Assembly: GCA_902768335.1 (NCBI GenBank)
Contig: CACXKR010000008.1
Coordinates: 1-45,090 of the forward strand
DNA from: an uncultured Erysipelotrichaceae bacterium
GTDB lineage: Bacteria; Bacillota_I; Bacilli_A; RFN20; CAG-826
Direction: 5' to 3'
DNA: 45,090 nt
This document shows, one piece after another, positions 1 through 45,090 of the stretch; the stretch's first letter is position 1; the number at the start of each line of letters is the position of its first letter. The translations under genes were made by a program, and so were the position numbers. A model generated the notes under the pieces. It had not been told where the DNA came from. It searched no databases and saw nothing but the letters and a program-made list of their open reading frames with translations.

Positions 1-381
1 CTAAGACTTCGTATTCAAGTCTTTGATAGTAACGTATTCCTTTTTTGAACCAACTCCTTTCACTTGGTACCCTTTTTTTAATCGGGCTACCTCAACTTTC
101 AGCTTAAGATTCTCTAACTCAAGTTTTTCTTCTCTTGTCTTGTTTTTCTTACGCTGCAAACCACCATATGGATTACCTTTTCTTGGGCTTTTAGTTTTAC
201 CTGTTTTGCTTTTTAATCCAGCTATGCCGTTTTCTCGGTATTCTCTTCTCCATCTCTTTAAAACAGAACGATAAATATCGTATTTTTGAGCTGTTTGAAT
301 GCAACCATTTTGAAAGCTTTCCAAGACTATTTGCTCCTTTTCTTCGGCTGAACGCATCGTGTTCCTGGTTTTTTCTCGCAT
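1..381 (-). CDS. IS3-family transposase OrfA (helix-turn-helix protein)
   Basis: Small basic protein (126 aa from this start) with an N-terminal helix-turn-helix of the IS3 OrfA type (AEEKEQIVLESFQNG ... VLKRWRREY) that would bind the element's terminal repeats, followed by a Lys-rich C-terminal coiled segment (LELENLKLKVEVARLK) as in IS3/IS150 OrfA leucine zippers. I chose the ATG at 381 because AAAGGAGG (395-388) lies 6 bases before it; a further in-frame ATG at 399 lies upstream of that site. The stop codon is at 3-1. Near the end an A AAA AAG heptamer (46-40) sits exactly in the frame needed for -1 frameshifting into OrfB, which would lie left of the window. The family call is by motif pattern, not by a database hit. 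Confidence 0.8.
   Translation of the reverse strand: MREKTRNTMRSAEEKEQIVLESFQNGCIQTAQKYDIYRSVLKRWRREYRENGIAGLKSKTGKTKSPRKGNPYGGLQRKKNKTREEKLELENLKLKVEVARLKKGYQVKGVGSKKEYVTIKDLNTKS
40..46 (-). promoter_or_regulatory. Programmed -1 frameshift slippery heptamer A_AAA_AAG
   Basis: On the minus strand the zero-frame codons read TCA AAA AAG GAA, which gives the classical X XXY YYZ heptamer. After a -1 slip the reading frame (KKGIRYYQRLEYEVL) stays open through the window edge, as expected for an OrfAB fusion transposase of the IS3 family. The 3' stimulatory structure is not assessed. Confidence 0.65.
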
Positions 382-412
382 AGCAAACCTCCTTTCCAAT
401 AGAATAGCAAAG

Positions 413-450
413 AAAAAAGTGGATGGCTCTTTTTAGCCTTGTCCACTTTT
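413..450. terminator. Hairpin at the end of the IS element, terminator-like on both strands
   Basis: Nested inverted repeat: outer arms AAAAGTGGA / TCCACTTTT, inner arms GGCT / AGCC around an A/G loop. Read on the minus strand it is followed by T-rich sequence and lies just upstream of orfA, where IS elements often block incoming transcription. It probably also ends transcripts leaving folD on the minus strand. The true IS terminus (a TG...CA end) lies somewhere in about 440-462 and is not fixed here. Confidence 0.55.
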
Positions 451-464
451 ACCCTAGCACTTCA

Positions 465-1253
465 TTATGGTCTTTTTATTTTAAGAACGTTTTCCATTAA
501 AGCAAGACGCGTCAATAATCCGACACCTCCAGGAACTGGGGTTTGAAATTTAACTGGACGTTCTGGAAGGATATCTCCGTGAAGTCCGTTTTCATCACGA
601 TTGATTCCAACATCCACCAAAATTGCTGATGGTTTGAATTTAAACTTATCATCAATCAAGAACTTGCGGCCAACCGCCACGACGACGATATCGGCATTTT
701 CTAAGTAGCGATACATGTCTTCGAATGATGTTTTGGAGTGAAGCACAGTTACGTTGCAACTCTCTTTTAATAGGAGTTTTGCCATAGGTTTTCCTACAAT
801 ATTACTTCTTCCAATCACTACAGCATTTTTTCCTAAAAATTCTACTCCTTCGTGTTTTAAATAATTCATAATTCCTTGAGGAGTGCAGGGATTTAGCTTA
901 CTTAATGGATGGAAACCATCGACGTCTTTATCCGGGGATATCGCAAGTTTGATTGTTTCTTCATTAATTTGTTTTGGAAGAGGCATTTGGACAATAAAAC
1001 CATCCACAGCTTTATCGTTATTTAGTTTATCAATGAGTTTCAAGAGTTCAGCTTCGCTTGTTGAAATATCTAATTTGATAAGTTTCGCATTAATTCCTAG
1101 TTCAGCAGCATCTTTAAGTTTGCCGCGAACATAAGCATTGCTCGCATCATCTTCATTTAATTGGACAATAACAAAATTAGGTTTAACCTTCATTAAAGCT
1201 ATTTCAGTTTTAAGTTCTTCTTTTCGAGTTTTTATGTATTCTTTAATAGTCAT
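465..1253 (-). CDS. folD: Bifunctional methylenetetrahydrofolate dehydrogenase / methenyltetrahydrofolate cyclohydrolase FolD
   Basis: FolD interconverts 5,10-methylene-, 5,10-methenyl- and 10-formyl-tetrahydrofolate with NADP, feeding purine and formyl-Met synthesis. Visible signatures: catalytic YVRGK (Y41, K45), DGFIVQMPLP, the PCTP-GI loop, the NADP-binding segment GKNAVVIGRSNIVGKPMA and the PVPGGVG end. Length from the chosen start is 262 aa, slightly short of the usual 280-290. The frame is open upstream to 1394, but that extension has no FolD similarity. The ATG at 1253 starts MTIKEYIKTR and lies 6 bases after a TATAAT box (1265-1260), so translation is probably leaderless. Divergent from nrdG. 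Confidence 0.95.
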   Translation of the reverse strand: MTIKEYIKTRKEELKTEIALMKVKPNFVIVQLNEDDASNAYVRGKLKDAAELGINAKLIKLDISTSEAELLKLIDKLNNDKAVDGFIVQMPLPKQINEETIKLAISPDKDVDGFHPLSKLNPCTPQGIMNYLKHEGVEFLGKNAVVIGRSNIVGKPMAKLLLKESCNVTVLHSKTSFEDMYRYLENADIVVVAVGRKFLIDDKFKFKPSAILVDVGINRDENGLHGDILPERPVKFQTPVPGGVGLLTRLALMENVLKIKRP

Positions 1254-1268
1254 AAAAGCATTATAACA
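1254..1268 (-). promoter_or_regulatory. folD promoter, extended -10, leaderless spacing
   Basis: TGTTATAAT (1268-1260) is an extended -10 element. Only six bases separate it from the folD ATG, so the transcript should begin at or within one or two bases of the start codon. No Shine-Dalgarno sequence fits in that space. Confidence 0.7.
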
Positions 1269-1309
1269 AACAAATTGCCTCATTATATAGATTTTTCGAT
1301 AATTTAATT

Positions 1310-1321
1310 TATAATTAAAGC
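1310..1321 (+). promoter_or_regulatory. nrdG promoter, leaderless spacing
   Basis: TATAAT at 1310-1315, six bases, then the nrdG ATG at 1322. No convincing -35 box and no Shine-Dalgarno site. The spacing mirrors the folD promoter on the opposite strand about 45 bases away. Confidence 0.6.
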
Positions 1322-2008
1322 ATGGATTTCGTAGGAATAGATAAATTCTCGTTACTTGATTACGATGAAAATGTATCGGTTGTTTTATTCGCACCTATAT
1401 GTAATTATCGTTGTCCATTTTGCCATAACGGTGATTCAGTATTAGGAAGCCATTTTTCGATTCCTTTCGATGAGATACTATCCTTTTTAAAAACTAGAGT
1501 TGGTTTAATCGACGCTGTTGTCGTTTCAGGTGGAGAGCCAACCCTCATGGATGATGTCATTACAAAGATTGAAAAAATTAAAGAATTAGGCTTTAAAATT
1601 AAGCTTGATACAAATGGCACAAATCCTGATGTTTTAAGCGAATTACTCCGCAAAAACCTGATAAATTATATTGCAATGGATATTAAGAATAGCGAAAAAT
1701 TATATCCAGAAACAACTGGCGTTAAAAACCCTCAAATGGATAAAATTAAAGAATCTATTTCCATCATTATGAATTCCGGAATTGATTATGAGTTTAGAAC
1801 AACTTTGGTCGCTGAGTATCATTCCAAAGAATCAATTGAGGAAATGGGTGAACTTATTAAAGGCGCTAAAAAACTTTTCTTGCAGAAATTCGTAGACCGC
1901 GAAGGTGTAATTAAAAAAGGCCTCCACCCGGTTGAACAGGTTTGGGCCTTATCATATAAGGATATTTTAGCTAATTACGTATCTAACGTAGAGCTTAGAG
2001 GTTATTAA
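1322..2008 (+). CDS. nrdG: Anaerobic ribonucleotide reductase activating protein (radical SAM)
   Basis: Radical S-adenosylmethionine enzyme of 228 aa. The 4Fe-4S ligands are C27, C31 and C34 in CNYRCPFCHN, followed by the family's glycine-rich VVSGGEPTL and KLDTNGTNP segments. It should abstract hydrogen from the glycine of NrdD to make the glycyl radical. The length and sequence fit the NrdG2-like (TIGR02495-type) activases better than the short E. coli NrdG. It converges with the trxB-nrdD pair and overlaps the end of trxB by three bases, so the activase is on the opposite strand from its target, an unusual arrangement since the two are often co-transcribed. Start is 6 bases after TATAAT. 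Confidence 0.88.
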   Translation: MDFVGIDKFSLLDYDENVSVVLFAPICNYRCPFCHNGDSVLGSHFSIPFDEILSFLKTRVGLIDAVVVSGGEPTLMDDVITKIEKIKELGFKIKLDTNGTNPDVLSELLRKNLINYIAMDIKNSEKLYPETTGVKNPQMDKIKESISIIMNSGIDYEFRTTLVAEYHSKESIEEMGELIKGAKKLFLQKFVDREGVIKKGLHPVEQVWALSYKDILANYVSNVELRGY

Positions 2009-2904
2009 CCTAAATATTTAACTGCGCTTAACGCAGCAATCGCTCCATCATTGCACGCCGTAACAACTTGGCGTGTTTCTTTTTTTCTAGTGTCACCGCA
2101 TGCATAAACGCCTGGGGTTTTGGTGCACATGGCGTCGTTAGTGACAATATATCCTTTTTCTAAATCGACTAGATTAGCAAATTTTTCATTGTTAGGAATT
2201 TGTCCAATCGCCACAAAGACGTTATCGGTGCGATATTCGGTCTTCTCTTTAGTCTTAGTGTTTTCAAACACAAGACCTTCGAGTTTATCTTCACCTAAAT
2301 ATTGGACAAGATTCATGTTTTGCTTAACAATAATATTTTCTTTGCTTAATAATCTATTGATTAAGATCTTATCACCAAAGAATTTATCAAATAACGTGAA
2401 CATATGAACTTTGGTGCAGTAATTTGCTAATAGAAGCGCATATTGAAGCGCTGTATTTGCGTCTCCGATTAAATATACTTCTTTACCCTTATACATTGGT
2501 CCATCGCACACGGCACAGAAGCTAACGCCATTGCCAATGAGATTTTCTTCGTTAGGAAGATTCATTAAGCGATGTTTAACTCCGTTAGCAATAATTACGG
2601 CTCTAGATTCATATGTTCGATAGTTAGTGGTTACAACAAACTTGTCTTCTACTTTTTCAATCTTTAAAACATCTTCAAGTTCGAACTGAGCACCAAGATC
2701 GGTGATTTGTTCGAACATTCTGTCCGATAAATCTAGACCCGATATTTCTTTGATTGAAGGATAGTTTTCGACTCTAGGAGAGTTTGCGATTTGGCCACCA
2801 AAATTTTCCTTCTCTAGAATGAGAACGGATTTATTTGAGCGAAGCGCATATAGCGCCGCGCTCATTCCTGATGGTCCACCACCAACGATGATTATATCAA
2901 CCAT
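2005..2904 (-). CDS. trxB: Thioredoxin reductase
   Basis: NADPH-dependent flavoprotein, 299 aa, with FAD-binding IVGGGPSGMSAALYA near the N-terminus, the redox-active CAVC (C130, C133), a second Rossmann motif (YLIGDANTALQYA, with a degenerate NADPH loop compared with GGGDSA) and the C-terminal GVYACGD FAD motif. It follows nrdD with one base between them (TAA, T, ATG) and has only a weak ribosome site, so translation is probably coupled to nrdD. Because NrdD carries a fused CPNC redoxin domain, a reasonable inference is that TrxB recharges that domain to supply electrons for anaerobic nucleotide reduction. The usual soluble thioredoxin is not in this window. Confidence 0.92.
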   Translation of the reverse strand: MVDIIIVGGGPSGMSAALYALRSNKSVLILEKENFGGQIANSPRVENYPSIKEISGLDLSDRMFEQITDLGAQFELEDVLKIEKVEDKFVVTTNYRTYESRAVIIANGVKHRLMNLPNEENLIGNGVSFCAVCDGPMYKGKEVYLIGDANTALQYALLLANYCTKVHMFTLFDKFFGDKILINRLLSKENIIVKQNMNLVQYLGEDKLEGLVFENTKTKEKTEYRTDNVFVAIGQIPNNEKFANLVDLEKGYIVTNDAMCTKTPGVYACGDTRKKETRQVVTACNDGAIAALSAVKYLG

Positions 2905-2905
2905 A

Positions 2906-5287
2906 TTAGTTTACTCTTTCGATAAATCCTTTAATGTTAGAAGCGTTTTCAAAGACATCGATTCCATTACCATTTGGAACAAGTAATGTTGGAGCCTTTT
3001 TAACGTTATATTTCTTAGTTAATTCGACATTTTCTTCAGCATCGATGACTTCATATTTAATATTTGCTTTGTCTAGAAGCATTTTGGCCATCTTGCAGTT
3101 TGGACAAGTTTTGGTAGCAAATAACAAGATTTTATTAAGTTTTTCACTGGAGTTTTCTTCAGCGGTTGGTTGTTCGTTTTCGATTGCACAGCCGTTTGCA
3201 TCATGAGTTAAATGAGAATTCTTGATGTCGTAAACTTTACGATTCTTGAATTCTTCGGTCTTGCCATCGTTCCAGTTTTGGACAGGACGATAATAACCAG
3301 TGATTCTAGAATACACTTCAGTTCTTTGACCGCATTTTGGACAAACGTATTGTTCGCCTTCAAGATAACCATGTTCCTTACAGATTGAATATGTTGGGGA
3401 CATTGTGTAATAAGGAATGTGATAATTTTCAGCGATCTTACGAACAAGATTCATACAAGATTTGTATGATGGGAGTTTTTGTCCTAAGAAAGCGTGGAAG
3501 ACTGTTCCTGATGTGTAAAGAGTCTGTAATTCATCTTGTATATCAAGCGCTTTGAAGATATCTTCGGTATAACCAACCGGTAAGTGTGAAGAGTTGGTGT
3601 AATATGGAGTCTTACCATTTTCACTTGCAGTGATGATGTCTGGATATTTCTTCTTATCATGTTTGGCTAAACGATAAGCGGTTGATTCAGCTGGAGTGGC
3701 TTCAAGGTTATAGAGATCTCCATAGAGTTCTTGATAATCAGAGAGTCTATTTCTCATGTGATTGAGAACATCTTTAGCGAATTCAACGGCTTCTGGATTA
3801 GTTAAATCTTTTCTTAACCATCTAGCATTTAAGCAAGCTTCGTTCATACCGACTAAACCGATTGTGGAGAAGTGGTTGTTAAAGGTGCCTAAATAACGTT
3901 TGGTGTATGGATATAAACCAGCTTCAAGTAAAGTGGTAATTGTGTTACGTTTAACTTTTAAAGAACGTGCAGAGATATCCATGATTTTATCTAATCTAGA
4001 ATAGAAATCTTTTTCATCGGTTGCTAAATAAGCAAGTCTTGGTAAGTTGATGGTGACGACACCGACGGAACCGGTTGATTCACCACTACCAAAGAAACCG
4101 CCTGATTTCTTACGAAGTTCTCTTAAGTCAAGGCGTAGACGGCAGCACATACTTCTAACATCGCTTGGTTCCATATCGGAATTGATGTAGTTAGAGAAAT
4201 ATGGAGTTCCGTATTTAGCGGTCATTGTGAATAACAATTTATTGTTTTCAGTTTCAGACCAATCAAATGTTTTTGTGATGGAATAGGTTGGAATTGGATA
4301 TTGGAATCCACGACCATTAGCGTCACCTTCGATCATAATTTCAATAAAGGCCTTGTTGACCATCGCCATTTCTTCGACACAATCTTTGTATTTAAATGGC
4401 ATTTCTTTGCCACCAACAATACAGTTGAGTTCAGCCATATCGTTTGGAACAACCCAGTCTAAAGTGATGTTGGTGAATGGTGCTTGAGTACCCCATCTAG
4501 ATGGAGTGTTAACGCCATAGATAAAGGATTGAATGCATTGTTTGACTTGTTTGTAGTCTAGGTTATCAGCTTTAACAAATGGTGCTAAATATGTATCGAA
4601 CGAGGAGAAGGCTTGTGCTCCTGCCCATTCATTTTGCATGATACCTAAGAAGTTAACCATCTGGTTACAAAGTGTTGATAAGTGAGCAGCTGGAGCAGAT
4701 GTAATCTTGCCAGTAACACCACCTAAACCTTCAGTAATAAGCTGTTTTAAGGACCATCCTGCACAATAACCGGTAAGCATCGATAAATCATGAATGTGAA
4801 TATCAGCGTTGCGATGTGCATCAGCGATTTCCTTATCATAGATTTCGCTTAACCAATAGTTTGCGGTGACAGCACCTGAGTTGGAAAGAATTAATCCGCC
4901 AACAGAATATGTAACAGTTGAGTTTTCTTTAACTCTCCAGTCATTGATCTTTAAGTAGTTATTAATAACATTCTTATAGTCAATGTTGGTTTCTTTAATT
5001 TGTCTTAAGTTTTCATGTTGTTTACGATACACCATGTAGCTCTTGGCAACATCAATGTAACCGGCTTGAATTAAGACAACTTCAACTGAGTCTTGAATGT
5101 CTTCGACTGAAATTTCTTCATCTTTAATCTTTTTATTGAAATCCGCAGTCACGCGTAACGCGAGCATTTCAATAATGTCTTTAGTGTAGAACTTGTGTTC
5201 TGCCATAAAGGCTTTTTCGATAGCAGAGCTGATTTTACCAATGTTAAATTCTTCTCTGGAATCGTCTCTTTTGATTACTCTAATCAT
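2906..5287 (-). CDS. nrdD: Anaerobic (class III) ribonucleoside-triphosphate reductase with C-terminal redoxin domain
   Basis: Converts NTPs to dNTPs using a glycyl radical. Domain order in 793 aa: ATP-cone (about 1-92, MIRVIKRDDSREEF), the catalytic barrel, a four-cysteine zinc site (CKEHGYLEGEQYVCPKCG), the glycyl radical motif RITGYY (Gly about 664), an acidic/polar linker (about 695-718) and a thioredoxin/glutaredoxin-like domain (about 720-793) with CPNC (about C728 and C731) and the cis-Pro segment KAPTLLV. Ordinary NrdD ends soon after the radical loop, so the last 70 or so residues are an added domain. AAAGGAGA precedes the ATG. First gene of an operon with trxB; a structured leader lies upstream. 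Exact radical Cys assignment not attempted. Confidence 0.95.
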   Translation of the reverse strand: MIRVIKRDDSREEFNIGKISSAIEKAFMAEHKFYTKDIIEMLALRVTADFNKKIKDEEISVEDIQDSVEVVLIQAGYIDVAKSYMVYRKQHENLRQIKETNIDYKNVINNYLKINDWRVKENSTVTYSVGGLILSNSGAVTANYWLSEIYDKEIADAHRNADIHIHDLSMLTGYCAGWSLKQLITEGLGGVTGKITSAPAAHLSTLCNQMVNFLGIMQNEWAGAQAFSSFDTYLAPFVKADNLDYKQVKQCIQSFIYGVNTPSRWGTQAPFTNITLDWVVPNDMAELNCIVGGKEMPFKYKDCVEEMAMVNKAFIEIMIEGDANGRGFQYPIPTYSITKTFDWSETENNKLLFTMTAKYGTPYFSNYINSDMEPSDVRSMCCRLRLDLRELRKKSGGFFGSGESTGSVGVVTINLPRLAYLATDEKDFYSRLDKIMDISARSLKVKRNTITTLLEAGLYPYTKRYLGTFNNHFSTIGLVGMNEACLNARWLRKDLTNPEAVEFAKDVLNHMRNRLSDYQELYGDLYNLEATPAESTAYRLAKHDKKKYPDIITASENGKTPYYTNSSHLPVGYTEDIFKALDIQDELQTLYTSGTVFHAFLGQKLPSYKSCMNLVRKIAENYHIPYYTMSPTYSICKEHGYLEGEQYVCPKCGQRTEVYSRITGYYRPVQNWNDGKTEEFKNRKVYDIKNSHLTHDANGCAIENEQPTAEENSSEKLNKILLFATKTCPNCKMAKMLLDKANIKYEVIDAEENVELTKKYNVKKAPTLLVPNGNGIDVFENASNIKGFIERVN

Positions 5288-5376
5288 ATATTTCTCCTTT
5301 TAAGCGTTTTTAAAATATACTCTGCACGCAGAGTATTCCGGAATTATTTCACCTTCCGCTTGGTGAATACATTATA
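5288..5376 (-). promoter_or_regulatory. nrdD promoter and structured 5' leader
   Basis: TATAAT at 5376-5371 predicts transcription from about 5364. The leader of about 77 bases would start with a hairpin TTCACC - 8 nt - GGTGAA, then the palindrome ATTCCGGAAT (5344-5335), which partly overlaps a second strong hairpin ATACTCTGC - GT - GCAGAGTAT (5336-5317). The ribosome site AAAGGAGA follows. I do not recognise a known riboswitch or an NrdR box; it could be an operator pair or an RNA regulator. Confidence 0.5.
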
Positions 5377-5503
5377 TATAAATATGTTTAGAAATTTAAT
5401 GAAAAAAAATAAAAAGTCATACACTGTACAACTTTTCAATGATTTTTAATGATTTAATCGTATTTTTTATTTTGGATTGAGAAACAAAGAAAATTTGAAT
5501 TAC
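5377..5503. other. AT-rich intergenic stretch upstream of the nrdD promoter
   Basis: Holds A/T-rich DNA that may include a weak -35 region for nrdD (TTAAAT near 5399-5394) and a short tandem AATGATTT repeat around 5437-5455. I see no gene or RNA in it. Confidence 0.4.
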
Positions 5504-5525
5504 TGAATGTCTTTAAAGACATTCA
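5504..5525. terminator. 22-bp perfect palindrome behind the MazG-like gene
   Basis: TGAATGTCTTT / AAAGACATTCA, a perfect inverted repeat, lies 5 bases beyond the stop of the minus-strand dCTPase-like gene. It may be its terminator (loop TTTAAA), though the following T-tract is weak; an operator is the alternative. Confidence 0.45.
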
Positions 5526-5530
5526 TATTT

Positions 5531-5848
5531 TCACTCATTATACTTTTTATCGAGGGATTTAAACTTGTCTACTGGGTACTTTTTTTCGTTTTGTTCCATC
5601 TTTTTATTGACGATTTCATCAACATCTAAGCATAGCTTATCCATCAAATTTTGGCAATTTACGATAACATCTGCTAATTCTTCCTTCACATGTTCAACGT
5701 CAAATTTGTCATCATCCCACTGGAAACATTCAAGTAGTTCTGTAGCCTCTATAACGATTGTTTTCGCTAAGTTTGCGGGTGTGTGATATTTATCCCAATC
5801 ACGATCGCTAGAGAAATGTCTGATTCTATCAATTGTTTGTTGTTTCAT
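5531..5848 (-). CDS. MazG-like / dCTP pyrophosphatase family nucleotide pyrophosphohydrolase
   Basis: Short all-alpha NTP pyrophosphohydrolase of 105 aa. The metal-binding pattern is visible as E37-LL-E40 in EATELLECFQW and E57-LA-D60 in EELADVIVNC, followed by K..NE.KYPV typical of DCTPP1 (RS21-C6)-like enzymes. It should hydrolyse a dNTP (often dCTP or modified forms) to the monophosphate and pyrophosphate, sanitising the nucleotide pool; the precise substrate cannot be read from sequence. The start overlaps the end of the preceding membrane-protein gene by 20 bases, with an AGAGG site about 10 bases upstream, so the two genes are co-transcribed. Confidence 0.85.
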   Translation of the reverse strand: MKQQTIDRIRHFSSDRDWDKYHTPANLAKTIVIEATELLECFQWDDDKFDVEHVKEELADVIVNCQNLMDKLCLDVDEIVNKKMEQNEKKYPVDKFKSLDKKYNE

Positions 5849-7940
5849 TTTGTTTAAACCTCTTTGGAGTAATTAAAGTAAAGAACTTTTCTTGAAGTGT
5901 CTGAGAATCTTTTTCATTTGAAACTTCGATATATTTTGCTTGATGTTTATGAACTAAATCACAAAGTTTATCTAATAGATAACTTATGATACCAGCTTTA
6001 TCTTTAAAATATTTGAACACAGAAAAGATAGTGAATTCAGCTAGACATGTAGCGATTAGCAATATTCCGGCGAGTCCGTGACCGAAACCGCCCACGAGCA
6101 AATAATAAATGTAAATGAAACCACCAAAGACAATAACGAATCCATAATAAGGGGCGACAACATCTAATAAAAATTTTGTGAATTTGGTTTTTCGATCAGA
6201 AATTAGTTGGGCGACAATAGGGGCGACAACAAATAATGAAGCTACAACGATAATTGAAACCACAAACGGAAGATTGTCTTTAAGGGCTTCTCCATATAAT
6301 AATGGCGTAATTACACACAAAATGACAGTAGCTGGTGCTAAGAAGAAATAAAGAGATTTTGCAATCAAAGCTGACTTATTGACATCTTTGAATTTTGTAG
6401 TGTTTTGTCCGTAATTTGCAAGGAAAACGCGATTATCACTTGGGTGTTTTTCGTGATGATAAAGGCTGAGAATAATGGTTGTCGCAAAAATTGTAAATAG
6501 AAGCGAATCAATATAAACGGGACCAAGGAAGAAAAGGGTCGTTCCTTCAGTGAGACCTTCAAGAATTGCGCCTAAAAGGAACGAAAGGCAAATGATGACT
6601 GTCTTTTTGTGTCTTTTGAAAACTCTAGTCGCGGCAAAGACAACATACAAAATCAGCATTGCCTCTATTACAAGAGTAGCAATTCCGCCCGTACCCATAA
6701 TTTGATAATAGAAGCTGTGTGGCGAATCAGTCATATGAGCACTATCGATTGGAAGCTTCGTAATTGATGTTGCACTCCAAGCAATTAAACCACTATTAAT
6801 GGAAATATTTTCCATGCCTCTAAAGAGGTAATTAAATAAGCCATACCCTGATCCAAAGGCCCAATAACCATTGTTAAGTAAAATGATGACTTTGTCATAT
6901 TGACGATGTCTTCCACTTAAGTGCGTAACATTTCCAAAAGCTTTTATGAAGAATGAATCGAAAATGTTCTCAACAGATTCAAATGTTAAAGTCATGAAAT
7001 CATTATTGAAATAGTAAACCAAATATAACGAGACGGCTGTTGCAATCAGTACAAGCACCACTCCTATGATGATAAGGCTCGATAAAATGTGCTTTTTAAA
7101 ACGCATACACAAGCAAGTGATAAAATAAACAATTACTACAATGACACAAATCATTGTTTTGGTCTTGGAAGTGGCCACTAAAGCAAAGGCGGTAAATATA
7201 ACTGGAAATGGTAAGAACCACCACTTTCCGTTTAAATGATGCAAATAAATCGAAGCAAAAACACCAAACATCATCGCAGCGCCAAAGCTATTCTTATTTC
7301 CGAGGAAACCTTGAATCTTAACCGACAATGAAAAGTCTTTGTTTGGAACCACTTGGAAAAACTTAATGTATTCACTAATCTCTGTGGAAAGTGAAACGGC
7401 GATTAACACGACGTTAAAAATCAAAATAAGATGCATTAACCATTCGAGTTGGCGAGTATATCTAATCTTTCGTGGTAATACATATATGAGCAAATACGCT
7501 AAATATAAAGCAGCAAAACTAACGAGAATAAACAATCCTCTTTGTTCAGCATTTAAATTCATTACCGCATTCTTATAGTAAAGCAATTCTGCATCATCAC
7601 CACTTAATGGGCCATAGACCGGCACCAAAATTTCAAGTTTAGATGGAAATGTTAAAATTATAATAGTGCTTATTAAGAATAAGCAAGACAGCAATATAAT
7701 AAGCGGAATGTGAAGTTTTAATTGGCCTCTTTTGTACTCGGCATAAATATACCAAGCACTTAAGAAAAGAAGGACGCTAAAAGCTATTAAATATTCTGGG
7801 AATAGAAGTTCGCGATATATAGCGAAATTAACCCCTGCAGAATTTGGTTCAAAAACAATTATTCTTTGAACGATATATATAGCGACTATGATAATCGCAT
7901 ATAGTAATAGGTTTGAAATCGCACTTCTTTTCGTGAGCAT
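5829..7940 (-). CDS. Polytopic membrane protein of the O-antigen ligase / Wzy superfamily
   Basis: 703 aa with about 15 or more hydrophobic segments. The family landmark is the periplasm-facing loop ending HMTDSPHSFYYQIMGTGGIATLVIEA, the histidine-plus-glycine pattern of WaaL/Wzy proteins; GNKNSFGAAMMFG earlier also matches the family. It probably polymerises or ligates a lipid-linked glycan at the outer face of the membrane. It is longer than usual (400-500 aa): the last 200 residues add further membrane spans (around SLYFFLAPATVILC and beyond) and a charged tail of unknown role. A TAAAAT box (7954-7949) ends 8 bases before the ATG, with no Shine-Dalgarno site. Which glycan it handles is not known, but glycosyltransferases and a flippase lie at 30-35 kb. 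Confidence 0.75.
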   Translation of the reverse strand: MLTKRSAISNLLLYAIIIVAIYIVQRIIVFEPNSAGVNFAIYRELLFPEYLIAFSVLLFLSAWYIYAEYKRGQLKLHIPLIILLSCLFLISTIIILTFPSKLEILVPVYGPLSGDDAELLYYKNAVMNLNAEQRGLFILVSFAALYLAYLLIYVLPRKIRYTRQLEWLMHLILIFNVVLIAVSLSTEISEYIKFFQVVPNKDFSLSVKIQGFLGNKNSFGAAMMFGVFASIYLHHLNGKWWFLPFPVIFTAFALVATSKTKTMICVIVVIVYFITCLCMRFKKHILSSLIIIGVVLVLIATAVSLYLVYYFNNDFMTLTFESVENIFDSFFIKAFGNVTHLSGRHRQYDKVIILLNNGYWAFGSGYGLFNYLFRGMENISINSGLIAWSATSITKLPIDSAHMTDSPHSFYYQIMGTGGIATLVIEAMLILYVVFAATRVFKRHKKTVIICLSFLLGAILEGLTEGTTLFFLGPVYIDSLLFTIFATTIILSLYHHEKHPSDNRVFLANYGQNTTKFKDVNKSALIAKSLYFFLAPATVILCVITPLLYGEALKDNLPFVVSIIVVASLFVVAPIVAQLISDRKTKFTKFLLDVVAPYYGFVIVFGGFIYIYYLLVGGFGHGLAGILLIATCLAEFTIFSVFKYFKDKAGIISYLLDKLCDLVHKHQAKYIEVSNEKDSQTLQEKFFTLITPKRFKQNETTNN

Positions 7941-8005
7941 TGATAGAAATTTTATTACATGTGCGAGCGTAATGCAAAAGTTATCTCAACCAAACATTGT
8001 TAAAA

Positions 8006-8036
8006 TGTTATGATATAAATAGCAAATTAAAAGGAT
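8006..8036 (+). promoter_or_regulatory. Promoter and ribosome site of the phosphohexomutase gene
   Basis: Extended -10 TGTTATGAT (8006-8014), then a short leader and AAAAGGAT (8029-8036) 8 bases before the ATG at 8045: a conventional, leadered gene start. Confidence 0.55.
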
Positions 8037-8044
8037 AGATTTTT

Positions 8045-9736
8045 ATGGAAAAATTAGTCTTAGAAAAATATAATCGCTGGCTAAACGAAAAACGCCTTTC
8101 AAAAGAAGAAAAGGAAGAATTGCTTAGCATCGCTAATAACGAAAAAGAGATCACAGAACGTTTTATTGCGGATCTCGAATTCGGCACCGCTGGTCTTAGA
8201 GGCGTCATGGCCATGGGTACGAATCGTATGAATAAGTACGTGATTCGTCACGCTTCGCAAGGACTTGCTCAGTATTTACTTAGCGAAGAAAGTAAACCAA
8301 GTGTCGCTATTGCATATGACTCAAGAAATAATTCTGAATCATTCGCTAAAGAAACGGCATCAACATTAGCCGCTAACGGTATTAAAGTTCATATCTTCAA
8401 AAGATTGATGCCTGTTCCAACTCTATCATTTGCTGTTCGTCATTTGCATTGCTCTGCCGGTGTTGTTATCACAGCCTCGCATAACCCAAAAATCTACAAC
8501 GGTTTTAAAGTGTATGGTAGCGATGGCTGCCAAATGACAATTGACGCTGCAAATAAAGTATTAGCAAACATTAATAAACTTGAGATGTTTGATGATGTTA
8601 AATATATCGATTTTGAAAAAGGCATTGAAGCTGGAGAAATTAAATATATCTCAGATGAATTAGTTGAAGAATATTATGCTTCGGTTTTGTCACAAAGCGT
8701 CAAATCAGAAAAAGTTTCTCCACGCATTTTAAACATCACATATACTCCTCTTCATGGTGCGGGTTATATCCCAGTCACAACTGTTCTAGACCGTGATGGA
8801 TTTAAACACATTGATGTTGTTGAAGAACAAAGACTTCCAGATGGCAATTTCACAACTTGTCCATATCCAAATCCTGAGATTTTAGAAGCGATGGATTTAG
8901 GTATGAAACTAATGCTTAAAAACAACAATGACATCTTAGTCGCGACCGATCCAGATTCAGATCGAGCTGGTGTGGCGGTTAATCAAAATGGCAAAGCCAT
9001 TATTTTAACTGGTAATGAAATTGGCATATTATTATTTGATTTTATCTACACCGCTAGAAAAGAAGAAGGAAAACTTCCTAATAAGCCAGTTGTTGTTAAA
9101 TCGCTTGTTTCAAGTGATCTCGTTGATTTGATGGGCAAAGAATATGGCGTTGAAATTCGCAATGTCCTAACTGGATTCAAATTCATTGGTGAACAAATTC
9201 TATTCTTGGAGCAAAAAGGTGAAGAGAACAGATTTATCTTTGGTTTTGAAGAATCATATGGCTATTTAACAAATCACGATGTTAGAGACAAAGATGGCGT
9301 TAACGCTATGTTATTAATTGCCGAAATGGCGAACTACTATAAGCATAAAGGCTTAACATTATTAGATAGGCTCAATCAACTTTATGACAAATTTGGCCAT
9401 TATAAAACTGTCACTTTGTCGTTTGAATTCCCAGGACTTGATGGCAAAGATAAAATGCAGTCACTGATGAAACATTTCCGTGAAGAATCTTTTAAGAAAG
9501 AAATCGGAGCAGTTGAAAAAGTTGGTGACTATAAACTTGCCAAAATCTTTTATCCAGATCACGAGGAAGATACGGGCTTACCAAAATCAGATGTCATCAA
9601 ATTCTTCCTTAAGGATCACGAAACCGTTATCTTTAGACCATCTGGCACTGAGCCGAAACTAAAAGCATATGTCTTTGCAAACGGAGACGAAAGAATTGCT
9701 CACTTCAAAAAACTTATCACAAGTTTCATGAAATAA
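8045..9736 (+). CDS. Phosphoglucomutase / phosphomannomutase (alpha-D-phosphohexomutase)
   Basis: 563-aa enzyme of the phosphohexomutase superfamily, four-domain layout: FGTAGLRG substrate/phosphate loop near residue 47, catalytic phosphoserine loop TASHNP (143-148, S145), metal-binding DPDSDRAG, sugar-binding GFEESYGY, and C-terminal phosphate-binding RPSGTEPK. It interconverts hexose-1- and hexose-6-phosphates. The size matches Gram-positive PgcA/PGM2-type enzymes of 560-600 aa. Together with galE on the other strand it would supply UDP-glucose and UDP-galactose precursors for the polysaccharide genes further right. Convergent with the lipase gene, sharing a terminator. Confidence 0.93.
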   Translation: MEKLVLEKYNRWLNEKRLSKEEKEELLSIANNEKEITERFIADLEFGTAGLRGVMAMGTNRMNKYVIRHASQGLAQYLLSEESKPSVAIAYDSRNNSESFAKETASTLAANGIKVHIFKRLMPVPTLSFAVRHLHCSAGVVITASHNPKIYNGFKVYGSDGCQMTIDAANKVLANINKLEMFDDVKYIDFEKGIEAGEIKYISDELVEEYYASVLSQSVKSEKVSPRILNITYTPLHGAGYIPVTTVLDRDGFKHIDVVEEQRLPDGNFTTCPYPNPEILEAMDLGMKLMLKNNNDILVATDPDSDRAGVAVNQNGKAIILTGNEIGILLFDFIYTARKEEGKLPNKPVVVKSLVSSDLVDLMGKEYGVEIRNVLTGFKFIGEQILFLEQKGEENRFIFGFEESYGYLTNHDVRDKDGVNAMLLIAEMANYYKHKGLTLLDRLNQLYDKFGHYKTVTLSFEFPGLDGKDKMQSLMKHFREESFKKEIGAVEKVGDYKLAKIFYPDHEEDTGLPKSDVIKFFLKDHETVIFRPSGTEPKLKAYVFANGDERIAHFKKLITSFMK

Positions 9737-9745
9737 AAGCAAAAG

Positions 9746-9780
9746 AAAAACGGAGAATTCACTAGCAAATCTCCGTTTTT
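9746..9780. terminator. Bidirectional rho-independent terminator
   Basis: Stem AAAAACGGAGA / TCTCCGTTTTT with a 13-base loop between the convergent phosphohexomutase and lysophospholipase genes. A-run on one side and T-run on the other make it usable in both directions. Confidence 0.85.
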
Positions 9781-9783
9781 TCT

Positions 9784-10695
9784 TTATTTATTGAAGAATT
9801 CGACGATGTCTTTGTAGACCTTATCGTGTTCCACTTCATTGAGAATTTCGTGCCTCATGTGTGGATATAATTTAAGTTCAACTTTTGTTAAACCGTATTT
9901 GTTATAAAGTCTAACTAATTTTGCTGGGCCTTTACCTTTTGCACCGACAGCATCTTCTTCACCGGCGATTACAAAGATTGGAAGGTCTTTTCTAATCTTC
10001 GCCATAAATTTCTTTTGATAGAGACGACGATTACCTTTTAATAATTCGCGGTAGAACCCGTTGGTGGAACCATAACCACAATATGGATTAGCTAGATACT
10101 TAGTATTGTTTTCTTCGTTATAACTAAGCCAATCAACTGGAGTTTTACGATCCTTGACCGACTTAACATACGCACCAATTGCAAGCGATGCTAAGAATTT
10201 TGCTTTCTTATTTTCGCCTTTGCACTTACAAATAAATCTCGCTAATGGATAACCAGCTTTATATGCGCCAGAACCATTTGGACCATTGGTGCCACAAATA
10301 ACAACTTTGTCAGCGCTATTAGTAAATCTTTGGACATAGTCTTGAGCCATAAATGAACCCATAGAATGCGCAAAGACGTAAGTTGGAAGTCCGTTCTCTT
10401 TTTTAACCTTCTTAACAAGATCATTTATATTTCTAACCGACTTAGAGAAGAATGATCTTGGAACAATGCCTAATTTTGATTCTTCTCCAGCGGTTTCGCC
10501 TTGTCCATAATGATCGAAGCCATAGCAATTAAAACCTTGAGAATTTAGATAATTTGCAAAATCATCATATCTTAGAAGATACTCTTCCATACCAGTAACA
10601 ATAACGACGTTAGCTTTTGGTTTTTCACATTTCCATGAATAGCCATGAAGAGTTTCGTCATTGATGGTTTTTAAAGTAAGTTTTTCTCTAGCCAT
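9784..10695 (-). CDS. Alpha/beta hydrolase, lysophospholipase / monoacylglycerol lipase type
   Basis: 303-aa serine hydrolase of the Hydrolase_4 (monoglyceride lipase) family. Seen: GFDHYGQGETAG oxyanion-side loop, nucleophile elbow AHSMGS (S111), acid GEEDAVG and the general-base histidine in PHMRHE near the C-terminus. It likely cleaves acyl esters of lysophospholipids or monoacylglycerols in the cytoplasm or at the membrane face; there is no signal peptide. AAAGGAGA stands 6 bases before the ATG. It is the last gene of the pcrA-to-lipase operon, 11 bases after galE. Confidence 0.85.
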   Translation of the reverse strand: MAREKLTLKTINDETLHGYSWKCEKPKANVVIVTGMEEYLLRYDDFANYLNSQGFNCYGFDHYGQGETAGEESKLGIVPRSFFSKSVRNINDLVKKVKKENGLPTYVFAHSMGSFMAQDYVQRFTNSADKVVICGTNGPNGSGAYKAGYPLARFICKCKGENKKAKFLASLAIGAYVKSVKDRKTPVDWLSYNEENNTKYLANPYCGYGSTNGFYRELLKGNRRLYQKKFMAKIRKDLPIFVIAGEEDAVGAKGKGPAKLVRLYNKYGLTKVELKLYPHMRHEILNEVEHDKVYKDIVEFFNK

Positions 10696-10706
10696 AAAAT
10701 TCTCCT

Positions 10707-11726
10707 TTATTTATCGAAACCTTTTGGATTATGGGACTGCCAATTCCATGAATCGCGGCAGCAATCCACGATATTAAATTCGGTCTTAAAACCAATTTCT
10801 TTAAATGCTTTATCAACATTTGCATAGCAAACTGGAATATCTCCAGGTCTACGCGGCGCAATTTTATAATTAATCTTTAGATGATTCGCTTCTTCGAAGG
10901 CATGCACTAATTCAAGAACAGAGGTTCCAACTCCAGTTCCTAAGTTATAGATAACTAAACCAGGATTTTCTTCTAGTTTTTTCAAAGTCAAAACATGTCC
11001 TCTAGCCAAATCAACGACATGGATATAGTCACGAATACATGTTCCATCTCTTGTGTCATAATCATCACCAAATATCGATAATTGAGATAACTTTCCAACA
11101 GCGACTTGAGTGACATATGGCATCAAGTTATTTGGAATGCCTTGAGGATCTTCTCCGATTAAGCCAGATTTGTGCGCCCCAATAGGATTAAAATACCTAA
11201 GAATAGCTAAATCCCAACTCTTATCTTTAGCAAATAAATCTTTGAGCATATATTCGATTCTTACTTTAGTTTCAGCGTAAGGATTTGTTGTCTCGCCAAT
11301 TGGATCTGTTTCATAAATAGGAACTCGTTTTGGATTACCATAAACAGTTGCAGAAGATGAGAAAACAAGTTTTTTGACATTATGTTTTTCCATGACTCTT
11401 AGAAGAACTTCTGATGAGCCGATATTGTTATCATAATAAAGTTGTGGTTTTTGAATTGATTCACCGACCGCTTTTAAACCAGCGAAATGAATAACAGCAA
11501 ATATGTTGTTTTCGGAAAAAATCTTATCAAGGTTCTTTTCGTCTCTAACATCATATTGATAAAAAGTTGGTCGTTTACCTGTAATCTTCTCTAATCTATT
11601 AAGAACTTCAAGTTTTGAATTAACGAGATTATCGACAATTATTGGTTCATAACCATTTTCAATAAGCTGAATAACGGTGTGAGATCCTATAAAACCTAAA
11701 CCACCGGTAACTAAAATCTTTTTCAT
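10707..11726 (-). CDS. galE: UDP-glucose 4-epimerase
   Basis: Short-chain dehydrogenase-type epimerase, 339 aa. NAD-binding TGGLGFIGSH at the N-terminus, SSSATVYG (123-130) and the catalytic Y150-x3-K154 (YAETK), then NPIGAH and the C-terminal RRPGDIPVCYAN typical of GalE. Converts UDP-glucose and UDP-galactose reversibly for glycan synthesis. It begins one base after the gatB stop (TAA T ATG) and has no strong ribosome site, so it is probably translationally coupled to gatB. Its presence in a tRNA-amidation/DNA-repair operon is a matter of shared transcription and not of function. Confidence 0.95.
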   Translation of the reverse strand: MKKILVTGGLGFIGSHTVIQLIENGYEPIIVDNLVNSKLEVLNRLEKITGKRPTFYQYDVRDEKNLDKIFSENNIFAVIHFAGLKAVGESIQKPQLYYDNNIGSSEVLLRVMEKHNVKKLVFSSSATVYGNPKRVPIYETDPIGETTNPYAETKVRIEYMLKDLFAKDKSWDLAILRYFNPIGAHKSGLIGEDPQGIPNNLMPYVTQVAVGKLSQLSIFGDDYDTRDGTCIRDYIHVVDLARGHVLTLKKLEENPGLVIYNLGTGVGTSVLELVHAFEEANHLKINYKIAPRRPGDIPVCYANVDKAFKEIGFKTEFNIVDCCRDSWNWQSHNPKGFDK

Positions 11727-11727
11727 A

Positions 11728-13158
11728 TTATCTTTTCTTTAACTCCTCTTGTAGAACATCACTTGTAATTTTCGGGTTAATCTTTCCCTGAGTTTTCTTC
11801 ATGACTTGTCCAACTAAATAACCCATTGCGCGTCCTTTGCCTTCTTTAAAGTCAATGATTGCTTGTGGGTTCTCTTTTAAGACTTCATCAACGACTTGCC
11901 TAATATAAGATTCATCGGAGATTTGCGAAGAAATACCAAGGATTTGCTTGGCTTTTTGAGCATCGATGTTATCTTCTAACATCTTGGCAAAAATCTCTCT
12001 AGCTTGGTTAGAACTTATCTCATTTTTCTCAACCATGTTAACGAGTCCAGCAAGTCTTTCTGGAGATAACGGGAACGCTTCAATTGCAAGATTGTTCTTA
12101 TTTAAATAACCTGCCACATCGACATTAACCCAGTTTGCCAATAGCTTATAAGCTTTCGAGTATTTGCATAACTCGTTGTAATAATCTGAAATAGACTTCT
12201 CCGAAACAAGAAGTGATGCATCATAATCATTCAAACCAAATTGTTTGATATATCTTTCTTTTCTTGATTCAGCAAGTTCTGGGCAAGACGCAATAGCATC
12301 TTCAACAAATTTATCCGATAAGCGAATAGGTATAATATTTGCTTCTGGGAAATATTTGTAATCGACGCTATCGGTTTTAAGTCTCATTCGAATCGTTTCT
12401 TTTTTCGCGTCATCATAACGACGAGTTTCTTGAACGACTTCTTCACCACTTTCGATTAATTTCTTTTGTCTTTCAACTTCGAAATCAATTGCTTTTTGAA
12501 TATAAGAAATTGAGTTGATGTTTTTAATTTCAACTTTGGTGCCAAATTTATCGCTACCTTTTTCTCGAATCGAGACATTAACGTCACATCTTAATGAGCC
12601 TTCTTCCATTTTGCCATCACTAACGCCAGAGAAAACGACGATCGAACGAATTCTTTCGACATATTTCATTGCCTCTTCACCAGATCTCATTTCTGGTTTA
12701 GAAACAATTTCAATTAAAGGCGTTCCAGCACGGTTATAGTTAAGCAAAGTAAATGTCGAGAAATGAAGTTGCTTACAAGTATCTTCTTCCATATGAAGTC
12801 TTTCGATACCTATACGTTTAGTTTTGCCATTAATTTCGATTTCTAAATAACCTTCTTTTCCAATAGGTCTCTTATCTTGGGTGATCTGATATCCTTTTGG
12901 AAGATCGCTATAGAAATAATTTTTACGATCAAAATGTAATTCTTGGTCAATGCTCATATGAAGGGCATGACAAACTCTAATTGCGTCGATAACAGCTTGT
13001 TTATTAACAACAGGCAAAGTACCAGGGAATGCCATATCTAAAGGAGCCACTTGAGTATTTGGCTCTTTTCCATATACAACAGGTGCGGTAGAGAACATTT
13101 TGCTCTTTGTCTTAAGTTCGACGTGAATCTCAAGACCAATAATAGGTTCAAATTCCAT
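11728..13158 (-). CDS. gatB: Asp/Glu-tRNA amidotransferase subunit B
   Basis: 476-aa GatB of the GatCAB complex: MEFEPIIGLEIHVEL start, kinase-like cradle with DLPKGYQITQ, RLHMEEDTCK, NYNRAGTPLIEIVS, YKYFPEANIIP, and the C-terminal YqeY-like tail (KPKIT-type end NPKITSDVLQEEL). It phosphorylates the tRNA-bound Glu or Asp and hands it to GatA for amidation. I set the start at 13158: its ATG overlaps the gatA stop by one base (TAATG) and AAAGGAGAA lies about 10 bases upstream. The frame is open eight codons further upstream without family similarity. Confidence 0.96.
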   Translation of the reverse strand: MEFEPIIGLEIHVELKTKSKMFSTAPVVYGKEPNTQVAPLDMAFPGTLPVVNKQAVIDAIRVCHALHMSIDQELHFDRKNYFYSDLPKGYQITQDKRPIGKEGYLEIEINGKTKRIGIERLHMEEDTCKQLHFSTFTLLNYNRAGTPLIEIVSKPEMRSGEEAMKYVERIRSIVVFSGVSDGKMEEGSLRCDVNVSIREKGSDKFGTKVEIKNINSISYIQKAIDFEVERQKKLIESGEEVVQETRRYDDAKKETIRMRLKTDSVDYKYFPEANIIPIRLSDKFVEDAIASCPELAESRKERYIKQFGLNDYDASLLVSEKSISDYYNELCKYSKAYKLLANWVNVDVAGYLNKNNLAIEAFPLSPERLAGLVNMVEKNEISSNQAREIFAKMLEDNIDAQKAKQILGISSQISDESYIRQVVDEVLKENPQAIIDFKEGKGRAMGYLVGQVMKKTQGKINPKITSDVLQEELKKR

Positions 13159-14615
13159 TATTCTTGTTCTCCTTTCGCACATAAATTCTTTAATCCGGTC
13201 ATCTTTTCAATTTGATAAGACAATTGGAAAACGCCAACTTCATCGAAGGCTTTACCCATTACATTAACTCCAAATGGAAGACCTTCTTTTAAACCTAGTG
13301 GTAAGGTTAAAGACGGTAAACCAGCAAAATTACCTAACACTAGATGATTATCTGCTATCAAATATTCGTCAGAAAGTCGATCGCTAGCTTCTCCAAATTT
13401 TGGAGCGACACTGGGAGCGGCTAAAGAATAAATAAAGTCATAGTCTTTATAGATTTCATTAAGTTTTTCAACGATAGCTCTTCTATTTCGTTGGGCCCTA
13501 ATAAATAATTCATCCTTATTTTCTTTCATGAGGGCGAAACTGCCTATAATGAAGCGACGTTTGATGAGTTCACCAAAACCTTTAGTTCTGGCGTCCTTCA
13601 TAACCTCTTCATAAGTATCACCTTTTGAAAGTGGTCCAAATTTAATTCCATCGAGATTTGCATTATTTGATGTTGCTTCTGCACAAGAAATTACGAAATA
13701 TGTCGCAAAAATTGTTGAAAGCATTTCATTACTCATATGCACAAAATCAACGGTAAAACCTGATTTTTTTAATTTTTCAATGTTATCTAAAAATGCTTTG
13801 CGCAAATCTTTATCCTTAACGGCATCAAAGATTTCTTGAATGACAGCAATCTTACGTTTCTTATCAAACCTTTCGATGTTGCTCACATAATCATCGACCT
13901 TATTAATAGAAGAGGTCATATCTTTATCATCTTTACCTGCAGTTGCATTTAAAACATAAGCGCAGTCTTTAACAGATCTAGTAAAGATTCCAACTGTATC
14001 TAAAGAAGGAGCAAAAGGGAATAAACCATATCGGGAAATTCTTCCCCATGTTGGTTTTAGCCCGACAAGTCCACCATAGCTAGCAGGTTTTCTTGTGGAG
14101 TCACCAGTGTCGCTACCTAACGCAAACGGAACGATTCCATCAGCGGTAGCAGCAGCTGATCCGCAGCTTGAACCGCCAATAAGGCGTGTATGTTTGCGGT
14201 CGTACGGATTGTAAGTAATTCCAAGGTGACCAGTCGTACCAGTTCCACCCATAGCGAGTTCATCAAGAGTTGCTTTTCCGATTGGAACAGCATGTGCTTC
14301 TTTTAATTTGGTAACAACAGTTGCATCAAAAACAGGAACATAACCTCTTAAGATGTTTGAACTTGCGGTTGTTGGAACGTCTTTTGTAGACATATTATCT
14401 TTGATAACAAACGGAATTCCCCAAAGAGGATTATTAACTTCTGGTTCTTTTAATTCAGAAGCGATTTTTAATGCTTCTTCTTCCATGATGTATTCAAAAG
14501 CATTATTTGTATCTTTCTTAGCGAGTTTAATCGCTTCTTTAGCAAGGTCCAAAGGAGTGACATTTTTAGCCACTAATAAATTGTGAAGTTCTTCAATAGA
14601 TAATCCGCGATACAT
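13158..14615 (-). CDS. gatA: Asp/Glu-tRNA amidotransferase subunit A (amidase)
   Basis: Amidase-signature enzyme, 485 aa from this start, releasing ammonia from glutamine for transamidation. The Ser-cisSer-Lys triad is visible as K72 (FVIKDN), S149 (IGGSSCGSA) and S173 (SDTGDS). Relative to the common GGSSGGSA and DTGGSIRQPA, this copy has Cys in the first loop and Asp beside the nucleophile (DTGDSTRKPA); the latter resembles Mollicutes GatA. The ATG at 14615 follows AGGTGG by 9 bases; 12 more open codons upstream are not GatA-like and would overlap gatC. Middle gene of gatC-gatA-gatB. Confidence 0.96.
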   Translation of the reverse strand: MYRGLSIEELHNLLVAKNVTPLDLAKEAIKLAKKDTNNAFEYIMEEEALKIASELKEPEVNNPLWGIPFVIKDNMSTKDVPTTASSNILRGYVPVFDATVVTKLKEAHAVPIGKATLDELAMGGTGTTGHLGITYNPYDRKHTRLIGGSSCGSAAATADGIVPFALGSDTGDSTRKPASYGGLVGLKPTWGRISRYGLFPFAPSLDTVGIFTRSVKDCAYVLNATAGKDDKDMTSSINKVDDYVSNIERFDKKRKIAVIQEIFDAVKDKDLRKAFLDNIEKLKKSGFTVDFVHMSNEMLSTIFATYFVISCAEATSNNANLDGIKFGPLSKGDTYEEVMKDARTKGFGELIKRRFIIGSFALMKENKDELFIRAQRNRRAIVEKLNEIYKDYDFIYSLAAPSVAPKFGEASDRLSDEYLIADNHLVLGNFAGLPSLTLPLGLKEGLPFGVNVMGKAFDEVGVFQLSYQIEKMTGLKNLCAKGEQE

Positions 14616-14616
14616 A

Positions 14617-14913
14617 TTATTGAACCACCTTTGGAAGTTTGATTTGTCCACCGACTTTTCTTCTAGAGTTTCTTAAAGCTTCTTCTCTAGATAAAGGTTC
14701 TTCGGCTACGTCTTCTCTTAATTCAGTAGTGTAAATCTCAAAAGGAAAAACCATCGGCTCAAATCTATCAAGAGCACGGTTATCTCCAATTGGTTTCATT
14801 TGCTTTGTAACGATATCAAATTCCGAAAGAAGAGTTTCATATTCAGAATCGGACATGTCTAGTAGTAGTCTATTTGCAGCGTCTTTTAAGACTTCGATAT
14901 TGTATTCTTTCAT
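14617..14913 (-). CDS. gatC: Asp/Glu-tRNA amidotransferase subunit C
   Basis: 98-aa GatC, which wraps around GatA and GatB and stabilises the complex. Visible pattern: N-terminal helix ending LLLDMSDSEYETLLSEF, then the D-x-P-type loop, LREDVAEEPLSREEALRNS and the basic GGQIKLPKVV tail that is the hallmark of the family (usually GYFRVPKV). Lies 14 bases after ligA and one base before gatA. Confidence 0.9.
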   Translation of the reverse strand: MKEYNIEVLKDAANRLLLDMSDSEYETLLSEFDIVTKQMKPIGDNRALDRFEPMVFPFEIYTTELREDVAEEPLSREEALRNSRRKVGGQIKLPKVVQ

Positions 14914-14927
14914 AACAATTATTGATA

Positions 14928-19129
<4,202 letters not shown>

Positions 19130-19150
19130 AATAATAAACGTTTTATTACT

Positions 19151-19166
19151 ATGTAATATCTTAGCA
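19151..19166 (-). promoter_or_regulatory. pcrA operon promoter
   Basis: Extended -10 TGCTAAGAT (19166-19158) about 28 bases before the pcrA ATG, giving a leader of roughly 20 A/T-rich bases without a recognisable Shine-Dalgarno site. Confidence 0.5.
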
Positions 19167-19182
19167 CATTAATACGGCTTAC

Positions 19183-19638
19183 TCAATTTAATAATTCACT
19201 TCTTATCGGTAATATTCCTGCTAGATTCTTTTTAACGATATGTTCCTCAATTTTTATTAAAGATGGATAGCCTAAAATCCCAAAACCTTCGATTGATGTT
19301 AGACCAATTGTTTCGTCGATACTTTTAAGAAACACTATTTCCTGAGAAGCTTCAACGAAATAAATATCACCACGTTGTAAAGCTAATGGAATAATGAATT
19401 CTTTTAAATTATTACAATGAGAGCAGGTTGTTGAATAAAAATAGACATAATAAATGTCGGATTCTATTGAAAAGATATCCGAATAAAAAACGTGCTTATC
19501 TTTAACTTCATCATAGGAATGTTCTTTATAAGAGGAAGTATAAATTATTACTCTTCCACTAGATTCGGTTTTTGAATCGACACAAGAAGTCAGAACTATA
19601 GCCAAGGCTGATAACAATAATTTAATACGGCATCTCAT
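19183..19638 (-). CDS. Lipoprotein with thioredoxin-like CxxC fold
   Basis: 151 aa. N-terminal signal with lipobox LTSC (Cys 19 as lipidated residue), a linker, then a segment with YVYFYSTTCSHCNNLKEF: a beta strand followed by CSHC, the arrangement of thioredoxin-fold active sites. Later LGYPSLIKIEE supplies the cis-proline position expected of the fold. It probably works outside the membrane in thiol chemistry; partner unknown. No dedicated membrane electron carrier (CcdA/DsbD) is seen nearby. Divergent from the membrane-protein operon starting at 19692, with a shared promoter zone. Its ATG is 6 bases after TATATA, so it may be leaderless. Confidence 0.72.
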   Translation of the reverse strand: MRCRIKLLLSALAIVLTSCVDSKTESSGRVIIYTSSYKEHSYDEVKDKHVFYSDIFSIESDIYYVYFYSTTCSHCNNLKEFIIPLALQRGDIYFVEASQEIVFLKSIDETIGLTSIEGFGILGYPSLIKIEEHIVKKNLAGILPIRSELLN

Positions 19639-19644
19639 AATAAA

Positions 19645-19652
19645 TATATACT
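19645..19652. promoter_or_regulatory. Overlapping divergent -10 boxes
   Basis: The same few bases offer TATATA on the minus strand (19650-19645, six bases before the lipoprotein ATG) and TATACT on the plus strand (19647-19652, leading to the membrane operon). This would be a bidirectional promoter with shared -10 bases. Confidence 0.4.
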
Positions 19653-19691
19653 GAAGAAAAACGAAAAAAGTGCGAAAATAATGAAAATTGT

Positions 19692-20597
19692 ATGAAATTA
19701 ATTTACGAAAGAAAGACCTTAACTAAATCAATTCCGCTAATGGCACTGATGGCGGCGATAAACATCATTGTCGCCGAACTAGCGGGTCTATCCCCAATTG
19801 TTTCGTTATTCTTAATTTTAGTTCTTCCATTAACTTCAGCGGTCGTTGAACTATGCTGCAAAGATAGATATTTTCCAATTTATGCAGTCGCAACATTTGG
19901 TTTATCTTTGGCCTTAACATTTTGGAATTTAGAGACCACTATTTTCTATGTTCTTCCTTCGATTGTAACTGGCTATATTTTTGGGCTATTAGCAAAGCAT
20001 AAAATTCCGGTTGTTTGGTCAATTATCGCCGCAACTCTCGCACAAACTGCTATGAGTTACGCTTTAATTCCGCTCGTTAATTTCATCTTCCAAGTCGATA
20101 TTATTCTCACCTTCAAAACTGCTCTTGGATTAAAGGAAATGACATATGTTGATACGATGATTCCTTCATTTATTTTTGTCATTTCTCTTATTCAAGTTTC
20201 ACTCTCTCAATTAATCGTTTCGCAAGAATTACAAAAGTTTGGAATAAAGGAAATTGACAAAGCTGTTTCCGAAAACATTTCTAGCGGAATCGGTTTAGGA
20301 ATTTCTTTGCTTATTATTCCTTTTTATTTCATCTCGTTAGACTTTGCTTATTTGTTTTTGATGATCGCCTTATATTTTGCAATTTATAAAACTTTCATGT
20401 TTGTTTATGAAGGTAAATATCTGTGGTTAATCCCAATTGGTCTTTCGATTGTAGTTAATATCATTTTAGTAGCTACACTAAATCAATATATGAAAGTCGC
20501 ATCTAGCTTTTTGTTACTCGGTTTTACTAGTGCGTGTATTTGTTTAATATCAATCATATTTTCTTACTTGAATAAGAAAAAAGAAAAGATACAATAA
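19692..20597 (+). CDS. Polytopic membrane protein, DUF2232/YybS-like
   Basis: 301 aa with about eight hydrophobic segments, short loops and a basic C-terminus (YLNKKKEKIQ). The N-terminal RKTLTKSIPLMALMAAINIIVAEL and the overall pattern recall S-component-like or DUF2232 (YybS) membrane proteins; I cannot assign a substrate. First of three co-directional membrane-protein genes. No Shine-Dalgarno site; a four-codon open frame (ATG at 19681) ends in TGA that overlaps this gene's ATG, which may couple initiation. Confidence 0.6.
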   Translation: MKLIYERKTLTKSIPLMALMAAINIIVAELAGLSPIVSLFLILVLPLTSAVVELCCKDRYFPIYAVATFGLSLALTFWNLETTIFYVLPSIVTGYIFGLLAKHKIPVVWSIIAATLAQTAMSYALIPLVNFIFQVDIILTFKTALGLKEMTYVDTMIPSFIFVISLIQVSLSQLIVSQELQKFGIKEIDKAVSENISSGIGLGISLLIIPFYFISLDFAYLFLMIALYFAIYKTFMFVYEGKYLWLIPIGLSIVVNIILVATLNQYMKVASSFLLLGFTSACICLISIIFSYLNKKKEKIQ

Positions 20598-20612
20598 AAA
20601 TAGGAAAGCAGT

Positions 20613-21026
20613 ATGCTTGGTTTTATTAAAATCTTTCTACAAGGCTTATTATATGTGGTAACACTACCTTTAATTTTGCTCGTCCTGGCTGGTTACGCTG
20701 TATATTGTGTTTTTGTTTTTATCTATATCGCAATTAGATCAGTAATTGTTTTCTTTATGGGTGGAACTCCTTTAGGAGATCTTCCTGAAGACGTTGAGGC
20801 AAAACGTATCTTAATGCAAAGAGCAACCACTACTCCAGAGAACTCAACTCAAGCGTTAGCAGATGCGATTACACAAAGCCAAATGCAAATTATTCAAACA
20901 ATTTATGCTCAACAAAATCAGCAACAAAATGAACCTGTTCAACCACAAGATAATTTCGTAACTGAAAATAGTCAGGATAGCGAAGAAAACAAAATAGAGG
21001 ATATGGATGATGGTGTCTCTTATTAA
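20613..21026 (+). CDS. Small membrane protein with polar Gln-rich tail
   Basis: 137 aa. Residues about 5-50 form two adjacent membrane spans (LLYVVTLPLILLVLAGYAVYCVFVFIYIAIRSVIVFF); the rest is soluble and rich in Gln, Asn and acidic residues (QQNQQQNEPVQPQD), probably disordered and cytoplasmic. An AGGAAAG ribosome site precedes the ATG. It lies 15 bases after the upstream gene and overlaps the next gene by about 20 bases, so the three form an operon. I do not recognise a family. Confidence 0.65.
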   Translation: MLGFIKIFLQGLLYVVTLPLILLVLAGYAVYCVFVFIYIAIRSVIVFFMGGTPLGDLPEDVEAKRILMQRATTTPENSTQALADAITQSQMQIIQTIYAQQNQQQNEPVQPQDNFVTENSQDSEENKIEDMDDGVSY

Positions 21027-21645
21027 GCTAACCGAAAACGATAAAAGATTAATCATTGTGATCCTTCTTGTGGTCATACTCCTTTTTGTCATCGCTGGTT
21101 ATGTAGGTTTATTAGTTAAAAAGATTATGAAGTCTCAAGCCGCAAAAGCAGACGACATGCTTCACGACGTAGTCGAGGCAGGCGTGATTACCTCTGAAAA
21201 GAAATTATTGTTATTTGGCATTAGAAAGAATTGGCGCGAATTCTTTAGAAGAGCCTGGATTCCATTTTTAATTATGTTGTTCGCTTCAACCCTACTTTTG
21301 TTCTACTGCATTTTCTCTAAGAACTGGTCATATAATATTTGGGATTCACAAAAAGAAGGTTTCAATACCTTATTCTTTGTTCACGATTGGTCATCATTCT
21401 ACACTTCGACTTCAGAAGGTTTTGCAATCACGTGGCCAAAACTTATCTCTTCACCACACCTTTCAGGTGAGGCATGGGTTTCATATATCTTTGTGCCATC
21501 GATGATTGTTGGTGGAAGCTGGTTTATGTTCCAAGTTCAAGGCTACATTGCAAGGGCATTTAGAATTTATAAACTTTCAAGAACAGCATTTAGAAAAACG
21601 ATGGAGAATGTCACTCCACCGTCTTCACCAATTAAACCTGAGTAA
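21007..21645 (+). CDS. Membrane protein of unknown function
   Basis: 212 aa. A span near residues 16-37, a cytoplasmic segment (KKIMKSQAAKADDML ... RKNWREFFRRAW), a second span at about 90-110, an extracellular tryptophan- and aromatic-rich loop (NWSYNIWDSQKEG ... HDWSSFYTST) and a third span near 160-175, with a basic cytoplasmic end. Two adjacent ATGs (21007 and 21010) could both serve; AGAGGAT lies just upstream. Overlaps the end of the preceding gene, so probably coupled. Function not recognised. Confidence 0.65.
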   Translation: MMVSLIKLTENDKRLIIVILLVVILLFVIAGYVGLLVKKIMKSQAAKADDMLHDVVEAGVITSEKKLLLFGIRKNWREFFRRAWIPFLIMLFASTLLLFYCIFSKNWSYNIWDSQKEGFNTLFFVHDWSSFYTSTSEGFAITWPKLISSPHLSGEAWVSYIFVPSMIVGGSWFMFQVQGYIARAFRIYKLSRTAFRKTMENVTPPSSPIKPE

Positions 21646-21647
21646 TA

Positions 21648-21812
21648 TTAACGTGCGCGCATCGCTAGCGCGATAATTTCATAAATAAGAATAGCGAATA
21701 ATGCGATATCAATTATGACGAAAAGTCCGAGGATTCTTCTTCGGCTTTTTTGTTCCTTTTCCGCTTTAAGAGCTTCAGGAGTTACTTCTTCTAAAGTTTG
21801 TTTTTCTTCCAT
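21648..21812 (-). CDS. 54-aa single-span membrane protein behind asnS
   Basis: Short reading frame MEEKQTLEEVTPEALKAE..., acidic N-terminus, a basic stretch QKSRRR and one hydrophobic span (ILGLFVIIDIALFAILIYEIIALAM), ending in RAR. It starts two bases after the asnS stop (TAG TT ATG), indicating co-transcription and coupling. The positive-inside pattern suggests the N-terminus is cytoplasmic. Codon use matches its neighbours. It converges with the 21007 gene with only two bases between stop codons. Function unknown; it could be a membrane micro-protein regulator. Confidence 0.6.
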   Translation of the reverse strand: MEEKQTLEEVTPEALKAEKEQKSRRRILGLFVIIDIALFAILIYEIIALAMRAR

Positions 21813-21814
21813 AA

Positions 21815-23218
21815 CTAATATTTGATTTTATCGCTCGTTCTTGGGAATGGCTGAACGTCCCTAATATTTTGCATACCAGTGACATACATTAGTAAGCGAT
21901 CAAAACCAATACCAAATCCAGCGTGTGGACAGCCACCATATTTTCTTGTATCAAGATACCATTCAAGACCGTTAAGACAGCCAACTTCTTCCATACGTTT
22001 CTTTAAGACGTCATAGCGTTCTTCTCTTTGAGAGCCACCAACCAGTTCACCGACATAAGGAACTAATAAATCACAGGCAGCGACAGTTTTTCCATCGTCG
22101 TTCTGTCTCATATAAAACGCTTTCATCTCTTTTGGATAATCAGTTACAAAAACAGGACCTTTAATGACTTGTTCGGTGATATAACGTTCATGTTCTGATT
22201 GCAAATCCATACCCCAGAATATGTTATTATTCTCAAATTTATGGCCGTTTTGCTGGGCTTTTTTGAGTTCTTCGATTGCTTCGGTGTATGTTAAACGCTT
22301 AAATTCGGAATGGAGAACATGATGAAGACGATCCTTTAATGTTTTATCGATAAAGTTATTAAAGAAATCCATCTCATCTCTACATTCGTGCAAAGCAACG
22401 TCAATGCAATGTTTGATGCATGATTCGATACAGTTCATATCATCATTTAAATCGGCAAATGCTAATTCAGGCTCAACCATCCAGAATTCAGAAGCATGAC
22501 GAGTTGTATTTGAATGTTCCGCTCTAAAAGTTGGGCCAAATGTATATACATCTCTAAATGCTAAAGCGAATGGTTCAACATGAAGTTGCCCAGAAACTGT
22601 TAGCGCGACTTCTTTACCAAAGAAATCAGTTTTAGGATTTTTATCATTTGTATAAATGCCAAAAGTATTTCCTGCTCCTTCAGCATCGTTACCGGTAATT
22701 ATTGGAGTGTGAACATACATGAAGCCTTCTGATTGGAAGAATTCGTGTATTGCCATAGACATAGTGTTTCTCATTCTAAAGACAGCATTAAAAGTATTGG
22801 CTCTTGGTCTTAAATGAGCAATTTCACGTAGGAATTCTAGGGAGTGAGCCTTCTTTTGAAGAGGATAGTCTTCCGCAACATCACCAACAAGTTCAAATTC
22901 ATCGACATTAATTTCAAATGGTTGTTTTGCTTGAGGAGTTAAGACAAGTTTTCCTTTTACAGCAATAGCCGCACCAGTATTGATGTGACTTAAAGTTTTA
23001 TAATCTTCAACAACTTTTTCGTCATAGACAAGTTGACAGTTTTTAAAACAAGTCCCGTCATTTAAAGCAATGAATCCAATTGAACCATTATCACGATTTG
23101 TTCTAACCCAACCTTCAACAAAAACTTCCTTTAAAGAAGATAAAATCTTCTTATATTCAGGATCTTCTGAATACACCAACATATATAAGTCAGCAATTGT
23201 TACACCTTGATATTCCAT
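21815..23218 (-). CDS. asnS: Asparaginyl-tRNA synthetase
   Basis: Class IIb synthetase, 467 aa: N-terminal OB-fold anticodon-binding domain (VFVEGWVRTNRDNGSIGFIALNDGT), motif 2 region (FRAEHSNTTRHASEFWMVEPELAF) and motif 3 (GFGIGFDRLLMYVTGMQNIRDVQPFPR), with the ALTVSGQLHVEPFA loop that marks AsnRS. Charges tRNA-Asn directly with asparagine. Because GatCAB is also encoded here, the amidotransferase is likely needed for Gln-tRNA and not Asn-tRNA. The start ATG has GAGG about 7 bases upstream. No T-box fits in the short leader. Confidence 0.96.
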   Translation of the reverse strand: MEYQGVTIADLYMLVYSEDPEYKKILSSLKEVFVEGWVRTNRDNGSIGFIALNDGTCFKNCQLVYDEKVVEDYKTLSHINTGAAIAVKGKLVLTPQAKQPFEINVDEFELVGDVAEDYPLQKKAHSLEFLREIAHLRPRANTFNAVFRMRNTMSMAIHEFFQSEGFMYVHTPIITGNDAEGAGNTFGIYTNDKNPKTDFFGKEVALTVSGQLHVEPFALAFRDVYTFGPTFRAEHSNTTRHASEFWMVEPELAFADLNDDMNCIESCIKHCIDVALHECRDEMDFFNNFIDKTLKDRLHHVLHSEFKRLTYTEAIEELKKAQQNGHKFENNNIFWGMDLQSEHERYITEQVIKGPVFVTDYPKEMKAFYMRQNDDGKTVAACDLLVPYVGELVGGSQREERYDVLKKRMEEVGCLNGLEWYLDTRKYGGCPHAGFGIGFDRLLMYVTGMQNIRDVQPFPRTSDKIKY

Positions 23219-23242
23219 AAGCTACCTCATTTTATCTTTAAC

Positions 23243-23269
23243 ATTATACCAAAACAGTAAAATACTGTT
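23243..23269 (-). promoter_or_regulatory. asnS promoter overlapping the tsaD terminator hairpin
   Basis: Minus strand: AACAGT - 5 nt - ACTGTT (23269-23253) directly behind tsaD, then TTGGTATAAT, an extended -10 (23251-23243), then a leader of about 20 bases with a GAGG ribosome site. The -35 (ATAACA) lies inside the hairpin. Confidence 0.5.
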
Positions 23270-23271
23270 AT

Positions 23272-24282
23272 CTAAAATGTTTTATATTTATCAATACGCC
23301 AGTTTGGATCGCAAGAAATGGTGTTTGGAGCAGTCACTCCAAGTTTCCATAAATGCTCGGCAAGTCGCACAATCATCGCGGCGTTATCTGTCGTACACCA
23401 AATTGGTGGAACGATTAAATCTATATTCGTATTATCAAGACGTTTATGCATCTGTTCTCTTAGATAAGAATTTGCGGAAACTCCACCTGCTAAAACAACT
23501 TGTTTAATATCGTATCTTTTCAAAGCTCTTTCTAATCTATCCATAATCATTGAAATAGCAACGTCTTGGAAAGATTTACATAAATCAGGAATTCGTATTT
23601 CGTTTCCTCTAGCTTTTTCATTATTCACTAAGTTGATGACAGCGGTCTTGAGACCGGAATAAGAGAAATTCAAACTGTCGTCATGCAGCGGGAATGGTAG
23701 TTCGTAGGTATGTTTACCTTCTTTAGAAAGTCTGTCGATTGGTATACCGCCTGGATATGGAAGCCCAACAGTTCTAGCAACTTTATCAAAACATTCGCCG
23801 ATTGCATCATCTTTGGTTTCGCCAATAATTTCAAAATCCATTGATTCTTTCATATAAACAAATTCCGTATTTCCGCCGGATACAACTATAGAAAGAAGCG
23901 GGAATTGCAGAGGTTTTACAAATTCATTAGCGTAAATATGCGCCGCTAAATGGTGGACTGGAATAAGTGGTTTTTTGTATAACATTGCAAGAGTTTTAGC
24001 TACTTGCATTCCAATGTGAAGCGCACCAATTAAACCTGGTCCTCTAGTAAATGCAAATGCATCAACTTGGTCTAAAGTAATATTGGCTTTCTGAAGAGCT
24101 TCGTCTAAAACAAATAGAGCATTTTCGCAGTGTAGTCTAGAAGCAAGTTCAGGCATAACTCCACCATATTTTTGATGCATCTCAATTTGCGTAGCGACAA
24201 CGTTGCTTAAAAGTTCGCCATCTTTAATGATTGCAATTGAAGTCTCATCACAGCTTGATTCAATACCTAATATTATTGACAT
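23272..24282 (-). CDS. tsaD: tRNA N6-threonylcarbamoyladenosine transferase TsaD
   Basis: 336-aa ASKHA-fold protein: IESSCDET start, metal-binding HHLAAH (H111, H115), VSGGNTE, DDAIGECFDKVAR and the C-terminal VLAGGVSANSYLR. Transfers threonylcarbamoyl to A37 of ANN-decoding tRNAs together with TsaB and TsaE, both encoded upstream in the same operon. Start overlaps the end of rimI by 10 bases. Last gene of tsaE-tsaB-rimI-tsaD. Confidence 0.97.
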   Translation of the reverse strand: MSIILGIESSCDETSIAIIKDGELLSNVVATQIEMHQKYGGVMPELASRLHCENALFVLDEALQKANITLDQVDAFAFTRGPGLIGALHIGMQVAKTLAMLYKKPLIPVHHLAAHIYANEFVKPLQFPLLSIVVSGGNTEFVYMKESMDFEIIGETKDDAIGECFDKVARTVGLPYPGGIPIDRLSKEGKHTYELPFPLHDDSLNFSYSGLKTAVINLVNNEKARGNEIRIPDLCKSFQDVAISMIMDRLERALKRYDIKQVVLAGGVSANSYLREQMHKRLDNTNIDLIVPPIWCTTDNAAMIVRLAEHLWKLGVTAPNTISCDPNWRIDKYKTF

Positions 24283-24725
24283 AATAACCTCTTAATCATA
24301 TAAACAGCATTTTCACCATTTTTATAATAATGCTTTTTAATAACGACATTTTCATAGCCATTCTTTTTATAAAAAGAAATAGCATTAATATTTGATTCTC
24401 TTACTTCTAATGTGATCGTTTCTACAGCATCATCAATTTCTTTCGGAAATGACTTTTCCATTTCTTCTAATAACTTGCTTCCTAACCCTTTTTTACGATA
24501 ATTAGGTAGAACTGCAATCTGAGAAATTGTTGCCGAATTAAATGTGATCATATAATCAACAAAACCAACAATCTTATCTTCATCATACGCAACAAGAATT
24601 TTATTTAAAGGATTCTCATTGAATTCATACATAAGTTGCTCACGAGTATAAGGTTCAACAAAACACGATTGTTCAATATCGTAAATTTGCTCAAAATCTT
24701 TTAACGTCGCTTCCACTATTTTCAT
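24273..24725 (-). CDS. rimI: Ribosomal-protein-alanine N-acetyltransferase RimI (GNAT)
   Basis: 150-aa GNAT acetyltransferase: Y-IEQSCFVEPYTREQL substrate loop, acetyl-CoA pyrophosphate loop VLPNYRKKGLGSKLL (Q/RxxGxG/A), VRESNINAISFYKKNGY. In the t6A operon context it matches the RimI that acetylates ribosomal protein S18 N-termini (or other N-termini). The start overlaps tsaB by four bases (ATGA type). Confidence 0.9.
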   Translation of the reverse strand: MKIVEATLKDFEQIYDIEQSCFVEPYTREQLMYEFNENPLNKILVAYDEDKIVGFVDYMITFNSATISQIAVLPNYRKKGLGSKLLEEMEKSFPKEIDDAVETITLEVRESNINAISFYKKNGYENVVIKKHYYKNGENAVYMIKRLLCQ

Positions 24726-25312
24726 TTAAGCAAATCCTTTAAATAAATTGGGTTAAGAGTAAAGATGTTTTTAACGAGCTCATTTTCATCAAAATCGGCG
24801 AGATTTGCGATGATATTTAAATCTTCAGACTCTTTTCCGATTTGAGCGGTATCGCCAGCAATTTTATAGTCAGGATGCTTTTGAATATAAGAAAGAACTT
24901 CTTCATTAGGAATTACACATTCCTTTTCCAAAACTTTTTTACCTTGATAAACCGCAAAATAGGAGCGACCACTTCTAGCGTTAAATAAGCAAATAGTAGG
25001 ATCTTCACCACATCTTAGTAGAGAGAGCGAGCTTTTAGCATACACCTTAATCTTTAATGCGTAAGCAATTGTTTTGGCAATCGTGGCGCCAATTCTAACG
25101 CCCGTATATGAACCTGGGCCGATGCCAACAACAACAGCATTTAAATCCTTTTTATCGATATTATTTCTTTTGAAAATATTTTCGATTTCGTTGACCATTA
25201 GTTCGCTTTGTCTTTGCCAAGCATTATAAAAAATCGAATCAATAACTTCTCCGTCTTTTGAGAGACCAACCGCTAAATATATATTCGAACTATCTAGTAA
25301 CAACTGATACAT
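24722..25312 (-). CDS. tsaB: tRNA threonylcarbamoyladenosine biosynthesis protein TsaB
   Basis: 196-aa ASKHA paralogue of TsaD and its dimer partner in the t6A complex. Seen: LLLDSSNIYLAVGL start, VVGIGPGSYTGVRIG and the later NARSGRSYFAVYQ. Slightly short (typical 220-230). Directly abuts tsaE (TAA then ATG) and overlaps rimI. Confidence 0.93.
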   Translation of the reverse strand: MYQLLLDSSNIYLAVGLSKDGEVIDSIFYNAWQRQSELMVNEIENIFKRNNIDKKDLNAVVVGIGPGSYTGVRIGATIAKTIAYALKIKVYAKSSLSLLRCGEDPTICLFNARSGRSYFAVYQGKKVLEKECVIPNEEVLSYIQKHPDYKIAGDTAQIGKESEDLNIIANLADFDENELVKNIFTLNPIYLKDLLK

Positions 25313-25774
25313 TTACTTAACTTCCAAAGATTCAATTAAATCTTTATAAAAACCATTCTCGTCAATAATCTCAATTTCTCGCTCATTGTCCGAGATTCTC
25401 TTAAGAGAAATTTCTAAATGTTTGTTAGGGATTAAAGGTTTAATAAAAACAGGCCATTCAACAAAGCAAATACCGTTTCCTTCAATATATTCTTCTAATC
25501 CAATATCGATGTTTTGATCCTCTAAACGATATGCATCAATATGATAGATAATGGGCTTAACCTCAAAATAGCATTTCAAAATATTGAACGTTGGTGAAAT
25601 GACATGATCTTTGTAACCAAGCGACTCAAGAGCGCCAGACACAAAGGTGGTCTTGCCAGCACCTAAATCACCCGTTAGCAAAACAACGTCTCCGACCTTA
25701 AGCATCTTGATTATCTTAGATGCAAGAAGACGTGTTTCTTCAGCATTTTTTGAAATAATTTTATATTTCAACAT
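25313..25774 (-). CDS. tsaE: tRNA threonylcarbamoyladenosine biosynthesis ATPase TsaE
   Basis: 153-aa P-loop ATPase: Walker A GDLGAGKTTF (about 35-44), SPTFNI switch segment, YHIDAYRLE and the FVEWP motif typical of TsaE. Powers turnover of the TsaBD complex. First gene of the operon. TATAAT at 25795-25790 ends 15 bases before the ATG; the short leader has GGGGTT but no proper Shine-Dalgarno sequence. Confidence 0.95.
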   Translation of the reverse strand: MLKYKIISKNAEETRLLASKIIKMLKVGDVVLLTGDLGAGKTTFVSGALESLGYKDHVISPTFNILKCYFEVKPIIYHIDAYRLEDQNIDIGLEEYIEGNGICFVEWPVFIKPLIPNKHLEISLKRISDNEREIEIIDENGFYKDLIESLEVK

Positions 25775-25789
25775 TTTTAACCCCGATAC

Positions 25790-25798
25790 ATTATAGCA
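25790..25798 (-). promoter_or_regulatory. t6A operon promoter (extended -10)
   Basis: TGCTATAAT (25798-25790), 15 bases before the tsaE ATG, predicting a leader of under 10 bases. Divergent from the reductase promoter at 25816. Confidence 0.6.
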
Positions 25799-25815
25799 AA
25801 TTAGAATATTTATTA

Positions 25816-25827
25816 TATAATAAATTT
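25816..25827 (+). promoter_or_regulatory. Reductase gene promoter, leaderless spacing
   Basis: TATAAT at 25816-25821, six bases, then ATG at 25828. No Shine-Dalgarno site between. The spacing is the same as at folD and nrdG. Confidence 0.65.
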
Positions 25828-26736
25828 ATGCAAAAGCATTATCACATCATTATTGTCGGTGGAGGACCTGCAGGTCTTTATTTTGCAAACAAATGCCAAA
25901 ACAGTGGTCTTGATTATCTTTTAATTGAAGCTAGCGATACTTTTGGAGGGCAACTTCCAAGGCTTTATCCTGAAAAAGATATCGTTGATATCAAAGGAAT
26001 TGATGTGATTAAAGCAAAAGATTACGCCTCAAAATTAGCGAATAATCTTAAAAAGGAAAAAGTGCTACTGAACACTAAAGTAGTAGATATTATTCCAGGC
26101 GATAAAATCGAAGTTAAAACTAGCGCACTTTCTTTTAGCTGTGATTATCTAATAATTGCGACTGGTTTAGGTAGCTCCACTCCACGACCTTTAGGTGTCG
26201 ACCATGAATTCGAAGTTAAAAACATTGTTTATAAATTAGATGATTATTCGCAGTTGAAAGATAAACGAATCGCTATTTTTGGTGGAGGCGATTCAGCTCT
26301 TGACTGGGCCAAGCATCTTTCCAAGATTTCAAATAATGTATCACTTATCCACCGCCGCCTCGAATTTAGAGGCAACGCAGATACGATAAAAGATTGCCAT
26401 AATTTAGCGGTTTATTTGCCATATGTTCCCGATCATATTGATGTAGAAAAAAACAAGGCAACTTCAATCACAATTAGAGAGGTTGTTGAAGAAGGGAAAA
26501 CACCAAAATTCATTGCAATTCCCGTAGATTTAATACTTGTTAACTACGGAAATATTGCCGAAGCAACAAACTTTAATTTTGAAAAAGATGGTTCATTTTT
26601 AAAAGTTAATTCAACCACCTATTCCATCGCAAAAAATATCTTTGCGATAGGTGATGTGGCAAGTTATGAGAATAAAAAAAGACGCATCCAACCTTCAATC
26701 GAGGAAGCTGATGCTGTCTTTAATATTATTGATTAG
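25828..26736 (+). CDS. Ferredoxin/flavodoxin-NADP reductase, thioredoxin-reductase-like (YumC type)
   Basis: 302-aa FAD protein: IIIVGGGPAGLYFANK at the N-terminus, FGGQLPRLYPEKDIVDIKG as in TrxR-like FNRs, a complete second nucleotide motif (IFGGGDSALDWA, SLIHRR) and NIFAIGDVA near the C-terminus. The CxxC of thioredoxin reductase is absent, which separates it from trxB at 2005-2904 and places it with YumC-like NAD(P)H:ferredoxin/flavodoxin oxidoreductases. It could reduce the flavodoxin or ferredoxin needed to start the radical SAM chemistry of NrdG. Ends converge with the next gene by an 11-base overlap. Confidence 0.88.
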   Translation: MQKHYHIIIVGGGPAGLYFANKCQNSGLDYLLIEASDTFGGQLPRLYPEKDIVDIKGIDVIKAKDYASKLANNLKKEKVLLNTKVVDIIPGDKIEVKTSALSFSCDYLIIATGLGSSTPRPLGVDHEFEVKNIVYKLDDYSQLKDKRIAIFGGGDSALDWAKHLSKISNNVSLIHRRLEFRGNADTIKDCHNLAVYLPYVPDHIDVEKNKATSITIREVVEEGKTPKFIAIPVDLILVNYGNIAEATNFNFEKDGSFLKVNSTTYSIAKNIFAIGDVASYENKKRRIQPSIEEADAVFNIID

Positions 26737-27259
26737 AAGTTTCTTTTTGAAATTGGCTGTAATATTTTTCAATTTCCTCGTCGATGAAAGGAAATTTTTT
26801 CTCTTGAATTAGGCGATATACATTCTCAACCGATTTCTGTAATATCTCTCTAATTTCGTCTGGATAGCCTTGTTCTTCAGCATGTTTACGATATTCGCTG
26901 ACATCTAGTAACCTAGTTGTGCCATCACCATATAATTTAATGTCAAGATCGTAATCGATATATTTGATGAAACCTTTGTCGTATAAAGAAGGCGAAGCAA
27001 TGTTAACGTAATAGGAAACACCATCTTCTTTTAGCATCGCAATAACATTGAACCATTTGTTCTTTGGAAGAATAAAAATCGCAGGTTCTTTGGTGTGCCA
27101 CTTTCTTCCGTCGGATTCAACAACCGACGCTCTTATTGAAGCGGCAACAAAATATTCATCGTTATCCTCAAGCACGTATGAATGTGACCATTCACGATGA
27201 AGTTCTTCGTTATGCTTGTAGGCTTGAATAATTATCCATTTTCTTTTTAAAGAAAACAT
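26726..27259 (-). CDS. Nucleoside tri-/diphosphate phosphatase, DUF402 (NtdP/YgaC-like)
   Basis: 177 aa, the usual size for Gram-positive DUF402 proteins. Signature stretches: QAYKHNEELHREW, WHTKEPAIF, KNKWFNVIAM, YVNIASPS, YIDYDLDIKLYGDG and GYPDEI. The acidic residues in YIDYDLD are the family's metal ligands. It hydrolyses NTPs/NDPs and has been linked to virulence and nucleotide stress in staphylococci (family knowledge). The ATG directly follows the stop of the upstream membrane-protein gene, so the two are co-transcribed. Confidence 0.88.
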   Translation of the reverse strand: MFSLKRKWIIIQAYKHNEELHREWSHSYVLEDNDEYFVAASIRASVVESDGRKWHTKEPAIFILPKNKWFNVIAMLKEDGVSYYVNIASPSLYDKGFIKYIDYDLDIKLYGDGTTRLLDVSEYRKHAEEQGYPDEIREILQKSVENVYRLIQEKKFPFIDEEIEKYYSQFQKETSNQ

Positions 27260-28264
27260 TTATTTGTTGAACTCCTCAATTAACTTCAAAACCTTAATAA
27301 CATCTTTCTTATATGTTTCGGTTGGTTTTGGATCGAATTGTTGTTGGAGTGGTAAGACCATCAAAGGATCGTCGTAGCCCATGCAAACAAAGATTCGACC
27401 CTTTTGTAATGAAATAGATAAATCGACAAGTTCTTTATTCATTTCAATTGAAGTAAGAATCTTCTTAACATCTGCAGAGATAACTTTCTTCCATTCTTTG
27501 TTGTTGGAATAGATAATCATTTTCTTATCTTCTTGAACCGTTTTTACACCATCTAGATTGGTTGGCGGAAGCGCTCTTTTATCACCTTTAAAATAAATAT
27601 AAAGTCCATCATCATCTTTATAATTTGAAGCGGCATATAAATATTTACCAACGAAAGCTGGGTATAAGCGTTTATCTTTTCGAATTTGAGCGGCAGCATC
27701 TGCGACTGCAATTGGTACATTATTATATGTAAATTCAGTTAAGCCTCTACTACCAACATCAACAACATCTTTGAAAAGGTTGTTATCTAAAAATGCATCA
27801 TTTTGAATCTTGCCAGGAAATTGAGCTTCGATATTGCTCGCAATATCACCAAAGACAAAATCGTTGATATTTTTGTAATATAGATTGAAATATGCGTTCA
27901 TCTTTTGACGAATATATTTACGTGCAAAAACAGTAAATAAAATTGTAAGTGCCAAAGCACCAACGAGCATTCCAATCATAATATAGAGCGAATTAGCAAT
28001 TCCTAAATTAGGAATGACAACCGCTCCTACAATGACTGTAGCGATAGCGATAAAAGATACGACCCATTTAAAAACATTTTGGGTTCTATAAATCTTTAAA
28101 AAATCTGCGCGTGCTTTTTCAATCGCTTCAAGATATGAAGATGAATAAGTAATTGGCTCTGGTTCAGGTTGAGCTTCCTCAGCTGGAGCTTCTTCCTTGT
28201 TCTCTTCGGTAGGAGCGATTTCTTGCGCCTCTTCTAATACTTCTAATTCGTTTTCGTTTTCCAT
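27260..28264 (-). CDS. Membrane protein with acidic N-terminus, DUF3137-like
   Basis: 334 aa. Residues 1-40 are a Glu/Ala/Pro-rich disordered tail (EEAPAEEAQPEPEP); two membrane spans follow at about 65-85 and 90-112; the remaining 220 residues are soluble and cytoplasmic. The pattern LFKDVVDVGSRG...AFVGKYLYAAS, an edge strand GLYIYFKGD and a late ICMGYDDPL-like strand (IFVCMGYDDPL) resembles DUF3137 proteins. Function unknown. AGGTGA stands about 5 bases before the ATG. Upstream of the NtdP-like gene in the same unit. Confidence 0.55.
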   Translation of the reverse strand: MENENELEVLEEAQEIAPTEENKEEAPAEEAQPEPEPITYSSSYLEAIEKARADFLKIYRTQNVFKWVVSFIAIATVIVGAVVIPNLGIANSLYIMIGMLVGALALTILFTVFARKYIRQKMNAYFNLYYKNINDFVFGDIASNIEAQFPGKIQNDAFLDNNLFKDVVDVGSRGLTEFTYNNVPIAVADAAAQIRKDKRLYPAFVGKYLYAASNYKDDDGLYIYFKGDKRALPPTNLDGVKTVQEDKKMIIYSNNKEWKKVISADVKKILTSIEMNKELVDLSISLQKGRIFVCMGYDDPLMVLPLQQQFDPKPTETYKKDVIKVLKLIEEFNK

Positions 28265-28326
28265 ATAATCACCTATTTATTAAGTAAATAAATTGTATAT
28301 GAAAAATGAAATAATACATAGTGCTT

Positions 28327-29358
28327 TTATTTATTCGGCGTTGGGAAACGCTTATTAACGCGAATAAACGGACCATAAACCGCCATAATTAAGGCGATGC
28401 TTATTAATCCAGATATTGAAACATATAACGAGTTATATTCCATTGCAGGAACTAAATCATATCCATAAATAATCATTGAAGAAACGGTTCCTCCGATGAA
28501 ACGAATAAACGTTGAAATTAAAGCGCCGACAAAGATGAAAATTTCACCTTTCAAATTATAATTGGTTTGGTCTTGACCAAAAATAAAAGGAGTGAAGAAT
28601 CCAAGAACACAAACCGAACCGAATCCTAATAAGTAATCAAAAGGATAAGTTGCGATTCCATAACCGTCCGTGATACATGAGATTAAACCATAGGCGATAC
28701 CTGCGCCAATGAAACCTTTAATAGGTCCTTTTCTTAGTGCCAATATAAATAGAGGCAACATTTGGAAATTGATTGATCCTCCAGTTGGCATTTGCACAAT
28801 CTTAACAAAGTTAAGAGCAAGGGCAAGACCAATCAAAATGCCCATCTCTGTGATATCTGAAACAGTAATACTTATTTCTTTTGAAGCAATCGCTAAACAT
28901 AAGAAGGCTGCAATAAAGAAAATAATTATTGGAAGAACGAAGCAGAAATAAACATCATGAACGTTATAACTCATTTCTGTAATTAAACTCACAACTGTTG
29001 CGGTGACATCATTTGCTAAAATTGCTGACATTGCAGCAACTAAAAACAAAAGAACAGAAATGGTATAGAAACTATTTTTTAATTTTCCTAAAAAGATAAA
29101 TCCACAACCAAGAAGCGGAAGGACAAGATAAGTTAATATAAAGAAAACTTGTGTACTCTTGCCTGCACTTTTTGAAAATAAAAGATCAGTTAAACGGTAA
29201 ACTGTGTCAATCTTTTCGCCATCTATTTTTACTCTTAAATCAAAGAAAGGACCGATCATACTTAAGCCAACGCATAAAACAACGATTCCAATCAAAATAT
29301 ACGGCAAATACATAATTAAAAAGCCTTTAACTTTGTCAAATTTACTTACTTCTTCCAT
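28327..29358 (-). CDS. thiT: ThiT-like thiamine ECF transporter subunit with an extra N-terminal membrane domain
   Basis: 343 aa. The C-terminal part (about 168-343) matches ThiT, the substrate-binding S component for thiamine: TEMGILIGLALALNF, QMPTGGSINFQMLPLF, ALRKGPIKGFIGAG, YPFDYLLGF, and the late NSLY. Residues 1-165 add four predicted spans (about 13-33, 71-91, 98-115, 138-158) not found in ordinary ThiT of about 190 aa. A TPP riboswitch stands just upstream, which supports thiamine as substrate. The ATP-driven EcfA/EcfT module is not in the window. The ribosome site AAAGGCGG lies inside the riboswitch terminator hairpin. Confidence 0.88.
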   Translation of the reverse strand: MEEVSKFDKVKGFLIMYLPYILIGIVVLCVGLSMIGPFFDLRVKIDGEKIDTVYRLTDLLFSKSAGKSTQVFFILTYLVLPLLGCGFIFLGKLKNSFYTISVLLFLVAAMSAILANDVTATVVSLITEMSYNVHDVYFCFVLPIIIFFIAAFLCLAIASKEISITVSDITEMGILIGLALALNFVKIVQMPTGGSINFQMLPLFILALRKGPIKGFIGAGIAYGLISCITDGYGIATYPFDYLLGFGSVCVLGFFTPFIFGQDQTNYNLKGEIFIFVGALISTFIRFIGGTVSSMIIYGYDLVPAMEYNSLYVSISGLISIALIMAVYGPFIRVNKRFPTPNK

Positions 29359-29365
29359 AAAAAAA

Positions 29366-29383
29366 TCCGCCTTTCATAGCGGA
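29366..29383 (-). terminator. TPP riboswitch expression platform: terminator hairpin carrying the ribosome site
   Basis: Minus strand TCCGC - TATGAAAG - GCGGA followed by seven T and then the thiT ATG. The Shine-Dalgarno AAAGGCGG is the loop end and 3' arm of this hairpin, so the same structure can stop transcription and hide the ribosome site when TPP is bound. Confidence 0.7.
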
Positions 29384-29389
29384 AATAAC

Positions 29390-29480
29390 TAAAACGTACC
29401 TCCGCTAGCATTACCTAGATCAGGTTAGGTCAGCTCTCAAGTAAGAGCAATCTCAGCCGGATTACGTCCAGCACCCTCTT
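29390..29480 (-). ncRNA. TPP riboswitch (THI element)
   Basis: Conserved minus-strand blocks in order: GGGTGCTGG, CGGCTGAGA (CTGAGA at 29456-29451), ACCTAACCTGATCT (CCTGATCT at 29424-29417), GGTAATGCTAGCGGAGG. This is the standard thiamin-pyrophosphate aptamer. TATAAT (29490-29485) sits right upstream, within the gap behind ung. It controls the ThiT-like gene. Confidence 0.93.
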
Positions 29481-29484
29481 CATT

Positions 29485-29490
29485 ATTATA
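29485..29490 (-). promoter_or_regulatory. -10 box of the TPP-riboswitch transcript
   Basis: TATAAT immediately upstream of the aptamer; the -35 region falls inside the 3' end of ung. Confidence 0.6.
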
Positions 29491-29495
29491 TTACT

Positions 29496-30152
29496 TTAAT
29501 TCTGCCAATCAATAGGTTTCACACCCTTAGAAACTAAGTATTCATTACAACGCGAAAATTGTTTTAAGCCAAACCATCCTCCGTGGTTCGCGCCAAGAGG
29601 CGATGGATGAACGCTTTTTAAGATGATATGTTCTGGATTTGCGACGTATTTTGCAAATTTTTGAGCAAAATTCCCCCACATCATAAAGACAATTGGTTGA
29701 TTTAAATTATCCAAATATTCCATTAAATCAATCATGAATAAATCATATTCTTCTCGGTGGTGAGAAAGAGGCTGCCCTTCTCTAACCGAAAGATAAGCGT
29801 TGATTAATAGAACACCTTGTTTAGCAAGATAAGTTAAATCTCCATCATTTCGCATCTTTGTTCCTAAATCTGATTCAATTTCCTTATAAATATTCACTAA
29901 TGATGGTGGAAGCTTAACTCCGCTTGGAACAGAAAATGATAATCCCATGGCTTGCCCAGGTTGATGGTAAGGATCTTGCCCGATAATAACGACCTTAATG
30001 TTTTCAACTTCCGTAAGCTCAAATGCATTGAACATTAACCGCCTTGGAGGATAAATTGTTTGATGAGAATATTCATAATTCAAAAACTCGTGAAGCGACT
30101 TAGAATAGTCTTTTTTAGCTACCTCATCAAAGAATGGTTTCCAGGATTTCAT
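29496..30152 (-). CDS. ung: Uracil-DNA glycosylase
   Basis: 218-aa family 1 UDG, base-excision repair of uracil in DNA. Water-activating loop GQDPYH (58-63), the uracil-binding MWGNFAQ strand and the leucine loop HPSPLGA. Complete. Its ATG lies 7 bases after TATAAT (30165-30160), and no ribosome site is present, so the mRNA is probably leaderless. Divergent from the glycosyltransferase gene at 30211. Confidence 0.96.
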   Translation of the reverse strand: MKSWKPFFDEVAKKDYSKSLHEFLNYEYSHQTIYPPRRLMFNAFELTEVENIKVVIIGQDPYHQPGQAMGLSFSVPSGVKLPPSLVNIYKEIESDLGTKMRNDGDLTYLAKQGVLLINAYLSVREGQPLSHHREEYDLFMIDLMEYLDNLNQPIVFMMWGNFAQKFAKYVANPEHIILKSVHPSPLGANHGGWFGLKQFSRCNEYLVSKGVKPIDWQN

Positions 30153-30183
30153 ATTTACAATTATAACTATTCACTAAAAGGAA
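30153..30183 (-). promoter_or_regulatory. ung promoter, leaderless spacing
   Basis: TTGTTA - 18 bp - TATAAT on the minus strand; seven bases separate the -10 from the ATG. Confidence 0.65.
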
Positions 30184-30191
30184 TAACAATG

Positions 30192-30210
30192 TATAATTGT
30201 TGTAAACTTT
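30192..30210 (+). promoter_or_regulatory. Promoter of the first glycosyltransferase gene
   Basis: TATAAT at 30192-30197 with a possible TTCACT -35 (30170-30175); 13 bases to the ATG at 30211 and no Shine-Dalgarno site, so a leader of only 5-8 bases. Confidence 0.5.
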
Positions 30211-31305
30211 ATGAGCAAAGTTCTAATCGTATTCAATCACCCCGCTCCATACAAGGTTAAGTTATTCAATGAACTTTCTAAATACATTGATTTAACTGTC
30301 ATTTTTGAACGTGATTCAGCAAGTGATCGAAACAAATCTTTTTATAGCGAAAATGAATACAAATTTAAAACCGTAAAGATTAGTGGTCTAAAAATTGGAA
30401 GAGAAAACCGTTTATCAAATGGTGTTCTTAATCACATAAAAAATAACCATTACGATTTAATAATCATGAACGGCTATTCAATGTTCCCTGAAATGAAGGC
30501 TCTGAATTATTTAATAAAGCACAGCATTCCTTACACTCTTTATATCAATGGCGGTATCGCTAAAGAAAAAGAAAATCCAATTAAACGAAATCTTAAAAAG
30601 AAATACATTTCGAACGCTAAATATTATTTTTCGCCTGATGAAAACTCAAATAAATATCTAGAGTTTTATGGAGCAGATAAATCAAAGATTTATACTTACC
30701 CATATTCCACTATATATGCTAACGAAGTCTTACCGTTGTCATATGATCAACAAGCTAAAAGCGAGATGAGGCTTAGTGCTTCTGTTTTAGAAGAAAAAGT
30801 ATTCGTTTCCTGCGGTCAACTGATTAAGAGAAAAAACTATTTCGAATTGATCAAAAGATGGAAAGATTTTGATGCAAAATATGGCCTATATATCATTGGA
30901 GATGGGAAGCAGAAAAACGAACTCCAGAAATATATCGATGATAATAAAATTAAAAACGTTCATCTTCTCGGCTATATGAATCGAAAAGACATGTTCAATT
31001 TCTATCATTTGTCGGATTGTTTTATTTTCCCTTCTGATGAAGATATCTATGGTCACGTCATTAATGAAGCAATGTCACAAGGACTTCCAGTCATTTCAAC
31101 TCCAAATGTCAATGCGTCCAAAAAGTTAATTAAAGATGGTTATAATGGCTACATTATCAAATCTGTAGAAAGCAAGGATTTAGAACAATCAATTCATAAT
31201 GTTTTAGCGTCTAACCTTACAAAAAACGCGATTGAAACAGCCTACCAAAACACAATTGAAAAAATGGTTCAAGCCCATCTAGAAATTTTAAAGAGGATTC
31301 TCTAA
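30211..31305 (+). CDS. Glycosyltransferase, GT4 / GT-B fold
   Basis: 364 aa. N-terminal acceptor domain starting MSKVLIVFNHPAPYKVKLF and a C-terminal nucleotide-sugar domain with VSCGQLIKRKN, GDGKQKNELQK, LLGYMNRKDM and the GT4 E-x7-E type motif in EDIYGHVINEAMSQGLPVIST. It probably transfers a sugar from a nucleotide donor to a lipid-linked glycan at the inner membrane face. Donor and acceptor cannot be read. Followed two bases later by another glycosyltransferase gene. Confidence 0.88.
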   Translation: MSKVLIVFNHPAPYKVKLFNELSKYIDLTVIFERDSASDRNKSFYSENEYKFKTVKISGLKIGRENRLSNGVLNHIKNNHYDLIIMNGYSMFPEMKALNYLIKHSIPYTLYINGGIAKEKENPIKRNLKKKYISNAKYYFSPDENSNKYLEFYGADKSKIYTYPYSTIYANEVLPLSYDQQAKSEMRLSASVLEEKVFVSCGQLIKRKNYFELIKRWKDFDAKYGLYIIGDGKQKNELQKYIDDNKIKNVHLLGYMNRKDMFNFYHLSDCFIFPSDEDIYGHVINEAMSQGLPVISTPNVNASKKLIKDGYNGYIIKSVESKDLEQSIHNVLASNLTKNAIETAYQNTIEKMVQAHLEILKRIL

Positions 31306-31307
31306 TT

Positions 31308-32471
31308 ATGAATATAATTGTTTTCACATCGGCGATGGTTGATTCTGAATTTGCTAAATATCAAGAAGAAGCAAATATTAAACCAAATCCATCAAACCAA
31401 AATTTTTACTCAAAACTTATTAAAGCGTTGTCTTTTAAGAATAATGTTTCAGTGGTTTCGCATAGACCATTTGTAAAAGGAATGTTTGATGATGATGTTT
31501 TAGAAAGAAAACACACAAGTGATGGTCTCGTTAAATACTATTACACAAAATTAGAACTAACGCGCTCTTACAAAATGTTTGATGAAGTTGACGAGATTGC
31601 TTTTTGCGGCGAAAGAGCACTTCAAGATATGAATAGCGATAAATTCATCATCGTCGTTGATGTGCTTAGAGTTAATCTTGTTAAAGGCGCAATCAAATTT
31701 GCTCGAAAATATAATGCTAAAATTGTTGGGGTTTTAACTGATAACCCCGCAAATCTCAGTAATATTAAGCGTTCCTACGTTAAAATGGTTTATCGAAACA
31801 CGGTCAGATTAGATGCTTTTTTTGCTTTATCAAATGGTCTACTAAGAGCCTTCAAAGTTTCGCAAAAGATGAATTATGTTTTCGAAGGCCTCGTCGATGA
31901 AGTCGAACCTATGAAAAAATTACCAATCGGGAATTATTATTTCTTTGGTGGATCTTTGTATGAAAGGTATGGTGTTAAACGTTTGATTCACGCCTTTATC
32001 AATTCTAATATTTCCGAGAAATTAGTTATTGCAGGAAACGGGCCACTTAGAGAATACATTTTCCAAAATACAGAAAAAGACGCAAAAATACTTTATTTAT
32101 CGCAGCTTCCAAAAAATAAGATTTATGGTTTAGAGCAAAATGCAATTGCCAATATCAATCCTCGACCATTCAATCGTAAATTAGATGATGAATCCGTTCC
32201 TTCGAAACTTCTTGAATATTTAGCAAGTGGAGTGCCAACGATATCAACAATTCACTCAAGACTTTTCGATATATTCCAAGAAGAAGTGTTTTGGATTAAA
32301 GACGATTCTACCGAAGGAATGAAGCAAGCTTTAAATGAATTCGCTAAAGAAAATAAAGCAGAATTAAGAAAAAAAGCCACCACAGCTCGAGTTAAAGTTT
32401 ACGAAATTTATGGGGTCAAGAATCAAGGCGAAAGAATGACTCAATTCTTAACTGATGTTTTCAATTCTTGA
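31308..32471 (+). CDS. Glycosyltransferase-like protein, GT4 type
   Basis: 387 aa with a Rossmann-like first half and a C-terminal GT-B donor domain (YFFGGSLYERYGVKRLIHAF, VIAGNGPLREYI, YLSQLPKNKIYGLEQNA, PSKLLEYLASGVPTIST). The long N-terminal half is less typical and has few recognisable motifs, so the acceptor is unknown. An AAAGAGGATT site precedes the ATG, inside the end of the first glycosyltransferase gene: translated from the same mRNA. Its 3' end overlaps the convergent gene by 31 bases. Confidence 0.8.
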   Translation: MNIIVFTSAMVDSEFAKYQEEANIKPNPSNQNFYSKLIKALSFKNNVSVVSHRPFVKGMFDDDVLERKHTSDGLVKYYYTKLELTRSYKMFDEVDEIAFCGERALQDMNSDKFIIVVDVLRVNLVKGAIKFARKYNAKIVGVLTDNPANLSNIKRSYVKMVYRNTVRLDAFFALSNGLLRAFKVSQKMNYVFEGLVDEVEPMKKLPIGNYYFFGGSLYERYGVKRLIHAFINSNISEKLVIAGNGPLREYIFQNTEKDAKILYLSQLPKNKIYGLEQNAIANINPRPFNRKLDDESVPSKLLEYLASGVPTISTIHSRLFDIFQEEVFWIKDDSTEGMKQALNEFAKENKAELRKKATTARVKVYEIYGVKNQGERMTQFLTDVFNS

Positions 32472-33625
32472 TCTAACTCTTTGACTAGCACTTCGCTAGA
32501 TAAATTGTCTTCAAAAAATTTCTTATTATTAAGGCCCATCTGGGCTTTTTCTTTATCTGATTTTGCTAAAAGTTCATCAATTTTCTCGGCGATTTCTTTT
32601 GGATCTTCATCGCTGAAAACTGTTCCGTTAGCTTTGCTAAGCAACTCTTTAGCGTCTCCTTTTATTACTCCAAGAAGTGGACGACCATATTTTAAATATT
32701 GAATAGCTTTATTTGGAATCGTTTTTCCAACTGTTCCACCTTCTTTTAAAGAAACAATCAAAGCATCAGCGTTTTTATAATATGTTTCAGCTTTTTCGAT
32801 TGGTAACGCTCCAGCGTATTCAACATTTGTTATATGTTCGGTTTCAATTTTGCGTTTGATATTGTTGAGTTCGCTTCCCATTCCCATCAAGTAAAGTTTT
32901 GTATCTTCACTTTTCACATATCTCATCGCATCCACTAATTGGGTGGTGAGTTGAATCTTTCCGATATTTCCAGCGTAAACGATGTTGTGTTTGTTTTTAT
33001 AAACAACAGGTTCCAGATTCTTGTTTGAATTTAAAATTGGCTGATAAATCGTTTTAAAGCCTTTGTCTTTAATGTGAAGTTCGTTTTCAAAATAATCTTT
33101 GAACGAAGGTGAAGAGATGATGATTCGATTGCACTCTCTATAAAGAGAAACACTCCATTTGTATAGAAGTTTATATAACAAAGAATTCTTTTTGACCGCT
33201 CCTGTGACAACTGTTGATTCTGGCCACAAATCTTGGCAATAAAGAATACATGGAACTTTATGCTTCTTCGCATATTTAATCGCTGGAGCAATCGAAATGA
33301 CTGGTGATAATGAAATAGTTAAAACTAAATCAAATTCACCAAGTTTATTTACTTTTCTTTTTGCTGTGCGATGAAAAGAAAGATAGTTTCTGATAACTGA
33401 CATTCTTGAAAGTTTTCGAGGATAAACTCTAACGCGGTGAACGTTGATACCATTAATCTTTTCGAATTTTACATGTTTATATTCGGGTATGATCTCATGT
33501 AATCCGTAATTAGGCCTACCTGTTAAAACTGTTACTTCGTGACCAAGTTTAAATAACCCTTCAGCAATATCATTAACTGAAAAACGTTCTGGATAATAAT
33601 GCTGTGAAACAACAAGAATTCGCAT
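32441..33625 (-). CDS. Glycosyltransferase, GT4 (WbuB-like)
   Basis: 394 aa. N-terminal VVSQHYYPERFSVNDIAEGL..GHEVTVLTGRPNYG is characteristic of WbuB/WcaI-like transferases that act in O-antigen, capsule or teichuronic-type synthesis; the C-terminal half has VYAGNIGKIQ, MGMGSELNNIK, ALPIEKAETYYKNADALIVSL. Often these add N-acetylfucosamine-type sugars, but the donor is not determinable here. TATAAT ends 7 bases before the ATG (33625), with ATGACA 16 bp upstream of it. Convergent with the previous gene. Confidence 0.88.
   Translation of the reverse strand: MRILVVSQHYYPERFSVNDIAEGLFKLGHEVTVLTGRPNYGLHEIIPEYKHVKFEKINGINVHRVRVYPRKLSRMSVIRNYLSFHRTAKRKVNKLGEFDLVLTISLSPVISIAPAIKYAKKHKVPCILYCQDLWPESTVVTGAVKKNSLLYKLLYKWSVSLYRECNRIIISSPSFKDYFENELHIKDKGFKTIYQPILNSNKNLEPVVYKNKHNIVYAGNIGKIQLTTQLVDAMRYVKSEDTKLYLMGMGSELNNIKRKIETEHITNVEYAGALPIEKAETYYKNADALIVSLKEGGTVGKTIPNKAIQYLKYGRPLLGVIKGDAKELLSKANGTVFSDEDPKEIAEKIDELLAKSDKEKAQMGLNNKKFFEDNLSSEVLVKELDQELKTSVKN
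32531..32550 (+). terminator. Terminator for the plus-strand glycosyltransferases, embedded in the opposing gene
   Basis: AAGGCCCA - TC - TGGGCTTTT followed by TTCTTT, about 60 bases past the stop at 32471, entirely inside the coding region of the minus-strand glycosyltransferase (codons for QMGLNNKK). Confidence 0.5.
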
Positions 33626-33660
33626 ATTTACTATTATATAGTATTCAAAAAACTTGTCAT
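33626..33660 (-). promoter_or_regulatory. Promoter of the minus-strand glycosyltransferase, leaderless spacing
   Basis: ATGACA (33660-33655), 16 bp, TATAAT (33638-33633), 7 bases, ATG at 33625. No ribosome site. Confidence 0.7.
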
Positions 33661-33724
33661 TTAGAATTATTTTAAACGTTTATATTTTTAAGATTTCGTC
33701 TTTTAAAAAGTCGAAATAAATCCA

Positions 33725-33739
33725 TATAATTATATGCAA
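33725..33739 (+). promoter_or_regulatory. Wzx gene promoter, leaderless spacing
   Basis: TATAAT at 33725-33730; ATG codons follow 3 and 9 bases later. The second (33740) fits a transcription start at the initiation codon. No Shine-Dalgarno sequence. Confidence 0.55.
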
Positions 33740-35224
33740 ATGAAGAATGAAGTTCGTTCCAATACGTTAATAAATATCATTAGAACTGTGACGATGATGG
33801 TTTTATCATTTGTCACCTTCCCAGTAGTCTGCCGTCTTTTAGGCGATAAGATGATGGGATTATATGCTTGGGCAACAGCGTTTGTTTATTACTTTTTAAT
33901 CCTCGCTAGAATATCGATTCCAAATATCGCAGTTAGAGAATGCGTCAAGGTTAGAAACGATCCTGATAAGTTAAACGCAAAGGTTCAAGAATTTTTCATC
34001 ATTCAAGCGGTCACTACTCTTCTATCGTTTGGTTTACTATGTGCGATCGTTTTCTCGATTCAGATTCCTGATTTCACCAGCCAATTAAATAGATCGCTTA
34101 TCTTTATTCTTTCGCTTAATTTCTTAACCGGTGTTCTTTCCTTTGAATGGGTCTACACCGCTTTAGAAAAACATACTTATATGGCAATCCGCTCCATCAT
34201 CATTGCCGCGATTGTCGACATTTTAATATTCGCTTTCGTTAAATATGATGACGATGTTGTCTTATATGCTTTCTTTTCAATCCTCACTACTGTCTTAGTG
34301 GTTATCTCAAACTTAATTTATCTCCCGAGATTAGTGAAATTTAAAAGAGGTGTTAAATATAACTTTAGACAATATTTCCCGGCCTTAGGAATTTTATTCC
34401 TCATCTCTGTCGTAGTTGCAATATATGATAAGACCGATACCTTTATTCTCGGCTTCCTTGATCCATCTAAAGCAAGCGTTGGTTCTTATTCGGTTGCAAT
34501 GAAAGCTGTTGAAATTGTCATTGGAATAATGACCGCTTTATCAACTGTTTTTATGCCAAGAGCAAATTACTACCATCAACGTGGCGATGAAAGACAATTT
34601 AAAAATCTTAATCGTTACGCCACAAACGTTTGTTTATTAATCGTTATTCCTGCTATCGCATTGATGATTGCTTTGGCGACCCCTATTACAAAAGTAATTG
34701 CCGGTGAGGAAGGTTATGCATACGCAAATATCGTCCTTATCTCTTTAGCGAGTTTAATGTTAACCTTCTCAATTTCAAATATTATCTACACTCAAATATT
34801 ACTTCCTTTAAAAAAGGAGAAACTTTATTTAATTGCTGTTGCAGGTGCTGCAGCACTTAACGCTGGTTTATCAATCTTATTTGGTATGGTTGTCTTTAAA
34901 AATAATCCTGCTTTTGGTGTGGCGTTAGGCACCGCTATTACTGATCTATTATTAGTGACCACGTTATTTGCTTTATCTTGGAATAATAGCAAGCATATTC
35001 TTCTTAATATTAATAATTTAAAGATATTGGTTTTAGGACTCATCATTGGAGTCGCTGCTTATTTTATTTCGCCAGCTTTAGTGAACGCTTTAAGTAGCAA
35101 TATGACACTTGAAGTTGCTTATATTTTAGATATCGTTATTGTGTTCTTTGGATCTGCTGCCATATATATAGCCGGTTTAATATTCACAAAAGAAAAACTA
35201 ACAATGACTATCTTAAAAAGATAA
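33740..35224 (+). CDS. Polysaccharide flippase, Wzx / PST family
   Basis: 494 aa with about 12-14 membrane spans and the N-terminal pattern of Wzx proteins (NTLINIIRTVTMMVLSFVTFPVVCRLLG....YAWATAFVYYFLILARISIPNIAVRE). A middle segment YDKTDTFILGFLDPSKASVGSYSVAMK also fits. It should flip undecaprenyl-linked repeat units to the outer face for a Wzy-type polymerase. I chose the second in-frame ATG because of promoter spacing; the first at 33734 remains possible and adds only two residues. Ends at a strong terminator shared with the convergent lipoprotein gene. Confidence 0.9.
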   Translation: MKNEVRSNTLINIIRTVTMMVLSFVTFPVVCRLLGDKMMGLYAWATAFVYYFLILARISIPNIAVRECVKVRNDPDKLNAKVQEFFIIQAVTTLLSFGLLCAIVFSIQIPDFTSQLNRSLIFILSLNFLTGVLSFEWVYTALEKHTYMAIRSIIIAAIVDILIFAFVKYDDDVVLYAFFSILTTVLVVISNLIYLPRLVKFKRGVKYNFRQYFPALGILFLISVVVAIYDKTDTFILGFLDPSKASVGSYSVAMKAVEIVIGIMTALSTVFMPRANYYHQRGDERQFKNLNRYATNVCLLIVIPAIALMIALATPITKVIAGEEGYAYANIVLISLASLMLTFSISNIIYTQILLPLKKEKLYLIAVAGAAALNAGLSILFGMVVFKNNPAFGVALGTAITDLLLVTTLFALSWNNSKHILLNINNLKILVLGLIIGVAAYFISPALVNALSSNMTLEVAYILDIVIVFFGSAAIYIAGLIFTKEKLTMTILKR

Positions 35225-35225
35225 A

Positions 35226-35244
35226 GAGCACGATTAATGTGCTC
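35226..35244 (+). terminator. Small hairpin behind wzx
   Basis: GAGCAC - 7 nt - GTGCTC immediately after the stop codon; no T-run, so probably a stabilising 3' hairpin ahead of the main terminator. Confidence 0.4.
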
Positions 35245-35254
35245 GTTACAATAA

Positions 35255-35284
35255 AAAACCAACCATGTTGTCACGGTTGGTTTT
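35255..35284. terminator. Bidirectional rho-independent terminator
   Basis: AAAACCAACC - 10 nt - GGTTGGTTTT between the convergent flippase and Ig-domain lipoprotein genes, with A and T runs suited to both strands. Confidence 0.85.
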
Positions 35285-35307
35285 AATTTAGTTATTTATG
35301 CTGCGAC

Positions 35308-38220
35308 TTATTCGTATCTAAACACTTCAAGAAGTGAGCCGATTGTAGATGTTGATGCATAACAAGAGAATATAGGAGTTCCATTATTTGGATTATATCT
35401 CATGTAATTTCTATTGGATGATCCATCTGCAACAATGGTCATAACACCATTGGCATATGTGAAGACCCAAACACCATTTGCGCTATCTTTTGAGTTCTTG
35501 GCTTTTAATTGGTTGCCAGAAGAACTGGCCGCATATAAATATTGTGTTCCGCTCTTGATGTAGAACTTGCCTGCAGTACCGGCTGATTCTAATTCAAATT
35601 CGCCAGCTTCACCAAGTGCGGTGACAAGATTATCGGAAACAGTAATGCTAGTTGCCTTACAGTTATTTCCGTCGGAATACAATTTCATGCCATAATCTTT
35701 TGCTTCATTAGCAATAACAATCTTATCGCCAGCAGCTAAAGTGGATGGGTCTGTAACCAATTTATATCCTTGTTGTACTGGAGCATGAACAACGATTGCA
35801 CATGAAGCCGAAAATCCGCCATCAGTGGTTGTAATAGTAACGGTTGTGTTACCTCCAGAGCGTGCGGTCACAGAATTTGTACCAGTTACTTCAACAATAG
35901 TTGGGTCGGCAGAAACGACAGTGTATGTTTTATCGCTTGCGTCATTTGGAGAAACAGTGACCGTTAATTCTAAAACATCGTCAATATCCATTTCAGCTTG
36001 TTCTGGAGCAACAGTAACGCCAGTAACGTGAACGATTGATTCAACGACGTTAACAGTACATTCGTCACTTAAACCAGAAATGGTATCGGTAACGATAACG
36101 TGGAATTGATCATCGTTTCCACTAACGGTTAAGACGCCGTTAGAGATAGTTGATTCAACTGATTCTTTGATTTGGAATGATAAATCTTTTTCCGCAGCAG
36201 AAGGAGCAAATGTAACTCTTTCGTTCAAATCAATTACGTCTCCACCTTCAAAATCATAGGAATCTGAAGTAAAGCTTAAAGAGGTAAGGATTAATGGATT
36301 AACAGTGATTGACTTTTCAGTAGAAACTGTGGTGCCGGTAGCTGTTGCTGTAACAACAACTGTACCAGCGGCCGTACCTGTTAAAACATTGGCAGCTAAT
36401 GAGGCGTATTCACTACCAGATTTAATTGCCCAAGTGACGGCTTGAGAAGCACCTTCAGGTTGAACGGTAGCAGTAAGATTCAATGTGCTACCAACAGTAA
36501 CTGAATCACCTGATGTAATGGTGACGCCTGTTGGATCAGCAGTAACTTCTTCGATTAAAGAAGTTCCCGAGAAACCTAATTGTTTTGTACCATTGTTAAC
36601 TGATGTAACAATATTTGTTAAATTAAAGACTTTTCCAGCAGTTGCAGTATTTAATAATCCTGCTTTTATTGCATCGTATCCATATTTATCAAATTTTACA
36701 GTGATATCATCTGTTCCGATTGTAAATACTGCAAGAGAGGCTTTGCTACTTGTCCAATCGTTGTCCTTACTCTTAAAGACGGCATTGGCTGCGTTAGCTA
36801 AAACGTTAGCGTCGCCAATTGATGACATTGATGAAACGGTAATCGGAGTTGGAACAACACCATCTCCGTTAAGAGTTGCGGATTCAATTGTCTTGGTCTC
36901 TGGAAGTCCGTTATACGTATAAACGGTAGCAACTACGTCGACAATTTTACCAACGGCAATTCCGGAAACTTCCTTATTATAAATAAGCATGCCGTGACCA
37001 TCTTCTTGAATGTAGAATGACTTGCCTTGGATAGCAGTAACGACACCGCTAAATGCGAATTTTGCAGTTTCGCTGCCACCGGCAGCAACGGCTGCGGCAT
37101 AAACATCAGCTATGGATGTTTGAGCAGCGTGGACCGTCACAGGAACATCAACACCATTATGTGATGTAACACCTTCGATTCTAACGATGGCTGATCCAGC
37201 TGTTTCAGCAACAACTTTGTGGTTGCTATCAATAGAAACGACTCCTTCGCCTTCTTTAATAGACCAAGAGACTGATTCTTGATAATCGCTTGGTGAGATT
37301 GTGAGGCCAATTTCGGCTGGTTCATCACCAACAGTTAAGTCGAGAGAAGTTGGATTTGGAGTAATTGATTCAATTAATTTTTGAGATGGTGCAGTAATTG
37401 TAACAGTCTTTGTGGTTGTTACATTTGTGCCTGTTGCAGTTGCTCTAACAACAACCGAACCTGCAGCTGTACCAGTTAAAACATTACCATCTAAAGTAGC
37501 GCCGCTACCTGAATCGATTGACCAGGTGACGTTTTGAGAAGCACCAGATGGAGTAACTGTGGCGGTTAATTCTAATTGACCACCAACAACAAGGCTATCA
37601 CCTGAGGTGATTGTGATTCCGGTTGGAGCAACATCACTTATCGAAAGTGCTTGACAGCCTTTATCTAATTCATATGTTGATCCACTTGTTGTACTATAAA
37701 TTTTACCAGTACCAGTAGCAACGACGATTTTTCCTTTAAGGGCATCGGCGGCTGGTTGAGCAGGTTCAAAACCTTGTGGTAAAGTACAAGCATATAATTC
37801 GAATTCATCAGTACCATTCGGGTCTGTAATCCAAATGTTAATGTTGTTATGTGTGGTGTTCCAAGCTTGGTTATTTTTAACAACACCAGTGACGAACATC
37901 TTTTGTTTGGTTGGGTTTTCCTTGTCCAAAAGAGCACGTCCTTCGGCAACTGTTAATGGATCATCAGCTGTTCCATAATCATAGCCAGGAGTTGGTGTGC
38001 TCGTACTTGATGTACCACTGGATGTTCCACCAGATGAGCCACCCGATGTGCCTCCTGATGTTCCTGAAGAACCACCAGAGGTTGTGCCTCCACCGCTAGT
38101 GCTTGTTTGAGCCGTTGTTGTGGAAGATGATTTTTTCTTCTTATTAGTAGGAGTCCTACTAAAACAACCAGTTAGGACAAGCGCCATAAGTGGAGCTAAT
38201 ACTAAGAGTTTTTTCTTCAT
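35308..38220 (-). CDS. Large surface lipoprotein with bacterial Ig-like (BIG2) domains and OB-like modules
   Basis: 970 aa. Lipobox LTGC (Cys 19); 31-78 is a Ser/Thr/Gly-only linker, probably a cell-wall-spanning spacer; 80-195 an OB-like module (YGTADDPLTVAEGRALL..FVTGVV); BIG2-like repeats at about 200-276, 283-364, 563-641 and 732-813, each with the TVTP-x-GAS-x-VTWS or similar core; a second OB-like module at 368-556 (FAFSGVVTAIQGKSFYIQEDGHGMLIYN); a unique C-terminal domain 818-970 (YKLVTDPSTLAAGDKIVIANE). The first and third Ig repeats are close copies. Likely an adhesin or carbohydrate-binding protein on the cell surface; no catalytic motif seen. AGGAAAGGA precedes the ATG. Confidence 0.85.
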   Translation of the reverse strand: MKKKLLVLAPLMALVLTGCFSRTPTNKKKKSSSTTTAQTSTSGGGTTSGGSSGTSGGTSGGSSGGTSSGTSSTSTPTPGYDYGTADDPLTVAEGRALLDKENPTKQKMFVTGVVKNNQAWNTTHNNINIWITDPNGTDEFELYACTLPQGFEPAQPAADALKGKIVVATGTGKIYSTTSGSTYELDKGCQALSISDVAPTGITITSGDSLVVGGQLELTATVTPSGASQNVTWSIDSGSGATLDGNVLTGTAAGSVVVRATATGTNVTTTKTVTITAPSQKLIESITPNPTSLDLTVGDEPAEIGLTISPSDYQESVSWSIKEGEGVVSIDSNHKVVAETAGSAIVRIEGVTSHNGVDVPVTVHAAQTSIADVYAAAVAAGGSETAKFAFSGVVTAIQGKSFYIQEDGHGMLIYNKEVSGIAVGKIVDVVATVYTYNGLPETKTIESATLNGDGVVPTPITVSSMSSIGDANVLANAANAVFKSKDNDWTSSKASLAVFTIGTDDITVKFDKYGYDAIKAGLLNTATAGKVFNLTNIVTSVNNGTKQLGFSGTSLIEEVTADPTGVTITSGDSVTVGSTLNLTATVQPEGASQAVTWAIKSGSEYASLAANVLTGTAAGTVVVTATATGTTVSTEKSITVNPLILTSLSFTSDSYDFEGGDVIDLNERVTFAPSAAEKDLSFQIKESVESTISNGVLTVSGNDDQFHVIVTDTISGLSDECTVNVVESIVHVTGVTVAPEQAEMDIDDVLELTVTVSPNDASDKTYTVVSADPTIVEVTGTNSVTARSGGNTTVTITTTDGGFSASCAIVVHAPVQQGYKLVTDPSTLAAGDKIVIANEAKDYGMKLYSDGNNCKATSITVSDNLVTALGEAGEFELESAGTAGKFYIKSGTQYLYAASSSGNQLKAKNSKDSANGVWVFTYANGVMTIVADGSSNRNYMRYNPNNGTPIFSCYASTSTIGSLLEVFRYE

Positions 38221-38341
38221 AGTTTTTTCCTTTCCTAGATATCAAGCATAAAAGAAAAGACCCATCTAAAACATATTAGAGTGACACTAATAGGTTTTTA
38301 AATGGGACAAGTTCAATAATCATGCTTGCATGCTTATTATA
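38221..38341 (-). promoter_or_regulatory. Promoter and structured leader of the Ig-domain lipoprotein gene
   Basis: TATAAT (38341-38336) gives a leader of about 109 bases. It contains a long imperfect stem: arms 38306-38286 and 38281-38261 (about 18 pairs with one bulge and one mismatch), followed by T-rich sequence TCTTTTCTTTT. It could be a transcription attenuator of the lipoprotein gene, or the displaced terminator of the upstream 114-aa gene. The ribosome site AGGAAAGGA lies at the leader end. Confidence 0.5.
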
Positions 38342-38383
38342 TTACAACTTTTTTAAGATAACAATTAATTATAAATTAAATGT

Positions 38384-38728
38384 TTAGACAAGGAATGGAT
38401 AAGAGATTAAACCAGCGATTAAAAGAACGACTCCAGCGAACAAAAATGGGAAAAATATTCTCCATGCTTGATTGACATAGACTTGTTCTAAAGGATAATC
38501 CCAGTTCTTTGTTTTCTTTCTTTGAAACGCTCTATAAATATCTTGTGCAATGAATCCACCGCCAATATAGACCACAGCGGAAAATAAACAAACATAACTA
38601 ATAAAAACCTTTGGCCAAATCTCTTTATTATCAATAGCAAAATAAGGAACTAAAGCCACAATTAAAACAATTCCTATAAGACCTAAGCCAATGAGATAAT
38701 TAAACCATTTTGTAATTGCGTTTTTCAT
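38384..38728 (-). CDS. Small three-span membrane protein
   Basis: 114 aa: spans at about 10-32, 40-61 and 91-113, with the basic loop YRAFQRKKTKNW between the second and third. No recognised family. The ATG lies 7 bases after TAATAT (38741-38736), a leaderless spacing, and back-to-back with the TupA-like gene. It precedes the Ig-domain lipoprotein gene on the same strand, but a separate promoter lies between them. Confidence 0.65.
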   Translation of the reverse strand: MKNAITKWFNYLIGLGLIGIVLIVALVPYFAIDNKEIWPKVFISYVCLFSAVVYIGGGFIAQDIYRAFQRKKTKNWDYPLEQVYVNQAWRIFFPFLFAGVVLLIAGLISYPFLV

Positions 38729-38735
38729 ACGAAAA

Positions 38736-38741
38736 ATATTA
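38736..38741 (-). promoter_or_regulatory. -10 box of the 114-aa membrane protein gene, leaderless spacing
   Basis: TAATAT, seven bases before the ATG at 38728. Divergent partner of the promoter at 38755. Confidence 0.45.
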
Positions 38742-38754
38742 TCTCAATCATAAA

Positions 38755-38783
38755 TTGAATTAAAGAGTTTGCTAGAATATACT
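38755..38783 (+). promoter_or_regulatory. Promoter of the TupA-like gene
   Basis: TTGAAT (38755-38760), 17 bp, TATACT (38778-38783), then eight bases to the ATG at 38792: a well-formed sigma-70 promoter whose start point falls within about two bases of the start codon. Confidence 0.75.
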
Positions 38784-38791
38784 TGTTAAAG

Positions 38792-39694
38792 ATGAATCCA
38801 AATCTTAAAGAGAACAAATTTAAAAGAGCGCTTGTTCTACCATTCAAGCCATTTTTTAAATTGTCTCCAGTTAGTTATGTTAAGCATCAATATAAATACA
38901 TCACTCACCATAAACTAAATTTGAAGAATCCGGTTCGCTACACTGAAAAGCTTCAATATCTAAGATTATTTGTTTATCCAAAAGATCGAAAAGTTATTAA
39001 AGCCGCTGGTAGAGCAGGAGTAAGAGAATATTTAACTGAAAAAGGTTTTGAAAAATATCTAATCCCCGTTTATGGAATTTATGATCATTTTGATGACATT
39101 GACTTTGATAAACTTCCGAATCAATTTGTTATGAAGTGCACACATGCTTGTGCGTTTAATCAAATCGTTTTAGATAAAACAATATTTAATAAAGAAGAAT
39201 CGCGCAAAAAATTTAATAAATGGCTTAAAACAAACTATGGAAAAAAGACTGTTGAACGTCATTATTCTCCAATAAAACCGCAGATTATTATTGAAAAATA
39301 TATAGGTTCTGCCGAGAAATTGCCTGTTGAATACAAAATTCACGTCTTCAATGGAAAAGCAAAATATATGTATGTTGTAACTGGTCGAGGAAAAGATATT
39401 CGTTACAACAACTATTACACTGATTGGACCCCATTTGATGGAGCACAGTTCAATGGATGGAAGAAGCGAGAAGAAGGTGTACCTATTCCATCGAATTGGA
39501 ATGAAATGGTTCAACTTGCAGAAGAAATGGCAAAAGACTTTCCGTTCGTAAGAGTGGATCTATATAACATTGATGGAAAAATTTATTTCTCAGAATTAAC
39601 GTTTACGCCCGCCAAGGGAACATTGATATTTGATGACGATAAAGCCGACTATGAAATCGGTGAGTGGCTAGATATTAAAAACTACCTCAAGTGA
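38792..39694 (+). CDS. TupA-like ATP-grasp protein (envelope polysaccharide modification)
   Basis: 300 aa. NPVRYTEKLQYLRLF, VYGIYDHFDDIDFDKLPNQFVMKCTHACAFNQIV, PQIIIEKYIG, and FPFVRVDLYNIDGKIYFSELTFTPAKGT match the ATP-grasp family named after TupA of alkaliphilic Bacillus teichuronopeptide synthesis; these occur in many capsule clusters. The FVRVDLY...FSELTFTP end carries the expected metal-binding acidic residues (D and E). It may ligate an amino acid or related group onto a glycan. A TTG further upstream at 38783 is in frame but overlaps the -10 box, so the ATG is preferred. Its stop codon lies inside the terminator. Confidence 0.85.
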   Translation: MNPNLKENKFKRALVLPFKPFFKLSPVSYVKHQYKYITHHKLNLKNPVRYTEKLQYLRLFVYPKDRKVIKAAGRAGVREYLTEKGFEKYLIPVYGIYDHFDDIDFDKLPNQFVMKCTHACAFNQIVLDKTIFNKEESRKKFNKWLKTNYGKKTVERHYSPIKPQIIIEKYIGSAEKLPVEYKIHVFNGKAKYMYVVTGRGKDIRYNNYYTDWTPFDGAQFNGWKKREEGVPIPSNWNEMVQLAEEMAKDFPFVRVDLYNIDGKIYFSELTFTPAKGTLIFDDDKADYEIGEWLDIKNYLK

Positions 39695-39701
39695 GGTAGT
39701 T
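39680..39701. terminator. Bidirectional terminator overlapping the TupA-like stop codon
   Basis: AACTACCTCA - AG - TGAGGTAGTT, a perfect 10-bp stem whose 3' arm starts with the TGA stop; followed by ATTTTTTA on the plus strand and TTTTTAAT on the minus strand, serving the convergent lipoprotein gene too. Confidence 0.85.
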
Positions 39702-39706
39702 ATTTT

Positions 39707-40582
39707 TTATCTCCAAGATGATTTTGGAAACAACACTTCGTATAACATAACAGCGAAGTGATATGGGCTATCCGCTTTTGAGTCATCGCTCAATTCTGGA
39801 TTAGTTGTCTTTAATTCAAAAGTAAATGACATTGCAACCGTATCTGTTAAATCGTCATAGATTGGTTGTCTTTCTTTTTCATTTATATCATCCGCAAGAT
39901 AGACAACGATTAAATCGGTATCACCGCCTGCGTCACATGGAATTGCAACATTTTGAAGATTGAAATTAACGACATCGTATTCTGACGAATTAGCGATGTG
40001 TTTATAAAAATTAATATGAATATCAAGGCGGCAATCCTTTGTTAATGGAGAAGGTTTATTATCGACATAATAGTCGGTTGCGCCTCTAAGTGAAAACGCA
40101 AAATATTTGAAATTCTCGAGTCTTTTTGGAAAAAATGTCGAATATCCAGTCTTATCTAATTGGACTCTTGAAAGTTGATATTTTCCTTCGCATCTAACTC
40201 TTCCATCATAGAGTTTTGATAAATAGCCATAGGCAAACGATGTATCAATAGCTGTAAGGTTATTATGTCGGCCGAATTCTTCGCTATATTGAGATGAAAT
40301 CCATGGATATTTGTTTGGATTATCTTCTGGCCTAACGCAGCAAGAAAGATCTTGCAATGATTCACCTTTTGCTCCATTAGTGGATTGATAACCATGATTC
40401 TTTAATAAATCAAAGCTCTTTCTTGAAGCTTCTTTTAATTCGTTCACTCCATTATGTTCGGTGTAATAGTTCTGCATAAAATCTGTTGAATAATAAGCAT
40501 AATCTGCATATAACTCTTTTGTTTTAGTGCAGCTCGCTAAAAGAGGAATAAGAACAATTAAAGCTAGATTTCTTTTTTTCAT
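39707..40582 (-). CDS. Lipoprotein of unknown function
   Basis: 291 aa with lipobox LLASC at the N-terminus. The mature part is soluble and rich in Tyr and Asp (YADYAYYSTDFMQNYYTEHNG) with two cysteines in LSCCVRPED and one each in CEGKY, CRLDIH and CDAGG. It looks like a beta-rich extracellular domain but I do not recognise the family. Its ATG overlaps the stop of the upstream Wzy-like gene (TAATG), so the two are translationally coupled and probably act together at the cell surface. Confidence 0.65.
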   Translation of the reverse strand: MKKRNLALIVLIPLLASCTKTKELYADYAYYSTDFMQNYYTEHNGVNELKEASRKSFDLLKNHGYQSTNGAKGESLQDLSCCVRPEDNPNKYPWISSQYSEEFGRHNNLTAIDTSFAYGYLSKLYDGRVRCEGKYQLSRVQLDKTGYSTFFPKRLENFKYFAFSLRGATDYYVDNKPSPLTKDCRLDIHINFYKHIANSSEYDVVNFNLQNVAIPCDAGGDTDLIVVYLADDINEKERQPIYDDLTDTVAMSFTFELKTTNPELSDDSKADSPYHFAVMLYEVLFPKSSWR

Positions 40583-42009
40583 TACATCTCTTCCTCCTCT
40601 ACATCAATAAAGGTATATTCGTCCTCAACGTTGATTTGAGGTTCTTCTTTTTTCACTTCTTTTTGATATGAAACATCTTCTTTACCCTTAGGTAAGGCAG
40701 TAAATCCGATCACGAAGATAATGATGAATAACGGTAACGAAGTTGTAAATGGTAGATAAACTCCAGAATCATGTGTGACTGGGAAAACATCAAAACAAAG
40801 TGTCGAATAAAAAACAAATCCAACAATCAAAGTTAAGAAAATAACCTTCACATAATCAGCATCTTTTGAAGACTTAAGATATCTTGAAAATGATTCATAT
40901 GCGAATAAAGCGAAAATGATGAATAGCAAAAATGCAATGATTCCACCTTCTTTAATAATTTCGATTTCGAACGCTCCAGAGGAAGTTCTTATTGCGTCCA
41001 TCGGAATATCATAACCAGAAATAATGTGGTTTAATCCAAATAAATTTTCAACTCTAAGTGCAGCAGCGATAATTGGGTTAGCAACTATCATAATCCTATT
41101 GCCATTAAAAATACGATTTAAGAAAGAGGATCCGGCAATGAAACTACTAACATTGCTATTTGAAGCATTTAATAATGCGATGATAACAAGTACACCAGCA
41201 AATCCAACGATAATTAAGATTGCATATTTTAGGATTTTGATCGCAAGTTCGTTATTTCGTAAGAAACGATAAAATAGCGCTGCAGCAAATGCGATAGCAA
41301 AAAATACAAGCGCATAAAAATTAGGAATAGAAAGAATTGATATCAAACCTATTCCTCCGATTACCGCAAAAACGATAAACATTATTTTGTCTTCTTTATA
41401 TTTAACAAATAGTAATGCTGGTAAGAAGGACGCACTCATTAGCGCGAATAAGCCACCATAGTTTTGAGAAACTTCAACTACTTTGAAACCTTGAAGCCAC
41501 GCCATTTCGTTGAGAATAGAATACAAATTACCATCGTAATAATACGAGCCAGCTTTAGCATGAATAAGAGGGTAGAAAACACCATATTGGGCCCAAGTTG
41601 CAATTGTTCCAATAAGGGTTAATAAAGCAAGGCCACCACCGATGCAATAAATAGCATTTCTAGTGGAAAATGACTTCATTCTTCTCGCTGATAAACCAAT
41701 TGCTAAAAACGAGATAAGGCCAAGAAAACAACCGAGTTTTGCAAGGATATCGCCGTTTGAGAAGGAATATCCGAAGCCTGTAAAAACCGACAACAAAAGA
41801 AGTGGCGCACCTAAGCAAAGCACAGGAATCAAATCATCTTTTGAGTAATTTTTAAAAGCAAAAAATGTTGCGATTAAAGCAACGATAAATCCTGCGTATT
41901 GAAAAATGAGACTAACTCCACCTAAGCCAAATGAAACTAGTGCTAAAATTTCTAACACCAGAAATGTTCCAATTGATTCATATTCTTCGCGGAAAGTCTT
42001 TTGAGCCAT
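40582..42009 (-). CDS. Polytopic membrane protein, Wzy-like polysaccharide polymerase candidate
   Basis: 475 aa, about 12 membrane spans, one larger outer loop around GVFYPLIHAKAGSYYYDGN and a late segment SSGAFEIEIIKEGGIIAFLLFIIFALFAY that resembles the loop-then-glycine pattern of Wzy/WaaL proteins (less clearly than the protein at 5829-7940). An acidic cytoplasmic tail (VEDEYTFIDVEEEEM). Best guess is a repeat-unit polymerase for the polysaccharide whose flippase and transferases lie at 30-35 kb. TATAAT ends six bases before the ATG. Coupled to the downstream lipoprotein gene. Confidence 0.6.
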   Translation of the reverse strand: MAQKTFREEYESIGTFLVLEILALVSFGLGGVSLIFQYAGFIVALIATFFAFKNYSKDDLIPVLCLGAPLLLLSVFTGFGYSFSNGDILAKLGCFLGLISFLAIGLSARRMKSFSTRNAIYCIGGGLALLTLIGTIATWAQYGVFYPLIHAKAGSYYYDGNLYSILNEMAWLQGFKVVEVSQNYGGLFALMSASFLPALLFVKYKEDKIMFIVFAVIGGIGLISILSIPNFYALVFFAIAFAAALFYRFLRNNELAIKILKYAILIIVGFAGVLVIIALLNASNSNVSSFIAGSSFLNRIFNGNRIMIVANPIIAAALRVENLFGLNHIISGYDIPMDAIRTSSGAFEIEIIKEGGIIAFLLFIIFALFAYESFSRYLKSSKDADYVKVIFLTLIVGFVFYSTLCFDVFPVTHDSGVYLPFTTSLPLFIIIFVIGFTALPKGKEDVSYQKEVKKEEPQINVEDEYTFIDVEEEEM

Positions 42010-42021
42010 ATACCTATTATA
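42010..42021 (-). promoter_or_regulatory. Promoter of the Wzy-like gene, leaderless spacing
   Basis: TATAAT (42021-42016), then AGGTAT and the ATG at 42009. The -10 lies just beyond the rlmH stop codon. Confidence 0.65.
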
Positions 42022-42022
42022 G

Positions 42023-42502
42023 TTATTTATGATAAGTTTCGTTATTTAATATTTTAAAAGAGCGGTAGATTTGTTCTAAAAGAATCAATCTTGTCATCTG
42101 ATGAAGGAAAGTCATTTTGGATAATGAAATGGAATAATTCGCTCTATCTTTAACGTTTTGAGATAAGCCATATGACCCACCAATAACGAAAGTAAGAGAC
42201 GAACCGCCTTCCACCATCTTCGCTTCAATAAATTTAGAAAATTCAATAGAATCAAATTCTTTCTTATTCAAATCTAAATTAATTACATATTCTCCGTTTT
42301 TAATTTTTGAGAGGATTCTTTCACCTTCCTCGTTGATAACCTTAAGAATATCCGATTCGTTTGGATTATCTTTGACTTTGGAATCGGCTACTTCAACTAT
42401 CTCGGTTTTTGCATATGATGAAAGACGAAGCAAATATTCATTTATTCCTTCTTTAAGATAATTTTCTTTAATTTTACCGACTGCAATGATTTTTATTTTC
42501 AT
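42023..42502 (-). CDS. rlmH: 23S rRNA (pseudouridine1915-N3)-methyltransferase RlmH
   Basis: 159-aa SPOUT methyltransferase. MKIKIIAVGKIKENYLKEGINEYLLRL is the standard N-terminus; VIGGSYGLS and the C-terminal trefoil-knot segment SLSKMTFLHQMTRLILLEQIYRSFKI with NETYHK end are diagnostic. Methylates pseudouridine 1915 in helix 69 of the assembled 70S ribosome. Lies 6 bases behind the GH114-like lipoprotein gene on the same strand. Confidence 0.96.
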   Translation of the reverse strand: MKIKIIAVGKIKENYLKEGINEYLLRLSSYAKTEIVEVADSKVKDNPNESDILKVINEEGERILSKIKNGEYVINLDLNKKEFDSIEFSKFIEAKMVEGGSSLTFVIGGSYGLSQNVKDRANYSISLSKMTFLHQMTRLILLEQIYRSFKILNNETYHK

Positions 42503-42508
42503 AAATTC

Positions 42509-43357
42509 TTAAATTAGATTAACACTTGCTGAAACATAATAATAACAATTATTTGTTTTGCAGTAATTCTCTACTTGCAAAAGTAGACTATCATCTTTTG
42601 TGTATTCGATTAATAAAATTTCACTATGTGATTTCATGAAGGAAATTATTGATTTGTAATATGACGAGGTCTCTTCATCTTGTTTTCCAAAGATATCTTT
42701 TTGGTAGTCGACAATAGAAGAGAAAACACATTCTTGAGCATATACATCAATTTTATCCAGTTCACCCTTATTCTCTTCGTTTAGTCTTTCGAGATAATCA
42801 GTTCCACTATTGATGATTAAATCTAATCCTGTTTCATCTAATCGATCTAAAATATTGATGCATCCATTAAAAATATCTTCTTTGAAGATTTCACTACATT
42901 CATATTCTTCTTTGACGATGTGATAAACATCGAAATTATCCATGAATATTCCATCGCTTTTTAAATTTTTAAATCTATTTGCTTCATCTATGAGATGATT
43001 CCGCCAAACATTAGACGAGACATCTATCCACCTTTCATCAGGCCAATTATCGTAATCCATAAACGTTAAATCTTTATACGTTTCATAGTAGGAACGATAT
43101 TTTTCTAATGAACCAATTGATAAATATGAATAAATTTTGCAGCCATTATCTTTAAGATAAGAAATATCGTTTTCACTAAATTCATCAATATCGATTATCA
43201 CATTTTTATATTGAACAATCTTAGATAAAGAAGAAGGGTTCGCTCCAAGAAAAACTCCGAAATCATCATTTTGAATATTACCTTTGCTAGAAGTTTTATT
43301 TTGTTGACCGCAACTAACTAAAAAAGGAATCAAAAATAATAAAGCGATCTTTTTCAT
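42509..43357 (-). CDS. Secreted lipoprotein, GH114 / endo-alpha-1,4-polygalactosaminidase-like
   Basis: 282 aa. Lipobox LVSC (Cys 16); then a TIM-barrel-like sequence matching the TM1410/GH114 family: VIIDIDEFSENDISYLKDNGCKIYSYLSIGS, WPDERWIDVSS, and the catalytic-type DGIFMDNFD. Members cleave galactosamine-rich exopolysaccharides. Anchored outside the membrane, it could trim or release the organism's own surface glycan, fitting the nearby polymerase and flippase genes. Start: TATAGT (43374-43369) ends 11 bases upstream and no ribosome site is seen. Confidence 0.82.
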   Translation of the reverse strand: MKKIALLFLIPFLVSCGQQNKTSSKGNIQNDDFGVFLGANPSSLSKIVQYKNVIIDIDEFSENDISYLKDNGCKIYSYLSIGSLEKYRSYYETYKDLTFMDYDNWPDERWIDVSSNVWRNHLIDEANRFKNLKSDGIFMDNFDVYHIVKEEYECSEIFKEDIFNGCINILDRLDETGLDLIINSGTDYLERLNEENKGELDKIDVYAQECVFSSIVDYQKDIFGKQDEETSSYYKSIISFMKSHSEILLIEYTKDDSLLLQVENYCKTNNCYYYVSASVNLI

Positions 43358-43380
43358 ACAATAATCTTACTATAATAAAT

Positions 43381-43403
43381 AAAAAAATCCCAATAATGGG
43401 ATT
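43381..43403 (-). terminator. tmRNA terminator
   Basis: AATCCCA - TTAT - TGGGATT followed by seven T on the minus strand, directly behind the tmRNA 3' end. Confidence 0.85.
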
Positions 43404-43413
43404 AATTATCTAT

Positions 43414-43802
43414 TGGTGGAGTCGGCGGGAGTTGCACCCGTGTCCAAAGTAGGCCCCACAATAACGTCTACAGCTTAGACGATATTTATTATTTAACGTG
43501 CATTCGTATATCGTAACTAGTCACGCGAGACTCCTTAACTTTCGGTCAACTTTAGCGAGTCAACTATGTCTTCCTATCCTTTTGGTATGACACCATACTT
43601 GAGCGTGAAAGGCTAAAACCTCAAGCGGCGCTCTGTCCGACGTTTCGCCGGTCCCTATGTCGGGTAGCTTATGCTAAGCAGAGAGATTGAGCTCTAGGAG
43701 CTCTCATATAACTGTTGTCAGTTATTTTTGTTTAGTATTTATGGTTACCAGCCAGCTGCAGTTATTGCCAGGCATCAACTCTGTCGAAACTAAGTCGACC
43801 CC
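43414..43802 (-). ncRNA. ssrA: Transfer-messenger RNA (tmRNA)
   Basis: 389 nt. Acceptor stem GGGGTCG (5' end, 43802-43796) pairs with CGACTCC near the 3' end, which finishes with an encoded CCA (43414). T-arm GGGTGCAACTCCCG and the GTTTCGACA 5' block are conserved tmRNA features. The tag reading frame, by alignment to the B. subtilis resume site, runs 43719-43669 and encodes DNSYMRAPRAQSLCLA then TAA, the stop lying in the hairpin GCTTAGCATAAGC (helix 5). It rescues stalled ribosomes with SmpB. The tag ends LCLA instead of the common LAA. Confidence 0.93.
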
Positions 43803-43814
43803 ATTTGCCGCACT

Positions 43815-43823
43815 ATTTTAGCA
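43815..43823 (-). promoter_or_regulatory. tmRNA promoter (extended -10)
   Basis: TGCTAAAAT (43823-43815), 12 bases before the mature 5' end; a short 5' precursor would be removed by RNase P. Confidence 0.6.
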
Positions 43824-43903
43824 CATCTTTTTTCAACAATAAATATTCTATGAGAAATTTATTATTTAAATAATCGGTTTTGTTTGATAAGATAGATACG
43901 CCT

Positions 43904-44941
43904 ATGAAAAACTTTAAATTAATACTCAGCTCACTTATATCAAACCACTCCTGTGTAGAGGGTGGTAGAAGAAAACCATGGTATTTTGCTATACCAATGT
44001 TCTTTTTAGCGGTCTTGCTCGCTTTAATTCCAACCTTTGTTCAAACCTACACTAAAGAAGGCGATGTCTTAGTCAAATCTAATAGCTATGAAATGGATGT
44101 TTCTTCCTATTACTTTGTAAAAGAAATCAATGACTTGGGCATTGAAATGAAAGTCAAAGACGGAAAACTCTCTGTCGATAAAGAAAAATGGGACGCAAGT
44201 TTCACTACCACTGATCCAAGCGGTAACAAATGCTACATCCATTACCATCCAAATCCAACGACCCAAGAACTTACTCCAGATTTAGGTGTCTATTACATGC
44301 TTAATTCTGAATTAGATGAAACTGTTTACAAAAAAATCACCTCATTCCCATCACCAACCGAAGAAGGTGCAACTGTTGCAAGAAACTATAGTTTCATTTT
44401 ATTCACTGATGAAAGTGTTACTTTCTATATCTATGCTTCCGCAAAACCAAACAACAATTCAGTTGGAACAGTTTATGGAGATTATAAACATCTTGATAAT
44501 GATTGGACTGTTAATTCTATGTTCGTCGAAAAAGATTCCAAAGCTACTTGGGAAAATTGGAAATATTTCTTTAGAAAATCATATGAAACATATCGCTTTA
44601 GACATACCTGGCAAACGTGTTTGATCATCACTGGTATCAATGTTGGTATCGTTGCCTTTATGGGCTTTATGCTCTGGGTGTTAACTAGAGGCAAAAACAA
44701 TCTTCACTGGTTCGGTATTTGGGAAACTCAAAAGATTGCCTATTGGGCAACTATCACTCCTGCCATCTTAACCACTGGTTTAGGATTCCTATTAACATCA
44801 TTCTCTCAAGTACTATTCCCACTTCTTCTCGGTGTAAGAATAATGTGGTTATCAATGAAATTGCTTAGACCAGAAAATGCTAATACATATCCACCACTTA
44901 AAGATGAAAAAGTGGTTGATGTAAAACCAGTAAGAAAGTAA
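43904..44941 (+). CDS. Membrane protein, possibly DUF1189-like
   Basis: 345 aa. A short cytoplasmic N-terminus (RRKPWYFAIPMF), a first span (about 28-45), a large extracellular domain of about 180 residues, then three or four spans (WQTCLIITGINVGIVAFMGFMLW, IAYWATITPAILTTGLGFLLTSF, FPLLLGVRIMWLSMKLL) and a Lys/Pro/Val-rich cytoplasmic tail. The layout and the basic-W motif before the first span resemble DUF1189 proteins, but I am not sure. A TTG at 43880 is in frame, but the ATG at 43904, 10 bases after TAAGAT, is the likelier start. Divergent from tmRNA. Confidence 0.6.
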   Translation: MKNFKLILSSLISNHSCVEGGRRKPWYFAIPMFFLAVLLALIPTFVQTYTKEGDVLVKSNSYEMDVSSYYFVKEINDLGIEMKVKDGKLSVDKEKWDASFTTTDPSGNKCYIHYHPNPTTQELTPDLGVYYMLNSELDETVYKKITSFPSPTEEGATVARNYSFILFTDESVTFYIYASAKPNNNSVGTVYGDYKHLDNDWTVNSMFVEKDSKATWENWKYFFRKSYETYRFRHTWQTCLIITGINVGIVAFMGFMLWVLTRGKNNLHWFGIWETQKIAYWATITPAILTTGLGFLLTSFSQVLFPLLLGVRIMWLSMKLLRPENANTYPPLKDEKVVDVKPVRK

Positions 44942-44946
44942 AAATT

Positions 44947-44968
44947 AAAGGTGCATTCAAGCACCTTT
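44947..44968 (+). terminator. Terminator behind the membrane protein gene
   Basis: AAAGGTGC - ATTCAA - GCACCTTT followed by TACTTTG, six bases after the stop codon. The T-run is short. Confidence 0.65.
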
Positions 44969-44997
44969 TACTTTGTAATTTATTTATCGAGCGTTAT

Positions 44998-45062
44998 TTG
45001 ACAAAGTCGTTGCAACATTTTAGATAAAATAAATATGGTTCTACTGCTTCTAAGAAAGGAGG
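44998..45062 (+). promoter_or_regulatory. Promoter and strong ribosome site of the last gene
   Basis: TTGACA (44998-45003), 17 bp, TAGATA (45021-45026), then AAAGGAGG (45055-45062) five bases before the ATG. A textbook leadered start, in contrast to the leaderless ones in this window. Confidence 0.75.
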
Positions 45063-45067
45063 TTTTT

Positions 45068-45090
45068 ATGAAGCAGAAAAAACGTTTGAC
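45068..45090 (+). CDS. Start of a gene cut by the window edge
   Basis: ATG at 45068 with AAAGGAGG just upstream; visible codons give MKQKKRL, a basic N-terminus that could begin a signal or membrane segment. Nothing more can be said. Confidence 0.6.

Follow-up and report, generated by a model that had tools for sequence, protein, structure and literature searches.

ThiT, also known as YuaJ, is a thiamine S-component of the group II ECF transporters (PF09515; structures 3rlb and 4tkr). In the model set out in passages of one source, an S-component binds its substrate outside the cell and topples within the membrane before EcfT catches it, and the loaded S-component is proposed to rotate by itself in the bilayer (PMC4820897). 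Passages of a second source report that S-components dock on EcfT through a small-xxx-small motif, and that ThiT no longer works with the ECF module when either motif alanine is mutated (PMC11109136). The same passages describe a 5TMR and NRAMP-like fusion, in which an integral membrane protein likewise precedes an S-component-like fold, and call it the only assembly whose fused domain is an integral membrane transporter. That fusion differs from the one described here in that its S-component-like fold is a sensor domain and the partner is metal-transporter-like (PMC11109136). In open-access titles, abstract beginnings and some passages, we found no description of a ThiT with an added membrane domain.

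The locus analysed here lies in a 45,090-nucleotide stretch of DNA (hereafter, the window) and encodes a protein that resembles ThiT in its fold (Z 20), the docking motif of helix 1, a TPP riboswitch and a Tyr/Asp pair at the place of Glu84-Tyr85. The protein differs from ThiT in carrying 163 extra N-terminal residues with four membrane spans, in replacements at two thiamine-site positions (His125 by Gly, Ser or Ala among the relatives, and Trp133 by Tyr) and in an equivalog score under the cut-off. The extra domain is itself comparable to the TARP gamma subunits, the claudins and the calcium-channel gamma subunits, with which it shares a predicted four-helix bundle that has strands in the loops after helices 1 and 3. 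Unlike those proteins, it is bacterial, is fused to an ECF S-component and lacks the first-loop Trp and Cys, and by sequence it matches them at most marginally. LetA of E. coli (9n8w), also a bacterial membrane protein, contains a region with broadly this fold, but it is the lipid transport partner of LetB and has no ThiT part.

The reading frame and its riboswitch leader

The gene is a single frame at 28327-29358(-) that starts with ATG and encodes 343 amino acids. The preliminary description had proposed that a four-span domain is fused in front of ThiT, and this fusion is real: residues 1-163 form the four-span domain and residues 166-343 form a ThiT-type ECF S-component, in one frame (Table 1). 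Residues 169-325 are recognised as Pfam family PF09515 (Thia_YuaJ) with 69.7 bits (cut-off 25.8; E 4.3e-19), and residues 1-163 match no Pfam family at E <=1. Hydropathy places four spans ahead of the ThiT module, at 14-32, 71-89, 97-115 and 139-157.

Table 1. Features of the thiT locus, in window coordinates.
Feature	Position	Strand	Basis
Downstream neighbour, 334-aa protein	27260..28264	-	nothing convincing in Pfam or NCBIfam
ThiT-type S-component module, residues 166-343	28330..28863	-	PF09515; structural Z
Gly290, at the place of L. lactis ThiT His125	28489..28491	-	profile alignments to 3rlb and 4tkr
Small-xxx-small docking motif Gly173-xxx-Gly177, ThiT helix 1	28828..28842	-	alignment
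Junction, residues 162-165, from N-terminal domain helix 4 to ThiT helix 1; proposed hinge	28864..28875	-	helix ends in the model
N-terminal domain, residues 1-163	28870..29358	-	AlphaFold2 models and fold searches
Expression platform: 6-pair hairpin (29383-29366) and T7, ending at the ATG	29359..29383	-	terminator-like scan
TPP riboswitch aptamer (RF00059)	29382..29488	-	48.5 bits (Rfam gathering score, 54.3), E 9.2e-9 in a 301-base scan, model positions 1-105
Upstream neighbour, uracil-DNA glycosylase (named by eye)	29496..30152	-	conserved synteny

As the preliminary description had also held, a TPP riboswitch stands before the whole protein; the RF00059 match lies directly ahead of the long-form ATG. 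Because the aptamer scores below the gathering score, a whole-window Rfam scan at that threshold omits it. The sole match in the window at the gathering score is a tmRNA gene at 43414-43802(-) (94.2 bits). Besides the aptamer before thiT, no other TPP riboswitch turned up in the window's genome, using strict search filters by which weak ones can be lost.

The expression platform was the one candidate returned by the terminator-like scan, and shuffled sequence averages 1.0 in the same region. In the centroid fold, the 5' arm of the hairpin pairs alternatively with AGCGG at the 3' end of the aptamer. The RNA fold of the whole leader has a z-score of only -1.57, with 17 of 200 shuffles equally good, so the switch is argued from the two alternative hairpins and from relatives rather than from energy. 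Among relatives, 39 of 65 long-form leaders have a hairpin of comparable kind ahead of the ATG, compared to 9% of shuffles. A pattern for the TPP riboswitch, which is a plain text pattern and not the Rfam model, occurs near 71 of 76 long and 3 of 4 short loci (best 80 of 98 relatives). Three long ThiT loci (L097, L098 and L101), which lie near the g26 forms in the tree, have no such pattern within 400 bases. A promoter scan gave nothing above shuffles. Since riboswitch and hairpin both end at the long-form ATG, we take this to be the regulated start, and abundant TPP would then turn down the whole protein.

Among the best 80 of 98 relatives, the 334-aa gene follows thiT on the same strand in 63 loci, and it and the uracil-DNA glycosylase gene are both on the thiT strand in 59.

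Short forms are known among the relatives, which raises the case that translation starts near residue 165 and yields an ordinary ThiT. However, the sequence contains no in-frame ATG, GTG or TTG between residues 154 and 171. The next candidate, M172, sits within the first ThiT helix (166-183 in the AlphaFold2 model) and past Glu171; a start there would drop this residue, although all 58 aligned long forms have it. The riboswitch and hairpin run to the long-form ATG and the N-terminal domain is under purifying selection (see below), which also count against an internal start. We therefore regard a start near residue 165 as untenable and such a product as next to inconceivable. The gene almost certainly encodes one two-domain membrane protein, and the joining of a claudin-like four-span domain to a ThiT-type S-component is real, inherited and regulated.

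Spread, constraint and fold of the N-terminal domain

A survey of 96 genomes of relatives, including the window's own, gave a match in 60. Of the 30 proteins that were read from these loci, 28 are long forms, with 317-376 residues as read; the other two, in G005 and G011, are short and come from the same genus as the window. Another 20, weaker matches are mostly short, several of them in the window's own family. We also scanned one genome per species for 84,980 species and kept the best 80 of 98 relatives. In this set, 76 have an N-terminal extension of 113-233 residues and four are short, with starts set by script as the first ATG after the aptamer pattern; two of the 76 are cut by contig ends. 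The peptide pattern used for the scan favours this family, and 76 of 80 (best 80 of 98 relatives) is not the share among all ThiT. Record titles of the scan relatives name uncultured Erysipelotrichaceae, Bacillales, Bacilli and Mollicutes, many from rumen or faeces. The long form is thus the usual form among near relatives; the spread of the N-terminal domain was one of the checks suggested in the preliminary description.

In a tree built from the ThiT module only, the long forms need 7 changes (shuffled mean 21.6), and in a second such tree, which leaves out nine rows of the first and L215, they need 6 (shuffled mean 23.1). A clade of 61 rows in the first tree (support 93) is long throughout. 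Five g26 long forms were placed in the second tree and fall inside a clade of 11 long forms (support 95). There may have been a single gain of the N-terminal domain, with losses later.

Sequence conservation is very different in the two halves. Mean pairwise identity is 18.5% in the N-terminal domain versus 47.3% in the ThiT module (1653 pairs, correlation 0.66). Values of dN/dS are 0.043-0.457 for the N-terminal domain in the 13 of 14 close pairs for which they were computable, and 0.028-0.409 for ThiT in 14 pairs; judged by these ratios, the frame of the N-terminal domain is under purifying selection. The stretch equivalent to residues 158-171 is 14 residues long in 52 of the 58 rows; five rows have 13 residues there and one has 17. 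A domain that is free in sequence and held at a fixed distance from ThiT helix 1 fits a structural role.

The structure of the full protein was predicted with AlphaFold2 from an alignment of the window's protein with those of 57 long loci out of the 76 (58 long forms in all), which leaves out near-copies, contig-cut loci and nine loci with an uncertain start. The full-length model has a mean pLDDT of 92.7 and a pTM of 0.90, and the N-terminal domain modelled alone has a pLDDT of 90.1 and a pTM of 0.84. The preliminary description had suggested predicting the full protein together with EcfT/EcfA; the prediction made here, of the protein by itself, gives a claudin/TARP-like N-terminal domain and a C-terminal ThiT fold. 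In the model, the N-terminal domain has helices at 3-35, 68-90, 96-127 and 138-161. Two strands (37-45 and 48-55) lie in the loop that joins helices 1 and 2, and a third (131-136) lies in the loop that joins helices 3 and 4.

Compared with solved structures, residues 14-165 match TARP gamma-8 (Z 12.2, 145 aligned, rmsd 4.2), and the domain alone matches a TARP chain (Z 11.4, 146 aligned, rmsd 4.2) and LetA (9n8w; Z 10.8, 154 aligned, rmsd 6.3), all of which lie in the range, Z under about 13, where helical bundles may match by a common arrangement. Foldseek, with the domain alone, returned TARP gamma-2 (E 6.1e-4) and claudin-15 (E 2.4e-3). Nearly all fold matches are TARPs and claudin kin, although the match rows contain many copies of the same few proteins and their numbers are not independent. 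By sequence profile, the domain matches the calcium-channel gamma-1 subunit marginally (E 0.076). We favour a real likeness of fold because the strands lie in the same loops, TARPs and claudins dominate the matches, and the gamma-1 profile match is separate from them.

Claudins carry a motif of Trp and Cys in the first outer loop. The first loop of the N-terminal domain (residues 36-67) contains neither Trp nor Cys, no Pfam claudin family is listed for any of the 58 aligned members, and a viral structure library gave no match at E <=0.001. From the model, we call the N-terminal domain claudin-like in fold, but not a claudin.

Separate small membrane proteins of the window's own genome match the profile of the N-terminal domain (L114 1354-2034, E 3.4e-8; L115 1501-2007, E 2.0e-4), and a profile match of some kind, ThiT included, occurs in 42 of 59 genomes. 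Given such matches to separate proteins, in this genome and in relatives, the domain is probably derived from a protein that is common in these bacteria. No other S-component joined to the domain was seen in the 59 genomes. Six long frames among the profile matches were considered as further fusions; five were set aside by eye as chance, unrelated matches. The sixth, L169 (645-1994, in G032), encodes 450 residues with a zinc-ribbon-like N-terminus and several spans, which include further four-span stretches, and its C-terminal part matches the profile. It should also be noted that some ThiT proteins of the family or order have multi-span additions at the C-terminus: L163 (from 1527), L168, L220 (1110-2183) and L222 (711-2006). 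The L220 addition is the only one of the four to match the N-terminal domain profile over its length (E 0.0015, assuming a space of 100 sequences), and this weak match would represent an independent fusion at the other end of ThiT.

Thiamine site, TPP-making enzymes and cargo

Residues 163-340 of the model superimpose on 4tkr with Z 20.2 (173 aligned, rmsd 2.4) and on 3rlb with Z 19.6, and PF09515 is found at E <=0.1 in 57 of 58 aligned relatives. Against TIGR02357, the NCBIfam equivalog for thiamine-transporting ThiT, the protein scores 49.2 bits and falls below the cut-off of 108.45, so we describe the module as a clear yet divergent ThiT. The window's genome encodes a second S-component-like protein (L175 1914-2546, contig C7), with a PF09515 score of 21.5 bits that is under the cut-off and no N-terminal domain.

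In L. lactis ThiT, His125 contacts thiamine, according to passages of PMC5037267. At this place, the 76 long loci (best 80 of 98 relatives) have Ser in 51, Gly in 20 and Ala in five. At the place of Trp133, the window has Tyr298, and Tyr occurs in 55 of 58 rows. Trp34 was considered as a further lost thiamine contact and dropped, as the aligned Listeria ThiT also has no Trp there.

TPK (PF04263) was found in none of 35 genomes of the window's family, several of them more than 90% complete, in 11 of 24 other genomes of the order, and in 12 of 146 genomes of a larger family sample. ThiE and ThiL gave no match above cut-offs in 59 genomes (one weak match each), and transketolase-type enzymes that use TPP are present in 57 of the 59. 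The genomes surveyed are draft assemblies. For most of those sampled from the family, no usual enzyme for converting thiamine or TMP into TPP was detected.

Where the family has TPK, thiT is usually beside it. In 10 of the 12 TPK-bearing genomes, the two genes adjoin, with the same flanking genes wherever the stretch reaches and matches them; six of these ten thiT genes are long (genus g26) and four lack the N-terminal extension. Among the best 80 of 98 relatives, a single locus stretch contains TPK, and its thiT is a short form. The six g26 long forms that adjoin TPK all keep His where L. lactis ThiT has His125, and His is present there in 12 of 13 genomes with TPK versus 3 of 29 without. The scripted count was 11 of 13 (Fisher p 5.5e-6, ignoring kinship), and became 12 of 13 when the shifted row G035 was read as His. 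The comparison counts 42 genomes and leaves out 18 of 60 rows without TPK status. The residue pattern picked the wrong segment in L216 and none in L221 and L222, where a profile reading gives His. As g26 long forms keep both His and TPK, the N-terminal domain and the change in the thiamine site are separate matters. We had considered that the domain is tied to the loss of TPK, and rejected this because of the six g26 genomes with a long thiT beside TPK and because short forms also occur without TPK.

Taken with the altered thiamine site, the absence of TPK, ThiE and ThiL from the genomes sampled suggests that TPP itself may be imported. The L. lactis protein is known to bind TPP as well. TPP may accordingly be the main cargo where the usual kinases are missing, a reading from gene content and site residues that we hold with somewhat less than even confidence. 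However, G026, G069 and G079 keep His without a detected TPK, G068 has Ser with TPK, and the counts ignore kinship and come from draft assemblies. The alternative is that ordinary thiamine is imported and an unrecognised kinase makes TPP. The six g26 long forms beside TPK indicate that long forms can serve thiamine, enzyme absence is based on three families, and the three genomes that keep His without TPK are also in keeping with thiamine. This reading has to account for the replacement of His125 in all 76 long loci (best 80 of 98 relatives), none of which has TPK in the stretch examined, and for the family genomes without TPK, including those that are more than 90% complete. We consider TPP import and thiamine import with an unrecognised kinase about equally likely, so thiamine, too, is a plausible cargo that falls a little short of an even chance.

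Possible roles of the N-terminal domain

The reading we prefer overall, at about even odds, is an anchored two-domain S-component. The C-terminal ThiT half would capture some form of vitamin B1 outside the cell, and the small-xxx-small motif of its helix 1 would dock on the shared EcfT/EcfA module, so that the vitamin is released inside. The N-terminal domain would act as a built-in auxiliary subunit, an upright anchor that fixes the place and angle of the S-component in the membrane. In the model, only four residues (162-165) separate helix 4 of this domain from ThiT helix 1, and in the toppling step ThiT would swing about this short junction while the N-terminal domain stays upright. The predicted sheet of the N-terminal domain would lie on the outer side, a placement taken from ThiT topology, which would make toppling of the whole protein unlikely.

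Both positions of the docking motif are Gly, Ala or Ser in all 58 rows. Among the 96 genomes surveyed, 86 have EcfT, as do 62 of the 63 good ones of relatives. Replacement of EcfT by the N-terminal domain, considered because the window's own genome gave no EcfT, was dropped, since good relatives' genomes with EcfT include those with long forms. The idea that the added domain may affect coupling to the ECF module, put forward in the preliminary description, gains support from the conserved docking motif and the nearly fixed length of the junction. Several observations speak against the preferred reading: the domain is absent in relatives with the same riboswitch, and so is not essential for ThiT; no EcfT was found in the window's own assembly (89.4% complete); and the protein misses the equivalog cut-off for thiamine ThiT. 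The claudin-like fold is itself open to the objection that Z 11-12 is in the range of a common arrangement and that the gamma-1 match is marginal. An anchoring or other auxiliary role for the domain is a tentative assignment, to which we give rather less than even weight.

The same absences could mean that the N-terminal domain is a dispensable, loosely constrained addition, derived from a common four-span domain and without a role in transport. Its low mean identity agrees with this, as do its absence from G005 and G011, which belong to the same genus and have the same kind of riboswitch, and the profile-related separate proteins in the same genomes. However, the domain is kept in 76 of 80 loci (best 80 of 98 relatives), is under purifying selection and joins ThiT at a nearly fixed length, and in the 59 genomes it was seen on no other S-component. 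We find a dispensable addition unlikely for these reasons. Less likely again is a role on the outer side, with the sheet serving as a lid over the binding site or as a grip on a partner that delivers the vitamin. The predicted three-stranded sheet between helices 1 and 2 and helices 3 and 4 would suit such a role, and loop L1 shields the substrate in other S-components, according to passages of PMC5037267, but the sheet region is highly variable in both length and sequence in the alignment. The suggestion in the preliminary description that the domain is a second transport module fares worst. The domain does cross the membrane four times by itself, claudins assemble into channels, and LetA, among the matched structures, serves lipid transport; however, no transporter family matches the domain, the best fold matches are auxiliary subunits and claudins, and the domain is missing in relatives that look functional. 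We consider a second transport module highly improbable.

An anchored S-component can be combined with the cargo argument into a single proposal, in which this is a new kind of S-component for finished TPP, in bacteria that no longer phosphorylate thiamine by the usual route, with a claudin-like fixed anchor and ThiT on a short hinge. We regard all of these parts holding together as unlikely. If true, the protein would be a natural tethered construct on which the toppling of S-components could be tested, and auxiliary parts with a claudin fold would not be an animal invention in membrane transport. The toppling step is central to ECF transport and still a matter of debate. A ThiT tethered by a short junction to a four-helix bundle with a predicted outer sheet is unlikely to topple as one compact body, and it either bends at the junction or works differently. 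The protein also offers a bacterial case of a claudin-like fold within a transporter subunit. An import route for TPP would bear on the sharing of vitamin B1 among gut bacteria. The fusion may be most useful as a naturally tethered S-component with which to examine toppling, and as a candidate TPP importer.
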